This document shows, piece after piece, positions 1 through 64,000 of a DNA stretch of 64,000 nt. The notes under the pieces are model-generated. The model saw only the letters and a program-made list of their open reading frames with translations, did not search any database and was not told the origin of the DNA. The position numbers and the translations under genes were made by a program. The DNA is from Enteractinococcus helveticum (GTDB lineage Bacteria > Actinomycetota > Actinomycetes > Actinomycetales > Micrococcaceae), in contig NZ_LXEY01000017.1 of NCBI RefSeq assembly GCF_001657475.1, positions 62,001 to 126,000 on the forward strand. The letters are read 5' to 3'. Position 1 is the stretch's first letter, and the number at the start of each line of letters is the position of its first letter.

Positions 1-2
1 CG

Positions 3-728
3 GCGGTGATCGTAGACCCTGGTTTCGCTACCGGCGCCGCCGAACACGCCGATGCGGTCAGCAAAGTGCTGGGCGGTCGCGCCGTCGATGCCATATTGAT
101 CACCCACCATCACCTAGACCACACAGGTGCCCTTCCAACCTTTCTTAAGCGCTTTGACGCTCCGGTTCGGGCAGCTGATGAACACTGGTGCCGAGATGCG
201 CTGCCCCTGGTGAATGGCGAGGTCCTCACCGGTGGCGGGACCCGGATCCGGGCGGTGGCCACACCGGGCCACACCTCAGATTCCATGTCATTTTTTATCC
301 CCGCGGATAATGCCGCACCACACCCTGGCGGGACCGTACTGACCGGGGACACGATCCTGGGCGAAGGCACCACCATGCTGGACTACCCCGACGGCACGCT
401 TGCGCAATACTTTGAGTCACTGGCCACCTTGGCGGCATTAGAAGGTGCCGGGCGTCAGGTTGCCGTACTGCCGGCCCATGGTCCGACCCTTGCCTCGGTT
501 GCGCGAACCGCACAAGAGTATCGCGAACACCGGCTGGAACGCGTCGATCAGGTAAGCGAGCTGATCACCGGACAGCCTCCCATCTTGACGCCGGTGGACT
601 GGGAATCGGTGGTCGTCCACGATCTGTCGATGCGCCTGTACCCCAACCTGCCCGATGTGGTCCGGGGCCCCGCCATGAAAACCCTGGCAGCAACTCTGGA
701 CTATGTACTTCACAACTCCAAGGATTAA
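3..728 (+). CDS. MBL-fold metallo-hydrolase, LACTB2-like (5' end cut by window)
   Basis: This is a metallo-beta-lactamase-fold hydrolase. The HHHLDH zinc motif lies about 34 residues after the GTG at position 6. A later TPGHTSDS histidine, a GDTILGEGTT aspartate and a PAHGPT histidine complete the usual two-metal set. The order and the roughly 70-residue helical tail resemble LACTB2-type hydrolases (known family feature: a C-terminal winged-helix region). The reading frame is open to the left edge, so the true start is probably outside the window. The substrate cannot be told from sequence. Only three bases separate it from the universal stress gene, and the macrodomain gene follows, so the three probably form one transcript. 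Confidence 0.85.
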   Translation, partial: AVIVDPGFATGAAEHADAVSKVLGGRAVDAILITHHHLDHTGALPTFLKRFDAPVRAADEHWCRDALPLVNGEVLTGGGTRIRAVATPGHTSDSMSFFIPADNAAPHPGGTVLTGDTILGEGTTMLDYPDGTLAQYFESLATLAALEGAGRQVAVLPAHGPTLASVARTAQEYREHRLERVDQVSELITGQPPILTPVDWESVVVHDLSMRLYPNLPDVVRGPAMKTLAATLDYVLHNSKD

Positions 729-731
729 TAC

Positions 732-1163
732 ATGACCATTATTGTGGGATACACCGAGTCAGAACCATCACGCGCAGCCCTAAATTTCGGGTTGGACCTC
801 GCCGAGAAACTGTCCATGAAGGTGGTCGTCGTCAATGCCGGCCCGGGTGCCGAACGGCGCTCCGAATCAGAACTAACCCGGGCTGAAACCGAACAGCTGG
901 AACACTACCTGTCGCGCTTTACCGTGCCCACGGAATTACGCAAATACTCACGGGGCCGCTCAACCGCCGATGAGTTTAAAGACGTCGTCGCCGAACTCAA
1001 TCCCTATGCGGTGGTCATCGGAGCGGCAAAACGTTCTGGTTTTACCAAGTTCATGATGGGATCCGTCGCCGACGAACTGCTGCGCGAGCTGCCCGTTCCC
1101 GTCATGTCGGTCAAGGTTCCCGAAACCTCTGTGACGAAGCGTGACAAGCACGACAAGGAGTAG
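732..1163 (+). CDS. Universal stress protein, UspA family
   Basis: A 143-residue single-domain USP. The N-terminal strand IIVGYTESEPSRAAL and the C-terminal signature VVIGAAKRSGFTKFMMGSVADELL, ending in a PVPVMSV strand, are typical of the nucleotide-binding alpha/beta fold. The G-x2-G-x9-G(S/T) ATP-binding loop appears in modified form (GAAKRSG, then GS). The length is normal for the family. It starts three bases after the metallo-hydrolase stop and ends two bases before the macrodomain gene, which indicates tight co-transcription. Role inferred: a stress-responsive nucleotide-binding protein. The partner is unknown. Confidence 0.88.
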   Translation: MTIIVGYTESEPSRAALNFGLDLAEKLSMKVVVVNAGPGAERRSESELTRAETEQLEHYLSRFTVPTELRKYSRGRSTADEFKDVVAELNPYAVVIGAAKRSGFTKFMMGSVADELLRELPVPVMSVKVPETSVTKRDKHDKE

Positions 1164-1165
1164 GT

Positions 1166-1687
1166 ATGGAGCTGGTTGTTCAACGTGGAGACATCACAAC
1201 CGTAGAGGTTGATGCAATCGTCAATGCGGCTAACTCCACATTATTAGGTGGCGGTGGTGTAGACGGCGCCATCCACCGTGCAGGCGGACCCGAAATCCTC
1301 GAGGCGACCAAAGCTCTGCGCGCATCCGAGTTGCCCGATGGGCTGCCAACCGGTGATGCAGTGGCCACCACAGCCGGCAGGCTGCCCGCCCGCTGGGTCA
1401 TTCACACCGTGGGCCCGGTCTATGCAAAAACCAAGGATCGTCGCCACCTGCTGGTCAGCTGTTACCGGCGCTGCCTCGAGGTCGCGGACGAACTTGGTGC
1501 GAACTCGGTTGCCTTTCCTACCATTTCCGCCGGGGTCTACGGGTGGCCCCACGACGACGCCGTAGCCGTAGCGGTCGACACCGTACGTTCCATGGCCTTG
1601 GCGGTTGCTGTAGAAAAGGTCGTATTTGTGCCGTTTTCCGAAACGATGGAAACGCTTTACAACGACCAGCTTGCCAAAGAAGCCTAA
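1166..1687 (+). CDS. Macrodomain protein, O-acetyl-ADP-ribose deacetylase-like
   Basis: A 173-residue stand-alone macrodomain. The N-terminus carries GDITTVEVDAIVNAANSTL followed by the GGGGVDGAIHRAGG loop that binds ADP-ribose in YmdB/MacroD enzymes. A GDAVATTAGRLPARWVIHTVGP block and a FPTISAGVYGWP block follow at the expected spacing. Known members remove O-acetyl groups from ADP-ribose or mono-ADP-ribose from acidic side chains. An AAGGAG ribosome site overlaps the end of the stress gene. It ends directly against the convergent MscS gene with no spacer. Confidence 0.92.
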   Translation: MELVVQRGDITTVEVDAIVNAANSTLLGGGGVDGAIHRAGGPEILEATKALRASELPDGLPTGDAVATTAGRLPARWVIHTVGPVYAKTKDRRHLLVSCYRRCLEVADELGANSVAFPTISAGVYGWPHDDAVAVAVDTVRSMALAVAVEKVVFVPFSETMETLYNDQLAKEA

Positions 1688-3301
1688 TTAGTCATCTTCA
1701 CGACGGCGACGTTCGTCATCGGAATGTTCCTCGTCGTCGTCCCGACGTTCTTGTTCTACGACGTCAAGTTCGCTGGTGTGCTGCGCACGGCTACGGTAGG
1801 CCTCTTCACCGGGGCCTGCCATATCGGCACTGCGTTCAATGGCCGAGACTGATCCGGTGTACATCGACCCGTCCTCGGAAGGTTTGGTTAGCGGCACCGA
1901 TGAGGTGTCCGGTCCGGTGGGTGCCAGGTCCTCGTGCGACGTCGGCCGTTTGATCGTCGGAATCGAACCGAGTTCAACCGGCGGTTCAGCCTTATTTCGT
2001 TGCACCCGTTCATGATCAACGCTCGGTACTGAGTTCATATCCCAGCGGCTGCTGCGATGTGCTGGCTCCTTGGCACGTTTGCGTTGACTAGGCTCACGGT
2101 CGGGTTGCTGTTCAGCTACCTCAGCGGCAGGTTCCTCAACGCTGGGTTCTGGTGGGGCCTGTTCGACACGCAGGATATTCATTGCATGCGGATGTTCCTC
2201 AGAGATGAACTTGATGAAGTCCTCGCGCACCAGGCACTGCAGATCCCACAGCTCACCGGCGTTGCGAGCCGATACGGCCACGCGCAGGGTCGCACGATCA
2301 TTGGCAATATCAAGCACCTGAATCTTGGCGTCGCGACCGTCCCACAGATCCGAGGATTCCACCAGCGCGCGCAACCGGGCACGCAATGCGTCAACCGGTA
2401 CCCGCCAGTCGACTTGGAAGTCGATCCCGGCAGAGATCTCGGTCCCCACACGCGTGTAGTTCTCAAACGGGGTGGTGGTGAAGTATGACGACGGATATAT
2501 GATGCGCCGTCCATCCCAAATTTTCAGGACCACATAGGACATCGTGATGTCTTCGATGGTGCCGTAGTAATCGTCCATCACAACGACGTCGCCCACGCGA
2601 ATCGCGTCGGTAAAGGCCAACTGCATACCAGCAAAAACGTTGGTCAAAGTGGTCTGGACCGCCAGTGCGGCAACCACCGAAATCAAACCGGCCGAGGCCA
2701 ACAGACCGGCACCAAGAGCGCGGACCTGTGGAATCGCCAGCAAGATGGCCGCGATGGCAATCACGATAATGATCGCGTGCAGGACGCGTTTAATGAGCTG
2801 CATCTGGGTCTTGATGCGCCGTCCGCGGCGATCTTCGGTGGTCACCTCATCATAGCGAACTTCCACACGATACTCGACCACGTTCACCACGCGCAGCGCT
2901 AACCAGGCGAAACCGGATGCCGTGCCGATCAGTAATAAGAATGCCAGCAGGTCGTACATGGCGATGTCGCGGCCGGACAGTTCCAGCCCAATACGGGCGC
3001 CGAGGAACGCCATGGCAGTAAAGGTGGGTACCAGAAGTATTTTCAGATGCGACAAAAAGCGTTTGCGGGTGCGTAAGAAGAATCGCACCATCAGCGCCAC
3101 CACGGCGGTGAGTATGAGTCCCGCAAGCACCCCGATGGCGATGTTCAGTGAGACGCCAAAAACAGGGCCTAGCGATTCTATATTTTCTAATGCCGAGTTC
3201 TGCACATCTTCGGGGACGGCTTCTTCCATATTGGGTAGTGAAGGCACCTCGGTCGGCTCAGCCGGGGCCTCTTGGGTTTCTAGTCGCAACATAGGCTCCA
3301 T
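1688..3301 (-). CDS. Mechanosensitive ion channel, MscS family
   Basis: A membrane channel of about 537 residues. Four hydrophobic segments are visible; the last is a Gly/Ala-rich pore helix (ALGAGLLASAGLISVVAALA) followed by the MscS beta-domain signature (QTTLTNVFAGMQLAF, IRVGDVV, GTIEDI, YPSSYFTTTPFENYTR). The last 130 or so residues are highly charged and low in complexity (Glu/Arg/Asp), probably a disordered cytoplasmic tail. The reading frame extends to 3352, but that would overlap hisD head to head, so the ATG at 3301 is preferred; 3292 is another option. Its stop abuts the macrodomain stop. The family releases solutes on osmotic downshift. Confidence 0.88.
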   Translation of the reverse strand: MEPMLRLETQEAPAEPTEVPSLPNMEEAVPEDVQNSALENIESLGPVFGVSLNIAIGVLAGLILTAVVALMVRFFLRTRKRFLSHLKILLVPTFTAMAFLGARIGLELSGRDIAMYDLLAFLLLIGTASGFAWLALRVVNVVEYRVEVRYDEVTTEDRRGRRIKTQMQLIKRVLHAIIIVIAIAAILLAIPQVRALGAGLLASAGLISVVAALAVQTTLTNVFAGMQLAFTDAIRVGDVVVMDDYYGTIEDITMSYVVLKIWDGRRIIYPSSYFTTTPFENYTRVGTEISAGIDFQVDWRVPVDALRARLRALVESSDLWDGRDAKIQVLDIANDRATLRVAVSARNAGELWDLQCLVREDFIKFISEEHPHAMNILRVEQAPPEPSVEEPAAEVAEQQPDREPSQRKRAKEPAHRSSRWDMNSVPSVDHERVQRNKAEPPVELGSIPTIKRPTSHEDLAPTGPDTSSVPLTKPSEDGSMYTGSVSAIERSADMAGPGEEAYRSRAQHTSELDVVEQERRDDDEEHSDDERRRREDD

Positions 3302-3350
3302 TCTGACAACGAGATCTGAACTAAACCTGGAAACCGCTAGACTAACAGGC

Positions 3351-4664
3351 ATGCTTCACATCACCGATTTGCGCAACACGACCTACGATCCTGCAACCGT
3401 GATGCCGCGGGCAAAACTCGAAATTTCTGATGCCTCAGTCATCGTGGAACCCATCCTTGACAAGGTCAAAAACGGTGGTGCCGAAGCAGTGCTGGAGTTG
3501 ACCGAACAGTTCGATAAGGTTCGCCCGGCAAGCCTTCAGGTACCGGCTGCAGCCCTCGACCAGGCACTGGTCGAGCTTGATGACGATGTTCGCGCAGCGC
3601 TGGAAGAATCCATCCGCCGTGCCCGTGCCGTGCACGCTGCCCAGTTGCCACCGAATTCTGTCGTGCCGCTCGGTGACGGCGCCGCAGTAGAAAACCACTG
3701 GGTTCCCATCCAGCGTGTTGGTCTGTATGTGCCGGGCGGTCGGGCCGTGTACCCGTCGTCGGTCATTATGAATGTCGTGCCGGCCCAAGCCGCCGGAGTC
3801 CCGGGAATTGCGATTACGTCTCCCCCACAGGCCGACTTCAATGGTCTCCCCCACCCCACGATTTTGGCCGCATGCAAATTATTAGGAATCGAAGAGGTCT
3901 ATGCCACCGGTGGCGCTCAGGCCATTGCGATGCTGGCGCTGGGCGTTGATGATGCCGACGGCAATCAAGTCTGTGCCCCAGTGGATCTGATCACCGGGCC
4001 GGGAAATGTGTACGTCGCTGCAGCAAAACAAGCGTTCTTCGGTCAGGTCGGTATCGATGCGGTTGCCGGGCCTTCTGAAATTCTGGTGTTGGCTGATGAG
4101 ACCGCCAACCCAGCCTGGGTTGCCGCCGACCTCATCTCCCAGTCGGAACATGATCCATTAGCGGCCTCAGTACTGGTGACCACCTCGATGGATTTTGCAG
4201 AATCCGTGGTCGCGCAGATTGAGGCGCAAGTTCCTGGTGCCGTATTGGAAGATCAGATCCGCGAGGCTCTGACCGGACAGCAGTCGGGCGCCCTGGTGGT
4301 TGACACCATGGATGAAGCCATTGCGGTCACCAATGCTATTGCCACTGAGCACCTGGAAATCCAAACCTCGGACAATGACGCCGTGCTGGCCAACATTACC
4401 CATGCCGGTGCGATCTTCATGGGGCCCTACGCTCCGGTGCCGCTGGGTGATTATTCGGCAGGCTCCAACCACGTGTTGCCGACCTCGGGTACCGCGCGAT
4501 TCTCCTCTGGACTCAACACCGTCTCCTTCCTACGGCTGCAACAGCGCATTCGCTACGACGAAACCGGTCTGCAATCGCTTTCAGAGGGCATTCAAACTCT
4601 GGCCGCATCCGAAGGTCTGCATGCCCACGCAGCAGCTATTGCTCAGAGATTTAACGGAATGTGA
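3351..4664 (+). CDS. hisD: Histidinol dehydrogenase
   Basis: Catalyses the last two oxidations of histidine biosynthesis (histidinol to histidine, NAD-dependent, zinc). At 437 residues it has the normal length. The conserved run [12 protein letters not shown], then [11 protein letters not shown] and the zinc-ligand segment SQSEHDPLA, are present, as is the C-terminal block [13 protein letters not shown]. The frame is open far upstream (to 2922) inside the MscS gene. The ATG at 3351 gives the normal HisD N-terminus ([10 protein letters not shown]) and is chosen. No other his genes are visible nearby, so it is either alone or first in a broken set. The divergent start region with MscS (3302-3350) must hold both promoters. 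Confidence 0.96.
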
Positions 4665-4710
4665 CAATCTGCACTGTCGCTGTCATCCGAAATAGGTTAG
4701 TCTATTTTGC

Positions 4711-4836
4711 AGAATCACGAGTTCTTACCGCACCGTAGCCCTGGCTGGTAAGACGGCAACCCTCCCACGTTGTAGTGGGGTGCCCCAGGTGATGATTCGG
4801 CCTCACGGACCACCCCGTGTCGGGCAAGTACAGCGT
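4711..4836 (+). ncRNA. SAM-IV riboswitch
   Basis: The sequence matches the SAM-IV aptamer layout of Actinobacteria. An outer P1 helix pairs GAATCA (4712-4717) with TGATTC (4793-4798). The core contains CCCTGGCTGG, ACGGCAACCCTCC, a CCCAC/GTGGG hairpin and GGGTGCCCCAGGTGATGA, which is near-identical to mycobacterial SAM-IV elements. A second domain with a CACGG/CCGTG hairpin and GGGCAAG follows. It lies just upstream of the flavin reductase start, so S-adenosylmethionine should control that gene, probably at translation. This is recognised by sequence pattern only, with no covariance search. Confidence 0.9.
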
Positions 4837-4870
4837 TCGAGCGCATATTCGGGCGCAAAACCTTAAAGGC

Positions 4871-5410
4871 ATGATTGTGACAACTACTTTGCAAGCCCAC
4901 CTGCAGACCACTACTCAACTTTCCAATGACCTCTCCCCACTGTCGCTGCGCGGTGCTTTTGGACAATTTCCTTCCGGTGTTGCCGCACTGGCTGCTTACT
5001 CACACGACGGCGTAGCGCAGGGCATGGTCGCCTCCTCATTCACCGTTGGCGTTTCGCTGGAACCACCATTGGTGTCTGTTGCCGTGCAAAACACCTCGAC
5101 CACCTGGCCACTATTGCGTGAAACCAACCGGATTGGCGTTTCCATCCTCGGTGAAGGTCAAGGAACGATTGCCCGTCAGATGGCTGCCAAGGGTAGCGAT
5201 CGCTTCGATGGTCTCAACATCGAAACCAATAGTGATGCGATCTTCGTCGCTGAATCAGCACTGTGGTTGGAAACCTCGATCTACGGTGAATTCCCAGCAG
5301 GCGACCACGTGGTAGCACTACTCGAGGTACATAATCTCGCTGATTTCACCGACGTGCACGAACCATTGGTCTTCCACAAATCCCAGTTCCGTAATATTCG
5401 AGACCACTAG
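4871..5410 (+). CDS. Flavin reductase family protein under SAM-IV control
   Basis: A 179-residue FMN-binding split-barrel flavin reductase. Typical signatures are the early RGAFGQFPSGVAALAA, the flavin-contact ASSFTVGVSLEPPLVSVAV, the SILGEGQ strand and the GDHVVALLEV strand near the end. The frame is open upstream to 4817, inside the riboswitch. The ATG at 4871, preceded by AAAGG, is chosen, giving a leader of about 35 bases after the aptamer. Such enzymes supply reduced flavin to two-component monooxygenases. The SAM riboswitch suggests a role in sulfur scavenging or methionine supply (inference). The S4-domain gene follows after 11 bases. Confidence 0.88.
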   Translation: MIVTTTLQAHLQTTTQLSNDLSPLSLRGAFGQFPSGVAALAAYSHDGVAQGMVASSFTVGVSLEPPLVSVAVQNTSTTWPLLRETNRIGVSILGEGQGTIARQMAAKGSDRFDGLNIETNSDAIFVAESALWLETSIYGEFPAGDHVVALLEVHNLADFTDVHEPLVFHKSQFRNIRDH

Positions 5411-5421
5411 CACTGCATCGT

Positions 5422-5790
5422 ATGGATTTTGTTCGCGTTGACATTTGGTTGCATTCGGTTCGGTTATTCAAAGCCCGTTCCGCCGCCAATACTGCGGTCA
5501 AAGGCGGCAAAATCAAGATTGATGGAGAAACGGTCAAACCCTCACATAAGTTACGGGTAGGGCAAACCGTGACATTTCGTGAGCCTGGACGTGAGCGCAT
5601 TATTGAAGTCACCGGACTCATCAATAAACGCGTCGGGCATCCGATCGCCATCAAACAATACAAGGACCACTCTCCAGAGCCTGTTGCACGCCATCTCTTA
5701 GCCGTGCCTCGGCGTGAGCGCGGGGCAGGTCGACCTACTAAAAAACAACGTCGCGAGCTGGATCGACTCCGCGGATACACCAACCGATAA
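5422..5790 (+). CDS. RNA-binding S4 domain protein, HslR-like
   Basis: A 122-residue protein with an N-terminal S4 RNA-binding domain. The motif VRVDIWLHSVRLFKARSAA, then GGKIKIDGETVKPSHKLRVG, is diagnostic, and the C-terminal third is basic (RRERGAGRPTKKQRRELDR). The length and order match Hsp15/HslR-type proteins, which in E. coli bind stalled 50S subunits carrying nascent chain. It is 11 bases downstream of the flavin reductase and probably shares its transcript, ending at the terminator near 5.9 kb. Whether this actinobacterial homologue acts on stalled ribosomes is inference. Confidence 0.9.
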   Translation: MDFVRVDIWLHSVRLFKARSAANTAVKGGKIKIDGETVKPSHKLRVGQTVTFREPGRERIIEVTGLINKRVGHPIAIKQYKDHSPEPVARHLLAVPRRERGAGRPTKKQRRELDRLRGYTNR

Positions 5791-5881
5791 AGCGTCCAGG
5801 AACTTCCCAGCTAACGTTCGGACAATTTAAAACAAGGTTCCTTAGACTGTAGTTACCTCTTCAAGGTGCGAGTGATGTTGT

Positions 5882-5927
5882 AATCCCGCCGCCCGATGAT
5901 CCCCTTTCATCAGGCGGCGGGATTTTT
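5882..5927 (+). terminator. Rho-independent terminator
   Basis: A 12-base G+C-rich stem (ATCCCGCCGCC and its complement GGCGGCGGGAT) with an inner ATGA/TCAT extension and a short CCCCTT loop is followed directly by TTTTT. It fits the end of the flavin reductase-S4 transcript, although about 90 bases separate it from the S4 stop codon. The stretch 5791-5881 contains no recognisable gene. Confidence 0.88.
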
Positions 5928-5942
5928 CATACCGCAAGACAG

Positions 5943-5971
5943 CCACCTTTGATCACAAACGGTGGTCTTTT
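5943..5971 (+). terminator. Second terminator-like hairpin
   Basis: CCACC-TTTG pairs with CAAA-C-GGTGG (one bulged C) around an ATCA loop and is followed by TCTTTT. It lies about 15 bases after the first terminator and 125 bases before the cold-shock gene. The tandem arrangement would insulate that gene from upstream readthrough. Confidence 0.6.
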
Positions 5972-6097
5972 CGCGGATCTAGGTCTATTTGTTCACATCT
6001 AGTTTTATAAAACGCGCTGTTTCCAGTAGCCTAATCCGTGGTGGCCACTATGCTGCGCTACAGTGCCCCTGCCGAGATAAGGAACGAGAGCTGACCC

Positions 6098-6313
6098 ATG
6101 TCCGATCGCCAGACCGGAACCGTCAAATGGTTTAACGTCGAAAAGGGCTTCGGTTTCATCATCCCAGACGACGCGAGGGACGATATCTTCGTCCACCACA
6201 CGGGCATCGAACAGGAAGGGTTCCGGCGGCTCGATGAAGGGCAGCTCGTCGAATTCAGCGTCACGAACAGCGAACGAGGCCTCATCGCCCAGAAGGTTAC
6301 CACCTTGTCATGA
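6098..6313 (+). CDS. Cold-shock domain protein
   Basis: A 71-residue CspA-type single-stranded nucleic-acid-binding protein. The start [16 protein letters not shown] contains RNP1 (KGFGFI), IFVHHTGI is RNP2, and the protein ends with the usual QKVT strand. The length is slightly above the common 67. Its stop overlaps the next start in an ATGA arrangement (6310-6313), which is unusual because cold-shock genes are normally monocistronic. A long untranslated stretch upstream (5972-6097) could carry temperature-dependent structure, but no fold was established. Confidence 0.95.
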
Positions 6314-7356
6314 GATTTCCCGCACGCGTGGGAGTTGCTATAACCGCAGGTCTACTGGCCTGCGGTGCAGTCCCTGCCGCCCACGCTGCAACGACGTCAT
6401 CAACAGCTCAGCCGCCTGCCGGTGAGGCTCAGCAGGAGACACAATCCAGCTCACTGAAAATGTCCTGCCAGCTCAGTGTAGACAGTGCCGAGGTGACTAT
6501 TACTTTCTCCCCTGAGGTTCCTTTCGATGAGCTCACAGTGTCAGTAGATGATCAAGCTGTGGCGCCTCAAGAGATCCACGACAACTCGGTGGTCCTGGAG
6601 CCACCAGAATCTGGCGGCACAGCAACGCTTGAACTCTGGGAAAACGAGTCACTCACCGGCGAATGTGACAAGACCATACCTCCGGCCACAACCGAACCAA
6701 CGCCGTCAGAATCTCCCGAGCCTTCAGATACAGCCGATCCGACACCGACTGAATCTGACAGCGCGCCTCCATCGACGAGTCCCACACCAAAGCCTACGAC
6801 GCCGACGTCCCCTACTACTACACCGACCGAAGAAACGCCTACCAAGTCGTCAACCCTCACGCCAAGCTCGTCGTCGCCCAGTGCAACGTCCAGCGATTCA
6901 CCAAGGTCTACCAGGCCAACGGCTCGACCAAGGAACAGGCCACAAGGCTCAGCTCAGCGACCGCATGCGCCTGTACAACAGCAGCCTGAGCACATCGGCC
7001 CACGCATCATTCGCCAATTCTCAAATGACCCACGATACCTGCTGCACCAATTACTTGGCATTCCTGGACAAACTCGTTCCGAGCTCATCATGCCTCGTCC
7101 CCGCAACGACGACCAGGGACCGCCAGATTTAGAAACCCTGCCGCCAGTATCTGAAGATGAACTCGAAGCGATCAAGGCACGACTCACCGCTCCTCATCGC
7201 GCAGACCAACCATCAGGGAACCACGTGGCCACCGCTGACGAGCAGGCATCGAATCAGACCTCAACGTGGCTATGGCTGCTCTCAAGCTTTATCGTGGTAG
7301 CTGTGCTGGGCGGCGTGACGTTTTGGTTGCTGAAACGCCGTCAACATAATCTTTAG
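6310..7356 (+). CDS. Secreted Thr/Pro-rich protein with C-terminal membrane anchor
   Basis: A 348-residue exported protein of unknown function. Residues 1-26 form a signal peptide (basic start, hydrophobic [14 protein letters not shown], Ala-x-Ala cleavage). A short folded-looking domain follows (about 40-120, with two Cys residues). Residues 125-230 are very rich in Thr, Ser and Pro, and a charged spacer precedes a C-terminal transmembrane helix ([22 protein letters not shown]) and a KRRQ tail. No LPxTG sortase motif was seen, so it appears membrane-anchored with a stalk. It overlaps the cold-shock gene by four bases, which implies translational coupling. It converges with the MFS gene, also with a four-base overlap. 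Confidence 0.82.
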
Positions 7357-8618
7357 CTCACCGGTGGATTTGGGCCAGTCCGTTTATTGATCAACCGCTC
7401 AGCGCCTGATATGCCCAGGATCGCACACGCGAACCAAATGCCTCCGGCCGGGCCGACCGGGCCTGCAACCACACTTGCGGCAATCGGCAGGACGACCTGT
7501 CCAATGCGATTGCCCATCAGCCGCAGCGCGAGTGCAGTGCCGCGCCAGGACCGAGGGACGGCCTGAGAGATCATGGTCATGGTCAAGGGCTGTCCCACGC
7601 CCAGGGTAAAACCGCCAATGGTCATGCAGACAAATGCGGTTGCTATCCCCACCGGCCCCAGGCCAAGCACTGCGGGCACCACGGCAATAACTGCGGCGGA
7701 TACGATCAGTGACACCAGGACCAACGTATTTCGGGAATAGCGTGCAGATAATGTCCGGATAAATATTCTTGACAGGACGGATGTTGCGCCACGAGTGGCT
7801 AGCAGGGCACCGATGATCATCGGTGAGACGCCAACTGATTCGCCAACCAGCGGCATGAATGCCACCAGGATATCCAGGATGGCCAGCAGCGCCAGGGCCG
7901 CCAGCATGTGCGAAGCAATCCCGGGCAGACGCAGAATATTCATTGCCGAGGGTTTCGTTCCAGCCTCGACTGTCACAAGATCTTGGGTCGCCGTTGGGGG
8001 TGGTGGCTGTGTGGAGCGCAGGATATACAGGACCGGCACTGCGATAAGCGAGGTGATCGCCCCGACCCACAGCGCCAGGTTGATACTGAAGGATAAGTCA
8101 GCCCCACCAGCTTGAGCCTGGGCCAGGGAACTACCACCCAAGATGAATCCCGAAAGCAGCGGCCCTAACATTTGTCCGACAGAAAACGAGGCAGTAAACC
8201 ACCCAAAGTTAGCATCCATCTGGGTGGCTTTCGACCGTCTGGCGACCATGCTCTGGCCGCCAATCGTAAACATCAGGTGCCCGACACCCAGCACAGCCGA
8301 TGCAACCATCAGGTGGACCACACTGTTGGTCACCGCTAGATAGGCCGCCCCGGCCGCCAGGATGAGCACGCCCAGGGCAACAAAGTTGCGGGGTGAACGC
8401 AGTCGCGCCTGGAGCCGACCAAAAGGTAGTGCAACAAATAGCGGTAGCAACGCATAAGCTGCGGTCGCCAAACCAATTTCGGTTTCGCCCCAACCCAGCA
8501 GGATGAGCTTATAACTGGTGACGGGCCGAACCAGGTTTGCTGTCGTCTGGGTCAACACACCGGCGGCCACCATCAGCCATAACCAACCGGGCAGCGGAGT
8601 TCTGGAGCGTTTCGTCAT
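7353..8618 (-). CDS. MFS transporter
   Basis: A 421-residue major facilitator with about twelve hydrophobic segments. Cytoplasmic loop 2-3 is PFGRLQARLRSPRNFVALG, a loose version of the MFS loop motif. The second half has VGQPLTMTMISQAVPRSWRGTALALRLMGNRIGQVVLP, typical of drug or metabolite exporters. The substrate is unknown. It is transcribed away from the MarR-type gene across a shared 180-base region, the classic layout of a pump and its repressor. The nearest ribosome-site candidate (AAGGA) is about 18 bases upstream of the ATG, so translation may be leaderless or weak. Confidence 0.88.
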   Translation of the reverse strand: MTKRSRTPLPGWLWLMVAAGVLTQTTANLVRPVTSYKLILLGWGETEIGLATAAYALLPLFVALPFGRLQARLRSPRNFVALGVLILAAGAAYLAVTNSVVHLMVASAVLGVGHLMFTIGGQSMVARRSKATQMDANFGWFTASFSVGQMLGPLLSGFILGGSSLAQAQAGGADLSFSINLALWVGAITSLIAVPVLYILRSTQPPPPTATQDLVTVEAGTKPSAMNILRLPGIASHMLAALALLAILDILVAFMPLVGESVGVSPMIIGALLATRGATSVLSRIFIRTLSARYSRNTLVLVSLIVSAAVIAVVPAVLGLGPVGIATAFVCMTIGGFTLGVGQPLTMTMISQAVPRSWRGTALALRLMGNRIGQVVLPIAASVVAGPVGPAGGIWFACAILGISGAERLINKRTGPNPPVS

Positions 8619-8796
8619 AGGTTGCGAAGAAGTTTCCTTTTATATAACCGCGGCCGGAACCGACCGACGATATCCTTGGACCAGACTACCAAGCACTTAT
8701 TCGATAACGCGCTGTCATACACAATGTGCAAGCCGACGGCACGGCAAATAAAGCGCAGGATAGTTCAAGTATTGATCGCCATCGATGGAGAGCAGC

Positions 8797-9276
8797 ATGC
8801 ACGCATCATTTCGACCGTCGGATCACCGAGCTCGGGCTGCACTGGTCGCCGCACAATCATCAGCCTTGGGTCGACAACTCTTCTTCGCCTTATCGCAGGT
8901 CGAATACGAGCTTCGGACGAAAATGCAATTGGCCCTCGAACAGGTAGGGCTCGACGTTAGGCAATACACCACGCTGGCCTATATCGCAGGAGGTCATACG
9001 CCGACCCAGCTGGAGTTAGGCCAGATTTTGCATCTTGACCCATCCCAGGTTGTGACCCTGACGAAGGGCTTAGCAGAACGCGGGCTGCTGGTACGACAAA
9101 CTGTGCCAGCGGATCGACGTGCACACGCGCTCGGAATCACTACCGAAGGCAAGGTGCTGTATCAGCAGGCTGCGGCATTGGTTCAGCAGGTCGAGGAGGC
9201 GCTGACTGCCTCGTTGTCACGCCGTGACCGCAGTGCTTTGAAAAACTCATTGGATCGAATGCTTCCGCTGTCTTAA
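8797..9276 (+). CDS. MarR-family transcriptional regulator
   Basis: A 159-residue winged-helix regulator. The domain runs ALSQVEYELRTKMQLAL (dimer helix), then TPTQLELGQILHLDPSQVVTLTKGLAERGL (helix-turn-helix), then the wing PADRRAHALGITTEGK, whose DRR is the MarR hallmark. Two ATGs are possible, at 8785 and 8797. Only the second has a ribosome site (GGAG at 8787-8790, six bases before), so it is chosen. The divergent MFS gene is the probable target. A perfect CCATCGATGG palindrome (8779-8788) overlaps the start region and could be part of an operator, but that is weak evidence. Confidence 0.9.
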   Translation: MHASFRPSDHRARAALVAAQSSALGRQLFFALSQVEYELRTKMQLALEQVGLDVRQYTTLAYIAGGHTPTQLELGQILHLDPSQVVTLTKGLAERGLLVRQTVPADRRAHALGITTEGKVLYQQAAALVQQVEEALTASLSRRDRSALKNSLDRMLPLS

Positions 9277-9278
9277 AT

Positions 9279-9316
9279 GTTTGTGGTCAGGTCCCCAACG
9301 GAACCTGACCACAAAC
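9279..9316. terminator. Bidirectional terminator between marR-type and M23 genes
   Basis: A perfect 14-base inverted repeat (GTTTGTGGTCAGGT at 9279-9292 and its complement at 9303-9316) with a ten-base loop lies between two convergent genes. It is followed by TTATAA on the plus strand and an ATTTAAG tract on the minus strand. Position and symmetry suggest that it ends both transcripts; the U-tracts are modest. Confidence 0.72.
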
Positions 9317-9332
9317 TTATAAAGCTTAGAGA

Positions 9333-10190
9333 CTACTGCGCGCTAGAAGCAGTGTGGAGGCGCTTTTCGCCACCATTAGAGTCTGATGGCAAGTAGTATT
9401 CGGGATCAACCCATTTGCCGTTAATCTGGATTTCATAGTGAATGTGGGGACCGGTCGAGTTACCTGTGGAACCTGCAAGGGCAACGGTCTGTCCCTGAGA
9501 AACGGTGTCGCCAACGCTCACTTTGAACTGCGAGTTGTGACTGTAGGCGGTGGTTACCCCATTGCCGTGATCGATTTCTACACGGTTTCCGCCGGTGCTG
9601 TGCACGCCTGCAAAGGTAACCGTACCGGCCTCGGTTGCTTTGACTGGTGTGCCGGTTGGGACCGGGAAGTCGGTTCCAACGTGGAACTGTGAGCCGGCAC
9701 CGGTTGGGTTGCCACGCATCCCGAAGGTAGAAGAAGTCCGGGTTGAGTCAGCAGGAAAGATCATCTGCAGATTACCTGGCAGTGATTTCAACGACCCATT
9801 ATGTGTGTTCTGGGCTTCTGCCACGGCCAATTGTCCGGCTGCGACGTCGCCTTCGCCTTCTTGGTAGAGACGACCGAGACCAACCTGAGAGGCAGCCATC
9901 TCGTTGGTCATCTTGGCGACAACGCGCTCGTCGCCGCCCGAGATAGCAGCCGGGATGACAGTGGTCTGTCGGGGTGCTGCTTCGAGAACAGATTCGTTAC
10001 TACCGGCATGCGCGGTGTCACCGAAAGCCAATAGGTTGCCGTCCGTAACAGTGTTACCACCGAATGTCACGGCCGCCGAAGAGACGGCAACTGCAACGCC
10101 TGCCGTAATGACGGTGGCTTTGCGTCCGTTCTTCTTTTTAGCAGCTGCTTCGCGCAGCGCTCGGCGAGATGGGTATTCAGAAACTGTCAT
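9333..10190 (-). CDS. M23 family peptidoglycan endopeptidase
   Basis: A 285-residue exported zinc metallopeptidase. A basic start is followed by a hydrophobic segment (about residues 25-45) ending near AHAG, a signal peptide or anchor. The catalytic domain occupies about residues 165-270. It has the zinc ligands of the LytM family, HVGTDF with the first His and Asp, and HIHYEI with the H-x-H pair. Between these are GNRVEIDHGNGVTTAYSHN and GDTVSQGQTVALAGSTGNSTGPH, also typical. It probably cleaves cross-linked peptide in the cell wall. The upstream region on its strand holds no recognised riboswitch. Confidence 0.92.
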   Translation of the reverse strand: MTVSEYPSRRALREAAAKKKNGRKATVITAGVAVAVSSAAVTFGGNTVTDGNLLAFGDTAHAGSNESVLEAAPRQTTVIPAAISGGDERVVAKMTNEMAASQVGLGRLYQEGEGDVAAGQLAVAEAQNTHNGSLKSLPGNLQMIFPADSTRTSSTFGMRGNPTGAGSQFHVGTDFPVPTGTPVKATEAGTVTFAGVHSTGGNRVEIDHGNGVTTAYSHNSQFKVSVGDTVSQGQTVALAGSTGNSTGPHIHYEIQINGKWVDPEYYLPSDSNGGEKRLHTASSAQ

Positions 10191-10571
10191 AAAAGCTGGT
10201 CACCAAGAAAGGGGAAATTTGAATTGCCTGTTACATAGTAGCGTTATCATTTCGTTATCTCCAATCGTCAAGTGTCTCGGCGTGTATACCAAATCGTTAG
10301 CAGCGAAGGCCATTTCGGTACAAAGTTCACAGACTCCTCTCACCCTCATTACATGACATGGAAAGACAAAGTCCTCGTGAGATCAGCATCACACTCGCGC
10401 ACTAAGTCATGTTCACCCGCAAAGTAAACAAAGTTCGTCCAGCAGCGAAATAGCAAGTAACTAACGATTTCTTCGCCGTGGAACATGGTGTTTAGCTTAT
10501 AAATCATGTATTTGGTGCGGGAGACTCGAACCGTAAAATGTGGATAACCGCCGTGCTTCCACATGCTCAGC
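10191..10571. other. Gene-free stretch between M23 and aspA leader
   Basis: About 380 bases with no convincing gene on either strand. It must hold the promoter of the M23 gene (minus) and perhaps that of the aspA leader (plus). It contains one perfect DnaA-box sequence (TGTGGATAA, 10539-10547) and a minus-strand motif like a tRNA 3' end with no partner 5' half. Confidence 0.6.
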
Positions 10572-10713
10572 ACACCTTCGGTGTCTTGGGTTGTATGCTA
10601 GACACAGTGTGCCAGCCACAAGCTGGGGTACTGACGTTACCCACAACGACGTGCGTAACGCCTCAGAGGCGGACGGTGTTTCCGCAAGATATGCTCCACA
10701 TCCAGGAGCGAAT
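10572..10713 (+). promoter_or_regulatory. Highly structured aspA leader RNA (uncharacterised)
   Basis: A run of closely packed inverted repeats: ACACC/GGTGT (10572-10584), CCAGC/GCTGG (10612-10626), CGTTAC/GTAACG (10635-10660, with inner CAC/GTG), GCCT/AGGC (10660-10670), GCGGA/TCCGC (10669-10685) and GCTCC/GGAGC (10693-10709). The last one covers the AGGAG ribosome site of the small upstream ORF. The density of hairpins suggests a regulatory leader. It does not match any riboswitch class I can recognise by eye. Confidence 0.5.
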
Positions 10714-10797
10714 ATGAATTTTTGCCCGGGTACGTGCCCGGGTCTTCGTATGTATAAACCGCTTACGATGCAGTCCTATGGCAGTACGCACTCGTAA
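10714..10797 (+). CDS. 27-codon upstream ORF (candidate leader peptide) of aspA
   Basis: ATG at 10714 is preceded by a perfect AGGAG (10704-10708) with five-base spacing, a better ribosome site than that of aspA itself. The frame encodes 27 residues, beginning MNFCPGTCPGLR, with two Cys-Pro-Gly units, and stops 22 bases before the aspA ATG. A CCCGGG/CCCGGG hairpin (10725-10742) lies inside the frame. A 9-base stem, CGCTTACGA/TCGTAAGCG (10760-10800), spans its 3' half and stop codon. The layout is that of a regulatory leader peptide. Expression and conservation are not known. Confidence 0.5.
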   Translation: MNFCPGTCPGLRMYKPLTMQSYGSTHS

Positions 10798-10819
10798 GCG
10801 GGTACGGAATAAGAGAGTC

Positions 10820-12220
10820 ATGACTGAAGTTCAAACACAGATACGCACCGAATCGGATCTGATCGGCGCAGTCGAGCTACCTGCCGATGTCTACTACGGT
10901 GTCAACACTGTTCGTGCGGCAGAAAACTTTCAGCTGTCGTCAACACGGGTCGAGCAATTCCCTGAGCTGATCGAGGCTCTGGCCATCATCAAGCATGCTG
11001 CTGCCGCTGCGAATCGTGATGTTGGCGCGCTGGACGAAACCATTGCCAGCGCGATTATTGCTGCAGCCAAAGATGTGGCCGTAGGCCAGCTGCACGACCA
11101 ATTTATTTTGGACATGATTCAGGGTGGAGCAGGGACCTCCACCAACATGAACGCTAATGAAGTGATTGCTAACCGCGGCCTGGAACATATGGGTCTTGCC
11201 AAAGGCGATTACGATGCTCTGCACCCACTGAACCACGTGAACATGGGCCAGTCGACGAACGACGTCTACCCAACCGCGCTGAAACTGGCACTGCACAAAA
11301 TGACCGGCACCCTGTTGGAAAGCCTCGAAGGGCTCAAGAACGCCCTGCGTGCAAAAGCCAAAGAGTTCCACACCACCGTGAAAATGGGCCGCACCCAGAT
11401 GCAGATCGCCGTTCCCATGACGCTGGGTCAGGAATTTGCTGCTTGGGCCGTCATGCTCGAACGCGCAGAAACCGGTTTGAAACGTGTTCGCTTTGACCTA
11501 CTTGAGCTCAACCTGGGTGGTACCGCAATCGGTACCGGAATCAACGCCAACCCTGGTTACCGCGAGCGCGCCATTGAGTACTTGCGCGAGATCACCGGTC
11601 TGACCAATATTTCTTCGGCCCCAGACCTGATTGCTGCTACCGCCGATACTCAGATCTTTGTTGACCTGTCCGGTGCTCTAAAGCGCGTGGGGCTGATCAT
11701 GTCGAAGATCGCCAATGACCTACGCCTACTGTCCTCTGGTCCTTCCGGTGGTTTCGGAGAAATCAATCTCCCAGCCCGCCAGGCAGGCTCTTCGATTATG
11801 CCGGGCAAGGTCAACCCAGTGATTGCTGAAGCCGTCAACCAGGTCGCCTACCAGGTTGCCGGTCACGATGCCGCCATCAGCATGGCAGTTGAAGCCGGTC
11901 AGCTGGAACTGAACCCATTTGAACCGATCATGGCCCGCGGCCTGTTCGACTCCATCGGCATCCTGTCGAATGCTGCCACCATGTTTGCCGATAAGTGCAT
12001 CGTGGGCATTACCGCCAACGAGCAACTCATGCGCGACGTCGTCGAAGGCTCCGCTGGCCTGGCCACGGTTTTCTCCCCCGTCGTCGGGTATAAAGCGGCT
12101 ACCGCCCTGGCTGTGGAAGCAACCAAGACCGGTGCCAAAGTCACCGATCTGGCCGTTGAAAAAGGCTTACTGACCAGCGCACAGGTAGAAGAACTCATCA
12201 ACGAAGCGCTTGCCGTCTAA
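10820..12220 (+). CDS. aspA: Aspartate ammonia-lyase
   Basis: Deaminates L-aspartate to fumarate and ammonia; the homotetramer belongs to the fumarase/aspartase superfamily. At 466 residues it has normal length. DMIQGGAGTSTNMNANEVIANR, VNMGQSTNDVYPTA, KMGRTQMQIAVPMTLGQEF and the superfamily signature GSSIMPGKVNP are present. The GGAGTSTNMN block and the C-terminal EKGLLTSAQVEEL favour aspartase over fumarase. The frame extends to an ATG at 10778, inside a hairpin. The ATG at 10820 gives the family's normal N-terminus (MTEVQTQIRTESDLIGAVEL), although its ribosome site (AAGAGAG) is weak. Its stop overlaps that of the convergent transporter by four bases. Confidence 0.92.
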   Translation: MTEVQTQIRTESDLIGAVELPADVYYGVNTVRAAENFQLSSTRVEQFPELIEALAIIKHAAAAANRDVGALDETIASAIIAAAKDVAVGQLHDQFILDMIQGGAGTSTNMNANEVIANRGLEHMGLAKGDYDALHPLNHVNMGQSTNDVYPTALKLALHKMTGTLLESLEGLKNALRAKAKEFHTTVKMGRTQMQIAVPMTLGQEFAAWAVMLERAETGLKRVRFDLLELNLGGTAIGTGINANPGYRERAIEYLREITGLTNISSAPDLIAATADTQIFVDLSGALKRVGLIMSKIANDLRLLSSGPSGGFGEINLPARQAGSSIMPGKVNPVIAEAVNQVAYQVAGHDAAISMAVEAGQLELNPFEPIMARGLFDSIGILSNAATMFADKCIVGITANEQLMRDVVEGSAGLATVFSPVVGYKAATALAVEATKTGAKVTDLAVEKGLLTSAQVEELINEALAV

Positions 12221-13149
12221 GCAAAAATTTTCGGGGCATTCATCACGAACACCCCGCCGATCATCAAAAGCAGTCCGATCACTTGGAGTGGTCGGACTGC
12301 TCTTTTTGGTGCAGATAACAGCCCGAATTGATCCACGAGCAGTGACCCTGAGATCAGCCCGACCTGCACCACGACAACGGTGACCGCCGAACCAATCAGC
12401 GGCGATAAAAAGGCCACGCCCGTGACATACAGTGCACCCAAGATTCCACCGAGCCACATCCACCACGGATTATGCGTCACACCCTCGGGCACTCGCAGGC
12501 GCAGCGACGGCCGAGTCAGCACCACCACGGCGATCAGCACCAAGGTCCCCACCAAAAATGAAATAAAGGCACTGTGCACCGCGGAATCTAACACCAGTGT
12601 CAGCTGCCCATTAATCGCAACTTGCAGCCCAAAACACACCCCAATACCTAAACCGGCCAGATACCAGGCCTTGGAGGTCGGCTGTGTATTCAACTGTGGC
12701 CGCCTCCGGCCGCCAACGACAGCCAATGCTGCGGCGAGCATGACGAGCACGGCACCGGTGACCCGCCAGCCATCGGCCGGGTAGCGGTCCACACCGAAAA
12801 GCCCCAAGTGGTCAATAATCATCGTGGTGATGACCTGTGCGGTCAGATTCAACATGGTCGAATACAGTGCGCCGATCACCGGCAGTAACAACACATTCGT
12901 TGTCATGCCAATGACGCCAAAGACTCCCCCAGACCATATCCACCAGGGTTGGGTAATAAAATTGCCCAGCTCAAAACCCATGGTGCCCACGGTTGCCCAG
13001 GTGAGGAACACCAGACAGACCGTGCCCACCAGAAATGAGATGACAGCCATGACCCACGGTGTGGACACCGCATTGCGCAGTCGGTTATTTATGGCCGACT
13101 GGCTGGGCATCAGCACGCCAATGGCAACACCCAGCACCATGTAAATCAT
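12217..13149 (-). CDS. YdcZ/DUF606-type DMT superfamily transporter
   Basis: A 310-residue membrane protein with ten or so hydrophobic helices in two related halves. Each half starts with a G-x-N/S-Q-x-x-x-N motif (GVLMPSQSAINNRL; GVCFGLQVAINGQL) and a following SFLVGT segment. This duplication is characteristic of the DUF606/YdcZ family. The substrate is unknown. The frame begins at a TTG (13170), but an AGGAG lies just before the ATG at 13149, which is chosen. It starts 42 bases after the GlcD-type oxidase stop on the same strand, so the two are probably co-transcribed. Confidence 0.85.
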   Translation of the reverse strand: MIYMVLGVAIGVLMPSQSAINNRLRNAVSTPWVMAVISFLVGTVCLVFLTWATVGTMGFELGNFITQPWWIWSGGVFGVIGMTTNVLLLPVIGALYSTMLNLTAQVITTMIIDHLGLFGVDRYPADGWRVTGAVLVMLAAALAVVGGRRRPQLNTQPTSKAWYLAGLGIGVCFGLQVAINGQLTLVLDSAVHSAFISFLVGTLVLIAVVVLTRPSLRLRVPEGVTHNPWWMWLGGILGALYVTGVAFLSPLIGSAVTVVVVQVGLISGSLLVDQFGLLSAPKRAVRPLQVIGLLLMIGGVFVMNAPKIFA

Positions 13150-13191
13150 TGCACTCCTGAATGCTTGCAAACTCCTTGAGGAGCTGCGGGT

Positions 13192-14562
13192 CTAGATGGC
13201 GCGGTCTGGGGTGAGGATGCCGTTGGGATCAAGCGCCTGTTTGATCGCGCGCTGGGTATCCAAAACCGCAGCGTCGAGTTGAATCGGCAACTCGTGGTGT
13301 TTGACCGCACCGATGCCGTGTTCACCGCTGATTGTGCCGCCCAATGAGACGGCAAGCTGAGAAATGTCCACGATCACGGCCTCGGCGGCTGCGTATTCTG
13401 CTTCGGTATCGCCGGCTTCCACGGTGGGGTGCAGGTTGCCGTCCCCAGCGTGGGCCACAATGGAAATCTTGCGGTTGTGTTTGGCCGCGATCTCATCAAT
13501 GCCCCGAAACACATTTGCCAACTCGCCAATCGGTACGCCTACATCACACGAGACCCGCAGACCACGTGCCGACAGTGCTGGATTCGCCAGTCGGCGGGCT
13601 TCTAACAGCTCGTCGCTTTGGGCAATGACGACGTCGCTGCCGCCGTGCCGAGCACAGATGTCGGTAATGGCCTTGGCGTCATCGGCGGCGTTATGTCCCA
13701 CCGTCTGGCCGATCAGCAGTGCCGCTTTGGGAACTGTGAGTCCGGAAGGGTAAAACTCTTCGATAGTTTTCACACTGTGAGTATCCAATAGCTCCAGGAC
13801 CTCCGGTTGGGCTTCACCGTTGACAATTTCGGTGACCGCCTCACCTGCGGCATGGATCGAATCAAAATTGACCCGGAACGTATGCGAGGTGCCCGGTGGG
13901 ATCGGCTTGAGCCGCACAGTGGCCGCAGTAATGACCCCCAGCGTGCCCTCGGATCCGACAAATAAACTCGTCAAATCCAAACCGACGACGTTTTTGCGGG
14001 TCCGCGTACCGGTGTGCATGATCCTGCCATCGGCCAACACGACTTCCAGGGCCGCGACCGAATCGCGCGTCACGCCGTGGGAAATACAGCGCAGACCACC
14101 GGCGTTGGTTGCGATATTGCCACCGACCGTGGAAGTTTCCACGCTGGCGGGATCGGGTGGGAAGAACAATCCGTGTTCACGTGCCGCACGATCAAGATCG
14201 GCGGTAATGACGCCGGCTTCAACAACTGCCAGTCGGTTGACCGGATCAATCTGACGAATCGCATTGCACCGTTCCATCGAGATGACCAGCCCCTGATCAT
14301 AGGCCACGGCCCCACCGGCCAGGCCAGTGCCCGCGCCGCGCACCGATACCGGCACGCCATGCCGATTGGCCCAGGCCAGGGCAGTGACGACGTCGTCGGT
14401 GCAGGTAGCCATCACCACGGCCAACGGGTGGCCCTGGGGCGAATAGCGGGAGCTATCGCGAGCCAGCCGGTCGAGGTCGGGACCGGCTTCAACAATCTGC
14501 TCGGGCAGTTGGTCTTTGAGTTCAATCAGCGCGTGGCGCTCAGGCAGTGGGGTGTGGGGCAT
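13192..14562 (-). CDS. FAD-linked 2-hydroxyacid oxidase, GlcD / D-lactate dehydrogenase type
   Basis: A 456-residue flavoprotein of the PCMH/vanillyl-alcohol-oxidase group. The FAD domain shows VPVSVRGAGTGLAGGAV, FFPPDPASVETSTVGGNIATNAGG and VGSEGTLGVIT. The C-terminal FAD-oxidase half carries IVAHAGDGNLHPTV and the closing signature SGEHGIGAVKH with its catalytic-region histidines. Known members oxidise glycolate or D-lactate; the exact substrate is uncertain. Two starts are possible; the ATG at 14562 has AAGGA six bases upstream and is preferred over 14577. The downstream YdcZ-like carrier may serve the same metabolite (inference). Confidence 0.88.
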   Translation of the reverse strand: MPHTPLPERHALIELKDQLPEQIVEAGPDLDRLARDSSRYSPQGHPLAVVMATCTDDVVTALAWANRHGVPVSVRGAGTGLAGGAVAYDQGLVISMERCNAIRQIDPVNRLAVVEAGVITADLDRAAREHGLFFPPDPASVETSTVGGNIATNAGGLRCISHGVTRDSVAALEVVLADGRIMHTGTRTRKNVVGLDLTSLFVGSEGTLGVITAATVRLKPIPPGTSHTFRVNFDSIHAAGEAVTEIVNGEAQPEVLELLDTHSVKTIEEFYPSGLTVPKAALLIGQTVGHNAADDAKAITDICARHGGSDVVIAQSDELLEARRLANPALSARGLRVSCDVGVPIGELANVFRGIDEIAAKHNRKISIVAHAGDGNLHPTVEAGDTEAEYAAAEAVIVDISQLAVSLGGTISGEHGIGAVKHHELPIQLDAAVLDTQRAIKQALDPNGILTPDRAI

Positions 14563-14895
14563 GGTTTTCCTTTTCATCCAGTCACCACATTAGCTGTGTG
14601 ATGGATCACGAGCTAGTAACATGCAGCAGCATACCGGCTGTGATCTGGGCGTGGTGGCTGGATCTTGGCTGCATCTTGACCCGCAGTGCCACCGGGGCGG
14701 TTGTGAACCAAGTAAGATAGCTGCAGCAGTTTTTGCAAGAATATGTTTGGCTCATAATGAGCGCCCTGCCTGGCGCGGCGTTTGTCACACGCACAAGCAG
14801 GTACAATAAGCCGCAAGGCCTCGTGCAGTTATTATCCCTTGTGGCAGTCCAGTATTATCAGCTGAAGACATTTCAAGGAAAGAGAGGAATTCCTG
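14563..14895. other. Divergent intergenic region
   Basis: About 330 bases between two divergently transcribed genes. Small open frames here have no ribosome site or family resemblance. A TTGTCA (14782) and an extended minus-10-like GGTACAATAAG (14800-14810) lie upstream of the plus-strand gene but with only 14 bases between them, so promoter assignment is tentative. A palindrome AGGAATTCCT (14885-14894) includes that gene's ribosome site. Confidence 0.45.
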
Positions 14896-15984
14896 ATGGT
14901 CCTAGGTTCACGGTGGGTTGTCCCAGCCGAAACTGAACCGGTCCAACGTGTCTGGATGAGCTTTCCTCGTGCCGGTGCCGCAAATTTTCGGGCTTCCTGG
15001 CAGCTCTCTTCTGCCCGCCGCGCCTGGGTCCGACTGGCCGAAGACATTGACAACCACGTTCCGGTGACCCTGCTGGTTGATCCGGACGATCAGCGCACCG
15101 TTGCCTCATATGTGTCCAAACCGCTCGACGTCGTCGTCATTCCTTTTGATAACGCGTCGATTCGGCGCACCGCAGCGACCATGGTGGTTTCCCGTCAGGC
15201 CCAAGCCAATAGTGGACGACGCCCGCGCCGTGTGCTGGGCATGGTGGATTTCACGTTCAACGGTTTTGGACATCTGCCCGGGGTCGCATACGGGCTGGAT
15301 GACACGCTGCCTGGCACACTGAGCGAACTGCTGCCCGGAGATCGTGGCTGGGGTCAGCGCAATTTGTCGATGATGGTCGGCGAGGGCGGCTCGTGGGTCA
15401 CCGATGGCGCCGGCACCGCGATTGCCTCCGAGGCGATTCTGACCGATCAGCGTCGCAACCCGGGGTGGAATACCCGCTCGGTAGAACGCGAGATGCGCCG
15501 CAATTTGGGCCTGGAACACATCATTTGGATTCCCAAGGGGCTCACCCGCGGGTCCGCGCCGGTGGGCTGGGGCGGCTACGTCGATCAGGTCGTGGCCTTC
15601 CACTCCCCCGGCCGGGTACTGTTGCACAACCAACCCGATCCGACCCACCCGGATCACGAAGTCACCCAGCAGGTGCGCGAAATTCTCAGCACCGCCCACG
15701 ATGCGACCGGCCAAGGGTTTGAAATTGTTGATGTGCCCGCACCCCAAACGCACTCAGATCTCAACGGACCGGTCAACTGGTCCTACCTGGACTACCTGAT
15801 CCTCAACGATGTGATCATCATGCCGCGGTTCATCGACCCATTCGATGCCCAAGCCTTTGAGCTGATGCAGAAACTGTATCCCGAACACCGGCTCATCCAA
15901 TTCACCGCACAGGCACTGTTTGACCACGGTGCCTCCATCCGGGCGATCACCCTGCCACAACCGCGCGTCAGCCGCCGGCGCTAA
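14896..15984 (+). CDS. Agmatine deiminase-fold protein lacking the catalytic residues
   Basis: A 362-residue member of the agmatine/peptidylarginine deiminase fold. Family landmarks are present: RVWMSFPR near the start, VDFTFNGFG, EGGSWVTDGAGTAIASEAIL, RNPGWN, WIPKGLTR, the PDHEVT segment and a final SIRAITLPQP. The catalytic positions are not. The MRD aspartate motif reads SIRRTAATM, the GHVD histidine reads GYVD, and the HCIT cysteine reads RAIT (Ala codon GCG at 15952-15954). It cannot use the known Cys-His-Asp chemistry, so a binding or regulatory role, or an early pseudogene, is likely. The frame is intact. AGAGGA lies eight bases before the ATG. Confidence 0.8.
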   Translation: MVLGSRWVVPAETEPVQRVWMSFPRAGAANFRASWQLSSARRAWVRLAEDIDNHVPVTLLVDPDDQRTVASYVSKPLDVVVIPFDNASIRRTAATMVVSRQAQANSGRRPRRVLGMVDFTFNGFGHLPGVAYGLDDTLPGTLSELLPGDRGWGQRNLSMMVGEGGSWVTDGAGTAIASEAILTDQRRNPGWNTRSVEREMRRNLGLEHIIWIPKGLTRGSAPVGWGGYVDQVVAFHSPGRVLLHNQPDPTHPDHEVTQQVREILSTAHDATGQGFEIVDVPAPQTHSDLNGPVNWSYLDYLILNDVIIMPRFIDPFDAQAFELMQKLYPEHRLIQFTAQALFDHGASIRAITLPQPRVSRRR

Positions 15985-16077
15985 AGGTCAGCTAACCGGG
16001 GCAAAGCCTGAGAAACCACGACACCGCAACCCACAAAGCGCTATCGTTAGGATGACGACGTCGCAAGGAGAGTGGAG

Positions 16078-17541
16078 TTGGCAAAACAACAGATGACCGG
16101 TATCCAGAAAGCCATCCTGGTGGTGGTCCTGGTCCCCGTCTTTATGTCACTGTTGTCGATCTCCTCGATCAACGTGATCCTGCCATCGGTCCAAGAATCC
16201 CTAGACGCATCCAATACAGCCATCCAGTGGGTACTGTCCGGCTATACGCTGGCCTTTGGTGTGCTGCTGGTGGCCGGCGGTCGCGCCGGTGACACCTTCG
16301 GACGCGGCAAACTCTTCGTCGCGGGCCTGGTGCTCTTCGGGCTGGGGTCGCTGCTAGCCGGTTTTGCACTCAACGGGCCCATGCTGGTTGCCGCCCGGCT
16401 GATTACCGGATTCGGTTCCGGGCTACTCAACCCACAAACCGTGGGCTTTATTCAACAGTTTTTCGACGGGCCGCTCAGGGCCCGCGCATTCGCATCCTTC
16501 GGATCGGTGGTCGGAGTATCCGTGGCCATCGGACCGGTGCTGGGTGGCGGACTCATTGCCCTGGCCGGACCGGACTGGGGCTGGCGCTGGACCTTTTTGG
16601 TCAACGTACCCATCGCCGTCACCGCCATCATCGTCGCCTACCGCACGTTCCCCACAGCCGCCTGGGTCCGGCACGTGCCCGAAGGGGCCTCGGCCGAACC
16701 CGGTAAACCCGACCTGGACCCGGTGGGCACCGTGGCATTTACACTGGGCACGCTGTTGGTCATGTGGACGTTTCTGGAAATCGACACGGGCGGGATCTAC
16801 TGGGCCATGCTGCCGGTGGGTATTGTCATTCTGATCTGGTGGGTGTGGTGGGAACGCCGCTACAAACGCCGCGGCGGTGCACCCATGGTCGATATGGCGC
16901 TCTTCCGCAACCGGCCCTACCGCAACGGCTCGCTGCTGATCAGCCTATTTTTCACCGGGTCAACATCCGTGTGGGTTACCGTGGCAATCTTTTTGCAAAC
17001 CGGCCACGGCATCTCAGCGCTGACCGCAGCGCTGGTGGGCGTCCCATCGGCCATTGCCACGACCATCTCCTCACAAATTGCTGGACGCTACGTGCTCTCG
17101 GCAGGCCGCGCGATGGTCGCCTGGGGCATGAGCGTGACCCTTCTTGCGCTGAGCTCCTCAATGCTGGTGATCGTTGGTGTGCAATTATGGGACTGGTCAA
17201 TATGGTGGCTCATCGCAACCCTATCCCTGCTGGGAGTCGCCCAGGGCTTCATCGTCTCACCGAATCAGACCCTGTCGCTGATCGAAGTACCCGCTCATGT
17301 CTCGGGCGTTGCCGGCGCTGTAATGCAAACCGGCCAACGCGTCGGCACCTCGGTGGGCACCGCCATTATCACCTCAACATTATTTGGGGTGGCCGCCGTC
17401 TACTCGTGGAACTGGGCCTTCGTCAGCGCATTTGGCATCATTATGCTCCTGGTCGCCATCGCTATGGCCGTGGCGATCACCGACATTCGCGGCACTCGTC
17501 GCACCCATGCCGCCGTCCCCCAGGGACGCGAGGCACGCTAA
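16078..17541 (+). CDS. DHA2-family MFS efflux transporter (EmrB/QacA type)
   Basis: A 487-residue transporter with about fourteen hydrophobic segments, as expected for 14-helix DHA2 drug/proton antiporters. Landmarks are SINVILPSVQESLDASNTAIQWVLSGYTLAFGVLLVAGGRAGDTFGRGK (motifs D1 and A) and GSGLLNPQTVGFIQQFF. The frame opens at a GTG (16072) that sits against AAGGAG (16065-16070). The TTG at 16078 has proper seven-base spacing to this site and is chosen, so this is a rare-start gene. The substrate is unknown. No regulator gene is adjacent; the thiamine operon follows with its own riboswitch. Confidence 0.88.
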   Translation: MAKQQMTGIQKAILVVVLVPVFMSLLSISSINVILPSVQESLDASNTAIQWVLSGYTLAFGVLLVAGGRAGDTFGRGKLFVAGLVLFGLGSLLAGFALNGPMLVAARLITGFGSGLLNPQTVGFIQQFFDGPLRARAFASFGSVVGVSVAIGPVLGGGLIALAGPDWGWRWTFLVNVPIAVTAIIVAYRTFPTAAWVRHVPEGASAEPGKPDLDPVGTVAFTLGTLLVMWTFLEIDTGGIYWAMLPVGIVILIWWVWWERRYKRRGGAPMVDMALFRNRPYRNGSLLISLFFTGSTSVWVTVAIFLQTGHGISALTAALVGVPSAIATTISSQIAGRYVLSAGRAMVAWGMSVTLLALSSSMLVIVGVQLWDWSIWWLIATLSLLGVAQGFIVSPNQTLSLIEVPAHVSGVAGAVMQTGQRVGTSVGTAIITSTLFGVAAVYSWNWAFVSAFGIIMLLVAIAMAVAITDIRGTRRTHAAVPQGREAR

Positions 17542-17677
17542 GATCAAGGCATTTTGTACAACCGACCCGCTCGTGAGAAAATCCCACCAAATATTCTCAC
17601 TAGTGGGCCGTTCTACGAAACCGTCATATGGTTTCGCATCGACACCGAGTGTTCACCTATGCGGTAGATTGGTTCTA

Positions 17678-17768
17678 TCGACAGGGGAGCAGCTGAGATT
17701 TTGCTGCTGAGAGTGCACCAGCAGACCCTCGAACCTGATTCCAGCTCATACTGGCGGAGGAAGTCGTA
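17678..17768 (+). ncRNA. TPP (thiamine pyrophosphate) riboswitch
   Basis: The conserved THI-element order is visible: AGGGGAGC, a variable stem with GCTGAGA, a second hairpin (GCTGCTG/CACCAGCAG), then GACCCTCGAACCTGATT and finally CATACTGGCGGAGGAAG. These are the diagnostic TPP-aptamer boxes. It lies about 44 bases ahead of thiB, so TPP should repress uptake of thiamine precursors when vitamin is sufficient. The remaining 136-base gap upstream contains a weak CCCAC/GTGGG hairpin and otherwise no gene. Confidence 0.95.
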
Positions 17769-17811
17769 ACTCTCCACGCATTGCGTGCCCTCCTAACGAC
17801 AGGAGGAACAC

Positions 17812-18840
17812 ATGAAAAAATCACTACCCTTAGTTGTCATTGCCGCGCTCGGATTCACCGGGTGCTCGGTGGCTGATCAAGCGCAAAATACCGACGACGA
17901 CGCCGCTGCCGGCTCAGTCACCATCATGACCCACGACTCGTTCAACGTCGACGAAGAACTCGTGGCCGCCTTCGAAGAAGAATCCGGCTACACGGTGACC
18001 ACCACCTCCCCCGGTGATGCCGGAGCCGTGCTGAACCAGCTGATCCTGCAAAAGGACAACCCAACCGTTGACGGCGTCTACGGGATCGATAACTACTCGG
18101 CCGAAACCCTGCTGGGCGAAGACATGCTCACCCCCCACGACGCCGAACTGGGCTCAGCAGAACGCTTCGCCCTGGAATCCGACGGCAACCTGGCACCCAT
18201 CGACCACGGCCAAGTCTGCGTGAACATCGACAACGAATGGTTCGAGGCTGAAGATCTCACCCCGCCCGAAACCCTGGAAGACCTCACGGATCCGGCCTAT
18301 GAGGGCCTGTTTGTGACCACGGACCCCACAACGTCGTCCCCGGGACTCGCGTTTCTGGTGGCCACGATCGCCGGTACCGATGACTGGCAGGCCTACTGGC
18401 AAGACCTGTTAGATAACGGGGCAAAAGTTGCCGGTGGTTGGTCGGATGCCTACTACTCGGACTTCACCTCAACCGGTGACGGCGACTACCCGCTGGTGTT
18501 GAGCTACTCGTCCTCCCCGTCCGCCGAAGAAGGCCGCACCTCCTCGATTCTGGGCACCTGCACCGAACAGGTCGAATACGCCGGCGTGCTAGCCGAAGCC
18601 GCCAACCCCGACGGCGCTAAAGCGTTCATCGAATTCCTGCTCTCCCAAGACTTCCAGGAAACCCTGCCAGAAGAAATGTACATGTACCCGGTCCTTGAAG
18701 AAGCAGCCCTACCTGAAGAGTGGAGCCAGTACGCCGAATTGTCGCCAGACCCGATCACCGCAGACCTGACCGAGGTCACCGAAAACCGTGACGCCTGGTT
18801 GAACGACTGGACCGAACTGACCGAAAACCACGCCGGCTAA
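17812..18840 (+). CDS. thiB: Thiamine ABC transporter substrate-binding lipoprotein
   Basis: A 342-residue periplasmic-type binding protein. The signal peptide ends in a lipobox (FTGC, Cys at residue 20), so it is membrane-tethered. SVTIMTHDSFNVDEELVAAFEEESGYTV begins the mature fold, with TVDGVYGIDN, PIDHGQVCVNID and the long PEEMYMYPV region typical of ThiB/TbpA. The ribosome site AGGAGG is optimal. It follows the TPP riboswitch and is three bases upstream of thiP, giving the usual thiBPQ order. It binds thiamine or its phosphates at the cell surface. Confidence 0.93.
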   Translation: MKKSLPLVVIAALGFTGCSVADQAQNTDDDAAAGSVTIMTHDSFNVDEELVAAFEEESGYTVTTTSPGDAGAVLNQLILQKDNPTVDGVYGIDNYSAETLLGEDMLTPHDAELGSAERFALESDGNLAPIDHGQVCVNIDNEWFEAEDLTPPETLEDLTDPAYEGLFVTTDPTTSSPGLAFLVATIAGTDDWQAYWQDLLDNGAKVAGGWSDAYYSDFTSTGDGDYPLVLSYSSSPSAEEGRTSSILGTCTEQVEYAGVLAEAANPDGAKAFIEFLLSQDFQETLPEEMYMYPVLEEAALPEEWSQYAELSPDPITADLTEVTENRDAWLNDWTELTENHAG

Positions 18841-18843
18841 TCT

Positions 18844-20490
18844 ATGCGCGCACGCCTCGGGTGGGGTGCCGCCATCGCGGTGATCCTCACCTTCCTCACC
18901 ATCTTCTTCGCCTGGCCCGTCGGCGCGATGCTCATTCGCGGTATCACCAACGACGCCGGCGCGCTCGACTTCAGCGCCTTCGGTGAGGTCCTCACAACGT
19001 CGCGCACCTGGGCCATCATCGGCCACACGCTGGTGATGGCCCTGGGCGGCACGCTCGGCTCCGTGGCCTTCGGGGTCCCGGCCGCCTATATCCTGTATCG
19101 CACCGAATTCCCCGGGCGCACCGTCTTGCGCTCGATCACCCTGGTGCCGTTCGTGTTGCCCACCGTGGTCGTCGGTGTTGCATTCCGCGCGGTCTTTGGC
19201 ACCAACGGGCCACTGGGCTTCCTCGGCCTGGACCAGACGACGTGGGCCGTGATCGCCGCGATGGTGTTTTTCAACATCAGCCTCATCGCCCGCCAAGTCG
19301 GTGGCCTGTGGCAAATGCTGGACCCGCGTACCGGGCAAGCCGCCCGCAGCCTGGGCGCCTCGGCACCACGCGCATTTTTTACCATCACCCTGCCAGCCAT
19401 CACCCCGGCCATCGGCGCCTCGGCCGGGCTGGTCTTCCTATATTGTTCCACTGCCTACTCGCTGGTGCGCACCCTGGGCACCCCCGGCGTCGGCACGCTA
19501 GAAACCGAGGTCTTCCGCCAGACCCAAACCTTCCTGGACCTGCGCACCGCCGCCGTGTTCTCCGCGCTGCAAGTGGTGTTCGTGCTGACGTCGGTGTGGA
19601 TGACCCAGCGCCTATCCCACCGCACCACCACCGCCCTGCGCCTACAACAACCCGTGCGCCAGCCCCTGGCCCGCACCGACTGGTTCCCGCTGGCCGTGAC
19701 GCTGTTCGCCGTCGTCGTCATTATTTTGCTGCCCATGCTCACGCTGGTTGAACGTTCACTGGCCACCGACACCGGCTACAGCCTGCACTACTACCACCTG
19801 CTGATTACCTCACCGGGCAGCGGATTCGCCGGCGGAGCCACCGCCGCCCAAGCGCTGGAACACTCCCTGAAAATCGCCCTGGACGCGACCATCATCTGCA
19901 TGGTCATGGCCATACTCACCGCCCTGGTGATCACCCGGCATGTGCGTTCGCGCGCCCTAGCTCGCGCCCAACAGGCGCTGGACACGTTCATTATGATGCC
20001 CATGGGCGTCTCCTCGGTCACCATCGGCTTCGGGTTTCTGGTGTCCATCCACGCGTTCAACCCCGCCCTGGGCCAATCCGGTGTGCTCGTGCCACTGGCC
20101 CAAGCCGTGGTCGCACTGCCGCTCGTGGTGCGCAGCCTGATCCCCATACTCGCCGCCGTCGACCCCCGCCAACGCCACGCCGCCGCCGTGCTGGGCGCCT
20201 CACCAACGCGCATTCTAGCCACCATCGACGGACCGTACCTGCTTCGAGCCATCGGCCTGGCCGCCGGGCTGAGCTTCTCCGTTTCGCTGGGCGAATTCGG
20301 CGCCACCAGCTTCTTGGCATCCCCCGAATACCAAACCCTGCCCGTATACATCGTGCGGCTACTATCCCGCCCCGGCGCCGACAACTTCGGTATGGCCCTG
20401 GCCGCCGCCGTCGTGCTAGGTATCGTCGCCTCGATCGCGTTAATCCTGGGCGAACGCATCCGCCCGCGCACCCTTGGGAGCACCTCATGA
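18844..20490 (+). CDS. thiP: Thiamine ABC transporter permease
   Basis: A 548-residue fused-type permease with twelve or so hydrophobic segments in two homologous halves. Each half has an EAA-type cytoplasmic loop: AARSLGASAPRAFFTITLPAITPAI in the first and HAAAVLGASPTRILATIDGPYLLRAI in the second. This duplicated arrangement matches ThiP. It starts three bases after thiB and overlaps thiQ by four bases (ATGA), so synthesis of permease and ATPase is probably coupled. Codon use is more G+C-rich here than in thiQ. Confidence 0.93.
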   Translation: MRARLGWGAAIAVILTFLTIFFAWPVGAMLIRGITNDAGALDFSAFGEVLTTSRTWAIIGHTLVMALGGTLGSVAFGVPAAYILYRTEFPGRTVLRSITLVPFVLPTVVVGVAFRAVFGTNGPLGFLGLDQTTWAVIAAMVFFNISLIARQVGGLWQMLDPRTGQAARSLGASAPRAFFTITLPAITPAIGASAGLVFLYCSTAYSLVRTLGTPGVGTLETEVFRQTQTFLDLRTAAVFSALQVVFVLTSVWMTQRLSHRTTTALRLQQPVRQPLARTDWFPLAVTLFAVVVIILLPMLTLVERSLATDTGYSLHYYHLLITSPGSGFAGGATAAQALEHSLKIALDATIICMVMAILTALVITRHVRSRALARAQQALDTFIMMPMGVSSVTIGFGFLVSIHAFNPALGQSGVLVPLAQAVVALPLVVRSLIPILAAVDPRQRHAAAVLGASPTRILATIDGPYLLRAIGLAAGLSFSVSLGEFGATSFLASPEYQTLPVYIVRLLSRPGADNFGMALAAAVVLGIVASIALILGERIRPRTLGSTS

Positions 20491-21362
20491 CCGCCATTAA
20501 CATCACCAACCTGCACGTCGACTATGACGACGGCAGCCCAAACTATCGCGGAGAGCCCGTACTCACCGGCGCGAACCTGACCGTTGACGACGGCGAAATA
20601 CTGGCCGTACTGGGGGCATCTGGTTCTGGAAAGTCCACTCTGTTGCGCACGATTGCCGGCCTACAGCAACCCGGCTCCGGACGGATCGAAGTCGCTTCAG
20701 TCACCACTGACGACGACGGCGAGCATCTGCCACCGCACCGTCGCAACTGCACCATGGTCTTTCAGGACGCCCAACTGTTCCCGCACCGCACCGTGGCCGG
20801 CAACGTGGCATATGGCCTGGAAGCCGCCAAAGTCCCGAAGGTTCAACGTCGTCGTCGCGTTGCCGAAGTACTCGAGATGGTCGACATTGCTGAACTGGCC
20901 GACCGTGCGATTACTGAGCTGTCGGGTGGGCAAGCACAGCGTGTTGCGCTGGCCCGGTGTTTAGTCATCCGCCCGGCGGTCATTTTATTCGATGAGCCGC
21001 TGTCTGCCCTTGACCGGGGCTTGCGTCAGCGACTTGCCGTGGAGATTCGCCAGCTGTTGAAACAAACCGGCACCTCGGCCATCTATGTCACCCATGATCC
21101 AGCTGAAGCTACGACTGTAGCCGACCGGCTCGCAGTGGTAGAACATGGCAAAATCATAGACCTCGGGCCGGTTGCGACACTAGATATCTCGAAGCTGTCG
21201 GACTCGGTAGCCAGTCTGCTCGGCGGGCTAGGTGAAGTCACAGGTGTGATTACTGCGGTCTCGGATGAATCCACCACCGTAGAAGTCGTGGAAAACATTG
21301 TTGTGTTGCCCGGACGCCAGGGCGGTCTTGGTGACACCATCACCGTGAATCTCAGCCGCTAA
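20487..21362 (+). CDS. thiQ: Thiamine ABC transporter ATP-binding protein
   Basis: A 291-residue ABC ATPase. The Walker A is GASGSGKST, the Q-loop is TMVFQDAQLFPH, the signature is LSGGQAQRVALARCL, the Walker B is AVILFDEPLSALD and the switch His is in IYVTHDPAEA. A C-terminal extension of about 60 residues looks like a short regulatory beta domain. It completes the thiBPQ uptake system driven by the TPP riboswitch. The call as thiQ rests on operon position; the ATPase itself is generic. Confidence 0.93.
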   Translation: MTAINITNLHVDYDDGSPNYRGEPVLTGANLTVDDGEILAVLGASGSGKSTLLRTIAGLQQPGSGRIEVASVTTDDDGEHLPPHRRNCTMVFQDAQLFPHRTVAGNVAYGLEAAKVPKVQRRRRVAEVLEMVDIAELADRAITELSGGQAQRVALARCLVIRPAVILFDEPLSALDRGLRQRLAVEIRQLLKQTGTSAIYVTHDPAEATTVADRLAVVEHGKIIDLGPVATLDISKLSDSVASLLGGLGEVTGVITAVSDESTTVEVVENIVVLPGRQGGLGDTITVNLSR

Positions 21363-21363
21363 C

Positions 21364-21408
21364 TTCCCATTGTGGGCGCCCCTTTCAAGGGGCTCATTGG
21401 CATGGGAA
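21364..21408 (+). terminator. Possible terminator hairpin after thiBPQ
   Basis: A two-part stem-loop starts two bases after the thiQ stop: outer TTCCCAT/ATGGGAA and inner GCCCCTT/AAGGGGC. On the plus strand it is followed by AAAAC rather than a U-tract, so intrinsic termination is doubtful, but position favours a transcript end. Confidence 0.4.
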
Positions 21409-21426
21409 AAAACAATAATTCGATGG

Positions 21427-21516
21427 CTTGTGGACACTTTGCGTGTACCGGCGCGATTCGCAACCGTGTCGCGCTGATTGTGGATAACTGAGATGAGACT
21501 ATTCGGATATCCACAA
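21427..21516. promoter_or_regulatory. Cluster of DnaA-box-like sequences
   Basis: Within 90 bases there is one perfect DnaA box (TGTGGATAA, 21479-21487), one at eight of nine (ATATCCACA, 21507-21515, opposite orientation) and a weaker TGTGGACAC (21429-21437). An A+T-rich segment follows (about 21540-21605). No replication gene is nearby, so a DnaA-titrating or regulatory site is more likely than an origin. Confidence 0.35.
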
Positions 21517-21604
21517 TATAACCAAGAAGCATGTCGATTACCACAAGAAGTGCTATAGAGCGACGTTAGCTTATTTAAAGTGTTAAACAATTACTATAAA
21601 ACCA

Positions 21605-21633
21605 TTGCTTAGGTACAGCAGCGCGGGTACAAT
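21605..21633 (+). promoter_or_regulatory. Sigma-70-type promoter of the HNH gene
   Basis: TTGCTT (21605-21610) and TACAAT (21628-21633) are separated by exactly 17 bases. Transcription would start near 21640, leaving an untranslated leader of about 85 bases before the DUF222/HNH gene. Confidence 0.6.
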
Positions 21634-21726
21634 AGAGCTATTAGTCATTCATTCTTTCCCACTCATGATTTTTCACTCGAGGTTCACTGCACCCATTTCC
21701 CGTTTTGCTGCTGAGAGGACACGGTC

Positions 21727-23841
21727 ATGGTCGCCACCAATGCACTCCCGGATATCGGTGTTGCGGTGCCCATGCCCCATGATCTCAATCTCGAAGCGGT
21801 CAAGGAGCTCAGTCCTGGACAACTGGCGTATCTGTACTTGGTGGTTGGTACCGAAATGTCCCAGCGGATGGCCAACCCTGCCACCGAGTTCGCGCAATTT
21901 ACCAGGGTGTCGGGTGCCGATTGGTCTGGGCATCAACCGCAGGTTCACGACCCGGAGTCTTCCGCCGCGGCAGCCTCGCCCCACGATGCCGGCGAGGATG
22001 ATCCCACACACGCGGATGGCACACCAGTCATTCCCCCGCGTCCACTGCCAACACCACCGGAATGTCGCTATGACACCGTGCCGATGATTGCCGACATGCT
22101 GCGACGGGTGCAGCACCTGCAGGAAGCTTCGATGACCGGCTTTGCTCGACATCTGCAACCGATGTTCCAGGCTCAACCGGAATACTTCGGCACGCCAGAA
22201 GGCGTGCAAGCATTCCGGGATAGCACGGCCTATTTCAAAGACGTCTTCCGGTTCTCTGGGCAGACGACCAAGAAGATTCACGATCGACTACCCTATGTCA
22301 CCTGGAATCCAGGACAAGACCCCACTCTGGGCATGAATCAACCCAAGCTGTCCAAATTGGCCGTCGCGTTCACCGAAGGAACCATTCCTGCCGAGAATCT
22401 GGATCGGATCGTGTGGTTAGACAAAGATCTCACCAAGCACGTGCACAAGACCACGGCTACCGCCGAGCAGAAAGACGCGGTCTTACAAAAATTCCAACCA
22501 ACGCTCATCGAGGCAGCCCAAGCCTCCAACCCGGATGCATTCAACGCCGCCAGACGCCGGTGGGCCGACAAGATCGCCCACGCACTGGATGCCGATGGGC
22601 CACCCATTGCCCAAACGCTACGGAAGCAAGCCGATAATGTCATCCGGGATCAGGCCTACGCGGACGGGTCGGGCAAAATCTGGATCCATGCCACCCCGGA
22701 GATCTTTGCCGAGTACAAGAATTTCGTAGTCAATCAACTTAACAAGAGTGGCGCCCCAGTCAAAACGGATGAGAAACTCACCGAATGGCTCTACAGCCCT
22801 GCTGAAGAGAAGTCCGATGAGCAGGAAGCAACGTCCAGCATGGCTCCCACAGATTCCGAAGACATCAGAAACACCGACACTCCCGTCAACGATGACTCGA
22901 TGAGCGCGGCCGCCTTGGCTGCAAACCGAGACACCAGCGACCAGTCGACAACGGATTCGGGGCACGCCGGACTGTTTGATGATTTCGAAGCCGATCATCC
23001 CCTGGCCACGGCCACGTTAGAGGATCTTAGTATTGATCGCGATCCCGACGCACTCGTCGCCGAAGATGACCAAGGGAACCCGGTTACTCAAGAGACCCTA
23101 GATGATATTGAAACGTTGAACCCGGGACAGCTCGTCAGCGCGATACTCATCGGCGCAATGAAAGCAATTTTCAGTATGGCTCCCGATGAACTCCAAGTCA
23201 AACGCTCCCACGGGGCAGATGCCACCCTGGTGGTGGTCCAAGATATTGAAACCGCCTATCAAACCCTGGGCATTGACGCGATCCCGCCCGAAGCCCAACG
23301 ACCCCGCGGCCCCGACGGGATCGTGCCCACCATCCTGCAACGCCCCAACCCCAAGGACCCCAACACATTATGTAACAACCCGGATCACCTTCTCGGGGTC
23401 AGCCCACCCCCATGGACCGGGTATATCTCCGAGGCCATAAATGTGGGGGCCTTGCATCCGGTGGATGCCGAAAAACTGGCCTGTGATTGTCAGATCGTGG
23501 GCCAAATCTGGAACCAGCACCACAGTGTGCTCAACCAACGCCGCGCCTACCGCTCCTTCACCCGCGACCAACGCCGCGCCATCCTGGCCCGAGACCGCGG
23601 CTGCCAAGCCCCCGGCTGTACGATCATCGCCGCCTGGTGCCAAATCCACCATCTGAAAGCCTGGGCACACGGCGGCGCCACCGATATCGACAACGCCACC
23701 ACCCTGTGCGCCTTCCACCACGCCGCGGTGCACAACGGCAAATGGACCATCCACACCATCAACAGCACCCACTTCTTCCAACCCGCACCCTGGTTAGACC
23801 CCACCCAACCACTGCTACGCAACATGTACTGGGCGATATAA
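21727..23841 (+). CDS. DUF222 and HNH endonuclease domain protein
   Basis: A 704-residue protein of the actinobacterial '13E12 repeat' type. The N-terminal two-thirds carries DUF222-like helical sequence interrupted by a long acidic, Ser/Thr-rich low-complexity region (about residues 360-430). The C-terminal HNH nuclease is clear: RDRGCQAPGC, then CQIHHLKAWAHGGATDIDNATTLCAFHHAAVHNGKW, with the paired Cys, His-His and final His of the metal site. At 704 residues it is longer than most (400-550). The biological role of this multicopy family is not settled. It has its own promoter and converges with the SNF2 helicase. Confidence 0.88.
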   Translation: MVATNALPDIGVAVPMPHDLNLEAVKELSPGQLAYLYLVVGTEMSQRMANPATEFAQFTRVSGADWSGHQPQVHDPESSAAAASPHDAGEDDPTHADGTPVIPPRPLPTPPECRYDTVPMIADMLRRVQHLQEASMTGFARHLQPMFQAQPEYFGTPEGVQAFRDSTAYFKDVFRFSGQTTKKIHDRLPYVTWNPGQDPTLGMNQPKLSKLAVAFTEGTIPAENLDRIVWLDKDLTKHVHKTTATAEQKDAVLQKFQPTLIEAAQASNPDAFNAARRRWADKIAHALDADGPPIAQTLRKQADNVIRDQAYADGSGKIWIHATPEIFAEYKNFVVNQLNKSGAPVKTDEKLTEWLYSPAEEKSDEQEATSSMAPTDSEDIRNTDTPVNDDSMSAAALAANRDTSDQSTTDSGHAGLFDDFEADHPLATATLEDLSIDRDPDALVAEDDQGNPVTQETLDDIETLNPGQLVSAILIGAMKAIFSMAPDELQVKRSHGADATLVVVQDIETAYQTLGIDAIPPEAQRPRGPDGIVPTILQRPNPKDPNTLCNNPDHLLGVSPPPWTGYISEAINVGALHPVDAEKLACDCQIVGQIWNQHHSVLNQRRAYRSFTRDQRRAILARDRGCQAPGCTIIAAWCQIHHLKAWAHGGATDIDNATTLCAFHHAAVHNGKWTIHTINSTHFFQPAPWLDPTQPLLRNMYWAI

Positions 23842-23876
23842 CCTGAGCTCGGTGAGCGTCAGCAGGTGACGTGGAA

Positions 23877-26800
23877 CTACTCGCTAGTCCCCTGGACAAC
23901 ATCTTCTTGCATATCTGCAAGATCGACTGGACTATCGTCAAACAGAGCACGAATGTCGTCGGCGGTCACACTGGAAGCAAATGCCGTATCGTCTTCCGTA
24001 AGCGCGGCAAACATTTCAACCTTTTGCTGCTGGAGCGCAAGAACCTTTTCTTCGATCGAGCCCTTCGATACCATGCGGTACACCATGACGTTCTTTTCTT
24101 GACCGATACGGTGTGCACGGTCAACAGCCTGAGCTTCCACGGCAGGGTTCCACCACGGATCCAACAGGAATACATAATCAGCTTCGGTCAGTGTCAGGCC
24201 GAAACCACCAGCACGAAGTGAAATCAAGAACACAGGTGCTTCACCGGAGCGGAACTCTTCGACCACCGCTGCACGGTCACGAGTCGAACCATCAAGGTAT
24301 GCGTAGTCGATCTCGCGCTCATCGAGTTGTTGTCCCAGGCGTGCCAGGAACGACGTGAACTGCGAGAAGATCAAGACTCGGTGGCCCTCTGGCAGAATCT
24401 CGGACAACCGCGACATCAATTCATTGAGTTTCGAGGACGGCACATGGGCGTGCTCTTCATCCACAATGGCCGGGTCCAGCGCCAACATCCGCATCAACGT
24501 CAGCGAACGGAAAATCGACATCCGGTTCGAATCCATATCCGCAACCAGATTCAACACGCTCTTGCGCTCGCGCTGCAGGATCTGTTGGTAGAGCTTCTCG
24601 TGCTCTGGTTCCATTGGAACACGAAGCACCATCTCTTGCTTATCGGGCAGCTCAGCAGCCACCGATTCTTTGGTACGACGCAGCATAAACGGCCGGATCT
24701 TCGTGCGCAGTTTGGTCATTGCTTCGCGGGAGCGGGTCTGCTGTTGGACGCGTTCTTCGACGTCGTTATCTGTCGATGGTTCCGTGCGCGCCACACGTTG
24801 GCCGGCTTCAATCGGGCGTAAGTAGTCATCCCGGAACTTAGCGAACCGCGGCAGCATGCCGGGCACAACCAACCGGAAGATTGACCACAGATCCGACAGC
24901 GTGTTTTCCATCGGAGTACCGGTAATGGCCAGTTTGAAACCGGCCTTGAAATTGCGAATAGCCCGGTGGGCTTTGGTCTGGTGATTCTTGACGAACTGAG
25001 CTTCATCGAGGATCAGTCCCGCCCACTGTTCTTCTGCCAGGAAGTCCTCGTCCAGGCGAGCAATCGCATAGGAGGTGACCACAATATCTGCGCGATCCCG
25101 GATCGAACCAATCGATTCATTACGACGAAGGTTCGATACATCCACCACTGCGACACTCAGATCTGGGGCGAATCGTTCGACTTCATCACGCCAGACCGTC
25201 AACACCGACGACGGCGCAATCACCAGAAACGGATGTTTTTCACCCAGCGCTTTGGCACGAGCGATCATCGCAATGGTTTGCAGGGTCTTCCCCAACCCCA
25301 TGTCGTCGGCGAGAATCCCACCCAGACCTAGGTCGTATAGGTAGGACAACCACTCGTAGCCCTCGTGCTGGTAGTCACGCAACTCTGCGTGCAGCGCTGC
25401 AGGTTTCTGCAGTGCCGGGATGTCTTTGGCGTCCCGGAGAACAGCAAGCGCTTTTTGCCATGCAACGATCGTTGGGTCCGCGGTGAATGCGTCGGCAACT
25501 TCTTCGGCGTCTTCCAACAGGGTGGCGTTGAACCGAGAAATCGATGGGTTATCGGCTGCGAAATCATCCAGGGCGGCTGCTTCTTCTAGCAGCTTGCGCA
25601 GTGGTTGAAACGCTGAGTGCTGCAGTGAGAAGTAGGTGCCGTCGGATAACAGCAGGCTGTCCTGATTCCGCACCAGCGCAATGAACAGCTGTCGGAATGG
25701 GATGGTGCGTTCTTCAATGGTGACCTGGAAGCCCAGATCAAACCAGTCGTTCTTCTCCGAAGGGGTCGCGTTAATGGCGATGTGGGGTTCGCCGGTGAGC
25801 CGGGTGTAGACCGGGCGGTCTTCGGTTTCTACGATCCGCACGTGTTCGTGCTGCTGTAAGTCCGGCAACGCTTCGTCCACGAAACGGGCAGCGGCGGCAC
25901 CGATCAACGTCGTCTTTCCGGGGACGGCGGTGAGTTCCACGTGGTCTTCGACTTCTTGCAGCACCTGGTGGCGGTGTTCGGTTTGATCTTCGGTGCCCAG
26001 GTAATCCCATTGCGCGGAAATACGCACGTGGTCTTGGCGTTCGCCTTGGTGGGTGGCCTGGTAATACTCCAGGGTCAGTTCAAGCGTGGAGGGTGGAATA
26101 TCCGGTAGCTCGACCGACTGGTCATGGCTGGCCAGTGGGATGACGCCGGCCAGTATTGGGTAGATGTTGTCGAAGAACTCTTCGGTGTCGTCGGCGGGGA
26201 TGATCATCGGATCGGGTGATTCGATGAGATCCATGACGGTCCGGGTCAGCGGTTGTTTCAGCGGGATAACGTTGATGTCTGCGGTGGCTGATTCCGGATA
26301 GTAGTCAATCGTGTAGAGGCCAATGGCCCCGAGCGTGCCGGATGGTTCGAGCGCTTCGGAGGGCAGCTGCGCTTGGATGTTCAGGGCAATGTCGTCGTCG
26401 GCGGTTTCTGCGGCGTCGAAAATAATCCGCGCGGCTTCGGTGATGGTGACCCGGTTGATAATTTTTTGCAGCGGGACCAACGGGATGCCGGCGTTATCAA
26501 TTTTGGCCAGCACATCCCACATCTGCGGCATGTTAATGGTGGCCAAGGTGATGACGTCGGTGGAGCCCAGCGAGGATACCGACGTGGTGTAGAGCTGGTT
26601 GAGCTCGTGCAGCGCGTCGTGTTGTTCGGGCAGGAATTGGAACTCGCCGTGTGCTGACTGGTGGAACGGCAGATCAAACAGCGTCCAGTTCATATTGCCC
26701 TTGATCCAGCCGCCGCGAGCACCGATGCGCAACGGACGCAGGCGCACGGTCAGATCGTTTTGGTGCTCAAGGTCATCGGGTGTGGCTTCGCGCCAAGTAA

Positions 26801-27320
26801 ACCGGGTGCGATACCCCGAAGGCTCGGTGTGGAGCGCATCGATTTCAACGCCCAGGGCGACGTCGGTGAACTCTTGATTCGAGTCAATCGTGGGCAGCAG
26901 TTCGTTGACGACTTGGCGCCATGGCAGCCCGGGCACACCGTGTTCGGGCTCTTCGGGCTCGCGCGAGCCCTCAAGGTCGGCAGCGGTCAGCACTGCGGAA
27001 TCAGCGACCGCGCGCTGATTCGATTCAAAAATCAGGGCGGCACCGTGTTTGCAGTCGACGCCCACCGGGCAGCTGCAGGTGGCGTAGTCGATATCCCAAA
27101 TGGACACCCCGCCCAAGGTGCGGTCGGTTTTGCGCAGGGTGACAGCGGCCCGGTAGATCTTGTCTTCGGACCCTTTGACCCGACCGACCAGCCGGCCGGT
27201 GTCATCGTTGAATTTGAGCGTCATCACCCGATCGTCGGCCGCGTATTTGCGGCCGCGCTGGGTCATGGTGTCGCCGAATGCGGCGGCGAGAGCTTGGATG
27301 TCAACGAATGGGTAACTCAC
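23877..27320 (-). CDS. SWIM zinc-finger SNF2-family helicase
   Basis: A 1,147-residue ATPase. Near residue 80 a SWIM finger reads CSCPVGVDCKH. A long middle region of bacterial-SNF2 type follows. The ATPase core starts about residue 660: DDMGLGKTLQTIAMI (motif I), LDEAQFVKN (motif II, DEAQ), ITGTPMEN (motif III), then the helicase C half with LIFSQFTSFL, YLDGST and LRAGGFGLTLTEADYVFLLDPWWNPAVEAQAVDRAHRIGQ (motifs V and VI). It probably remodels protein-DNA or RNA-polymerase complexes. The start is a GTG whose codon overlaps the mvaS stop (GTGA), making it the last gene of the mevalonate operon, an unexpected partner. Confidence 0.93.
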   Translation of the reverse strand: MSYPFVDIQALAAAFGDTMTQRGRKYAADDRVMTLKFNDDTGRLVGRVKGSEDKIYRAAVTLRKTDRTLGGVSIWDIDYATCSCPVGVDCKHGAALIFESNQRAVADSAVLTAADLEGSREPEEPEHGVPGLPWRQVVNELLPTIDSNQEFTDVALGVEIDALHTEPSGYRTRFTWREATPDDLEHQNDLTVRLRPLRIGARGGWIKGNMNWTLFDLPFHQSAHGEFQFLPEQHDALHELNQLYTTSVSSLGSTDVITLATINMPQMWDVLAKIDNAGIPLVPLQKIINRVTITEAARIIFDAAETADDDIALNIQAQLPSEALEPSGTLGAIGLYTIDYYPESATADINVIPLKQPLTRTVMDLIESPDPMIIPADDTEEFFDNIYPILAGVIPLASHDQSVELPDIPPSTLELTLEYYQATHQGERQDHVRISAQWDYLGTEDQTEHRHQVLQEVEDHVELTAVPGKTTLIGAAAARFVDEALPDLQQHEHVRIVETEDRPVYTRLTGEPHIAINATPSEKNDWFDLGFQVTIEERTIPFRQLFIALVRNQDSLLLSDGTYFSLQHSAFQPLRKLLEEAAALDDFAADNPSISRFNATLLEDAEEVADAFTADPTIVAWQKALAVLRDAKDIPALQKPAALHAELRDYQHEGYEWLSYLYDLGLGGILADDMGLGKTLQTIAMIARAKALGEKHPFLVIAPSSVLTVWRDEVERFAPDLSVAVVDVSNLRRNESIGSIRDRADIVVTSYAIARLDEDFLAEEQWAGLILDEAQFVKNHQTKAHRAIRNFKAGFKLAITGTPMENTLSDLWSIFRLVVPGMLPRFAKFRDDYLRPIEAGQRVARTEPSTDNDVEERVQQQTRSREAMTKLRTKIRPFMLRRTKESVAAELPDKQEMVLRVPMEPEHEKLYQQILQRERKSVLNLVADMDSNRMSIFRSLTLMRMLALDPAIVDEEHAHVPSSKLNELMSRLSEILPEGHRVLIFSQFTSFLARLGQQLDEREIDYAYLDGSTRDRAAVVEEFRSGEAPVFLISLRAGGFGLTLTEADYVFLLDPWWNPAVEAQAVDRAHRIGQEKNVMVYRMVSKGSIEEKVLALQQQKVEMFAALTEDDTAFASSVTADDIRALFDDSPVDLADMQEDVVQGTSE

Positions 27321-28465
27321 TGTGCCTCGTAGCGGCGTTGGTGCTCGGTGACGCCGCTCAACCGGAAGGGTGCATTGGTCGTTTTGGTGGTGGTGAACGT
27401 CTCGGAGGTGGCCGCGAAGTCACTGTGGAGTTCGCGGTACTCGTCGTAGGTCAGTGCCACACGGTTGTCGAGCTGTTTGGCCACGTGCTGTGGATAAATG
27501 TGGTCCTGGTAGTTGTCCTGGACAACACCGGTGAAGAATTCGGCCACCGCACCGGAACCATACGAGAAGAAACCGAGGCGTTTACCGGCCAGGTCACTGT
27601 TGTTGTGCAGCTGGGCGGTCAGCGCGAAGTACAGCGACGCCGTGTAGGTGTTGCCCAGCGCGCGGTTGTAACTCATGGACTCTTCGATCAGGTCATCAGA
27701 CAGCTCGGTGCCGGTGTGTTCGGCCAGTGCGGCCAGCTGTTTGCGCGCCATTTTGGTAAATGGCTGGTGGTGCAGGAAGCGGTGGATGTCCTCCAGGCCC
27801 AGTTCGCGGCGGGCCAGCAGATCATCCCAGGCAGCGGTGGTGGCACCCAGGTAGGCGTCCAGGGACAACTGACCATCCACAAACGGGGTGGTTGAGTCAT
27901 TAGGACGCCAGAAGTCATTGACGTCGGTGGTGTGCAGGCCCGAGCCGGGTTCAATTTCGATCAGATTGGGGTCAGCGCTGATCAGCATCGCCACCGATCC
28001 GGCACCCTGGGTTGGTTCGCCGCCGGAGTCCAGCGCGTAGCGTGCGACGTCGGAGGTAATCACTAGGACCTGTTCCTCGGGGTTGCGGGCAATCGCGTTG
28101 ACGGCCATCTGCAGTGCAGCGGTGCCCGAGTAGCAGGCTTGTTTCAGTTCCACAGAGCGCACGTTGGCGGGCAGGCCCAGCAGCTCGTGTAGGTACACGC
28201 CGGCGGCTTTGGACTGGTCGATCGAGGATTCGGTGGCAAACAGCACCTGGCGGATCTTGGAGGCATCGTGCCGCTCGAGCAGGGTGTGTGCTGCTTCGGC
28301 GGCCATTGTGACGATGTCTTCGTCCGGGGCGGGCATCGAGAAGGTGTCTTGACCCAGGCCAATACTGAACTTCTTGGGGTCGATGTCATGGCGTTCGGCC
28401 AGCGTATCGAGGTCCAGAACGTAATGGGAGGTGGCGACTTCCAGGTCGTGGATGCCTATTTTCAC
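27317..28465 (-). CDS. mvaS: Hydroxymethylglutaryl-CoA synthase
   Basis: Condenses acetyl-CoA with acetoacetyl-CoA to HMG-CoA, the first committed step of the mevalonate pathway. At 382 residues it has the bacterial length. Catalytic residues are visible: Glu in FATESSIDQSKAAG, Cys in KQACYSGTAALQMA and His in RFLHHQPFTKMARK. A GTG start has AAGGAG seven bases upstream. It lies downstream of the reductase in the same orientation, and its stop overlaps the helicase start. Bacterial HMG-CoA synthases are normally followed or preceded by reductase, as here. Confidence 0.96.
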   Translation of the reverse strand: MKIGIHDLEVATSHYVLDLDTLAERHDIDPKKFSIGLGQDTFSMPAPDEDIVTMAAEAAHTLLERHDASKIRQVLFATESSIDQSKAAGVYLHELLGLPANVRSVELKQACYSGTAALQMAVNAIARNPEEQVLVITSDVARYALDSGGEPTQGAGSVAMLISADPNLIEIEPGSGLHTTDVNDFWRPNDSTTPFVDGQLSLDAYLGATTAAWDDLLARRELGLEDIHRFLHHQPFTKMARKQLAALAEHTGTELSDDLIEESMSYNRALGNTYTASLYFALTAQLHNNSDLAGKRLGFFSYGSGAVAEFFTGVVQDNYQDHIYPQHVAKQLDNRVALTYDEYRELHSDFAATSETFTTTKTTNAPFRLSGVTEHQRRYEAQ

Positions 28466-28482
28466 GAATGACTCCTTTAAAG

Positions 28483-29574
28483 TTATGCCTGTGTGCCGGG
28501 GCGTTCGTAGGCAACGTGCGCTTGCATCAGTTCGCCCGGATTCGTCTGGGCAGCCAGCAGGGACAGTTCACCCGCCAGGACACTTGCAGCAATCAAGCTA
28601 GCTAGTCTACGCGAATCTGCTCCGGGTTGACTACTGTGTCCAATGCCCATGCGTGCCATGGCGTCTTCAATATAGGGCAGTTGCTTGCCGTTGCCCACGG
28701 TTCCAACGATCAGATGCGGCAGGGTCACGGCAAAGTAGAGCCCTTCGTCACGGTTCTCGGCCCACACAAATCCCTGGGATCCTTCTACAATATTTGCCGC
28801 ATCCTGGCCGGTGGCCAAATAGAACGCTAAGAGCATATTGGCAAAGTGCGCATTGGCCGAACGGATGGCGCCGGCCACATTTGAGCCCACGTAATTCTTG
28901 GTGACGACGAGCTGGACGACCTTGGCCGCCGTCGTGTGCAGGTTTTTTTCCACAATGTCGTGGGGGATGATGACTTCTGCGGTGACCTTTTTGCCACGGC
29001 CCAGAATCCCGTTGACGGCGGTGGCTTTCTTATCGGTGCAGAAGTTGCCCGAGATCGACCCGTAGGACAGCCCGATATTCCAGGACAGGATGGTGGACAT
29101 GAGCGTGTCCGAGGCGGCCGTGGCCATGTTGTGGCCCGAGGCATCCCCGGTCAAATAGGCAAAGCGCACGAATAGCAGGTTGCCCACGATCTCTGGGTGA
29201 ATCTCGATGAGTTTGGCGTAGCGGGAACCAGCGGTGACGACGGCGGCGAGTTCCTCAAACCGGGCGGTGATGATGTCGGCGGCCTGCTGGGCGGCACCGG
29301 CGTCGTCGGCAGTGAATAGCACGGAGCGGGTCATGCGCTCATCGTGGACGGTTGCGGTGATGCCCGAGGTCAGCATGCGCGAAATTTTGGCGCCGCGTCC
29401 AACCGATGGCCACAGTGGGGTTTCGTAGGTGGCCAGGGGAACATCGATTTCTTCGACGCCGTTGAAGGCCTCACCGGTCATGCGCAGCGGGCCGACCCAG
29501 CGGGTGGGGACCCCGGTGGTGAAGGTGTCGTGGTAGGTCGAGGCGGAGGGTTCAATGGGTGTTGGATCGATCAC
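28483..29574 (-). CDS. mvaA: Hydroxymethylglutaryl-CoA reductase (class I type)
   Basis: Reduces HMG-CoA to mevalonate with NADPH. Key residues are present: Glu in VPLATYETPLWPSVGRGAK, Lys in GNFCTDKKATAVNGILGRGK, Asp in YLATGQDAANIVEG and the late His in MQAHVAYER. The GNFCTDKK and GQD contexts are class I-like, as in Streptomyces. The frame opens at a TTG (29634) overlapping the isomerase stop, but a GTG at 29574 has AAAGGA at ideal spacing. That start yields 363 residues, the normal actinobacterial length, and is chosen. The gene sits between isomerase and HMG-CoA synthase in the mevalonate operon. Confidence 0.93.
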   Translation of the reverse strand: MIDPTPIEPSASTYHDTFTTGVPTRWVGPLRMTGEAFNGVEEIDVPLATYETPLWPSVGRGAKISRMLTSGITATVHDERMTRSVLFTADDAGAAQQAADIITARFEELAAVVTAGSRYAKLIEIHPEIVGNLLFVRFAYLTGDASGHNMATAASDTLMSTILSWNIGLSYGSISGNFCTDKKATAVNGILGRGKKVTAEVIIPHDIVEKNLHTTAAKVVQLVVTKNYVGSNVAGAIRSANAHFANMLLAFYLATGQDAANIVEGSQGFVWAENRDEGLYFAVTLPHLIVGTVGNGKQLPYIEDAMARMGIGHSSQPGADSRRLASLIAASVLAGELSLLAAQTNPGELMQAHVAYERPGTQA

Positions 29575-29630
29575 GGTGTTCCTTTGAAGGCGGGCGTGTT
29601 CATTATCGTGGACGGTTGCGGGCCTGCTGG

Positions 29631-30728
29631 TCAAATTCTGCCCCGATCGGCGAACCGTGTGACGTCAATATTGCGTGCGCGGGCGCGTTCGGCGCTGCGT
29701 CCGGTGATCATCAGGTCGGTTTCATAGATGATCGCATCGAGATTGGTGGCCCCGAGCAGTGCGTAGATTTGGCGGATGCGGGTTGTGAACAGTTCAAGGA
29801 CCTCGGTGACGCCTTCGGCGCCGTCGGACAGGGCGACTTTGAGCATTTGGCCGGCCATGCCCACGGCTTTGGCGCCGAGGGCTTGGGCGCGGACGACGTC
29901 CAGTGGGTTGCGCACCCCGCCGGAGGCCATGATGGTCAGGTCTTCGGGCTGCGGGGTTTCGGCGAGGTCTAACAGGCAGTCGATGGCGGTCAGGCCCATG
30001 GATTCCAGCCAGTCCCATTTGGCGTGGGCGTCGATAGCGGACGATGGGTGCGGGGTGCGATCGTTTTCAATGCGCGCAAAGTTGGTGCCGCCGGTGCCGG
30101 CCACATCCACGATGCGCACGCCCATGTCGGTGAGCTGTTGCACGGTTTTGGCGCTGAGCCCGAAGCCGACCTCTTTGATGATCAGCGGCACGTTGATCTT
30201 GGCCACAATGTCATCGATCAGGCGCAGCCAGTCGGAGAAGTTCCGGGAGCCTTCGGGCATGACGGTTTCTTGGATTGGGTTCAGGTGAATCTGCAGGCCA
30301 TCGGCGTTGAGCAGGTCGACGGCGGCCTTGGCGTGATCCAGGTTGCGGCCCGCGCCCAGGTTGGCCCACACGATCCCATTCGGGTTGTGTTCGCGGATCA
30401 CGGTGAATGATGTTGCGGTTTCGGGTTGTTCGAGTGCTACGGCCACGGATCCAGAGGCCATGGGTACACCGGTTGCCGCGGCTGCTTGAGCCAGGGCCGT
30501 GTTGATCGGGGTGGCCATGTCGGTGCCGCCGGTCATGCCGTTGATGTAGATTGGCGCGGCGAGGCGCCACGGGCCGATGCGGGTGGAAATGTCAACGGCG
30601 TCGTCGTTGATTCCGGCCAGGGCGTGGTGAATGAAGTCGACGTCGTCGAAAGCATTTTTGGCGCCGGTGAGCTGGTCTTGCTGGGCGGCGGCAAGCCGAA
30701 TGTGATCGTCTTTGCGGGATTGTGCCAT
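29631..30728 (-). CDS. fni: Type 2 isopentenyl-diphosphate isomerase (FMN-dependent)
   Basis: Interconverts IPP and DMAPP using reduced FMN. At 365 residues it has normal length. Landmarks are RKDDHIRLA at the start, the phosphate/FMN loop YINGMTGGT, ASGSVAVALEQPE, HLNPIQETVMPEGSRNF, IIKEVGFGLS and a final MASGGVRNPLDVVRAQALGAKAVGMAG. Type 2 isomerases accompany mevalonate clusters in Actinobacteria and Gram-positive cocci. AAGGAG precedes the ATG with good spacing. It is the fourth gene of the operon, two bases after phosphomevalonate kinase. Confidence 0.95.
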   Translation of the reverse strand: MAQSRKDDHIRLAAAQQDQLTGAKNAFDDVDFIHHALAGINDDAVDISTRIGPWRLAAPIYINGMTGGTDMATPINTALAQAAAATGVPMASGSVAVALEQPETATSFTVIREHNPNGIVWANLGAGRNLDHAKAAVDLLNADGLQIHLNPIQETVMPEGSRNFSDWLRLIDDIVAKINVPLIIKEVGFGLSAKTVQQLTDMGVRIVDVAGTGGTNFARIENDRTPHPSSAIDAHAKWDWLESMGLTAIDCLLDLAETPQPEDLTIMASGGVRNPLDVVRAQALGAKAVGMAGQMLKVALSDGAEGVTEVLELFTTRIRQIYALLGATNLDAIIYETDLMITGRSAERARARNIDVTRFADRGRI

Positions 30729-30730
30729 GG

Positions 30731-31819
30731 TTACTCCTTGAGTCCGGCGCCCAGTTGCGTCACGGATAGTTGCAGCGGTTGGATGTCGTGGGCGCGCCAG
30801 GCGTCGTAAATTTCGGCGGCGTTGACCCAGGGTTCGGCCAATACGATACCGCAGTCGCCGCCACCGGCGCCCGAGGTTTTGGCCGAGGTGCCCGCGAAAT
30901 GCTGGGCGGTTTCGATCAGGTCGGTCAGAGCGGGGGTTTCGACCAGGGTGGTGGTGTGGGCTGCCATGCGGGTCAGCAGGTTCCGGGCGGTGCGGATGCC
31001 GGAGTGGATCAGCGCGAATTGTTCCTCGGCCAGGGCCAGCAGCAGATTATTGACGTTGGCTGCCGAGGGGCGCAAGAACGCGTCCTGCCAGTCAAACCCG
31101 TTGCCGTTGGTTGTGGCCTGGGTGACCAGCTCATCGGTTTTGGCCGGGCTACCGGTCCAGCCAATGAGCACTTGCACATCGGCCGGGGTGGGCATACGCC
31201 GGGCGCGCAGCGGAATCCATGCCGGGCCGGTGAGCGCATCGGTCACGTCGGCGCCATCGGTGAGCACCCGGGCGAGTTTCTCGCGATCGGGGGCCTGGTA
31301 GTAGACCCACCCACCCAGGGCTCCTGCGGCGAGGTCGCCGCCCGAGGCGCGCGGGGAGATTTCAATCGAGGCCAAAATACCCAATTTGATGCGCTCTGAT
31401 ACGCTCAAGCCCAGGCCGTAGAGTTCATTGACCGCGGTGATCACGGCCATGGTGGCAGCACCCGAGGAGCCCAGCCCGTATTTTTCCCCGGCCTCGGAGC
31501 GCAGATTTGAGCTGAAGTGAAAGTCCACTGCACGGCGTTCAAACCCGCGTTCGGCACGCAGGGCATCCATGACCAGCCAGGCGGCCAGCGCATAGTCGGT
31601 GCCAAATTGTTTGGCCTGCGCGGCGGCCACGCAGTGGTCGTGGGCCAGCAGCAAGGCGGTGGGCTCAGGGGTCGGTGCGGGTTCGGCGTCGGTCACAGTG
31701 ACGGTCATGTACCGGTCCACGGCAATCAGGATCGCGGGTTGACCGGGCGTGACCACGGCGTATTCACCGGCCACATACAGTTTTCCGGGGGCGGCCACGG
31801 CAAATGGCGTGGCCCTCAT
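30731..31819 (-). CDS. mvaK2: Phosphomevalonate kinase
   Basis: A GHMP-family kinase converting 5-phosphomevalonate to the diphosphate. At 362 residues, the N-terminal motif AAPGKLYVAGEYAVVTPGQPAIL, the ATP loop EKYGLGSSGAATMAVITAV and the late SGAGGGDCGIVL motif (motif 3) are all in place. The gene overlaps the decarboxylase by four bases (ATGA) and is followed by the isomerase after two bases. Its position third in the operon, after decarboxylase, matches the Streptomyces CL190 order. Assignment as the second kinase rests on family sequence and on the separate mevalonate kinase at the operon head. Confidence 0.93.
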   Translation of the reverse strand: MRATPFAVAAPGKLYVAGEYAVVTPGQPAILIAVDRYMTVTVTDAEPAPTPEPTALLLAHDHCVAAAQAKQFGTDYALAAWLVMDALRAERGFERRAVDFHFSSNLRSEAGEKYGLGSSGAATMAVITAVNELYGLGLSVSERIKLGILASIEISPRASGGDLAAGALGGWVYYQAPDREKLARVLTDGADVTDALTGPAWIPLRARRMPTPADVQVLIGWTGSPAKTDELVTQATTNGNGFDWQDAFLRPSAANVNNLLLALAEEQFALIHSGIRTARNLLTRMAAHTTTLVETPALTDLIETAQHFAGTSAKTSGAGGGDCGIVLAEPWVNAAEIYDAWRAHDIQPLQLSVTQLGAGLKE

Positions 31820-32787
31820 GCAGTGTCCACCAAATGCGCGCCCGGTCCGGGAGCAAATGTCTCAACCGCACCGTAAGCGGCAACGCGGGCTGCCACCGCG
31901 GCGGCGTCGTCGGGTCGGCAAATTATGACGACGTTGGGCCCGGCGTCGGCGGTGGCATAGGCTTCCAGGCCGTCCTCGCGCATCGCGGCGACCTCGTCAA
32001 AAACCTGCCAAGACACCGGTGCCAGGTAGCGGATTGGTGGTTCGGTGGCCTGAATCACCGCGTGCATGCGGTGGGCGTGGGTTTCGGTAATTTCGCCCAC
32101 GCGCGTGAAGTCATCGGCAGCACAGGCTGCGATCATCTCATCCAGGGTCTTGTGCGTGACGTCAATCCAGGCCTGATAATACGGGCTGGTCTCACGCGTG
32201 GCGACCATACCGTCGCGCGAGGACACTTTTTTGGCCTTGGCGTTGACGGTCACCGAAACCATGGCCATCTCCGGGGCCGCAAGAGCCTCGGCAAAACTCG
32301 TTTCGTCACTGGTGCCGGCGTGCCACACCGCAAACCGGTCAATCAGCGAGCGCGATGCAGACCCCGATCCGCGCCGGGCCAGGCGCGAGAGATCTTTGGT
32401 AGACAGTTTCAGCCCGTAGGCATCGGCTGCGGCCACGGCCAGCGCGGCAAAACCGGACGCCGACGACGCCATCCCGGCAGCGGTCGGACCCTCGTTGACC
32501 GAGGTGACCTTGGCCGAAGCGGTGGCAGTCTCCAGTCCGGCATCGGCGGCTAGGCGGCGCACCAAGTCCAGAAACACGGTGGTGCGCCCGGTGGCTTTGG
32601 CATCGGCACGGCTGCCGTTGAGTTCAAATGAGTCAGCACTGGCGGTGAGTTCAACCGTGGTGGTGGTGGCAAATTTATCCAGGGTCATCGACATTGACCC
32701 GGCCACCGGAATGATCAGCTCATCATCGGCCTTGCCCCAGTATTTGACCAGGGCGATATTCGGATGGGCACGCGCAATCGAGACCAA
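31816..32787 (-). CDS. mvaD: Diphosphomevalonate decarboxylase
   Basis: ATP-dependent decarboxylation of mevalonate diphosphate to IPP. At 323 residues, ARAHPNIALVKYWGKADDELIIPVAGSMSMTLD is the classic start, and PTAAGMASSASGFAALAVAA is the ATP/substrate loop. RRGSGSASRS and the DAGPNVVIICRPDD segment follow. The start is TTG, with AAGGAGG eight bases before it, directly adjacent to the mevalonate kinase stop. It overlaps phosphomevalonate kinase by four bases. This gene marks the route as the classical mevalonate pathway rather than an archaeal variant. Confidence 0.96.
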   Translation of the reverse strand: MVSIARAHPNIALVKYWGKADDELIIPVAGSMSMTLDKFATTTTVELTASADSFELNGSRADAKATGRTTVFLDLVRRLAADAGLETATASAKVTSVNEGPTAAGMASSASGFAALAVAAADAYGLKLSTKDLSRLARRGSGSASRSLIDRFAVWHAGTSDETSFAEALAAPEMAMVSVTVNAKAKKVSSRDGMVATRETSPYYQAWIDVTHKTLDEMIAACAADDFTRVGEITETHAHRMHAVIQATEPPIRYLAPVSWQVFDEVAAMREDGLEAYATADAGPNVVIICRPDDAAAVAARVAAYGAVETFAPGPGAHLVDTA

Positions 32788-33909
32788 TTAGCGGCCCTCC
32801 TTGTGCACCCGAGCGGTCGGGGCGGTCATCAAATCGAAATCATTGGGCACCAGCGTGGTGGTCCAGGTCCGGGTCGCACCCACCGCGGTCATCGCGGCGG
32901 CAACATCTCCAGCCTGTTCTTGATCGGGCACGACGGCGAGCACGCACCCGCCCAGGCCCGATCCGGTGAGTTTGGCGCCGTACGCGCCGGCTTCCAGAGC
33001 TGCGGCCACCACGGCATCCAGCGCCGGGGACGACACCCCAAGATACGCCAGCAGCGAGTGCGACTCATGCATCGACTGGCCCACGCGAATCGGATCGCCA
33101 ATACCCAGCGCGTAGACGACGTCGTCGGTCAAATTCGCCAGATCTTCCACGACCCGGTCCACCACACGAGGTTGGATATCGCGCAACATTGCTACACCGT
33201 CAACTGCGGCCGCAGTCGAGCCCGAAGTGCCGGTATCGGCAATAACAAACGTAAATTTATCGGCCACCTTCACAGTGGTCGGCTTGCCCTGTTGGAAGCG
33301 TAACGGCGTCATCGACTGCACCGCGTGTGCATCCAGACCCGATGACGTGCCATGGGCAACGTGCTCAGCCTCTTGCACCAGCGCGTGGGATTGCGCGGCA
33401 TCCAAGCGCACACCGGCAAGATTCGCCACCGCACGCACCACGGCAGCCGAGGTAGCAGCAGACGATCCCAGCCCGCGCTCAAACGGAATCGTGGAGCGCA
33501 AAATCAGCTCCACGCGATCCCCGCGCACATCCAACTGCTCGGCCGAAACCCGCAGCGCGGTCAGCACCGGATCCATGTGATTGGGCGCCGAAGCCAACGG
33601 CCCGGTGTACAGATCCGAGGTAATAAATCCGCGCCGGGCACGCCGAATGGAAGCGGTGGCCTGCAGATCCAGCAGCGGCAACACAATCGCTGGCGCCCCG
33701 TACACCACAGAGTGTTCGCCTAATAAAATGGCCTTGCCGTGGGCTGAGCCCAGCCCGGTCTCCACCGGATGCCCCGAGGCCTTCCCAGCTGCCGCACCGG
33801 ATAAGGGGTCGGCGAACCGATCCCGGCCCGTACGTGGTGGTTCAAATACAGGTTCGGCCCGCTGGGATGTTTTCCCGGTCGGCTCACCGTGGGGTGCACT
33901 GTGTCTCAT
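32788..33909 (-). CDS. mvaK1: Mevalonate kinase
   Basis: A GHMP kinase that phosphorylates mevalonate, first gene of the operon. HGKAILLGEHSVVYGAPAIVLPL (motif 1), IPFERGLGSSAATSAAVVRAV (motif 2) and LTGSGLGGCVLAVVPD (motif 3) are clear. At 373 residues it carries an extra N-terminal segment of about 50 Arg/Pro/Gly-rich residues before the fold. The only ATG is at 33909 and no ribosome site is seen, so translation may be leaderless or begin further in. It is divergent from the lipoprotein gene across about 160 bases holding the operon promoter. Confidence 0.92.
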   Translation of the reverse strand: MRHSAPHGEPTGKTSQRAEPVFEPPRTGRDRFADPLSGAAAGKASGHPVETGLGSAHGKAILLGEHSVVYGAPAIVLPLLDLQATASIRRARRGFITSDLYTGPLASAPNHMDPVLTALRVSAEQLDVRGDRVELILRSTIPFERGLGSSAATSAAVVRAVANLAGVRLDAAQSHALVQEAEHVAHGTSSGLDAHAVQSMTPLRFQQGKPTTVKVADKFTFVIADTGTSGSTAAAVDGVAMLRDIQPRVVDRVVEDLANLTDDVVYALGIGDPIRVGQSMHESHSLLAYLGVSSPALDAVVAAALEAGAYGAKLTGSGLGGCVLAVVPDQEQAGDVAAAMTAVGATRTWTTTLVPNDFDLMTAPTARVHKEGR

Positions 33910-34070
33910 CGGTATGGTGAAAACCTCAAAGTCAAAACAAATCTGAACTATTTATTCTAAGCCACGCAACCACCAGCACCGAATGTTTAACCGGTTTGGC
34001 GAACAATACAGGTTAGAATCGCTGTCGAAACCGATTGCCGTTGGACCTCACGGCGCCTAGGAGAACAATC

Positions 34071-34697
34071 TTGAAGAACCTTTCCACCCTCGTAGCGCTA
34101 GCTGCCTGTACTACAGGACTCCTCGCAGGTTGTGGAATCATCCAAGACTCCCCCGACGCCGCGCAAGCGCCGCAACCAGAGCCGACTGAAACCGAGGCCA
34201 GCCCAGCCGTTGACCCGGCCGATCCCTATCAGTCGCTCAGTGTGAATATGGTCGCCCAATCCGGAACGTATTTTCCCGACGGCGTTGATGGCGTCAGCTT
34301 TGGATGTTCCGACACACTTGTGACAATCGACACGGTACCCATCCACGCCGACTCACCCCAAGAACACGTCTCGGCCGCCATTCAATTCTTGTTGGATGAC
34401 TCGCAGTACTATCACGGCTCCCCGGCCGTCACGAACTCGCTGACCTTATCTGAAACCTTGGAACTCGGTGAGGTTGAGGTCAATCGCGACTCTGTTGATA
34501 TTGCCTTGTCTGGCGACGTCGTCGTCCAAGGACAATGCGAGGCCTATCGCATTCAGGCCCAGCTCTATGGCACTGCCGCCTTAACCGCCGGGATCGACGA
34601 CGTGAGCATCACCGTCAACGACGAGGAACTCAATGGCGTTCTGGGTCTAGAACCCTTCGATACCGCGCAGTTACTAAACGACCACGCCGACTCCTAA
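34071..34697 (+). CDS. Putative lipoprotein of unknown function
   Basis: A 208-residue exported protein. A short basic start (MKNLSTL), a hydrophobic stretch and a lipobox LLAGC predict lipid attachment at about Cys21. A Pro/Glu/Thr-rich linker (about 28-48) precedes a globular domain of about 150 acidic, beta-rich residues with two Cys (FGCSD; QGQCEA) that might pair. No family was recognised. The TTG at 34071 has AGGAG seven bases upstream, and it is preferred over the longer frame starting at 34035, which would bury the signal. It is divergent from the mevalonate operon. Confidence 0.78.
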   Translation: MKNLSTLVALAACTTGLLAGCGIIQDSPDAAQAPQPEPTETEASPAVDPADPYQSLSVNMVAQSGTYFPDGVDGVSFGCSDTLVTIDTVPIHADSPQEHVSAAIQFLLDDSQYYHGSPAVTNSLTLSETLELGEVEVNRDSVDIALSGDVVVQGQCEAYRIQAQLYGTAALTAGIDDVSITVNDEELNGVLGLEPFDTAQLLNDHADS

Positions 34698-34755
34698 ACC
34701 AGGTCAGTCTGTTCCCCCAGCGTCTGAGTCAACAGGTATTAATTCGAGAAGTTCA

Positions 34756-35094
34756 TTATCTTGGCCAGATAAGCCGTGGCGTTGGTCCTTCGAGTCGCGC
34801 TACGGAGATTTTGACCTCGGTTAGATCTGCCCGAAGCTGACTCATTTCTTCACGAACCTTGTCAAACTCTTTGTAGACTTTGTCGAACTCGTTGTATACC
34901 TTGTCAAACTTTTCATCGACCTTGTCGAATTTTTCATCGACCTTATTGAACCGTTCGTTGACACTCGCCTCAGCTTGATTGAATCGTTCGTCCATACGCC
35001 GCAGCATCCACGCAAAGCCAGCAAACAGTCCACCGCCGAGCGCAACGAATAAACTGGCGGCGGCGATGATGATCGTAAGCACTTCAACCGACAT
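34756..35094 (-). CDS. Membrane-anchored heptad-repeat coiled-coil protein
   Basis: A 112-residue protein with one N-terminal transmembrane helix (VLTIIIAAASLFVALGGGLFAGFAWML). A positive RRMDERF follows, then a near-perfect 7-residue repeat: RFNKVDE, KFDKVDE, KFDKVYN, EFDKVYK, EFDKVRE. The repeats are also visible as tandem 21-base units at about 34860-34970. The pattern is a parallel coiled coil projecting from the membrane, resembling the small phage-type or DUF-like 'hemolysin XhlA' helices, but no exact family is named. GGGAG lies seven bases before the ATG at 35094. The function is unknown. Confidence 0.72.
   Translation of the reverse strand: MSVEVLTIIIAAASLFVALGGGLFAGFAWMLRRMDERFNQAEASVNERFNKVDEKFDKVDEKFDKVYNEFDKVYKEFDKVREEMSQLRADLTEVKISVARLEGPTPRLIWPR
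34860..34970 (-). repeat. Tandem 21-base repeats inside the coiled-coil gene
   Basis: About five imperfect 21-base units, each centred on a TTGTCRAA-like core on the plus strand, encode the FDKV heptads. They are a likely site of length change by slippage. Confidence 0.75.
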
Positions 35095-35569
35095 GAACAC
35101 ACTCCCATTCTGCCCTAAGTATCACTTCATATGCCAGCAACCGTACGAGCTTCGGAGTTCGTTGACAGCAGCAACATCATTATGTGTGGATAACTTCAGC
35201 GTAAGAACGTGCAGCATGAGCTGAGTGGATTTTCCCGGTCGTGTCTGCGCATTTCGTGAAGGCATAGATCTCAGCTGCATCAAGTAAAGCACCGTAGACT
35301 CTGCCAACGACACTCACACTCATTTCATCGAGATGACACGGACAGGAAAAGGCAATGACAAGACGCGTATGTAATCTGCCTCCGGGTCCTGAGCGATGAA
35401 CTCCGGGAAATAGGTATTCTGGGTGGAGTATGCAAGAGATGCTAATGGGCCACCGGTACATCGTCAGTGGCATTCTAGCAGCGCCTGTGGCCGAGGTCGA
35501 AGGTCTGCAGCTCGGACGCCGTCGTCCAGTCCACTTTGTACGCTCACCCACGTCCAGGCGCGACCCACA
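35095..35569. other. Gene-poor stretch between coiled-coil gene and glpD
   Basis: About 470 bases without a recognisable gene. Open frames here lack family resemblance, and the longest ones overlap glpD. A perfect DnaA-box sequence (TGTGGATAA) is at 35185-35193. A degraded gene cannot be excluded. Confidence 0.5.
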
Positions 35570-37294
35570 TCACTTCGTGGTCGCAGCCGACGCCGCACGG
35601 GCGCGCGCGGCGGCGTCGTCATTCGGCTGCTCGATCGCAAGCAAGTAAGTCGCAGCCGAGGCAAGATAGGCAGCTGTCTCGGTGGCGCGCCGGGCAGGGC
35701 TCCATCCGAGTTCTGCCTGTGCGATGTCAGCGATTTCCTCGACTGCTTGGGCGCCGAGTTTCGGGTACTCGAAGCTGATGCGTGTACGGCGGTGCATGAG
35801 GTCATCGAGGTGCAGCGCACCCTCATGATGGATCGCGAACATAATCTCGGCGCGCAAATAGGCTGGAGCGTGGGCGAGTGGTTTGGCCGCATGTGGGTCG
35901 GACTCGCAAAGCCGCGCGAGTTCGGCGACCTCCGCGCCATAGCGGCGTACCAGGTGGTCGGACACGGTGGAGGGCAGTCCGTGGCGCACCGCAAATCGCC
36001 GCGCATCCATGATCGCGCATCCATGGTCGACCGCTCCAACCAACGGAATCCGATGCGTTCGCGATGGCTTCCGCGCCGCCTCTGTACCGAGCGCGAAATC
36101 CACCGCATCCTTGGCCATCACCCGGTAGGTCGTGAGCTTGCCGCCGGCGATTGCCACGAAGCCCGGCATCGGCGCGGCGACCGCATGCTCACGCGACACC
36201 TTCGCCGATCGTGTTCCGGGTTTGAAACGCGGCTGCAGCAGTGGCCGTAACCCAGCCCAGCTGCCGACCACGTCCTCGCGGTTCAGGGGCGCTCGCAGGG
36301 CCTTATTCACCTCCATCAGGAGGTAATCGATATCGCGTTCGTTGGGTACCGGGTGCGTGCGGTCTTCGGTCCAGGGGGTGTCGGTGGTGCCGATGATCCA
36401 ATAACGATTCCAGGGAATGACGAAAAGTACGCTCGTGGCGGTGCGCAGAATGAGCCCACGGTGACCATCGATGCGGTCCTTTGGCACGGCAAGGTGGATG
36501 CCTTTGGACGCGAGCACCTGTAGGCCACTGGTGCTCGCGAGTGCTTGGGTGGTCTCCGTCCACACGCCTGTGGCGCTGATGACCGTTCTAGCACGGGCCT
36601 GAAATTCCTCACCGGTCTCCAGGTCGACAAGGGTGACTCCCTCAATGTGCCTCATTTCATCCTGGTGCAGACCGATGACTCGTACCCGGGAAGCTGCCTG
36701 GGCACCGTATGCCGCGGCGGTCCGCACAAGTGACGTGACCAGGCGTGCATCATCAACCGTCGCATCCCAGTACTCAATGGCACCGACCGCGGCCGCCGGG
36801 TTGACATCTGGGAACACTTTCCCCAGCGAGCGCTTGCTCATATGCCGGTGCCAGGGCATTGCGCGCCCGCCGGGTCGAAGGGTAGCGAGCAGGTCGTAAA
36901 GTGCGATACCGGTGCCGTAAAACAACCGGTCGATGACGGGACGCTTGAGTGGATGCAGGAAAGGTGTCGGACGGACGAGATGCGGTGCAAGAGTGGTTAC
37001 CAGGCGGTCCCGTTCGGTGAGCGCTTCATGCACGAGTTTGAAACCGAGCATCTCGAGGTAGCGCAGTCCGCCGTGAACAAGTTTGCTCGAACGGCTAGAC
37101 GTTCCCGATGCCCAGTCCTGGGCCTCGACAATCGCAGTGTTCAGGCCTCTGCTGGCGGCGTCGAGCGCAATTCCGGCACCGGTCACCCCGCCGCCGATGA
37201 TGAGTACATCAAGCTTGTGATCGTCCTCGACGCTTTGCTTCATCCTGCGGATCGCGGCGTCGCGGGTTGCTTGGTTGAGACTGTGGTTCGACAT
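35570..37294 (-). CDS. glpD: Glycerol-3-phosphate dehydrogenase (FAD-dependent)
   Basis: Oxidises glycerol-3-phosphate to dihydroxyacetone phosphate and feeds electrons to quinones. At 574 residues it has normal length. The FAD dinucleotide fold is DVLIIGGGVTGAGIALDAASRG, followed by SGTSSRSSKLVHGGLRYLE (the DAO signature) and, later, GTTDTPWTEDRTHPVPNERDIDYLL and GGKLTTYRVMAKDA, all typical of GlpD. A helical C-terminal cap ends with an Ala-rich tail. No glpK or glpF is adjacent. An IS1380 remnant lies only 18 bases upstream of its start, so its promoter region may have been disturbed. Confidence 0.95.
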   Translation of the reverse strand: MSNHSLNQATRDAAIRRMKQSVEDDHKLDVLIIGGGVTGAGIALDAASRGLNTAIVEAQDWASGTSSRSSKLVHGGLRYLEMLGFKLVHEALTERDRLVTTLAPHLVRPTPFLHPLKRPVIDRLFYGTGIALYDLLATLRPGGRAMPWHRHMSKRSLGKVFPDVNPAAAVGAIEYWDATVDDARLVTSLVRTAAAYGAQAASRVRVIGLHQDEMRHIEGVTLVDLETGEEFQARARTVISATGVWTETTQALASTSGLQVLASKGIHLAVPKDRIDGHRGLILRTATSVLFVIPWNRYWIIGTTDTPWTEDRTHPVPNERDIDYLLMEVNKALRAPLNREDVVGSWAGLRPLLQPRFKPGTRSAKVSREHAVAAPMPGFVAIAGGKLTTYRVMAKDAVDFALGTEAARKPSRTHRIPLVGAVDHGCAIMDARRFAVRHGLPSTVSDHLVRRYGAEVAELARLCESDPHAAKPLAHAPAYLRAEIMFAIHHEGALHLDDLMHRRTRISFEYPKLGAQAVEEIADIAQAELGWSPARRATETAAYLASAATYLLAIEQPNDDAAARARAASAATTK

Positions 37295-37312
37295 GGCAGT
37301 GCCGCCAGTCTA

Positions 37313-37597
37313 TCAAGGCGCGACAGCAACACCCAGCAACGGGGTGAATCGAAATCCTGCGAACCGAACCCAATCGCATCCGCCGCGGCGCAGCAGATCC
37401 ATGTCGTTGATGCTGTCAGCACCCACGGCCAGCCCTGCCACCAGCGACAGGATTTTCGCGCCCAGATTGGCGCCTTTATCCGCGCCGACGTTAGCTACGG
37501 TGACCCATTGGTCAGCAATTGACGAGCTAACAGTCGATGAAATTGACGAAGTCACGTTGCGATGGCTATCCACCAGCTTCATGGTGACCATGGCCAT
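37313..37597 (-). pseudogene. IS1380-family transposase, N-terminal remnant
   Basis: The frame contains ADKGANLGAKILSLVAG and AVGADSINDMDLLRRGG, matching the conserved N-terminal block of IS1380 transposases (full length about 450 residues). After GG the frame diverges and stops. In the next frame a PRCWVLLSRLDRLAAL-like continuation suggests a frameshift plus a deletion. Only about 90 of the usual residues remain, with no DDE core, so it is inactive. It abuts glpD. No terminal repeats were recognised. Confidence 0.7.
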
Positions 37598-37781
37598 TAC
37601 CGACGCCGGGCCTGAGCTTTGCCTTCAGTAGCCAAAGAATCTGCTGTTTTAGAATTTTTCATAACTATTTACACTGTCGAGTTGAGTGTCGCCACGTGAG
37701 CCATTGTCCTGCGAGGATAGCGAGCTGGAACATTATTCGCGAGGTTAAGCCAACCTGAAAGCTCCGAATGCACTCAACGTA

Positions 37782-37837
37782 AAGACCTCCGGGGTGTGAA
37801 TGGGAGTTGTTATACATCCCATCCGGCCGGAGGTCTT
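37782..37837 (-). terminator. Long hairpin downstream of the 27-residue peptide gene
   Basis: An outer stem, AAGACCTCCGG (37782-37792) with its complement at 37827-37837, encloses an inner ATGGGA/TCCCAT stem. It starts 22 bases past the small peptide's stop on the minus strand. The U-tract beyond it is short (TTT). It is probably the end of that small transcript. Confidence 0.55.
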
Positions 37838-37859
37838 CACGGGGTCAAAGACCGACTGT

Positions 37860-37943
37860 TTACAGCGCCGAGAAAATGAAAATTAGCAATGCGACGATCG
37901 CCAAGATTCCAACGATCGTCCAGATCAAACCACTTCCACGCAT
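37860..37943 (-). CDS. 27-residue hydrophobic membrane peptide
   Basis: A very short but convincing gene. The ATG at 37943 has an excellent ribosome site (AAGGAAGG, five bases before). The product starts MRGSGLIWTIVGILAIVALL and ends with a TAA after FIFSAL, i.e. a short Gly/Arg head and one transmembrane helix with no other domain. A strong hairpin follows downstream. It lies alone between two decayed insertion elements yet keeps an intact signal, which suggests selection. The function is unknown; similar tiny single-helix peptides can be toxins, stress peptides or subunits of membrane complexes. Confidence 0.62.
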   Translation of the reverse strand: MRGSGLIWTIVGILAIVALLIFIFSAL

Positions 37944-38301
37944 GGTACCTTCCTTTCGTGAAACCTCTTTAGTTTCATTCAATCCATACTGGAACACTTC
38001 GTCTGAAATACTCCAGTATTGAAGCACTCTGGACTTTAAATAATTTCACGAGGCTCGGAGCTTGAGCCTGCTCCAATGATAACTTCCATCGGATTCGAGC
38101 GGTATCTGAAAATCCAATAGTCTCGTGACCCCCGGAGGTGTTGCGAGTTATCTTTTTGGTCGACGATGAGCATGTTTCTGAACAGGACCTTACTCTGTGT
38201 CATAGTCCGAATGGCAACACGCTATGAATCCAGAGTGTCCTGCCCGATGTTTTAGGTCCGTTGGTTATGTGGGTCCATCACTCTCGAGGTTTGTGGTGAG
38301 A
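37944..38301. other. Gene-free stretch with probable peptide promoter
   Basis: About 360 relatively A+T-rich bases with no recognised gene. The segment next to 37944 should hold the promoter of the small membrane peptide. A TGTCCTGCCCG sequence at about 38236 could be an insertion-sequence end, but no partner repeat was found. Confidence 0.4.
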
Positions 38302-38725
38302 ATGGATTACACGATGAGTACTCAACGAAAGTGCCACACTCCAGAACAGATTGCTGGCAAGCTTGGCACAGCAAATCGCCTCCTTACAGAGGGCGAAACC
38401 GTGGCTGATGTATGCCACGAACTCGAGGTTGCTGAGCAAACCTAGTATCGGTGGCGCAACCAAGACGGCGGCACGAAAGCCGATGACGCTAAACGCCTGA
38501 AGGAACTCGAGTAGCAAAACGCCACACTGAAACGACTGCTCGCCGAAGCCGATCGATTAAAAGCCGCCTTGAAGGCGCTTGCAGCGCGAAACTTCTCGGC
38601 CCAGGATCACGCCGTGCCGCGATCGCTCACGTACTCAGATCGTTTGGGATCAGTGAGCGTATAGCCCGCCACCGTGGCTGATCCTCACCAGCCGTTGCGC
38701 GCCTGGGCTACGGCAGTACGCCAGA
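38302..38725 (+). pseudogene. IS3-family transposase remnant (orfA and start of orfB)
   Basis: The orfA frame reads KCHTPEQIAGKLGTANRLL, then a TAG, then YRWRNQDGGTKADDAKRLKELE, a second TAG, then LKRLLAEADRLKAALKALAARNF. This is the standard IS3/IS407-group helix-turn-helix and leucine-zipper orfA with two in-frame stops and no proper end. It is followed in another frame by RAAIAHVLRSFGISERIARHRG, a stop, and AVARLGYG, the decayed start of orfB. The DDE core is missing. It lies next to a truncated nucleotidase, which suggests that a past insertion or deletion removed that gene's 3' part. Confidence 0.85.
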
Positions 38726-38785
38726 GACCGTCCACGATTCAGTATGATCGTGATACTCCGCGATAATGACGTCGATATCGTCATT

Positions 38786-39631
38786 TTAGGACAGTGCCTC
38801 GGCGTGCTCGTTCACTGCGTCTACGGGATCGGTGAACGTTAGCCCTTGGACGCCGGAAGGGTCCACCAGAGTCAGCGTTTCTTGTGTCACCGCACCGATC
38901 ACCGCAACAGTATGGTCTTGTGTCTCGACGATTGTGTACGGGTCGACGATGGTGTCGCCGCTCTCGTCGACGACGTTGGCTGCAATATGGTCAAAGTTGG
39001 CCCGCTCGACGACGCGACCGGTTAAGTCGTCTGCTCCACGGTCGAACTCGTAGTTCCCTAGCGCAGTAGCTTCTAAGTCCAAAGCATTGAGATAGTCGAT
39101 GGTGGGTTCGTCTTGTTGAACGGATGAAACAAACAAGCTGGCACCAATATTGTCACCGGCCGACAGAAAGATACTATTGGGATTATCAGCCCGGTTGGCT
39201 TCCACGGTTGCAGCAAGGCTCATGCCAACTCGGTGATCCACTCGTCCGTGGAAGTCGTTAATATTGAGCAACGTCAACGTCGAGTCAGCTTCCGACTGCA
39301 TTGGAGTCGCGAGTCTGTCTACTTGAAAGCTCTCGGGGTCTTCAGTACCCGTCGGCTCGTCGGTCTGTGATGAATTCTCCGTGGCGTCTGACGGATCAGT
39401 GATCGGTTCCAGGTCGGTTTGTGTTTCATCTGATGCGCCAGACGACGGCGACTCCGGCGTTCCTGGATCGAGAGTCGATTCCTGCGACGGTGCTGGTGAC
39501 TGAGTTTCTGTCACCGCCGGAGCAGTAGGTGTTGGTGATTCCGTAGTTGCCACCGCTGACGATACAACGATAGGTGTAACCAAAGCAGCAGTGGCAATAC
39601 CACTAAGCGCTCGGGACATGTGTGACGACAT
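38786..39631 (-). pseudogene. 5'-nucleotidase/UshA-type protein, 3'-truncated
   Basis: A 281-residue N-terminal piece of a secreted metallophosphoesterase. Signal peptide (about 1-29), a Thr/Ser/Pro/Glu-rich linker (30-100), then LTLLNINDFHGRVDHRVG, SIFLSAGDNIGASLF and LEATALGNYEFDRGADDL. Full-length UshA/NadN proteins have 550-800 residues; the C-terminal substrate domain is absent, and the frame ends beside the IS3 remnant. The metal/catalytic motif GNHEFD reads GNYEFD, losing the catalytic His. AAGGAG lies ten bases before the ATG, so it may still be expressed, but activity is unlikely. Confidence 0.82.
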
Positions 39632-39952
39632 GAAAATTATTCTCCTTCAAGGTGCTGAGACGCCCTCACCCTAAAGCCATCACCTAACGGCCAGGTGAAC
39701 CAGAGTTGACCTGAACAGGACAACTACTCAAATTCCCACGAGCCGAAGACGGTTCTTTCTTCTACTGCCAAACGCACCACAACACCATTGTTGAACCGAC
39801 CGCTGGGCAATCCCGGCTCATGACCGTCTTGCATTGAGCATTTTGGAAGCTGCCAGTCATGTCGCATTCAATTGACTCCATTACAGTCATCAATGGCACG
39901 GCGTGATGTCACAGAGCTGAATTTCAGATATTAACTTCACAGAATCGCCAAC
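39632..39952. other. Divergent intergenic region ahead of the hpa operon
   Basis: Together with the operator that follows it forms a 378-base spacer between the nucleotidase remnant and the homoprotocatechuate operon. It contains short inverted repeats (GTGATGTCAC at 39902-39911 and CTGAA-T-TTCAG at 39918-39928) that could be additional regulator sites. No gene was seen. Confidence 0.45.
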
Positions 39953-39964
39953 ATCGTATACGAT
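39953..39964. promoter_or_regulatory. Perfect GntR(FCD)-type operator palindrome
   Basis: ATCGTATACGAT is a perfect 12-base palindrome with the GTATAC core seen at many FCD-subfamily GntR operators. It lies 45 bases upstream of the first operon gene, at about the expected minus-10/start region. The GntR-FCD regulator encoded two genes in is the natural candidate to bind it. Confidence 0.6.
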
Positions 39965-40009
39965 CTGATTTAAGAGATTTCCATCAACCCCCATGGAGGT
40001 ACGGTCTCG

Positions 40010-41488
40010 ATGACAGTCACTGCTTACGATTTTTCAATCAAGCAGAATCGGCCGGGCAAAATCGTTGCCCTGCACTTGAATTTCCCATCCCGCATCAATG
40101 AACGCGGGCGTAATCCAAAATTCCCTGGCTACTTCCTCAAGGCCACCTCTTCAATCGCACCAACCGGTGCAACCATTGAACGTCCAGCCGGAACCGAACT
40201 ACTCGCCTACGAAGGCGAAATTGCCCTGATCATCGGTAAAGACGCCCGCCGCGTCTCCCCCGAAGACGGTTGGTCCTACGTTTCTGGCATCACCGCCGCA
40301 AACGACTGGGGCCTGTACGATCTGCGTCACGCAGACAAAGGTTCCAACGTCAAGAACAAGTCCGGAGATAACTACACTCCGCTGGGTCCTGCGATCATCA
40401 GTGCCGAAGGTATTGATCCAACTCAGCTGCGCATCCGCACCTGGGTCAACGGTGAAGTTGTTCAGGACGACACTACCGAAGACCTCGTCTTCCCATTCGG
40501 CCAGCTCGTTGCCGACCTCTCCCAGCTGATGACGTTGGAAGAAGGCGACGTCATTCTGACAGGTACCCCTGCTGGCTCATCTGTTGCGCAGCCCGGCGAC
40601 GTCGTCGAAGTTGAAGTCGATGCACCAAATGCTGACGGCGCACCATCGACCGGTCGTCTGGTGTCCAACGTCAAGGAATCCTCCTTTGCCATGGCCGATT
40701 ACGGTCACGGTCCAAAGGTTGATGACCTGCAGCGTGAAGAAGCCTGGGGCTCGAAAGCTAAGGCTGGCCTGGAAGATCCACGCGCCATTCTGACCCCAGA
40801 ACTGCGCGAGAAGATCTCCAAGACCGCCGTCGCCACGATTGTTGCCAACATGCGCAAGCGCGGCATCAATAACTGCACCATCGATGGTCCACGCCCAATG
40901 CACCCGGGCCAGCAGATCCTTGGTTTTGCCAAGACCCTGCGCTATGTGCCAAACCGTGAAGACCTGTTCAAGAAACACGGTGGCGGTTTCAACAAGCAGA
41001 AACAGGCCATGGACTCGGTGCAGCCAGACGACGTCGTCGTCATGGAAGCACGCGGGGAAAAAGGCACCGGAACCCTGGGTGACGTCTTGGCCATGCGTGC
41101 CAAGGTTCGCGGCGCAAACGCTGTGATCACCGACGGCGGTGTCCGCGACGCTGCTGCCGTAGCTGAAGTTGGCATCCCGGTCTATTCCAACGGCAACCAC
41201 CCTGCTGTGCTTGGTCGCCGTCACGTGCCGTGGGAAATGGATGCAACCATTGCTTGCGGTGGCACCACCGTGCAGCCAAACGACATCATCATTGGTGATG
41301 ACGACGGCGTCGTGGTGGTTCCACCTGAAATGCTCGTCGAGATCATTGACGAATCTTACGAGCAGGAAAAACAAGACGAATGGGTCTACGAACAGGTCAA
41401 AAACGGTGCTGCCGTTGACGGTCTGTTCCCACCAACCGGTGAGTGGAAAGCCAAATACGAGGCGTACCGCGCAGCCCAAGGTGAGTAA
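40010..41488 (+). CDS. Fused fumarylacetoacetase-fold isomerase/decarboxylase and RraA-like aldolase
   Basis: A 492-residue two-domain protein. Residues 1-240 are an FAA-hydrolase fold of HpaG type: KFPGYFLKATSSIAPTG, EGEIALIIGKDARRVSPEDGWSYVSGITAANDWGLYD, RTWVNGEVVQDDTTEDLVF and GDVILTGTPAGS. Residues 270-492 are RraA/HMG-aldolase-like: GTLGDVLAMRAKVRGANAVITDGGVRD (catalytic Arg-Asp) and IIIGDDDGVVVVP. The FAA half should isomerise/decarboxylate homoprotocatechuate ring-cleavage products. The RraA half could do the terminal pyruvate aldolase or oxaloacetate decarboxylation step in place of HpaI (inference). It is first gene of the operon and abuts the regulator with no spacer. Confidence 0.85.
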   Translation: MTVTAYDFSIKQNRPGKIVALHLNFPSRINERGRNPKFPGYFLKATSSIAPTGATIERPAGTELLAYEGEIALIIGKDARRVSPEDGWSYVSGITAANDWGLYDLRHADKGSNVKNKSGDNYTPLGPAIISAEGIDPTQLRIRTWVNGEVVQDDTTEDLVFPFGQLVADLSQLMTLEEGDVILTGTPAGSSVAQPGDVVEVEVDAPNADGAPSTGRLVSNVKESSFAMADYGHGPKVDDLQREEAWGSKAKAGLEDPRAILTPELREKISKTAVATIVANMRKRGINNCTIDGPRPMHPGQQILGFAKTLRYVPNREDLFKKHGGGFNKQKQAMDSVQPDDVVVMEARGEKGTGTLGDVLAMRAKVRGANAVITDGGVRDAAAVAEVGIPVYSNGNHPAVLGRRHVPWEMDATIACGGTTVQPNDIIIGDDDGVVVVPPEMLVEIIDESYEQEKQDEWVYEQVKNGAAVDGLFPPTGEWKAKYEAYRAAQGE

Positions 41489-42163
41489 ATGATTTCGAAT
41501 GGTCTCTCGAAAGCCGACCAGGCTCACCAGCATGTACTGAACGGGATCACAACTGGTCAGTACAAGCCCGGTGACCGACTGGTGCTATCGAGCATCGCCA
41601 ATGAATTGGGGATGTCGGTGGTACCGGTGCGGGAAGCCATTCGACGGTTGCAAACCGACAATTTGGTGACATTTGAACGCAATGTGGGTGCCACGGTTAC
41701 TGGTATCGATCCAATCGAATACCAGTACACCATGGAAACCCTGGCCCTGGTTGAGGGGTATTCCACGGCGCTGTGTGCCCCACTGGTCACAGCCCAAACC
41801 CTCACCAAGGCCCGCGGGATCAACCAACAGATGCGCGAGATGCTCAACGAAGAGTTCGCACCGGAGTTGTTCACGGAACTCAATGAAAAGTTTCATTTAG
41901 CACTATTTGAACACCATCCGAATCCGCACATCTTGGATCTGGTCCACCGCGGTTGGAACCGGTTGGCGGCACTGCGTTCGTCAACCTTCACGTTTGTGCC
42001 AACGCGAGCTCCGGCCTCGGTGGTTGAACACGATGAATTGTTGGATCTGATTTCTGACGGGGCCGAGTTCTCGGTCATCGAAGCGGCAGCCCGCAACCAT
42101 CGGCTCAACGCTATGCACGCCTACCTCGACCACCATGCCAAAGCCAATCCAAAAAGTTTTTGA
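41489..42163 (+). CDS. GntR family regulator, FCD subfamily
   Basis: A 224-residue regulator. The N-terminal winged helix has QHVLNGITTGQYKPGDRLVLSSIANELGMSVVPVREAIRRLQTDNLVTFERNVGATV, typical of GntR proteins. The C-terminal FCD ligand domain is all helical, with the metal-binding pattern spread over DELLDL and AARNHRLNAMHAYLDHH. It begins immediately after the fused enzyme's stop and ends 19 bases before hpaE, so it is inside the operon it probably controls. A matching palindrome lies at 39953-39964. The effector is likely a pathway intermediate (inference). Confidence 0.92.
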   Translation: MISNGLSKADQAHQHVLNGITTGQYKPGDRLVLSSIANELGMSVVPVREAIRRLQTDNLVTFERNVGATVTGIDPIEYQYTMETLALVEGYSTALCAPLVTAQTLTKARGINQQMREMLNEEFAPELFTELNEKFHLALFEHHPNPHILDLVHRGWNRLAALRSSTFTFVPTRAPASVVEHDELLDLISDGAEFSVIEAAARNHRLNAMHAYLDHHAKANPKSF

Positions 42164-42182
42164 AAATATTCGAAAGGACGAC

Positions 42183-43685
42183 ATGACAAACGGCAAACCA
42201 GCTAACCTGCCAGATCAAATCCGTCACTACATCAATGGTGAATTCGTCGACTCAATCGACGGCGACACATTCGATGTGCTCAACCCGGTCACCAACGAGG
42301 CCTACATCAAAGCGTCCTCTGGTAAAGTCGCCGACATCGACGCCGCTGTTGCAGCTGCAAAAGAGGCCTTCGACAACGGCCCATGGCCACACATGCTGCC
42401 ACGTGAACGTTCTCGCGTGCTGCACAAAATCGCCGACGTCGTGGAAACCCGTCAGCAGGAACTTGCCGAAATGGAAACCTGGGACTCGGGTCTGCCCATC
42501 TCCCAGACTCTGGGTCAGGCACGTCGTGCAGCCGAGAACTTCCGGTTCTTCGCTGACCTGATCGTTGCCCAGCACGACAACGCATTCAAGGTTCCTGGTC
42601 GTCAGATCAACTACGTCAACCGCAAACCAATCGGTGTTGCCGGTCTGATCACCCCGTGGAACACCCCGTTCATGCTGGAATCCTGGAAACTGGGCCCAGC
42701 TTTGGCCACCGGAAACACCGTTGTCCTCAAGCCAGCCGAATTCACCCCGCTGTCTGCTGGTCTGTGGCCAGGCATCTTCGAAGAAGCCGGTCTGCCAGCT
42801 GGTGTCTTCAACATGGTCCACGGTTACGGCGAAGAAGGCTACGCCGGTGACTCACTGGTCAAACACCCAGACGTTCCACTGATCTCGTTCACCGGTGAAT
42901 CATCAACCGGTCAGCTCATCTCAGCCAACGCTGCACCGTACCTCAAGGGCCTGTCCATGGAACTGGGCGGTAAATCCCCAGCCGTGGTCTTCGAAGACGC
43001 CGACCTGGAAGCAGCCATCGACGCCACCATCTTCGGTGTGTTCTCCCTCAACGGTGAACGCTGCACCGCAGGCTCCCGCATCATCGTTCAGCGCAGCATC
43101 TACGACGAATTCGTCGAACGCTACGCAGCCCAGGCCGCCAACGTCAAAGTCGGCATGCCAAACGATCCGAAGACCGAAGTCGGCGCCCTGGTTCACCCAG
43201 AACACTTCGACAAAGTCTGGTCCTACGTACAGATCGGGAAAGAAGAAGCCCGTCTGGTCGCAGGTGGTGACCGTCCGGAAGAATTCCCAGAAGGTAACTT
43301 CCTGCAGCCAACCGTCTTCGCCGACGTTTCCCCAGATGCTCGCATCTTCCAGGAAGAGATCTTCGGCCCGGTCGTCGCAATCACCCCATTCGACACCGAT
43401 GAAGAAGCTCTAGAGCTAGCCAACAACACCGATTACGGTCTGGCAGCCTACATCTGGACCAACGATCTGCAGCGTTCGCACAACTTCGCGCAGAAAGTTG
43501 ATGCCGGTATGGTCTGGCTCAACTCCAACAACGTTCGTGACCTGCGCACCCCATTCGGTGGTGTCAAGGCCTCAGGACTTGGCCAAGAAGGTGGCTACCG
43601 CTCGATCGACTTCTACACCGATCAGCAGGCAGTCCACATCAACCTGGGCGAAGTCCACAACCCAGTTTTCGGCAAACAACAGTAA
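42183..43685 (+). CDS. hpaE: 5-carboxymethyl-2-hydroxymuconate semialdehyde dehydrogenase
   Basis: NAD-dependent aldehyde dehydrogenase of the homoprotocatechuate pathway, about 500 residues. PWNTPFMLESWKLGPALATGNTVVLKPAEFTPLSA, ELGGKSPAVVFEDAD (general base Glu) and FSLNGERCTAGSRI (catalytic Cys) are the ALDH landmarks. The SLNGERCTAGSR context and the gene order next to hpaD favour HpaE over a generic dehydrogenase. The frame is open to 42135 inside the regulator gene. The ATG at 42183, preceded by AAAGGACG, gives the family N-terminus and is chosen. Confidence 0.92.
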   Translation: MTNGKPANLPDQIRHYINGEFVDSIDGDTFDVLNPVTNEAYIKASSGKVADIDAAVAAAKEAFDNGPWPHMLPRERSRVLHKIADVVETRQQELAEMETWDSGLPISQTLGQARRAAENFRFFADLIVAQHDNAFKVPGRQINYVNRKPIGVAGLITPWNTPFMLESWKLGPALATGNTVVLKPAEFTPLSAGLWPGIFEEAGLPAGVFNMVHGYGEEGYAGDSLVKHPDVPLISFTGESSTGQLISANAAPYLKGLSMELGGKSPAVVFEDADLEAAIDATIFGVFSLNGERCTAGSRIIVQRSIYDEFVERYAAQAANVKVGMPNDPKTEVGALVHPEHFDKVWSYVQIGKEEARLVAGGDRPEEFPEGNFLQPTVFADVSPDARIFQEEIFGPVVAITPFDTDEEALELANNTDYGLAAYIWTNDLQRSHNFAQKVDAGMVWLNSNNVRDLRTPFGGVKASGLGQEGGYRSIDFYTDQQAVHINLGEVHNPVFGKQQ

Positions 43686-43715
43686 TTCAGGCTGGAACCT
43701 AACCGAAGGAACACC

Positions 43716-44879
43716 ATGAAAATTGATAAAAACACGCGCACCAAAACCAGCTCGGGATTCCACGTATCCCAGGATGCGCCAATCAACACCGATAACCCGA
43801 TCCCAACCCCGGAAGCACCAGCACCAGATGTGCTGCGCGTAGCCTACATGGAACTCCAGGTCACCGACCTGGCAGCATCCCGTGAATTCTACGTCGATGT
43901 CCTGGGTCTGCACGTCTCTCACGAAGACGACAACGAGATCTACCTGCGGTCATCGGAAGAATTCATCCACCACAACCTGATCCTCAAAAAGGGTCCGGTC
44001 GCAGCCGTTGGTGCCTTCTCCTACCGTGTGCGTTCCCCCGAAGACGTAGACAAAGCCGAAGCGTTCTACAAAGAACTCGGCTGCCGCGTTGAGCGTCGCA
44101 AAGATGGTTTCGTTGAAGGCATCGGCGACTCAGTCCGCGTCGAAGACCCACTGGGCTTCCCATACGAATTCTTCCACGACGTCGATCACGTAGAACGCCT
44201 GGCATGGCGCTACGATCTCCACGTCCCAGGTGCGCTGGTACGGTTGGACCACTTCAACCAGGTCACCCCGGATGTGCCACGTGCCGCCCGCTACATGCAG
44301 GACCTCGGCTTCCGCGTCACCGAAGAAATCTCAGATGGTGAAACCGTCTACGCTGCCTGGATGCGCCGCAAACCAACCGTCCACGACACCGCGATGACCG
44401 GTGGCGACGGCCCACGCATGCACCACGTAGCCTTTGCAACCCACGAGAAGCACAACATCCTGGCGATCTGTGACCGCCTGGGTGCACTGCGCCGCTCGGA
44501 TGCCATCGAACGTGGCCCAGGCCGCCACGGTGTCTCCAACGCGTTCTACCTCTACCTGCGCGACCCAGACGGTCACCGCGTCGAGATCTACACCCAGGAC
44601 TACTACACCGGCGACCCAGACAACCCAGTTGTCTCCTGGGACGTCCACGACAACCAGCGTCGTGACTGGTGGGGCACCCCGGTCGTCCCATCCTGGTACA
44701 CCGATGCCTCGACCGTCCTGGACCTCGACGGCAACCCAGTAGAAATCGTTGCTCGCACTGATGACAGCGAAATGGAAGTCACCATCGGTGCCGATGGTTT
44801 CTCCTACACCCGCGCTGACGACGACGAAGAAATGCCAGACTGGAAAAAGGGCGAGTTCAAACTCGGCAACCAGCTCTAA
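43716..44879 (+). CDS. hpaD: 3,4-dihydroxyphenylacetate 2,3-dioxygenase (extradiol, VOC fold)
   Basis: Opens the ring of homoprotocatechuate. The 387-residue protein has the two-domain vicinal-oxygen-chelate layout of the Brevibacterium/Arthrobacter enzymes (Fe or Mn type). Metal ligands are visible as His in VRLDHFNQV, His in RMHHVAFAT and Glu in GHRVEIYTQDYY. The C-terminal lid DWWGTPVVPSWYTDAS is also characteristic. A 36-residue N-terminal tail precedes the fold. It follows hpaE by 30 bases and ends at a strong terminator, so it closes the operon. The hydratase HpaH, the isomerase HpaF and the hydroxylase HpaBC are not in the window. Confidence 0.95.
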   Translation: MKIDKNTRTKTSSGFHVSQDAPINTDNPIPTPEAPAPDVLRVAYMELQVTDLAASREFYVDVLGLHVSHEDDNEIYLRSSEEFIHHNLILKKGPVAAVGAFSYRVRSPEDVDKAEAFYKELGCRVERRKDGFVEGIGDSVRVEDPLGFPYEFFHDVDHVERLAWRYDLHVPGALVRLDHFNQVTPDVPRAARYMQDLGFRVTEEISDGETVYAAWMRRKPTVHDTAMTGGDGPRMHHVAFATHEKHNILAICDRLGALRRSDAIERGPGRHGVSNAFYLYLRDPDGHRVEIYTQDYYTGDPDNPVVSWDVHDNQRRDWWGTPVVPSWYTDASTVLDLDGNPVEIVARTDDSEMEVTIGADGFSYTRADDDEEMPDWKKGEFKLGNQL

Positions 44880-44884
44880 AAACC

Positions 44885-44951
44885 TATGACACACCTCGTG
44901 TGACATAGCCTCCAAAACTAGCGCCTGCGAAGTACGGTTCGCAGGCGCTAG
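44885..44951 (+). terminator. Tandem hairpin terminator of the hpa operon
   Basis: A perfect 14-base inverted repeat (CTAGCGCCTGCGAA at 44918-44931, complement at 44938-44951) with a six-base loop is preceded by a smaller CACAC/GTGTG hairpin (44885-44907). It starts five bases after the hpaD stop. A T-tract is nearly absent, but stem strength and position support an operon end. Confidence 0.7.
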
Positions 44952-45028
44952 CGCATTTAACGCTGACTTCTTGTTCCGCTACAGGGCTGTAGGCTTTCCA
45001 TAGATACCAAGAAAGGGTGCTCTCGGTC

Positions 45029-45811
45029 ATGTCGACATCACACGCTCATCCAGACAAATCAGCCGGTGATCAAGCTGTCATGACCGACTATTCACCCGAG
45101 CTGTATGCATTCCGCTTCCCTAACGCCTTCGTCAACCACATCTGGAGCGGTCGTATCCCGCCCCTTATTGGACGCAAGGTCCAGCTGTCCACCGCTGGTC
45201 GTTGCGGAGGGATGGCATTTGCGTCCTTGGACTTCTACCATCTCAAAACGCCCGTTCCGCCTCTGAGCACTGACGATCTAGCGCCATCGTTGGTCCCTAG
45301 CGATGGCCACCCGTTGGCCAACTATATTTACACACGCCAACTACACAGCATGCTGACCACGGTGCGCGGGCTGCGCGACGGTGTTCGGTATATCCGCTGG
45401 AGTGGTTATACAGCAGCCACCATTGCGGCGAAGACACAGCTGGAAGAACAAAAAGTCATCGCGTCCCTGGATCGAGGCCAGCCCGTGGTGCTTGGACTCA
45501 TCAAAGCCACAAGCAAGCGTTTGAAGGCTCAGGGCGTGAACCACCAGGTTGTATGCTACGGCTACCGCCTCGATACCTCTGGCCGCCTGGAGTTCACTGT
45601 GTATGACCCAAATGGCCCATTTCAGTCCTCCCCGAATGAACACCGGCCCGGAATACTTCGGAAGATCGACGACGTCGAGCACTCCGGCTTTGTGTACCAG
45701 GAACGCCTATCAAACCGAACCCATCGATGGCGTGGCTTCTTCGTCGTGGACTACCGCCCACATCAACCAAATCCTGCCGTGATCCAAGCGGCCAAGACTG
45801 ACGAACACTAA
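45029..45811 (+). CDS. Papain-like (C39-like) hypothetical protein
   Basis: A 260-residue protein. A possible cysteine-peptidase triad is visible: Cys in STAGRCGGMAFASLDF, His in GVNHQVVCYGYRLD and Asp/Asn in FTVYDPNGPFQ, in the right order for a papain/C39-type fold. The surrounding pattern (FVNHIWSGRIPPLIGRKVQL; GQPVVLGLIKAT) resembles uncharacterised proteins from soil bacteria and fungi. There is no signal peptide, so it appears cytoplasmic. A GTG at 45017 overlaps the AAAGGG site. The ATG at 45029 (11 bases away) is chosen. Substrate and role are unknown. It stands alone between the hpa terminator and a convergent gene. Confidence 0.72.
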   Translation: MSTSHAHPDKSAGDQAVMTDYSPELYAFRFPNAFVNHIWSGRIPPLIGRKVQLSTAGRCGGMAFASLDFYHLKTPVPPLSTDDLAPSLVPSDGHPLANYIYTRQLHSMLTTVRGLRDGVRYIRWSGYTAATIAAKTQLEEQKVIASLDRGQPVVLGLIKATSKRLKAQGVNHQVVCYGYRLDTSGRLEFTVYDPNGPFQSSPNEHRPGILRKIDDVEHSGFVYQERLSNRTHRWRGFFVVDYRPHQPNPAVIQAAKTDEH

Positions 45812-45826
45812 ACCCAGCTCCAGCGC

Positions 45827-46564
45827 TTAGATGAGCGGCCAGGGAAAGCGTCGGCCCGTGAGGTCACGAGGATAGGCCCCAGTCTCGAGCACTTTTTGAA
45901 TCCGGTCTTGCAATGCAGACGTTTCTATTGAGCTCAGCTGTGCCGCAATGGCCTCTGGGATCCGTTCGGCAAATGGTGCGATGTCGTCGAGGAGTTCTTG
46001 GTCAATATCTTCATCGGCAAATTCCCACATCACGGTGCGTAATTTCATCAGGGAAGCAAAACATAGGCCGTGGTCGATTCCCCAAATTTTGCCGTGGTTG
46101 TCATACAGGACGTGGCCGGACTTGCGATCAGCATTATTGGCAATCAGATCAAATAACGTGAGTCGACGCAGTTGCTGATGCGTCTCGGGTTTACGTTCGA
46201 ACAGGGTGAAGAAGTGCTCTGCAGGATTGTGGTCGATAAACAACTGCAACGACCCGATCCCCAGTGGGCCATCATCGCGGATAACGGTGGTGGGCACCTG
46301 ATGCCACCCCAGTGCTTCACTGAGGAGATAGGCTGCGAATTCTCGACGGTGCAGGCCATGGTCAAAGTCCATCAGAGGCCGCTCCCCGAGTTCGGGTTTA
46401 TAGATTCCCCAGACTTGTTCAGTCCCGTGGGTGACTTCGACTAGGAAGGTCTCATTGCTGCTGTTCGCCAATTGACCCAGCAGCCTGAATTGGCCGCATC
46501 GCAGTACTTCAGCGTCCAACAGCGATTCGTTCTGGGGCGTTGGGACTTCTGGTTCCTGCGTCAT
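45827..46564 (-). CDS. SCO1664 family protein (kinase-like fold)
   Basis: A 245-residue member of an actinobacterial family named after SCO1664. Conserved blocks are GIYKPELGERPLMDFDHGLHRREFAAYLLSEALGWHQVPTTVIRDDGPLGIGSLQLFID, LFDLIANNADRKSGHVL and IWGIDHGLCF with KLRTVMWEF. The NNADRK and IDHG blocks look like the catalytic loop and metal site of a PI3/4-kinase-like fold. The function is unknown. It is downstream of, and 13 bases from, the phosphoglycerate-mutase-like gene on the same strand, a pairing seen in many Actinobacteria next to the mycothiol gene mshC, which is not seen here. Confidence 0.88.
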   Translation of the reverse strand: MTQEPEVPTPQNESLLDAEVLRCGQFRLLGQLANSSNETFLVEVTHGTEQVWGIYKPELGERPLMDFDHGLHRREFAAYLLSEALGWHQVPTTVIRDDGPLGIGSLQLFIDHNPAEHFFTLFERKPETHQQLRRLTLFDLIANNADRKSGHVLYDNHGKIWGIDHGLCFASLMKLRTVMWEFADEDIDQELLDDIAPFAERIPEAIAAQLSSIETSALQDRIQKVLETGAYPRDLTGRRFPWPLI

Positions 46565-46577
46565 ATCGTCACCGTTT

Positions 46578-47231
46578 CTATGAAGGCCGCAGACCTGCCA
46601 GCGATTCCAGTGTGGAATTGACGGTCAGCACACTGGGTTCACTGTCTGCCGGTTCGGTTTGGTAGGCAATAGCCGAGACGGAACACGGGCTGATACTGAT
46701 CCGTTGAAATCTATTCAACGGGGTACCCAGCGCATCGGCAACCGCAATGCGGATTGGGTCGGCATGGGAGAAGCACACCACGGTGCCACCGGGATGCTGC
46801 TGCCGCAACTTTTCTAGGGTCTCTGCCATCCGGTCGCGGATTTCTACAAAGCTCTCCCCATTGGGAAACCGGAACTGATCCGGCTGGTGCTGCACTGTTG
46901 TCCATTCGGGCAGGTTCATCAAGGCCGTGAGTTTAGCTCCGGTCCAATCTCCGAAGTCACCTTCAAGAAGTCCCGGCTCTTCAACTACCGGCAGGCCACA
47001 CCGTGCTCCGGTGGGCTCGGCTGTCTGTTTTGTTCGTTCCATGGGTGATGAATAAATCGCGGAGATGGGTAGGGTCGCCAGCCGTTCGGCCACGCGTTGC
47101 GCCTGTTGCATTCCATGCTCGCTTAAGTACAGGCCGGGCGCTCGGCCTGGCAGAATCTTGCCGGTTGTGGGGGTCTGACCATGCCGAACCAGCAGAACCA
47201 GCGTGGTGCGTGTCTCATTTTCAGCATTCAT
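46578..47231 (-). CDS. Histidine phosphatase family protein, MSMEG_4193 type
   Basis: A 217-residue phosphoglycerate-mutase-fold phosphatase. The phospho-His loop is LLVRHGQTP, an Arg-rich AERLATLPISAIYSSPMERTKQTAEP block follows, then the general-acid EGDFGDWTGA and the second His in TVVCFSHADPIRIAVA. The pairing with SCO1664 marks it as the MSMEG_4193 subfamily. The physiological substrate is unknown. A GTG codon lies just before the ATG at 47231. It is divergent from the AAA ATPase gene with a short (about 70-base) shared promoter region. Confidence 0.88.
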   Translation of the reverse strand: MNAENETRTTLVLLVRHGQTPTTGKILPGRAPGLYLSEHGMQQAQRVAERLATLPISAIYSSPMERTKQTAEPTGARCGLPVVEEPGLLEGDFGDWTGAKLTALMNLPEWTTVQHQPDQFRFPNGESFVEIRDRMAETLEKLRQQHPGGTVVCFSHADPIRIAVADALGTPLNRFQRISISPCSVSAIAYQTEPADSEPSVLTVNSTLESLAGLRPS

Positions 47232-47299
47232 CACTGCTAGCTTACCGAACCTGTCCTAAGATCAACCCCTGTACACTTTGCCCGATCAGCACTAGCGTG

Positions 47300-48694
47300 A
47301 TGACTGTGACTACCTCACCTGAAATCAACACGTTGGCTGAGCTCCGGGCCTCCGGACATGTTCAGAAATCTCTGCGCGAAGAATTACGCGACAACCTGCT
47401 GGCAAAGCTTGCCGCCGGGGAAGATCCGTGGCCTGGGATGCACGGATTTGAAAACACCGTGCTCCCCCAGTTGGAGCGCGCACTGATTGCCGGCCACGAC
47501 GTCGTTTTACTCGGCGAGCGCGGACAGGGTAAAACCCGCCTGCTTCGTACGTTGGCAACCCTGCTGGATGAGTGGACACCGGTTATTGATGGCTCTGAAC
47601 TTCATGAGCACCCCTACGAACCCATTACCGTCGAATCGCAGCGTCGAGCTGCAACCGACGGCGAGAATTTGCCGGTTGCTTGGCTGCACCGGGACGAACG
47701 CTATGTTGAAAAACTCTCCACACCGGATACGTCAGTTGCAGACTTGATTGGCGATGTTGACCCAATGCGAGTGGCCGAAGGACGGCGTCTGGGTGACCCG
47801 GAAACCATCCACTTTGGGTTGGTGCCTCGTGCCAACCGCGGGATCGTAGCACTCAATGAGCTGCCAGATCTGGCCGAGCGTATTCAGGTAGCACTACTGA
47901 ACGTGATGGAAGAACGCGATATCCAGGTTCGCGGTTATGTGTTGCGCTTACCCTTGGACGTGTTGATGGTAGCCAGCGCCAACCCGGAAGACTACACCAA
48001 CCGCGGTCGCATCATTACCCCGCTCAAAGACCGATTTGGGGCAGAGATTCGCACCCACTATCCGGTCGAGTTGGAAGATGAGATCGCCGTTATCCGGCAA
48101 GAAGCCCAACTCAGCGCCGTCGTTCCAGACGTGTTATTAGAAATTCTGGCCCGTTTTACCCGGGCCCTGAGAAATTCCCCTGCGGTCAATCAAGCATCTG
48201 GGGTCTCGGCGCGCTTTTCGATTGCCGGGGCCGAAACCATCGCGGCGGCTGCTCGTCACCGCGCCACTGTCTGTGGGGAAGATGCCGTAGCCCGGCTGGT
48301 CGATGTGCAGACCGCAACCGATGTGTTGCGTGGCAAGGTCGAATTTGAACCCGGAGAAGAAGGTCGCGAGGGCCAAATCCTAGAGCACCTGCTGCGCACC
48401 TCCATGGCACAAGCTGCCCGAACACATTTCGGTGGCCTGAATTTCAGTCCGCTGGTGGAGGCTTTCGACGGTGCCACAACTATCACCACCGGAGAGCATG
48501 TCACCGCCGAACACTTTTTGGCCGAACTACCAGAGCTTGAAGCTTCCAACCTCTATGACGAGATCGTTGAGCGGTTAGATGCCGACGCCTCCGCGGGGCA
48601 CCGTGCCGGTGCCATCGAGCTGGCCTTAGAGGGGCTGTATCTGGCACAAGAACTATCGAAAGAAACCGCAGACGGGCAAACCATCTACGGCTAA
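47300..48694 (+). CDS. AAA ATPase, magnesium-chelatase I / MoxR-like
   Basis: A 464-residue AAA protein. Walker A is LLGERGQGKTRLL (about residues 69-80), Walker B is RGIVALNELPDL, and sensor-1 is MVASANPEDYTNRGRIITPLKDRFGAEI. The inserted beta-hairpins and the NPEDYTNRG motif are ChlI/BchI-like. The frame is open to 47003 through the divergent gene. The ATG at 47300 (with a GTG at 47297) begins at the first family-like residues and is chosen. It is followed nine bases later by a VWA protein, making a two-gene chelatase/MoxR-type chaperone module. The target is unknown. Confidence 0.88.
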   Translation: MTVTTSPEINTLAELRASGHVQKSLREELRDNLLAKLAAGEDPWPGMHGFENTVLPQLERALIAGHDVVLLGERGQGKTRLLRTLATLLDEWTPVIDGSELHEHPYEPITVESQRRAATDGENLPVAWLHRDERYVEKLSTPDTSVADLIGDVDPMRVAEGRRLGDPETIHFGLVPRANRGIVALNELPDLAERIQVALLNVMEERDIQVRGYVLRLPLDVLMVASANPEDYTNRGRIITPLKDRFGAEIRTHYPVELEDEIAVIRQEAQLSAVVPDVLLEILARFTRALRNSPAVNQASGVSARFSIAGAETIAAAARHRATVCGEDAVARLVDVQTATDVLRGKVEFEPGEEGREGQILEHLLRTSMAQAARTHFGGLNFSPLVEAFDGATTITTGEHVTAEHFLAELPELEASNLYDEIVERLDADASAGHRAGAIELALEGLYLAQELSKETADGQTIYG

Positions 48695-48703
48695 GGAGGC
48701 GTT

Positions 48704-50686
48704 ATGCGCCACGGAAAAGCATCACGCTATGGCCGCTATACCGGCGGCCCCGATCCGTTGGCTCCGCCCATTGACCTGACCGAGGCGCTGGAAGAGATCG
48801 CCGACGACGTGATGGCCGGCTACTCGCCCGAACGCGCCATGCGCGAATACCTACGGCGCGGTTCACGCGATATGACCGGGCTGGATGAACTGTCCAGACG
48901 GGTGCAACAACGTCGTCGTGATTTGCTCAAACGCCACAGCCTGGACGGCACGTTGGACCAGGTGCGCGAACTCCTCGATGAAGCCGTGTTAGAAGAACGC
49001 AAACAGTTGGCCCGGGACATCACGATGGATGACATGGATCGTGATTTTCGCGAGATGCAGCTGATGAACCTACCCGAGGCCACCGGGGCCGCGGTAACCG
49101 AACTGTCGGACTATGATTGGCAGTCCTCCACCGCCCGGGAAAAATACGAACAGATTAAAGATCTGCTGGGCCGGGAAATGTTAGACCAGCGGTTCCAAGG
49201 CATGAAACAGGCGCTCGAAGGTGCAACCGAGGAAGATCGAGCGGCCATCTCGGAAATGCTCAACGATCTCAACGACCTACTCGACAAACATGCCCGCGGC
49301 GAAGACACCCAGCAAGATTTCGATGATTTCATGGCCAAACACGGTCATCAGTTCCCCGAAAATCCACAGAATATTGACGAACTGATCGACACCCTGGCCC
49401 AGCGTGCGGCGGCAGCCCAGCGGATGCTGGCCTCGATGACCCCAGAACAACGCGCCGAGCTGATGGAACTGTCCATGCAGGCTTTTGGGTCGCCGGAATT
49501 AATGGATCAGCTCAACCGACTCGACGCCAATCTGCAGTCGCTGCGGCCCGGAGAAGATTGGACCGGTTCCGAACAATTTGAGGGCGATCAGGGTCTGGGA
49601 CTCGGGGATGGTACCGGCGTGCTGCAAGACTTAGCCGAACTGGATGCCCTGTCCGAACAACTATCGCAGTCCTATGCGGGCTCAACCCTGTCGGATGTGG
49701 ATATCGACAAGCTCAGCCGTCAGCTGGGCGACGACGCCGCCGTCTCAGCGCGCACCCTGGCAGAGTTAGAGAAAGCCCTGAAAGAATCGGACATGTTGCG
49801 CCGCAGCTCCGATGGCGATCTGCGGCTTTCCCCGCAGGCCATTCGACGGCTCGGCAAGACATTACTGAAAGACACCGGTTACCTGTCGGATCGTCAGGGA
49901 CAGCGCGATACCCGCAATGCCGGGGCCGCCGGTGAACTCACCGGGTCCAGTCGGGCCTGGCATTTCGGTGACACCGAACCCTGGAATGTCACCCGCACGA
50001 TCACCAATGCCATTACCCGTACCGCTTCCGAGGGTGGCAATCCAGGCACCGGGCTGCAACTTGAAGTTGGCGACGTCGAAATTCAAGAAACCGAAGCTCG
50101 CACCCAAGCCGCCGTCGTGCTGCTGGTCGACACCTCGTTTTCCATGGCTGCCGAGGGACGCTGGGTGCCCATGAAACGCACGGCGCTGGCCCTTCACCAA
50201 CTCATTTCAACACGCTTCCGGGGCGATGAATTAGAGCTGATCAACTTCGGTCGCTACGCCAGCCAGGTCCAGCTTGATGAACTCACCGCCATGGCCCCAG
50301 CTTATGAACAGGGCACGAACTTGCACCACGCGCTGATGCTGGCCACCCGGTTTTTCCGACGGCATCCGACCATGCGCCCGGTGCTGTTGGTGGTGACCGA
50401 CGGCGAGCCGACGGCGCACCTGACCAGTCACGGCGAGGCCCGCTTCTGGTACCCACCCCGCCCAGAGACCCTGGAGCTGACCGTCACCGAACTGGATCGC
50501 GTGCAGCGACTCAATGCCGCCATCACGTTCTTTCGGTTGGGAGACGACCCCGGCCTGAAGCGCTTCCTGGAGGCCATGGCATCGCGAGTCGACGGCAAAG
50601 TGGTGGCCCCAAGCGCCCAAGATCTCGGTGCCGCCGTGGTCAACGAATTCTTACACGTGCGCAGCCCTCGCCTACCAGACTGGTAA
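48704..50686 (+). CDS. VWA-domain protein partner of the AAA ATPase
   Basis: A 660-residue protein. The first 430 residues are helical and charged, rich in Leu, Asp, Glu and Arg with coiled-coil character (for example QQRRRDLLKRHSLDGTLDQVRELLDEAVLEER). The C-terminal VWA domain has the MIDAS motif DTSFSMAAEG, a Thr in QGTNLHHALMLA and the DGEP loop VVTDGEPTAH. This is the layout of ChlD/CobT-like and MoxR-associated VWA proteins. AAGGAGG precedes the ATG. Paired with the ATPase, it may insert metal into, or remodel, a protein target (inference). Confidence 0.88.
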   Translation: MRHGKASRYGRYTGGPDPLAPPIDLTEALEEIADDVMAGYSPERAMREYLRRGSRDMTGLDELSRRVQQRRRDLLKRHSLDGTLDQVRELLDEAVLEERKQLARDITMDDMDRDFREMQLMNLPEATGAAVTELSDYDWQSSTAREKYEQIKDLLGREMLDQRFQGMKQALEGATEEDRAAISEMLNDLNDLLDKHARGEDTQQDFDDFMAKHGHQFPENPQNIDELIDTLAQRAAAAQRMLASMTPEQRAELMELSMQAFGSPELMDQLNRLDANLQSLRPGEDWTGSEQFEGDQGLGLGDGTGVLQDLAELDALSEQLSQSYAGSTLSDVDIDKLSRQLGDDAAVSARTLAELEKALKESDMLRRSSDGDLRLSPQAIRRLGKTLLKDTGYLSDRQGQRDTRNAGAAGELTGSSRAWHFGDTEPWNVTRTITNAITRTASEGGNPGTGLQLEVGDVEIQETEARTQAAVVLLVDTSFSMAAEGRWVPMKRTALALHQLISTRFRGDELELINFGRYASQVQLDELTAMAPAYEQGTNLHHALMLATRFFRRHPTMRPVLLVVTDGEPTAHLTSHGEARFWYPPRPETLELTVTELDRVQRLNAAITFFRLGDDPGLKRFLEAMASRVDGKVVAPSAQDLGAAVVNEFLHVRSPRLPDW

Positions 50687-50767
50687 CTACCTGCCAATCC
50701 TGCCGGCCTGCAAACTTTGCGTGGCAACGGCGCTATGCTTAAACCCACCAGTACCCTCAAGGAGACC

Positions 50768-51469
50768 ATGGCAACGCGCACCCCACCACCAATCGTGACC
50801 GTCGAAGAAGTTCTCGCTGAGCTCGCTGCTCTCGAAGACCCCAGAATGCGTGAGGTCAATCAACGCCACGGCAACGACATCGGCGTGAATTTATCCAAGC
50901 TGCGTGCCATCGCCAAACGACTCAAGACCCAACACGATTTTGCCCAAGAACTTTGGGCCACCGGCGATTCCCAGGCACGACTTGTCGCCATCCTGATCAG
51001 CAGTCCCAAAAAGTACACGGTTGAACAACTCGAGACCATGCTGCGTGAAGTACGCGTCCCCAAAGTGCATGACTGGCTGATCAGCTACATCCTGAAAAAG
51101 AACCCCGAAACAGAAACTCGGCGGATCAACTGGATGAACGACGTCGATGAAGAGGTCGCCAGTGCAGGGTGGGCGTTGACCAGCCAAGCCGTGGCACAAC
51201 GCATAGAAAACTTGGACATCTCCGAGCTCCTGGACACCATCGAAGCACAAATGAAATCCGCCCCGAAACGCCTGCAGTGGGCAATGAACGAATGCTTGGC
51301 CACCATTGGGATTCACTATCCCGAATACCGCCAGCGCGCCATCGAGATCGGCGAACGGCTCGAAGTGCTCAAGGACTACCCTACCGCCCCGAACTGTGTT
51401 TCACCCTTTGCACCCATCTGGATCAACGAAATGGTGGCCCGACAACAAGCCACCACCGACCTGAAATAG
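50768..51469 (+). CDS. AlkD-like DNA alkylation repair protein
   Basis: A 233-residue all-helical protein of the HEAT-like AlkD/DNA glycosylase family. VEEVLAELAALEDPRMREVNQRHG, NDIGVNLSKLRAIAK, HDFAQELWATGDSQARLVAILI and a later IGIHYPEYRQRAIEIGERL are typical of this superhelix, and positively charged residues line it. Known members excise N3- and N7-alkylated purines. The ATG at 50768 has AAGGAG just before it and is chosen over the upstream-open frame at 50717. It follows the VWA gene by about 80 bases and may be separately transcribed. Confidence 0.88.
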   Translation: MATRTPPPIVTVEEVLAELAALEDPRMREVNQRHGNDIGVNLSKLRAIAKRLKTQHDFAQELWATGDSQARLVAILISSPKKYTVEQLETMLREVRVPKVHDWLISYILKKNPETETRRINWMNDVDEEVASAGWALTSQAVAQRIENLDISELLDTIEAQMKSAPKRLQWAMNECLATIGIHYPEYRQRAIEIGERLEVLKDYPTAPNCVSPFAPIWINEMVARQQATTDLK

Positions 51470-51539
51470 CCAACCCACAAGAGCCGTTGTTCTCTGCCAC
51501 CTCTCGCATTCTGTAAGGTTGCCATCTATCGTGGTGATT

Positions 51540-52715
51540 ATGACGGATACAGCGCACCCAACAGCCGCCGAACTCTTCGAATTGTCCGATAATCAACTGC
51601 GTGGTCGTGCAAGTCTCAAGTGGTCTACCGTTGAGCCCGATGTCTTGCCGGCCTGGGTCGCCGAAATGGATGTAGCTCTTGCTCCAGCGATCATCGACAC
51701 CCTACAAAACGCCCTACTGCGCCACGATGCTGGCTATCCCGGTCAGTCAGACGACGTCGTGCAAGCATTCACCAGTTTCGCTGAAGACCGCTGGGATTGG
51801 CACATCGAACCGGAACACATCAGTTTCCATGTCGACGCCGCAACTGCTGCTTCAAAGCTCATGCGCCACTACTCCGGCCCAGACCGTTCAGTGATCATCA
51901 TGCCGCCTGTCTACAACCGGTTTTATGATTGGCTTGCCGGTAGCGGCGTCAAACCCCTAGAAGTGCCGTTGACGAATGTACCCAACGGCGGCTTCTTTGA
52001 TTTGGACGGCATTGAAGCCGGACTCAATGCTGGGACCAGAGTCATTTTATTGTGCAATCCACACAACCCCCTGGGCAGGGTCTTTTCTCAACAAGAACTC
52101 GCCGAATTGGCAGACCTTGCCCACCAATATGACGCTGTGGTGCTATCTGATGAAATCCACGCTCCCATGGTGTATCAAGGCGTGGAATTTACGCCCTGGC
52201 TCACCGTGTCTGATACGGCACGAAAAACAGGTATCGCGCTGCATACCGCAACCAAGTCCTGGAATTTCGCGGGCCTCAAATGCGGTATCGCCATTCGATC
52301 AGCAACCGGTCCATGGCCTGCTGAACTTGATCCTACGATGACGCGTACCGACACGGGATTCTGGGGATTGTTAGCCACCGAAGTCGCCTTCCGGGACTCC
52401 CGCCCCTGGCTCGATACCGTCCGTGACCACTTTCAATCACAGACTGATGCGCTCCAGCGGTTGGTTGCCCAACACCTTCCCGGTGTCACGTTCCACCCAC
52501 CACAGGCCAGTTTCTTGGCGTGGCTGAATTTCCGCGACACCGATCTCACTGAGGAACCCGCTGACTATTTCTTACGTGAAGCCCGCGTTGCGCTGAGCCC
52601 CGGCATAAATTTTGGGGACGCCGGCCACGGTTACGCTCGCTTGAATATGGGAACCTCAACGGTGCGGCTGGAACGAATCATTGCAGCGATGGGCTCAGCC
52701 TGGCCACCACGCTGA
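51540..52715 (+). CDS. MalY/PatB-type aminotransferase (cystathionine beta-lyase like)
   Basis: A fold-type I PLP enzyme of about 391 residues. LPAWVAEMDVALAP near the start, an HNPLGRVF motif (CNPHNPLGRVFSQQEL), LSDEIHAPMVY and the PLP-lysine segment TATKSWNFAGLKCGIAI identify the MalY/PatB subfamily. Known members cleave cystathionine or cysteine conjugates and can also act as regulators. The ATG at 51540 begins the normal MTDTAHP N-terminus. A TTG further up (51519) is less likely. No methionine genes adjoin, so the metabolic role is open. Confidence 0.9.
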   Translation: MTDTAHPTAAELFELSDNQLRGRASLKWSTVEPDVLPAWVAEMDVALAPAIIDTLQNALLRHDAGYPGQSDDVVQAFTSFAEDRWDWHIEPEHISFHVDAATAASKLMRHYSGPDRSVIIMPPVYNRFYDWLAGSGVKPLEVPLTNVPNGGFFDLDGIEAGLNAGTRVILLCNPHNPLGRVFSQQELAELADLAHQYDAVVLSDEIHAPMVYQGVEFTPWLTVSDTARKTGIALHTATKSWNFAGLKCGIAIRSATGPWPAELDPTMTRTDTGFWGLLATEVAFRDSRPWLDTVRDHFQSQTDALQRLVAQHLPGVTFHPPQASFLAWLNFRDTDLTEEPADYFLREARVALSPGINFGDAGHGYARLNMGTSTVRLERIIAAMGSAWPPR

Positions 52716-52727
52716 GGTCGGTCAATA

Positions 52728-54590
52728 TCAGAATTCATAGGGCACTGCGTGCTCGTCAATGGCGTACATGCCTGGTTCAGGAACACGTTGACCGACGCCG
52801 TTGGCACGAGCCCACGCAGCAATTTCTTGAACTTCTGTAGTCTCAAAATCTGGATGCTGGCGTTGAAACTCTAGTGGGTCTCGCATCGCCAGCAGTTTCT
52901 GCTCATACCCACCAGGACCGCCAGAGTCTTCAGGTGGACAGGCGCCTTCTACAGCCAGCAATTCGCCATGCGGTTCGGCAATGCGTGTACCAATCGGAGT
53001 GATCAGCATCTGCCAGCCGTCCCCGTAGTCATAGATCAGGACGACCTGAGGTCCTTCAGGAGTCAGTACATTTGAAACTTTCAGATCAGCGGCAAGCGGG
53101 GCGTCTTGGTCCATATCGGAAAATGATGCCGCCAAAGTTTCATGCATCCCGTTGTCCTTGAGGAGGTCCAGCTGCCACAGGTGTGTCAGTTCCCAGCCAA
53201 ACATGATCAAAATGGTTTCTATGCTGGCGTGTAAATTCGCGTCACACGGAACAGACATGCGCCGGATGACCGGCGGCGACATACCAAGGAGTTCGATACT
53301 GAACTCAAGATGCTCTCGGGGCTCATCGAGTTCAAAGAGCTGCTCTAACTGGTCGTCTAGCAGCTGCATCAGCCCCTCTTCCGGCAACGCGAGAGCCGAA
53401 CTGATCAGACTGTCTGCATAAACTTGCGCGGTTTCATACTGCATCGTTGGATGCATCTCAGCGGTCATCCGGTCCGCCACGTTTATCTCACCGTGGTCCA
53501 AAACGTGCCGCAATAAGGCCACTTCAACGAAACATTCAACATCTTCTATGGTCGCATTGGCCACCCAATCAAGATTTGCGGCCAGCTTCGCACGCGGATG
53601 AGCGATGCTAATCAAGCCACTGTCCCGGAGCACTTGCCAAGCCGTGTGGACCAATGGCACATCACTGTGCTGTGCTCGGTGAACGTCGAGGCTTTCGGAC
53701 GTCTGGAAAATGCTATGCAGCGTCGACGGGTCAACGAGCAGTCGCCGCAGCTCAGACACCGGCATGTTTCCAGCTTTTGTCAGCTGCACGCCATCAGCCG
53801 ATGCCGCAATAAAGCGGAACAACTCCCTAGCCGCCAGGACATACGGCTCTTCCACCACGAACCATGGCAGATAATGCACATCGCTGGCAGCCATTCCCAA
53901 GCGAACTCCGTGATGCATGGTGAGCGCCATCACTTGGCAGATCTCGCTGGGAGTGAGGTCAATAGGCTCGGTGAGCTCAACGAGGATTTGCTGTTGCACC
54001 GGGGTCAGCTGCTCACCGTCGGAAGCCTGCAGTATCACGTCCGTTTGCTCAGCCGTTAAGGTCACCGGAATCGCAAAAGGATCGTGTTCGACCCGTATGG
54101 CTGACCCCGGCATGCCCGCTGCCGCATCGCCAAGCGCCTCTGCGGATTCGAGTTTGACTCGTGCTCGGTATCCGCGCCCGGGATCTAGCTCAGCGTAGAG
54201 TTCGGTTTCTGGGACGAATAGCTGCCCGAACTGGACCGACTCCATTCCATGAACGTTCTCACGATTGGCGCTATTCTCCCAGGATGTTGTGAGACCGAAG
54301 TGTTCCTGTGGAGCATCTTGACCCTGACGCGTCAACAGCCCAGATGAACTCGAGGTCAATCCGGTTGCCGCCCACAGCACGTGCATGACCTGGTCAGCTG
54401 GCATGGACACATCAATCAGGACTCTAGTAGTCAACGGGCACTCGACACCGGTGGTACTTAGTACAACCGTTCGCATTGTCCCCGTGGGCAACGGTTGATT
54501 AAAAGTGGTTTCCGTTTGCGGTTTCGGCCCTGGCCGTTCATGCAACCAGGTGACGTTATCTGAGGATTCCTGTGCTGATGGTCTACTCAT
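52728..54590 (-). CDS. Plasmid pRiA4b Orf3-like domain protein
   Basis: A 620-residue protein whose C-terminal third holds a pRiA4b Orf3-like domain: VLIYDYGDGWQMLITPIG and ACPPEDSGGPGGYEQKLL are the conserved 'DYGDxW' and 'CPPEDxGGxxGY' motifs. The N-terminal two-thirds is mainly helical, with acidic segments and no recognised domain. A second copy-like stretch near residues 25-65 (VLIDVSMPADQVMHVLWAA) resembles the start of the same domain. The function of this domain is unknown. The ATG at 54590 has AAAGGA at six-base spacing and is chosen over 54608. It stands alone, convergent with the MalY-type gene. Confidence 0.82.
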   Translation of the reverse strand: MSRPSAQESSDNVTWLHERPGPKPQTETTFNQPLPTGTMRTVVLSTTGVECPLTTRVLIDVSMPADQVMHVLWAATGLTSSSSGLLTRQGQDAPQEHFGLTTSWENSANRENVHGMESVQFGQLFVPETELYAELDPGRGYRARVKLESAEALGDAAAGMPGSAIRVEHDPFAIPVTLTAEQTDVILQASDGEQLTPVQQQILVELTEPIDLTPSEICQVMALTMHHGVRLGMAASDVHYLPWFVVEEPYVLAARELFRFIAASADGVQLTKAGNMPVSELRRLLVDPSTLHSIFQTSESLDVHRAQHSDVPLVHTAWQVLRDSGLISIAHPRAKLAANLDWVANATIEDVECFVEVALLRHVLDHGEINVADRMTAEMHPTMQYETAQVYADSLISSALALPEEGLMQLLDDQLEQLFELDEPREHLEFSIELLGMSPPVIRRMSVPCDANLHASIETILIMFGWELTHLWQLDLLKDNGMHETLAASFSDMDQDAPLAADLKVSNVLTPEGPQVVLIYDYGDGWQMLITPIGTRIAEPHGELLAVEGACPPEDSGGPGGYEQKLLAMRDPLEFQRQHPDFETTEVQEIAAWARANGVGQRVPEPGMYAIDEHAVPYEF

Positions 54591-54694
54591 GCCAGTTCCT
54601 TTACGCATCCGCTAACGTACCGCAAAAACCTTGGTTACTTTAGCGTACTGACCTCACCCGCCAAACACCAAGTGATCGTAGAAAGATCCCAGGG

Positions 54695-55906
54695 CTACGA
54701 CCGACGATGCGTGGTAAATGCTGACTTCCCAGTGATGGCTCGCCCCACGATCAGTGCTTGCATCGAGTCGGTGCCCTCATAAGTCGAAATGACCTCCATA
54801 TCCGTCAGGTGACGAGCCACATGGTTTTCCAACAGCAAGCCGTTGCCGCCCATCATGTCCCGTGCTTCACGACAGATGGCCAGCGCTTTGCGTGAGGTCA
54901 CCATTTTCACCATCGAAGCAATAGCCTGGTTGTCTTCCCCGAGGGTTTGAAGCTCAGCCAGACGCTTGCACATCAACTGCATCGTAGTCACATCGGACAG
55001 CATCGTTGCAAGTTTTTCTTGGACCAGCTGGTAATGCGCGATCGGTGCACCAAACTGTTCACGGTTTAGGGCATAGCGGGCGGCATGTTCAAACGCTGCC
55101 ATGCCGTGGCCCAGGGCCTCCCACGATGCACCGCCACGCGTAGCTTGCAGCACCCGGTTGACGTCTTTGAAAGACTGCCCAAATTCCAACTGATTATCGT
55201 TGCTAACGCGAACATTGTCGATGGTAATGTCGGCTTGCAGGATCGAGCGCTTGCCGACTTTGCCTTCGATGACGACGGGCTCATACCCAGTCGGGAACTC
55301 GCCGTTATCTTTTTCGATGACGAATGCCTTGACCTCGCCGTCTGCCTCATCGCGGGCGTACACCACAGTGACGTCTGCGGCATAACCATTCCCAATCCAC
55401 CGCTTGTGCCCATTGAGAATCCAAGAATCCCCATCACGACGGGCAGAGGTTTCTAAAGCCACCGAATCGGAGCCATGGTTCGGTTCCGTCAAGGCAAATG
55501 CGCCGGTCTTTTCAAGCGCAGCTAGGTCAGGCAGCCAGCGCTGACGCTGTTCTTCATTGCCCAGCAGGTAGATGGATCCCATGCACAGGTTGGCATGCAC
55601 GCCCAAGAAGGTGCATACCGAACCATCAATGCGTCCAAGTTCGCGCGACAGGAGTCCTGCTTCTCGGCGCGAAAAGCCAGGAGCACCGTAGCCTTGAACA
55701 AAGCTACCGACAATGCCGAGCTCTTTCAGCGCGGGCAGGATTTCGTAGGGAAATTCTGCCCGTTCCCAATGATCATTGATGACCGGGCGGACATGGTCGA
55801 TACCGAATTGCCGGATCTTGTCACGCAATGCAATTTCTTGCTCGCTCAGCTCGCTGTCGAGCATGAAAAAATCAGGATGGTCAATCAAATCATTGGTTTC
55901 CAGCAA
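54695..55906 (-). CDS. Acyl-CoA dehydrogenase, glutaryl-CoA dehydrogenase-like
   Basis: A 403-residue FAD enzyme. GAFALTEPNHGSDS and WILNGHKRWIGNG are the acyl-CoA dehydrogenase signatures. The late STYEGTDSMQALIVGRAITG carries the catalytic Glu, and its GRAITG ending resembles glutaryl-CoA dehydrogenases. TTG is the start codon, with AAAGGA seven bases before it, inside the end of the thioesterase gene (17-base overlap), so the two are translationally linked. It probably takes part in short-chain or dicarboxylic acid oxidation. The exact substrate is inferred only from family resemblance. Confidence 0.9.
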   Translation of the reverse strand: MLETNDLIDHPDFFMLDSELSEQEIALRDKIRQFGIDHVRPVINDHWERAEFPYEILPALKELGIVGSFVQGYGAPGFSRREAGLLSRELGRIDGSVCTFLGVHANLCMGSIYLLGNEEQRQRWLPDLAALEKTGAFALTEPNHGSDSVALETSARRDGDSWILNGHKRWIGNGYAADVTVVYARDEADGEVKAFVIEKDNGEFPTGYEPVVIEGKVGKRSILQADITIDNVRVSNDNQLEFGQSFKDVNRVLQATRGGASWEALGHGMAAFEHAARYALNREQFGAPIAHYQLVQEKLATMLSDVTTMQLMCKRLAELQTLGEDNQAIASMVKMVTSRKALAICREARDMMGGNGLLLENHVARHLTDMEVISTYEGTDSMQALIVGRAITGKSAFTTHRRS

Positions 55907-56393
55907 GGTGTTGTCCTTTCATGCCGCCTTCTATGCGATGGCGTGGTGAACCTATGCGTGAGTCAAAGGCCGGGCCCGAGTGGGCTTCTAAAATCCGACG
56001 GAATTCCTCGTCGTGTGGTTTCGGTTGACCTGTGTGTTCATCAACAACCACCATGGTCACTTCTGTGTAGACGCACGGTTGCCCATCCTGGGCCAGTAAG
56101 TGACCGAAGATAAATGAAGTATTCCCAATCTTTGGGATCCACACCCAGACAGTGGTTTCTTTGCCGTAATGTGCTTCGTGGTTAAAAATAGAGTTGAGTG
56201 CCCGAACTACCCGTCGTGGGCCGCTCAGTCCAGGAACTGTATCCGTCCACTGTTTAGTCGCCCTTATTCGTGCTTCTTCCATCAGAGTCAGGATTCGGGC
56301 ATTATTCACATGTCCGTTGATGTCCTGGTCGGACCACCGGAGTTGGATATCAATCGGGGTTGCTATGGTTTTGATGTGATCGAAATTCGACAC
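55890..56393 (-). CDS. Acyl-CoA thioesterase, hot-dog fold
   Basis: A 167-residue 4-hydroxybenzoyl-CoA thioesterase-type protein. LRWSDQDINGHVNNARILTLMEEARI holds the catalytic Asp and the GHVNN helix typical of YbgC/FcbC folds, and the sequence ends with TMVVVDEHTGQP strands. It hydrolyses acyl-CoA esters. Its 3' end overlaps the dehydrogenase start, so both act on CoA-activated acids, perhaps removing the end product. GTG is the start; a GGAG lies about 11 bases upstream. It is divergent from the LysR gene, which may control it. Confidence 0.88.
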   Translation of the reverse strand: MSNFDHIKTIATPIDIQLRWSDQDINGHVNNARILTLMEEARIRATKQWTDTVPGLSGPRRVVRALNSIFNHEAHYGKETTVWVWIPKIGNTSFIFGHLLAQDGQPCVYTEVTMVVVDEHTGQPKPHDEEFRRILEAHSGPAFDSRIGSPRHRIEGGMKGQHLAGNQ

Positions 56394-56559
56394 TGGTTGT
56401 TGCTCCTCATTAGAGGTCGGTGTGTCCGCTGGTCATATACATTGCGTCGAACCTAGTAAGGTCCCCAAGCTAGTACCTGCTCCACAAGTATTCGATTTCC
56501 AGTCGTGCTCATCCTGTGGTCCTTTATCGTCGTTCTATCTCATATAATCAGGTACATTT

Positions 56560-56572
56560 ATTGGTGTCCAAT
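56560..56572. promoter_or_regulatory. Palindrome in the LysR/thioesterase intergenic region
   Basis: ATTGG-TGT-CCAAT is a perfect 13-base inverted repeat located 38 bases before the LysR start, in the divergent spacer. LysR regulators often bind such dyads and control the neighbouring divergent gene as well as themselves. No binding data exist. Confidence 0.4.
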
Positions 56573-56609
56573 ACTTATTCGCCAGTAGTTTGATACCGAA
56601 ACATCAAGA

Positions 56610-57527
56610 GTGGTGGTTGTTCTGGAGGTTAAACAGGCAGAGGCTTTTCTCGCCGTAGCAGTAGAGCTGCACTTCGGTCGCGCAGCTGGCCGACTACGGA
56701 TTGCCCAGCCACCGTTGAGCCGGATGATCAAACAACTTGAACGGCAACTGGGCGTGGAGTTGTTTATACGCAGTACCCGCAGCGTCGAACTCACCGCGAT
56801 TGGGCAAGCACTGCTAGACCCTGCCCGAAAGCTCGTTGCGGCATCTCAGGAAGCTGTCGAAACGGTATTGCATGTTTCTGCAGGAAAAATCGGCCGAGTT
56901 CGCATTGGTTTTGCCGGAGCATCCACGTATCAAACTGTTGGAGACATCTCTCGCCAACTCCGGTCGCAACATCCTGGCTTGACGTTGGACGTACACTCAG
57001 CCATGTTCTCACCCAATGCACTGCAGCATGTCCTGGATCAAGAATTAGAGCTCGCAATCGGTCGCTGGGATTTCCTACCTCCTGAACTTGATTCCTTGAT
57101 CTTGGCTCAAGAGGAAGTCATCGTAGCACTGCCTCCAAACCACCGTTTTGCAGACAACGAATCCATAGCAATGCGAGATTTGGCCGACGAAAATTGGATT
57201 TCACTACCCATCGACTCGGGTTCTGCCTTGCACAATCGGCTGATTCATCTGGCTTTTGTCGCAGGATTTACTCCGCGCATTACTCAGACAGCTCCAGACT
57301 CCTGGGCACAGTTAGTACTGGTCGAAGTCCAAAGCGGGTGCGCGATTACCCTAAACTCCGTTCGTCGGCACCTACCCGACTTAGGTGTTCGGTTTAAAAC
57401 AATTGCCGATTCCCCAAACCCACCACTCGATGTACGACTGATCTGGCGGAAGGATAACCTCACTCCACCCGTTCAAGCTGCCATCGACGTCGCACGCGAG
57501 CTCTTTCCTGAGCCCGAACAGAACTAA
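56610..57527 (+). CDS. LysR-family transcriptional regulator
   Basis: A 305-residue regulator. The N-terminal helix-turn-helix is KQAEAFLAVAVELHFGRAAGRLRIAQPPLSRMIKQLERQLGVELFIRSTRSVELT, textbook LysR. The C-terminal two-thirds is the LysR substrate-binding domain with IGRVRIGFAGASTYQTVG and PDLGVRFKTIA strands. GTG at 56610 is the best start, without a good ribosome site. It is divergent from the thioesterase-dehydrogenase pair, its likely target. Confidence 0.93.
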   Translation: MVVVLEVKQAEAFLAVAVELHFGRAAGRLRIAQPPLSRMIKQLERQLGVELFIRSTRSVELTAIGQALLDPARKLVAASQEAVETVLHVSAGKIGRVRIGFAGASTYQTVGDISRQLRSQHPGLTLDVHSAMFSPNALQHVLDQELELAIGRWDFLPPELDSLILAQEEVIVALPPNHRFADNESIAMRDLADENWISLPIDSGSALHNRLIHLAFVAGFTPRITQTAPDSWAQLVLVEVQSGCAITLNSVRRHLPDLGVRFKTIADSPNPPLDVRLIWRKDNLTPPVQAAIDVARELFPEPEQN

Positions 57528-57691
57528 TAATGACTGGGCTCGATGGTTTCGATACGTCACACACTGTTGGTGTATAGATGCAAAACTTGGGCCGCGTTTC
57601 TCCGCAGTAGCTCTCTTTCACAGCCCGAACTTCGGCATCCCAATAGCCTGGTGCACTCAATGTATTGTGCTTTCGAAGGGCTGACTTTAAA

Positions 57692-57710
57692 GTGAGATTT
57701 ATCGTCTCAC
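57692..57710. promoter_or_regulatory. Inverted repeat ahead of the SDR gene
   Basis: GTGAGA and TCTCAC, separated by seven bases, lie 25 bases before the SDR start. It could be an operator or a small hairpin. There is no regulator with an obvious link. Confidence 0.35.
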
Positions 57711-57734
57711 GACCGCCTGATGGAAAGAGTACTC

Positions 57735-58502
57735 ATGGCCATATCATTAGCTGATCGCGTCGTCATTGTCACCGGTGCTGGATCTGGCATCGGAAGAGCC
57801 ACCGCCCAGCTTGCGGCACTTCGTGGAGCACACGTGATTATTCAGGATATTTCCGAAGCCGGGGCTTACGACACCGTCAAGATCATTTCCGATTCCGGAG
57901 GTGCCGCTACCGCGAGCATCGGTGATGCTTCCAACCAAGCCGACATTGATGCAACCGTTGAGCTCGCACTGCAAACCGGTGATCTTCGCGGTCTGGTCAA
58001 CAACGCCGGGATCATGGATAACTTCGCACCGGCTGCGCGTACAACGGACGAGACGTGGGAACGTGTCATGCGTATCAATGTGGACTCAGTTTTCAAATAC
58101 ACCCGCGCTGTCATACCGCACTTGATCGAAAACGGTGGTGGATCGATCGTGAACCTTGCGTCTGCAGCCGGGATTCGCGGTGCTGCAGCCGGTGCCGCGT
58201 ATACGGCATCAAAACACGCAATTGTTGGGCTGACGCGCAATACTGCCTATGTTCATGCTGGCGATAATGTCCGAACCAATGCGGTCGCACCGGGCGGTGT
58301 AGAAACCAACGTCATGGCCGCCATCGATCCGTCGAGCTACGACGCCGCTGCCATGGAGGTGACCGGCCCGGTCCATGCAACGGCCGTCCGTAGCGCCCAG
58401 CCCGACGAATTAGCGCAATTAATTGTGTTTCTCCTGACCGATGCAGCGTCCAATATCAACGGCGCCATTATCCCCAGCGACGGCGGTTGGTCGGCGGCCT
58501 AG
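57735..58502 (+). CDS. Short-chain dehydrogenase/reductase
   Basis: A 255-residue classical SDR. The nucleotide-binding glycine motif is VTGAGSGIGRATAQ, NNAG is in VNNAGIMDNF, and the catalytic Ser-Tyr-Lys is in SAAGIRGAAAGAAYTASKHAIVG, with ASKHA carrying the Lys. The usual APGGVETNVM loop and a C-terminal INGAIIPSDGGWSAA end are present. NAD(P)-dependent oxidation or reduction of an alcohol/ketone is expected; the substrate is unknown. The second ATG (57735) has GGAAAGAG five bases before it and is chosen over 57720. It is not clearly coupled to the neighbouring genes. Confidence 0.9.
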   Translation: MAISLADRVVIVTGAGSGIGRATAQLAALRGAHVIIQDISEAGAYDTVKIISDSGGAATASIGDASNQADIDATVELALQTGDLRGLVNNAGIMDNFAPAARTTDETWERVMRINVDSVFKYTRAVIPHLIENGGGSIVNLASAAGIRGAAAGAAYTASKHAIVGLTRNTAYVHAGDNVRTNAVAPGGVETNVMAAIDPSSYDAAAMEVTGPVHATAVRSAQPDELAQLIVFLLTDAASNINGAIIPSDGGWSAA

Positions 58503-58559
58503 TCACCGTAGAGATTTCACCCCTCCCAACTTGGCAAAAGCTCTGTTAGTGTTAGGCTC

Positions 58560-61500
58560 ATGGCACGGTTCTCAGTTCTCGGTTGGCCCGTTTTTCGTCA
58601 GGCCAAGTCAAAGGACAAATTAGGGCGCGGTCCGGCGGTTGAATCGCCAAAATATGCAAATATGCGCCCTCGCACGGAAGACGCCGATAAAGTAGTTCAG
58701 AGCGTCTGTCCGTACTGTGCCGTCGGCTGTGGACAACGCATCTACGTCAAAGATGACGAAGTCATCCACATTGAAGGCGACCCAGATTCACCGATTTCGC
58801 GCGGTCGGTTGTGCCCGAAGGGTGCTGCGTCTGAGCAGCTCGTGAATACTCCATCCCGGCAGAAGACCGTCCTGTACCGTCGTCCCTACGGTACAGATTG
58901 GGAAGAACTCGATTTAGAGACCGCGATGGAGATGATTACGGATCGGTTTTTAGAAGCACGCCGCAATCATTGGGAAGATTTTGATGAACATGGTTCGCCC
59001 GTCAATCGCACCATGGGGATCGCATCCCTGGGCGGTGCGACCATTGATAATGAAGAGAACTACCTGATCAAAAAACTGTTTTCTGCTGCCGGTGCTGTGC
59101 AGATCGAAAACCAGGCTCGCATATGACACTCCTCCACAGTTCCTAGTTTAGGAGCTTCCTTTGGGCGTGGCGGTGCCACCCAGCCATTGCAAGATATGGC
59201 GAATGCAGACCTGGTATGGATTCAGGGTTCAAATATGGCCGAAGCACATCCCGTTGGGTTCCAGTGGGTTGCCGAAGCCAAGGCTCGTGGCGCCAAACTC
59301 GTCCACGTTGACCCGCGCTTCACCAGAACTTCCGCGATGGCAGATAAGCACGTCCACATTCGGGCGGGTACTGATATTGCGCTGCTTGGTGGGCTGATCC
59401 GCTACATGATCGAAAACGATCTGTGGTTCAAGGAATATGTCACCCACTACTCCAACGCCGCCCATTTGGTCGACGAAGGATTCAAAGACACCGAAGATCT
59501 CGAAGGTCTGTTCTCCGGGTTCGATAAGGACACCGGCGGGTACGACAAGTCGACCTGGCAATACGAAAAAGACCCATATGAGGCCGATGGTATTGCCAAG
59601 GACATGACATTGCAGCACCCGCGCTCGGTCTTCCAGATCCTGCGTCGTCACTACTCGCGCTACACCCCTGAGATGGTTAGCGACATCACCGGGATCAAGA
59701 CGGAAGACTTCCTGGAAATAGCCGATTTATTTGCCAAGAACTCTGGCCGCGAGCGCACCACCGTCATGGCGTATGCACTGGGCTGGACCCAGCACTCGAT
59801 GGGCTCGCAGTTCATTCGCACCTCCGCGATCCTGCAGCTGCTGATGGGCAATATGGGTCGACCAGGTGGCGGCATTATGGCGCTGCGTGGTCACGCGACC
59901 ATTCAGGGTTCCTCGGATATTCCAACCCTGTTCAACCTGCTGCCCGGTTATCTGCCATTCCCGGTTGCTGGCAAGCACGACACCCTGCGAGACTATCTCG
60001 ACGACTCCGTACCAAAGCATCAAAAGGGCTTCTGGTCCAACGGAGACGCCTATATGGTCTCGCTGCTCAAGGCATGGTTTGGCGACGACGCGACCGAAGA
60101 AAACGACTTCGGATATAAATACATGCCACGCCTAACCGGTGCCCACGGCACGTATCAAACGTTGATGCGCATGTTCGACAAGGGTGTCGATGGCTACTTC
60201 GTGCTGGGACAGAACCCCGCGGTGGGTTCGGCCAACGGGCGCATGCAACGGTTGGGCATGTCGAATCTGAAATGGATGGTCGTTCGCGACTTCCAGCTCA
60301 TAGAGACGGCCACCTGGTGGAAAGACGGCCCCGAGATTGCCACCGGTGAGCTCAAGACTGAGGACATTGCCACCGAGGTCTTCTTCATGCCTGCGGCCAA
60401 CCACACCGAAAAAGCTGGAACGTTTACTCAAACCCAACGACTGGTGCAGTGGCGTCATCAAGCCATTACCCCACCGGGTGATGCTCGTTCGGAGCTGGAA
60501 TTCTTCTACGATCTCGGGGTGCGGCTCAAAGAGAAGCTTAAAGACTCGACCGACCCACGAGATAAACCATTACAGGCCATGACTTGGGATTACCCGGTCG
60601 ATGAGCACGGTGAGCCATCCGCAGAGGCCGTGTTGAAAGAGATCAACGGCTACTACACGACCGGTCCGAATGCCGGCAAGCCGGTGGATAACTTCAACCA
60701 GTACAAGGCCGACGGTTCGACCGCGGGTGGCTGTTGGATTTACGCGGGCGTCTACGCCGGCGGGATCAACCATGCGGCCAACCGGGTACCTGGTAAAGAT
60801 CAGGATGAGATGGCGCATCAGTGGGCATGGGCCTGGCCGGCGAACCGTCGCATCCTATACAACCGTGCTTCGGCTGACCTAGATGGTAACCCCTGGTCGG
60901 AACGCAAGAAGCTGGTGTGGTGGGATGAAGACCAAGAGGTCTGGACCGGTCGAGACATACCGGACTTCCCGGTCAATCGTCCGCCATCAACCAAAACCGC
61001 CCATGACACCTACGGTCCTGATGCACTGGCCGGTGATGATCCGTTCATCATGCAGTCTGACGGTAAGGGCTGGTTGTTCACACCGAAGGGTATGAACGAT
61101 GGCCCGATGCCAACACACTTCGAACCGGCGGAATCACCGGTGGAGAACCCGCTGTACCCGCAGCAAGAATCACCATCGAGAGTGTTGATCACCGCCAAGG
61201 GCAACCAAACGGCACCATCTGCCGGAGAACCCGGGTCCGAAGTGTTCCCACATATCTTCACGACCTACCGTCTCACCGAGCACCAGACGGCCGGCGGGAT
61301 GAGCCGCTTCCTGCCCTACTTGTCTGAGCTGCAACCCGAAATGTTCGTTGAGGTCTCCGAAGAGCTCGCCGCCGACGTCGGGCTGGAACCCTATGGTTGG
61401 GCAACGATTGCGTCACCGCGCGGTGCGATCGAGGCCAAGGTGTTGGTCACCCAACGCATGAAACCGGTGGTTGCCGGTGGCAAGACCGTCCACCAGATCG

Positions 61501-61808
61501 GGATGCCATTTCACTTCGGGGTCGGCAACCAAGCTTTGGTCACCGGTGATGGTGTCAACGATCTGCTGGGTATGACGCTGGATCCCAACGTGTACATCCA
61601 ATCGGGCAAGGCGGTGGCTTGTACGATCATGCCGGGACGACGTCCACGCGGACCAGCCCTGGTCAAATTCGTGGAAGATCTGCGAGAACAGGCAGGCATT
61701 ACCCCACTGACCGGACATCGACGGGTGACGTATGAACGCGACCCTGAGACCATGGAAGTATCCGATCCACCAAGACTGACCGAACCCGAGCCTCACACAG
61801 GAGAATAG
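58560..61808 (+). CDS. fdhA: Formate dehydrogenase catalytic subunit with selenocysteine (TGA at 59124-59126)
   Basis: A molybdopterin oxidoreductase of 1,082 residues if the in-frame TGA is read as selenocysteine. The 4Fe-4S motif CPYCAVGCG (Cys 50, 53, 57) with LCPKG Cys 85 opens the domain. At residue 189 the frame reads NQARI-TGA-HSSTVPSLGASFGRGGAT, the position of Sec140 in E. coli FdhF and of the FdnG Sec (NQARV-Sec-H). The same frame continues to 61808 with normal domain order: MNDG-type molybdopterin segments, then the C-terminal cap. A SECIS-like hairpin follows the codon. There is no twin-arginine signal, so the enzyme is probably cytoplasmic. It oxidises formate to CO2. Confidence 0.9.
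59139..59157 (+). promoter_or_regulatory. Bacterial SECIS-like hairpin after the UGA codon
   Basis: AGTTCCTA (59139-59146) pairs fully with TAGGAGCT (59150-59157; one G-T pair) around a GTT loop, starting 12 bases after the TGA. Distance, stem length and a G-U pair in the apical loop fit the bacterial SECIS rule used by SelB. It lies within the coding sequence, as in E. coli fdhF. Confidence 0.7.
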
Positions 61809-61809
61809 C

Positions 61810-62862
61810 GTGGTTGATTTCCTCGAGCGCCCCGGCGAGCTGATTGACGCCTACGGTCAAGACACCGAGCGCAAAGCCTTCTTCACCGATACCTCGATTT
61901 GTATCGGGTGTAAAGCCTGTGAGGTGGCGTGTAAAGAATGGAACCAGGTCCCAATGAAAGGGGATCTGGAAATACTCGGATCCTCCTATGACAACACGGG
62001 TGGACTGGGTGCCAACACTTGGCGTCATGTGGCGTTCATCGAACAGGGCCAAGAGCAAATCGAAAAAGCCCGCGAATCCGGGGCAAAACTCGTCGGGCTC
62101 GGGATGCCGGCGTTTGGCGCTCCAGAAACCCGAGAACCCAATACCACCGAGGACCTTGGTATGCCCGAATTTGGGTCGCCCGGCGTTCGGATCAAGAATA
62201 AGGTCGATAACCCACCAAATCCTGACACCCCAGAATTTCGTTGGCTCATGAGTTCTGATGTGTGCAAACACTGTACATATGCGGGCTGTTTGGACGTGTG
62301 CCCAACCGGTGCACTCTATCGCACAGAATTCGGCACGGTGGTCGTCCAGGATGATATTTGCAATGGGTGCGGAACCTGTGTCGCTGGATGTCCTTTCGGG
62401 GTGATTGAGCGCCGTGATTCCGGGACCATTCACACCAAGCCTGACCGCGTTGACTCTCGATATGCGATGGACGTCAAAAACGAAGGCACAGCCAATAAGT
62501 GCACCATGTGCTTTGACCGTCTGGTCGATGGCCAAACCCCTGCCTGTGCACAAACCTGCCCGACGACGTCCATCAAATATGGCAGTCGCGAAGAAATGGT
62601 CGACACCGCGCAGAAACGCGTGACCGCCATGCACGAAAAAGGTCTCACCGAAGCCCGCCTCTACGGGGCAAATCCCAACGACGGGGTGGGCGGTATTGGC
62701 TCGGTATTCCTGTTGCTAGACGAACCTGAAGTCTACGGTCTGCCACCGGACCCACGGGTACCCACCAAGGATTTGCCGTCCATGTATAAAAAGGTTGGTA
62801 TCGCTGCCGCCGGTATGTTAGCGGCCGCGGCGACCGCATTTTTAGGAGCCCGCAAGAAGTGA
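61810..62862 (+). CDS. Formate dehydrogenase iron-sulfur subunit
   Basis: A 350-residue electron-transfer subunit with four 4Fe-4S clusters. The cysteine motifs are CIGCKACEVACKEW (31-41), CKHCTYAGCLDVCPTGALY, CNGCGTCVAGCPFGVI and CTMCFDRLVDGQTPACAQTCP. This is the FdnH/FdhB pattern. A hydrophobic tail (GIAAAGMLAAAATAFLGA) anchors it to the membrane through one helix. GTG is the start, with AGGAG upstream. It overlaps the NrfD-like gene by four bases (GTGA). It passes electrons from the catalytic subunit to the membrane subunit. Confidence 0.93.
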   Translation: MVDFLERPGELIDAYGQDTERKAFFTDTSICIGCKACEVACKEWNQVPMKGDLEILGSSYDNTGGLGANTWRHVAFIEQGQEQIEKARESGAKLVGLGMPAFGAPETREPNTTEDLGMPEFGSPGVRIKNKVDNPPNPDTPEFRWLMSSDVCKHCTYAGCLDVCPTGALYRTEFGTVVVQDDICNGCGTCVAGCPFGVIERRDSGTIHTKPDRVDSRYAMDVKNEGTANKCTMCFDRLVDGQTPACAQTCPTTSIKYGSREEMVDTAQKRVTAMHEKGLTEARLYGANPNDGVGGIGSVFLLLDEPEVYGLPPDPRVPTKDLPSMYKKVGIAAAGMLAAAATAFLGARKK

Positions 62863-63956
62863 CCCTGTCTGACTTTGATGCCTACCGACCAGAAAACGAG
62901 CCGCGTCGGAAAAAACGCCGCACTCGTCCACCCGGCCAACGTCGTGGTGGCGGTGCCGGCGATGGTTCCCGCGAAATGCCAATGGTCGAAGACGTCGAGT
63001 TCGCAGATTCCTACTACGGTCGACCCATCGTCAAACCACCACCATGGGATGACAAAATTTCTGCCTACCTCTTCTTGGGAGGTATCGCTGGTGGGTCAGC
63101 AATGCTGGCAATCGGAGCCGATCGTATTGGCTTCGACAAACTACGCAGAAACACCCGGCTGACCGCGCTCGGGGCAACGATTGCCGGGACCGGATTTCTC
63201 GTCGCTGACCTTGGTCGTCCCGAACGTTTCCATCACATGATGCGCACGTTCAAGCCGGCATCCCCAATGAACATGGGCACCTGGATTCTCAGTGCCTTTG
63301 GAGTTGGCGCTGGAGTCGTGGCAGCCATTGATGTCGACCGGATGACAGGCCAAAAGATACCGTTGGGCGTGCTCCGGCCGATTGTCTATGCGTTCGAAAA
63401 ACCTGCCGGTCTATTGGCGGCATTGATGGGAGCACCCCTGGCTTCCTACACGGGCGCCTTACTAGCCGACACGTCCGTACCAACCTGGAACGGTGGAAAA
63501 GACAACCTGTCATATCTCTTTGTATCATCCGCCGCGATGGCATCCTCTGGTGTGGCGCTGTTGACGACTCCAACTTCGGAAACCCGACCGGCCCGAGTCT
63601 TTGCAACCCTAGGCGCCGCCTCGGAACTGTACTTCTCGGAAAAACTCACCGCGGACATGCACCCCGTGGAAGCCGAACCGCTGCAAACTGGACGCCCAGC
63701 ACGCAAACTGCGCTGGGCGCAGGCGCTCACGATCGCAGGGGGCGTTGGTGCCGCACTATTAGGTCGCAACCGGATTGCTGCAATGGCCTCAGGTGCAGCG
63801 CTTGCATCGGCATCATATCTGACCCGTTCGGCCATCCTAGAAGCCGGGATCAACTCGACCAAGGATCCGCGCCATGTAGTTGAGCCGCAGCGCGACCGGC
63901 TTGCGGCCCGTCGCGCTCAGGGCATTGTCGACGATTCCATTACGACGGTCGGCTAG
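62859..63956 (+). CDS. NrfD/PsrC-family membrane subunit of formate dehydrogenase
   Basis: A 365-residue membrane protein. A charged, Arg-rich N-terminus (about 1-55) is followed by hydrophobic helices with GGIAGGSAMLAIGAD, GTGFLVADLGRPERFHHMMRTFKPASPMNMGTW (the NrfD signature with its conserved Arg/His and PMNMG) and ALMGAPLASYTGALLADTSVP. This family delivers electrons to quinones without haem. It ends 44 bases before the window edge. With the two upstream genes it makes a quinone-linked formate dehydrogenase; the final partners, such as fdhD and selA/selB, are not seen here. Confidence 0.9.
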   Translation: MTLSDFDAYRPENEPRRKKRRTRPPGQRRGGGAGDGSREMPMVEDVEFADSYYGRPIVKPPPWDDKISAYLFLGGIAGGSAMLAIGADRIGFDKLRRNTRLTALGATIAGTGFLVADLGRPERFHHMMRTFKPASPMNMGTWILSAFGVGAGVVAAIDVDRMTGQKIPLGVLRPIVYAFEKPAGLLAALMGAPLASYTGALLADTSVPTWNGGKDNLSYLFVSSAAMASSGVALLTTPTSETRPARVFATLGAASELYFSEKLTADMHPVEAEPLQTGRPARKLRWAQALTIAGGVGAALLGRNRIAAMASGAALASASYLTRSAILEAGINSTKDPRHVVEPQRDRLAARRAQGIVDDSITTVG

Positions 63957-64000
63957 CGTACTTCGACTACCCCTGCACGCTGAGTGGTATAGCCGACCAC

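Follow-up and report, generated by a model that had tools for sequence, protein, structure and literature searches.

Gene content of the locus

The window analysed here is a stretch of 64,000 nucleotides (contig C17, positions 62001-126000) from an assembly that comprises 117 contigs and totals 3,669,209 bases. Its far end carries the genes fdhA, fdhB and fdhC, followed by the beginning of a block of genes for selenocysteine (Sec) synthesis and insertion that continues on the same contig. The features are listed below, in window positions unless the contig is named.

58560..61808, + strand: fdhA, alpha (catalytic) subunit of formate dehydrogenase, 1082 residues including Sec189
59124..59126, + strand: in-frame TGA, putative Sec codon (TGA kept in relatives, best 80 of 515)
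59138..59156, + strand: SECIS-type bacterial hairpin, 8-bp stem and GUU loop (from comparison of 72 distinct sequences)
61810..62862, + strand: fdhB, beta (iron-sulfur) subunit (Pfam Fer4-type families)
62859..63956, + strand: fdhC, NrfD-type membrane subunit (Pfam PF03916 NrfD, E 1.4e-22)
63953..64000, - strand: 3' end of selD, the remaining ~1 kb lying beyond the window; past selD, the + strand carries selC, selA and selB
C17:126022-126924, - strand: selD (TIGR00476, 370.3 bits, over the cut-off)
C17:127045-127136, + strand: selC, tRNA-Sec (72.4 bits, over the cut-off; ARAGORN agrees, anticodon TCA)
C17:127192-128463, + strand: selA (410.9 bits, over the cut-off)
C17:128502-130265, + strand: selB (299.3 bits, over the cut-off)

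With its TGA translated as Cys for profile scoring, FdhA exceeds the cut-offs of both NCBIfam NF041513 formate_DH_Act (1808.7 bits, cut-off 1400) and TIGR01553 (959.7 bits, cut-off 814.2). The computed mass of FdhA is 120.3 kDa. The top NCBIfam match of FdhB is TIGR01582 FDH-beta, at 160.2 bits and thus under the cut-off of 334.7.

The earlier note, made from the window alone, had predicted that selA, selB, selC and selD would be present in the genome. All four were found, on the fdhA contig and in one block that starts at the window end, adjoining fdhABC. SelB and tRNA-Sec, the absence of which would have counted against the note's reading, are thus both present. Near its N-terminal start, SelD has the motif GGGCACK, the Cys of which presumably occupies the position where other SelD proteins can have Sec.

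Among named genomes, the closest match is Enteractinococcus coprophilus DSM 24083, a member of the order Micrococcales, in agreement with the earlier description of the genome as Micrococcales-like. Its fdhA is 95% identical, with TGA at the same codon, and its sel genes follow the same order (selD-selC-selA-selB); no notable difference was seen between the two. The listed values for the assembly are 98.96% completeness and 6.11% contamination, but this identity and the shared sel order speak against a contaminant origin of the contig.

The in-frame TGA of fdhA

The fdhA reading frame runs from an ATG at 58560 to a stop codon that ends at 61808, and its sole interruption is the TGA at 59124-59126, in the context ENQARI-TGA-HSSTVPSLGASFGRG. 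There are 188 codons 5' of the TGA and 893 residues 3' of it, two fewer than the 895 given previously. FdhA aligns with the homologous alpha subunit of E. coli Fdh-N (PDB 1kqf) at E 1.3e-212, and the residue derived from the TGA lies opposite the X of NQARVXH, which we take to be Sec196. In three more homologues (L129, L130 and L131) the same position is Cys. The TGA therefore falls at a redox-active position occupied by Sec or Cys in homologues, as had been proposed from the window sequence.

A standard stop codon sitting in frame could also be a nonsense mutation or a sequencing error, which would make fdhA a pseudogene, and the hairpin that follows it is not significant when taken alone. 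Against this, the remaining frame is intact and sel genes adjoin fdhABC. A scan of named genomes confirmed 515 relatives, of which the best 80 were kept (they are therefore the nearest relatives and no random draw), and TGA occupies the Sec site in 80 of these 80. Among eight other genomes of the same genus, the seven that cover the codon all have TGA there, the eighth being truncated. We rejected both mutation and sequencing error because of this conservation across genera, and we give them a negligible probability. The UGA of fdhA is very probably read as selenocysteine, and the interpretation given in the earlier note is thus supported. A naive annotation would cut the gene at its TGA, whereas fdhA is best described as a single selenoprotein gene.

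The hairpin downstream of the TGA

The stem starts 12 bases 3' of the TGA and consists of AGTTCCTA (59138-59145), a GTT loop (59146-59148) and TAGGAGCT (59149-59156). The earlier description of a fully paired 8-base stem with a GTT loop at this distance was accurate, with the qualification that one of the eight pairs is G-U. Structure prediction gives this stem-loop as the minimum free energy fold. Taken alone, however, it is weak evidence. Among dinucleotide shuffles, 40 of 200 fold equally well or better (z -0.80), and an 8-bp hairpin is similarly placed after 42 of 1734 other fdhABC codons. When synonymous codons were drawn by fdhABC usage, the exact 8-pair register was reached in 48 of 20000 recodings, any 8-pair hairpin in 2054 of 20000, and equal or greater stability in 1422 of 5000. 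On its own, the earlier argument from the hairpin is thus weaker than it had been taken to be.

Comparison of relatives supports the view that the hairpin is more than chance. We aligned 72 distinct 42-base sequences drawn from 110 TGA entries, in which some genomes are present repeatedly. The stem has eight pairs in 60 of the 72 and seven in the other 12, and the loop starts with GT in every one of these Sec sequences (GTT or GTC). Overall, 97.9% of stem cells pair, against 23.1 to 67.4% in slid registers. Changes on both sides of a pair were found in 20 cells, compared with a mean of 2.6 in shuffled alignments, and neither this count nor the covariation score was matched by any of 500 shuffles. 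Of the five covariation measures, two are unremarkable: the number of pairs changed on both sides (3, matched by 24 of 500 shuffles) and the number of further pair types (8, matched by 222 of 500). Sliding the register by -1 gives 21 double-change cells, yet only 67.4% of the cells then pair. Eleven of the 20 double changes replace G-C by A-U in the outermost pair, three concern the fourth pair, and six replace C-G by U-A in the seventh; these last six belong to the window genome and five more of the same genus, and may therefore represent a single inherited change.

For codons 5-10 after Sec, identity of codons encoding the same residue averages 0.868, against a gene median of 0.546, and ranks 4 of 1010 six-codon windows (uncorrected for codon degeneracy); the highest window lies elsewhere, at residue 829. 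Of the eight stem pairs, the Cys homologues L129, L130 and L131 retain 7, 6 and 2, so that the protein sequence itself accounts for some of the pairing. Their folds (-12.2, -13.8 and -7.6 kcal/mol; the 42-base stretch of the window has -9.9) are stable as well, and stability is therefore not discriminating. What discriminates is the fuller pairing and the GT of the loop, which is present in none of the three (GGC, GGC and GCC).

Distribution of the Sec genes

Among the best 80 of the 515 named relatives, tRNA-Sec lies inside the locus in 65, and selA, selB, selD and tRNA-Sec are all inside it in 60. In the remaining 15 loci, tRNA-Sec was not found in the stretch around fdhA to which the search was limited; three of these stretches end at most 4.5 kb from the TGA and 12 end ~10.6 kb past it. 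The tRNA-Sec gene, downstream of fdhA in the window genome, is upstream and on the opposite strand in 13 loci, all from Mycobacterium or Mycolicibacterium (L099, L107, L110-L114, L116-L119, L126 and L128).

We also surveyed 396 genomes sampled from the order, which are mutually related and so not independent, with thresholds of E 1e-40 for an FdhA match and E <= 1e-9 for tRNA-Sec, and counted a TGA anywhere inside the FdhA match. An FdhA fragment was matched in 126 genomes and tRNA-Sec in 132. The FdhA match contains a TGA in 124 genomes, and all 124 have tRNA-Sec; no genome of the 396 combines a TGA-containing match with a lack of tRNA-Sec at this threshold. The other two (G109 and G229) have a stop-free match with Cys at the site, and neither has tRNA-Sec at E <= 1e-9. 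Neither an FdhA match nor tRNA-Sec was found in 262 genomes, and 264 are without both a TGA-containing match and tRNA-Sec.

These counts bear on the possibility that the UGA is read through with an amino acid other than Sec. Such readthrough is conceivable at the protein level, but it sits poorly with the presence of tRNA-Sec in 124 of 124 genomes with a TGA and 0 of 2 with a stop-free fdhA, with the full sel set beside fdhA and with the conserved hairpin, and we consider it very improbable.

Eight genomes have tRNA-Sec and no FdhA match (G064, G069, G162, G180, G216, G299, G305 and G341). None of the eight reaches the cut-off in a TIGR01553 search and three give no match; the weak match of G216 (76 bits) contains a TGA. 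These genomes may encode other Sec proteins, or they may be incomplete. A SECIS model built from our alignment was run on 10 genomes, including six of these eight (all but G180 and G299), with 150 candidates scored per genome; it would overlook SECIS elements built differently, so a second selenoprotein may exist. Strong hits were obtained only at Sec-type fdhA genes, in G000 (63.1 bits, a member of the model) and G026 (68.6 bits). The next-best hit scored 20.4 bits, and the next-best within G000 18.9.

G026 carries two FdhA paralogues, a Sec copy (L035, on its contig C1) and a Cys copy (L129, on its contig C8). The Cys copy keeps all but one of the eight stem pairs in register, with a GGC loop.

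A probable selenocysteine-containing formate dehydrogenase

Direct observations are the gene with its TGA codon, the conservation of the hairpin and, next to fdhABC, the full set of sel genes. Together with the profile and structure matches, they make it almost certain that fdhABC is the operon of a Sec-containing, metal-dependent formate dehydrogenase in an Enteractinococcus-like actinobacterium. Homology and established knowledge suggest the following course for Sec incorporation, metal binding, catalysis and electron transfer. SelD would provide selenophosphate, and SelA would convert Ser-tRNA-Sec to Sec-tRNA-Sec. SelB would then deliver Sec-tRNA-Sec to ribosomes at the UGA (59124-59126), with the hairpin (59138-59156) as its guide. 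In the FdhA active site, Sec would be a ligand of Mo or W, and electrons from formate would presumably reach FdhC, the NrfD-type membrane subunit, by way of FdhB.

Membrane side of the complex

E. coli Fdh-N is exported by the Tat pathway, and an exported complex of this type has a Tat signal on its alpha subunit. A regular-expression search found no twin arginine among residues 1-50 of the window FdhA (58560-58709). The strict Tat pattern was likewise found in none of 79 relatives from the set L049-L128 (one, L050, is truncated in this region), and an RR pair near the N-terminus in 10 of the 79. FdhA resembles the alpha subunit of Fdh-N and has an NrfD-type partner, yet has no twin arginine; the membrane subunit, too, differs in being NrfD-type, unlike that of E. 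coli Fdh-N. The missing signal bears on the side of the membrane where the actinobacterial Sec formate dehydrogenases work. We see roughly even chances that they are membrane complexes with an NrfD-type anchor and a cytoplasmic active site, on the side opposite to that of Fdh-N.

Relation to known systems

Among actinobacterial selenoprotein loci, this one is standard and belongs to a known kind. The kind is not novel because Sec formate dehydrogenases and the Sec trait are in print for related actinobacteria. According to the available excerpt of PMC2830990, Corynebacterium aurimucosum ATCC 700975, a member of another genus, has an fdnG gene with an internal UGA that is clustered with selABD and selC; the likeness, by description, lies in an actinobacterial formate dehydrogenase with an internal UGA and clustered Sec genes. 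Sec formate dehydrogenase gene clusters are likewise described for Actinomycetospora, in which the removal of formic acid is selenium-dependent (excerpt of PMC7176365). FDH1 of Actinomycetospora chiangmaiensis DSM 45062 is, by the description in the same excerpt, also membrane-bound and Sec-containing; its subunits have 1078, 362 and 366 residues, against 1082, 350 and 365 in the window, and SelA and SelB are listed alongside it, SelD being absent from that particular listing. FDH alpha is described as the selenoprotein family found in the largest number of organisms, and the recipients of the Sec trait as including two Arthrobacter strains (excerpt of PMC5029168). Enteractinococcus and Yaniella are not named among the literature matches listed on selenocysteine and formate dehydrogenase, and we do not claim that they are absent from print. 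The window thus adds an Enteractinococcus-like genome with a complete, clustered Sec system and leaves the understanding of selenocysteine decoding unchanged. Within the order, too, the finding is an ordinary one, with a TGA-containing FdhA match in 124 of the 396 sampled genomes.
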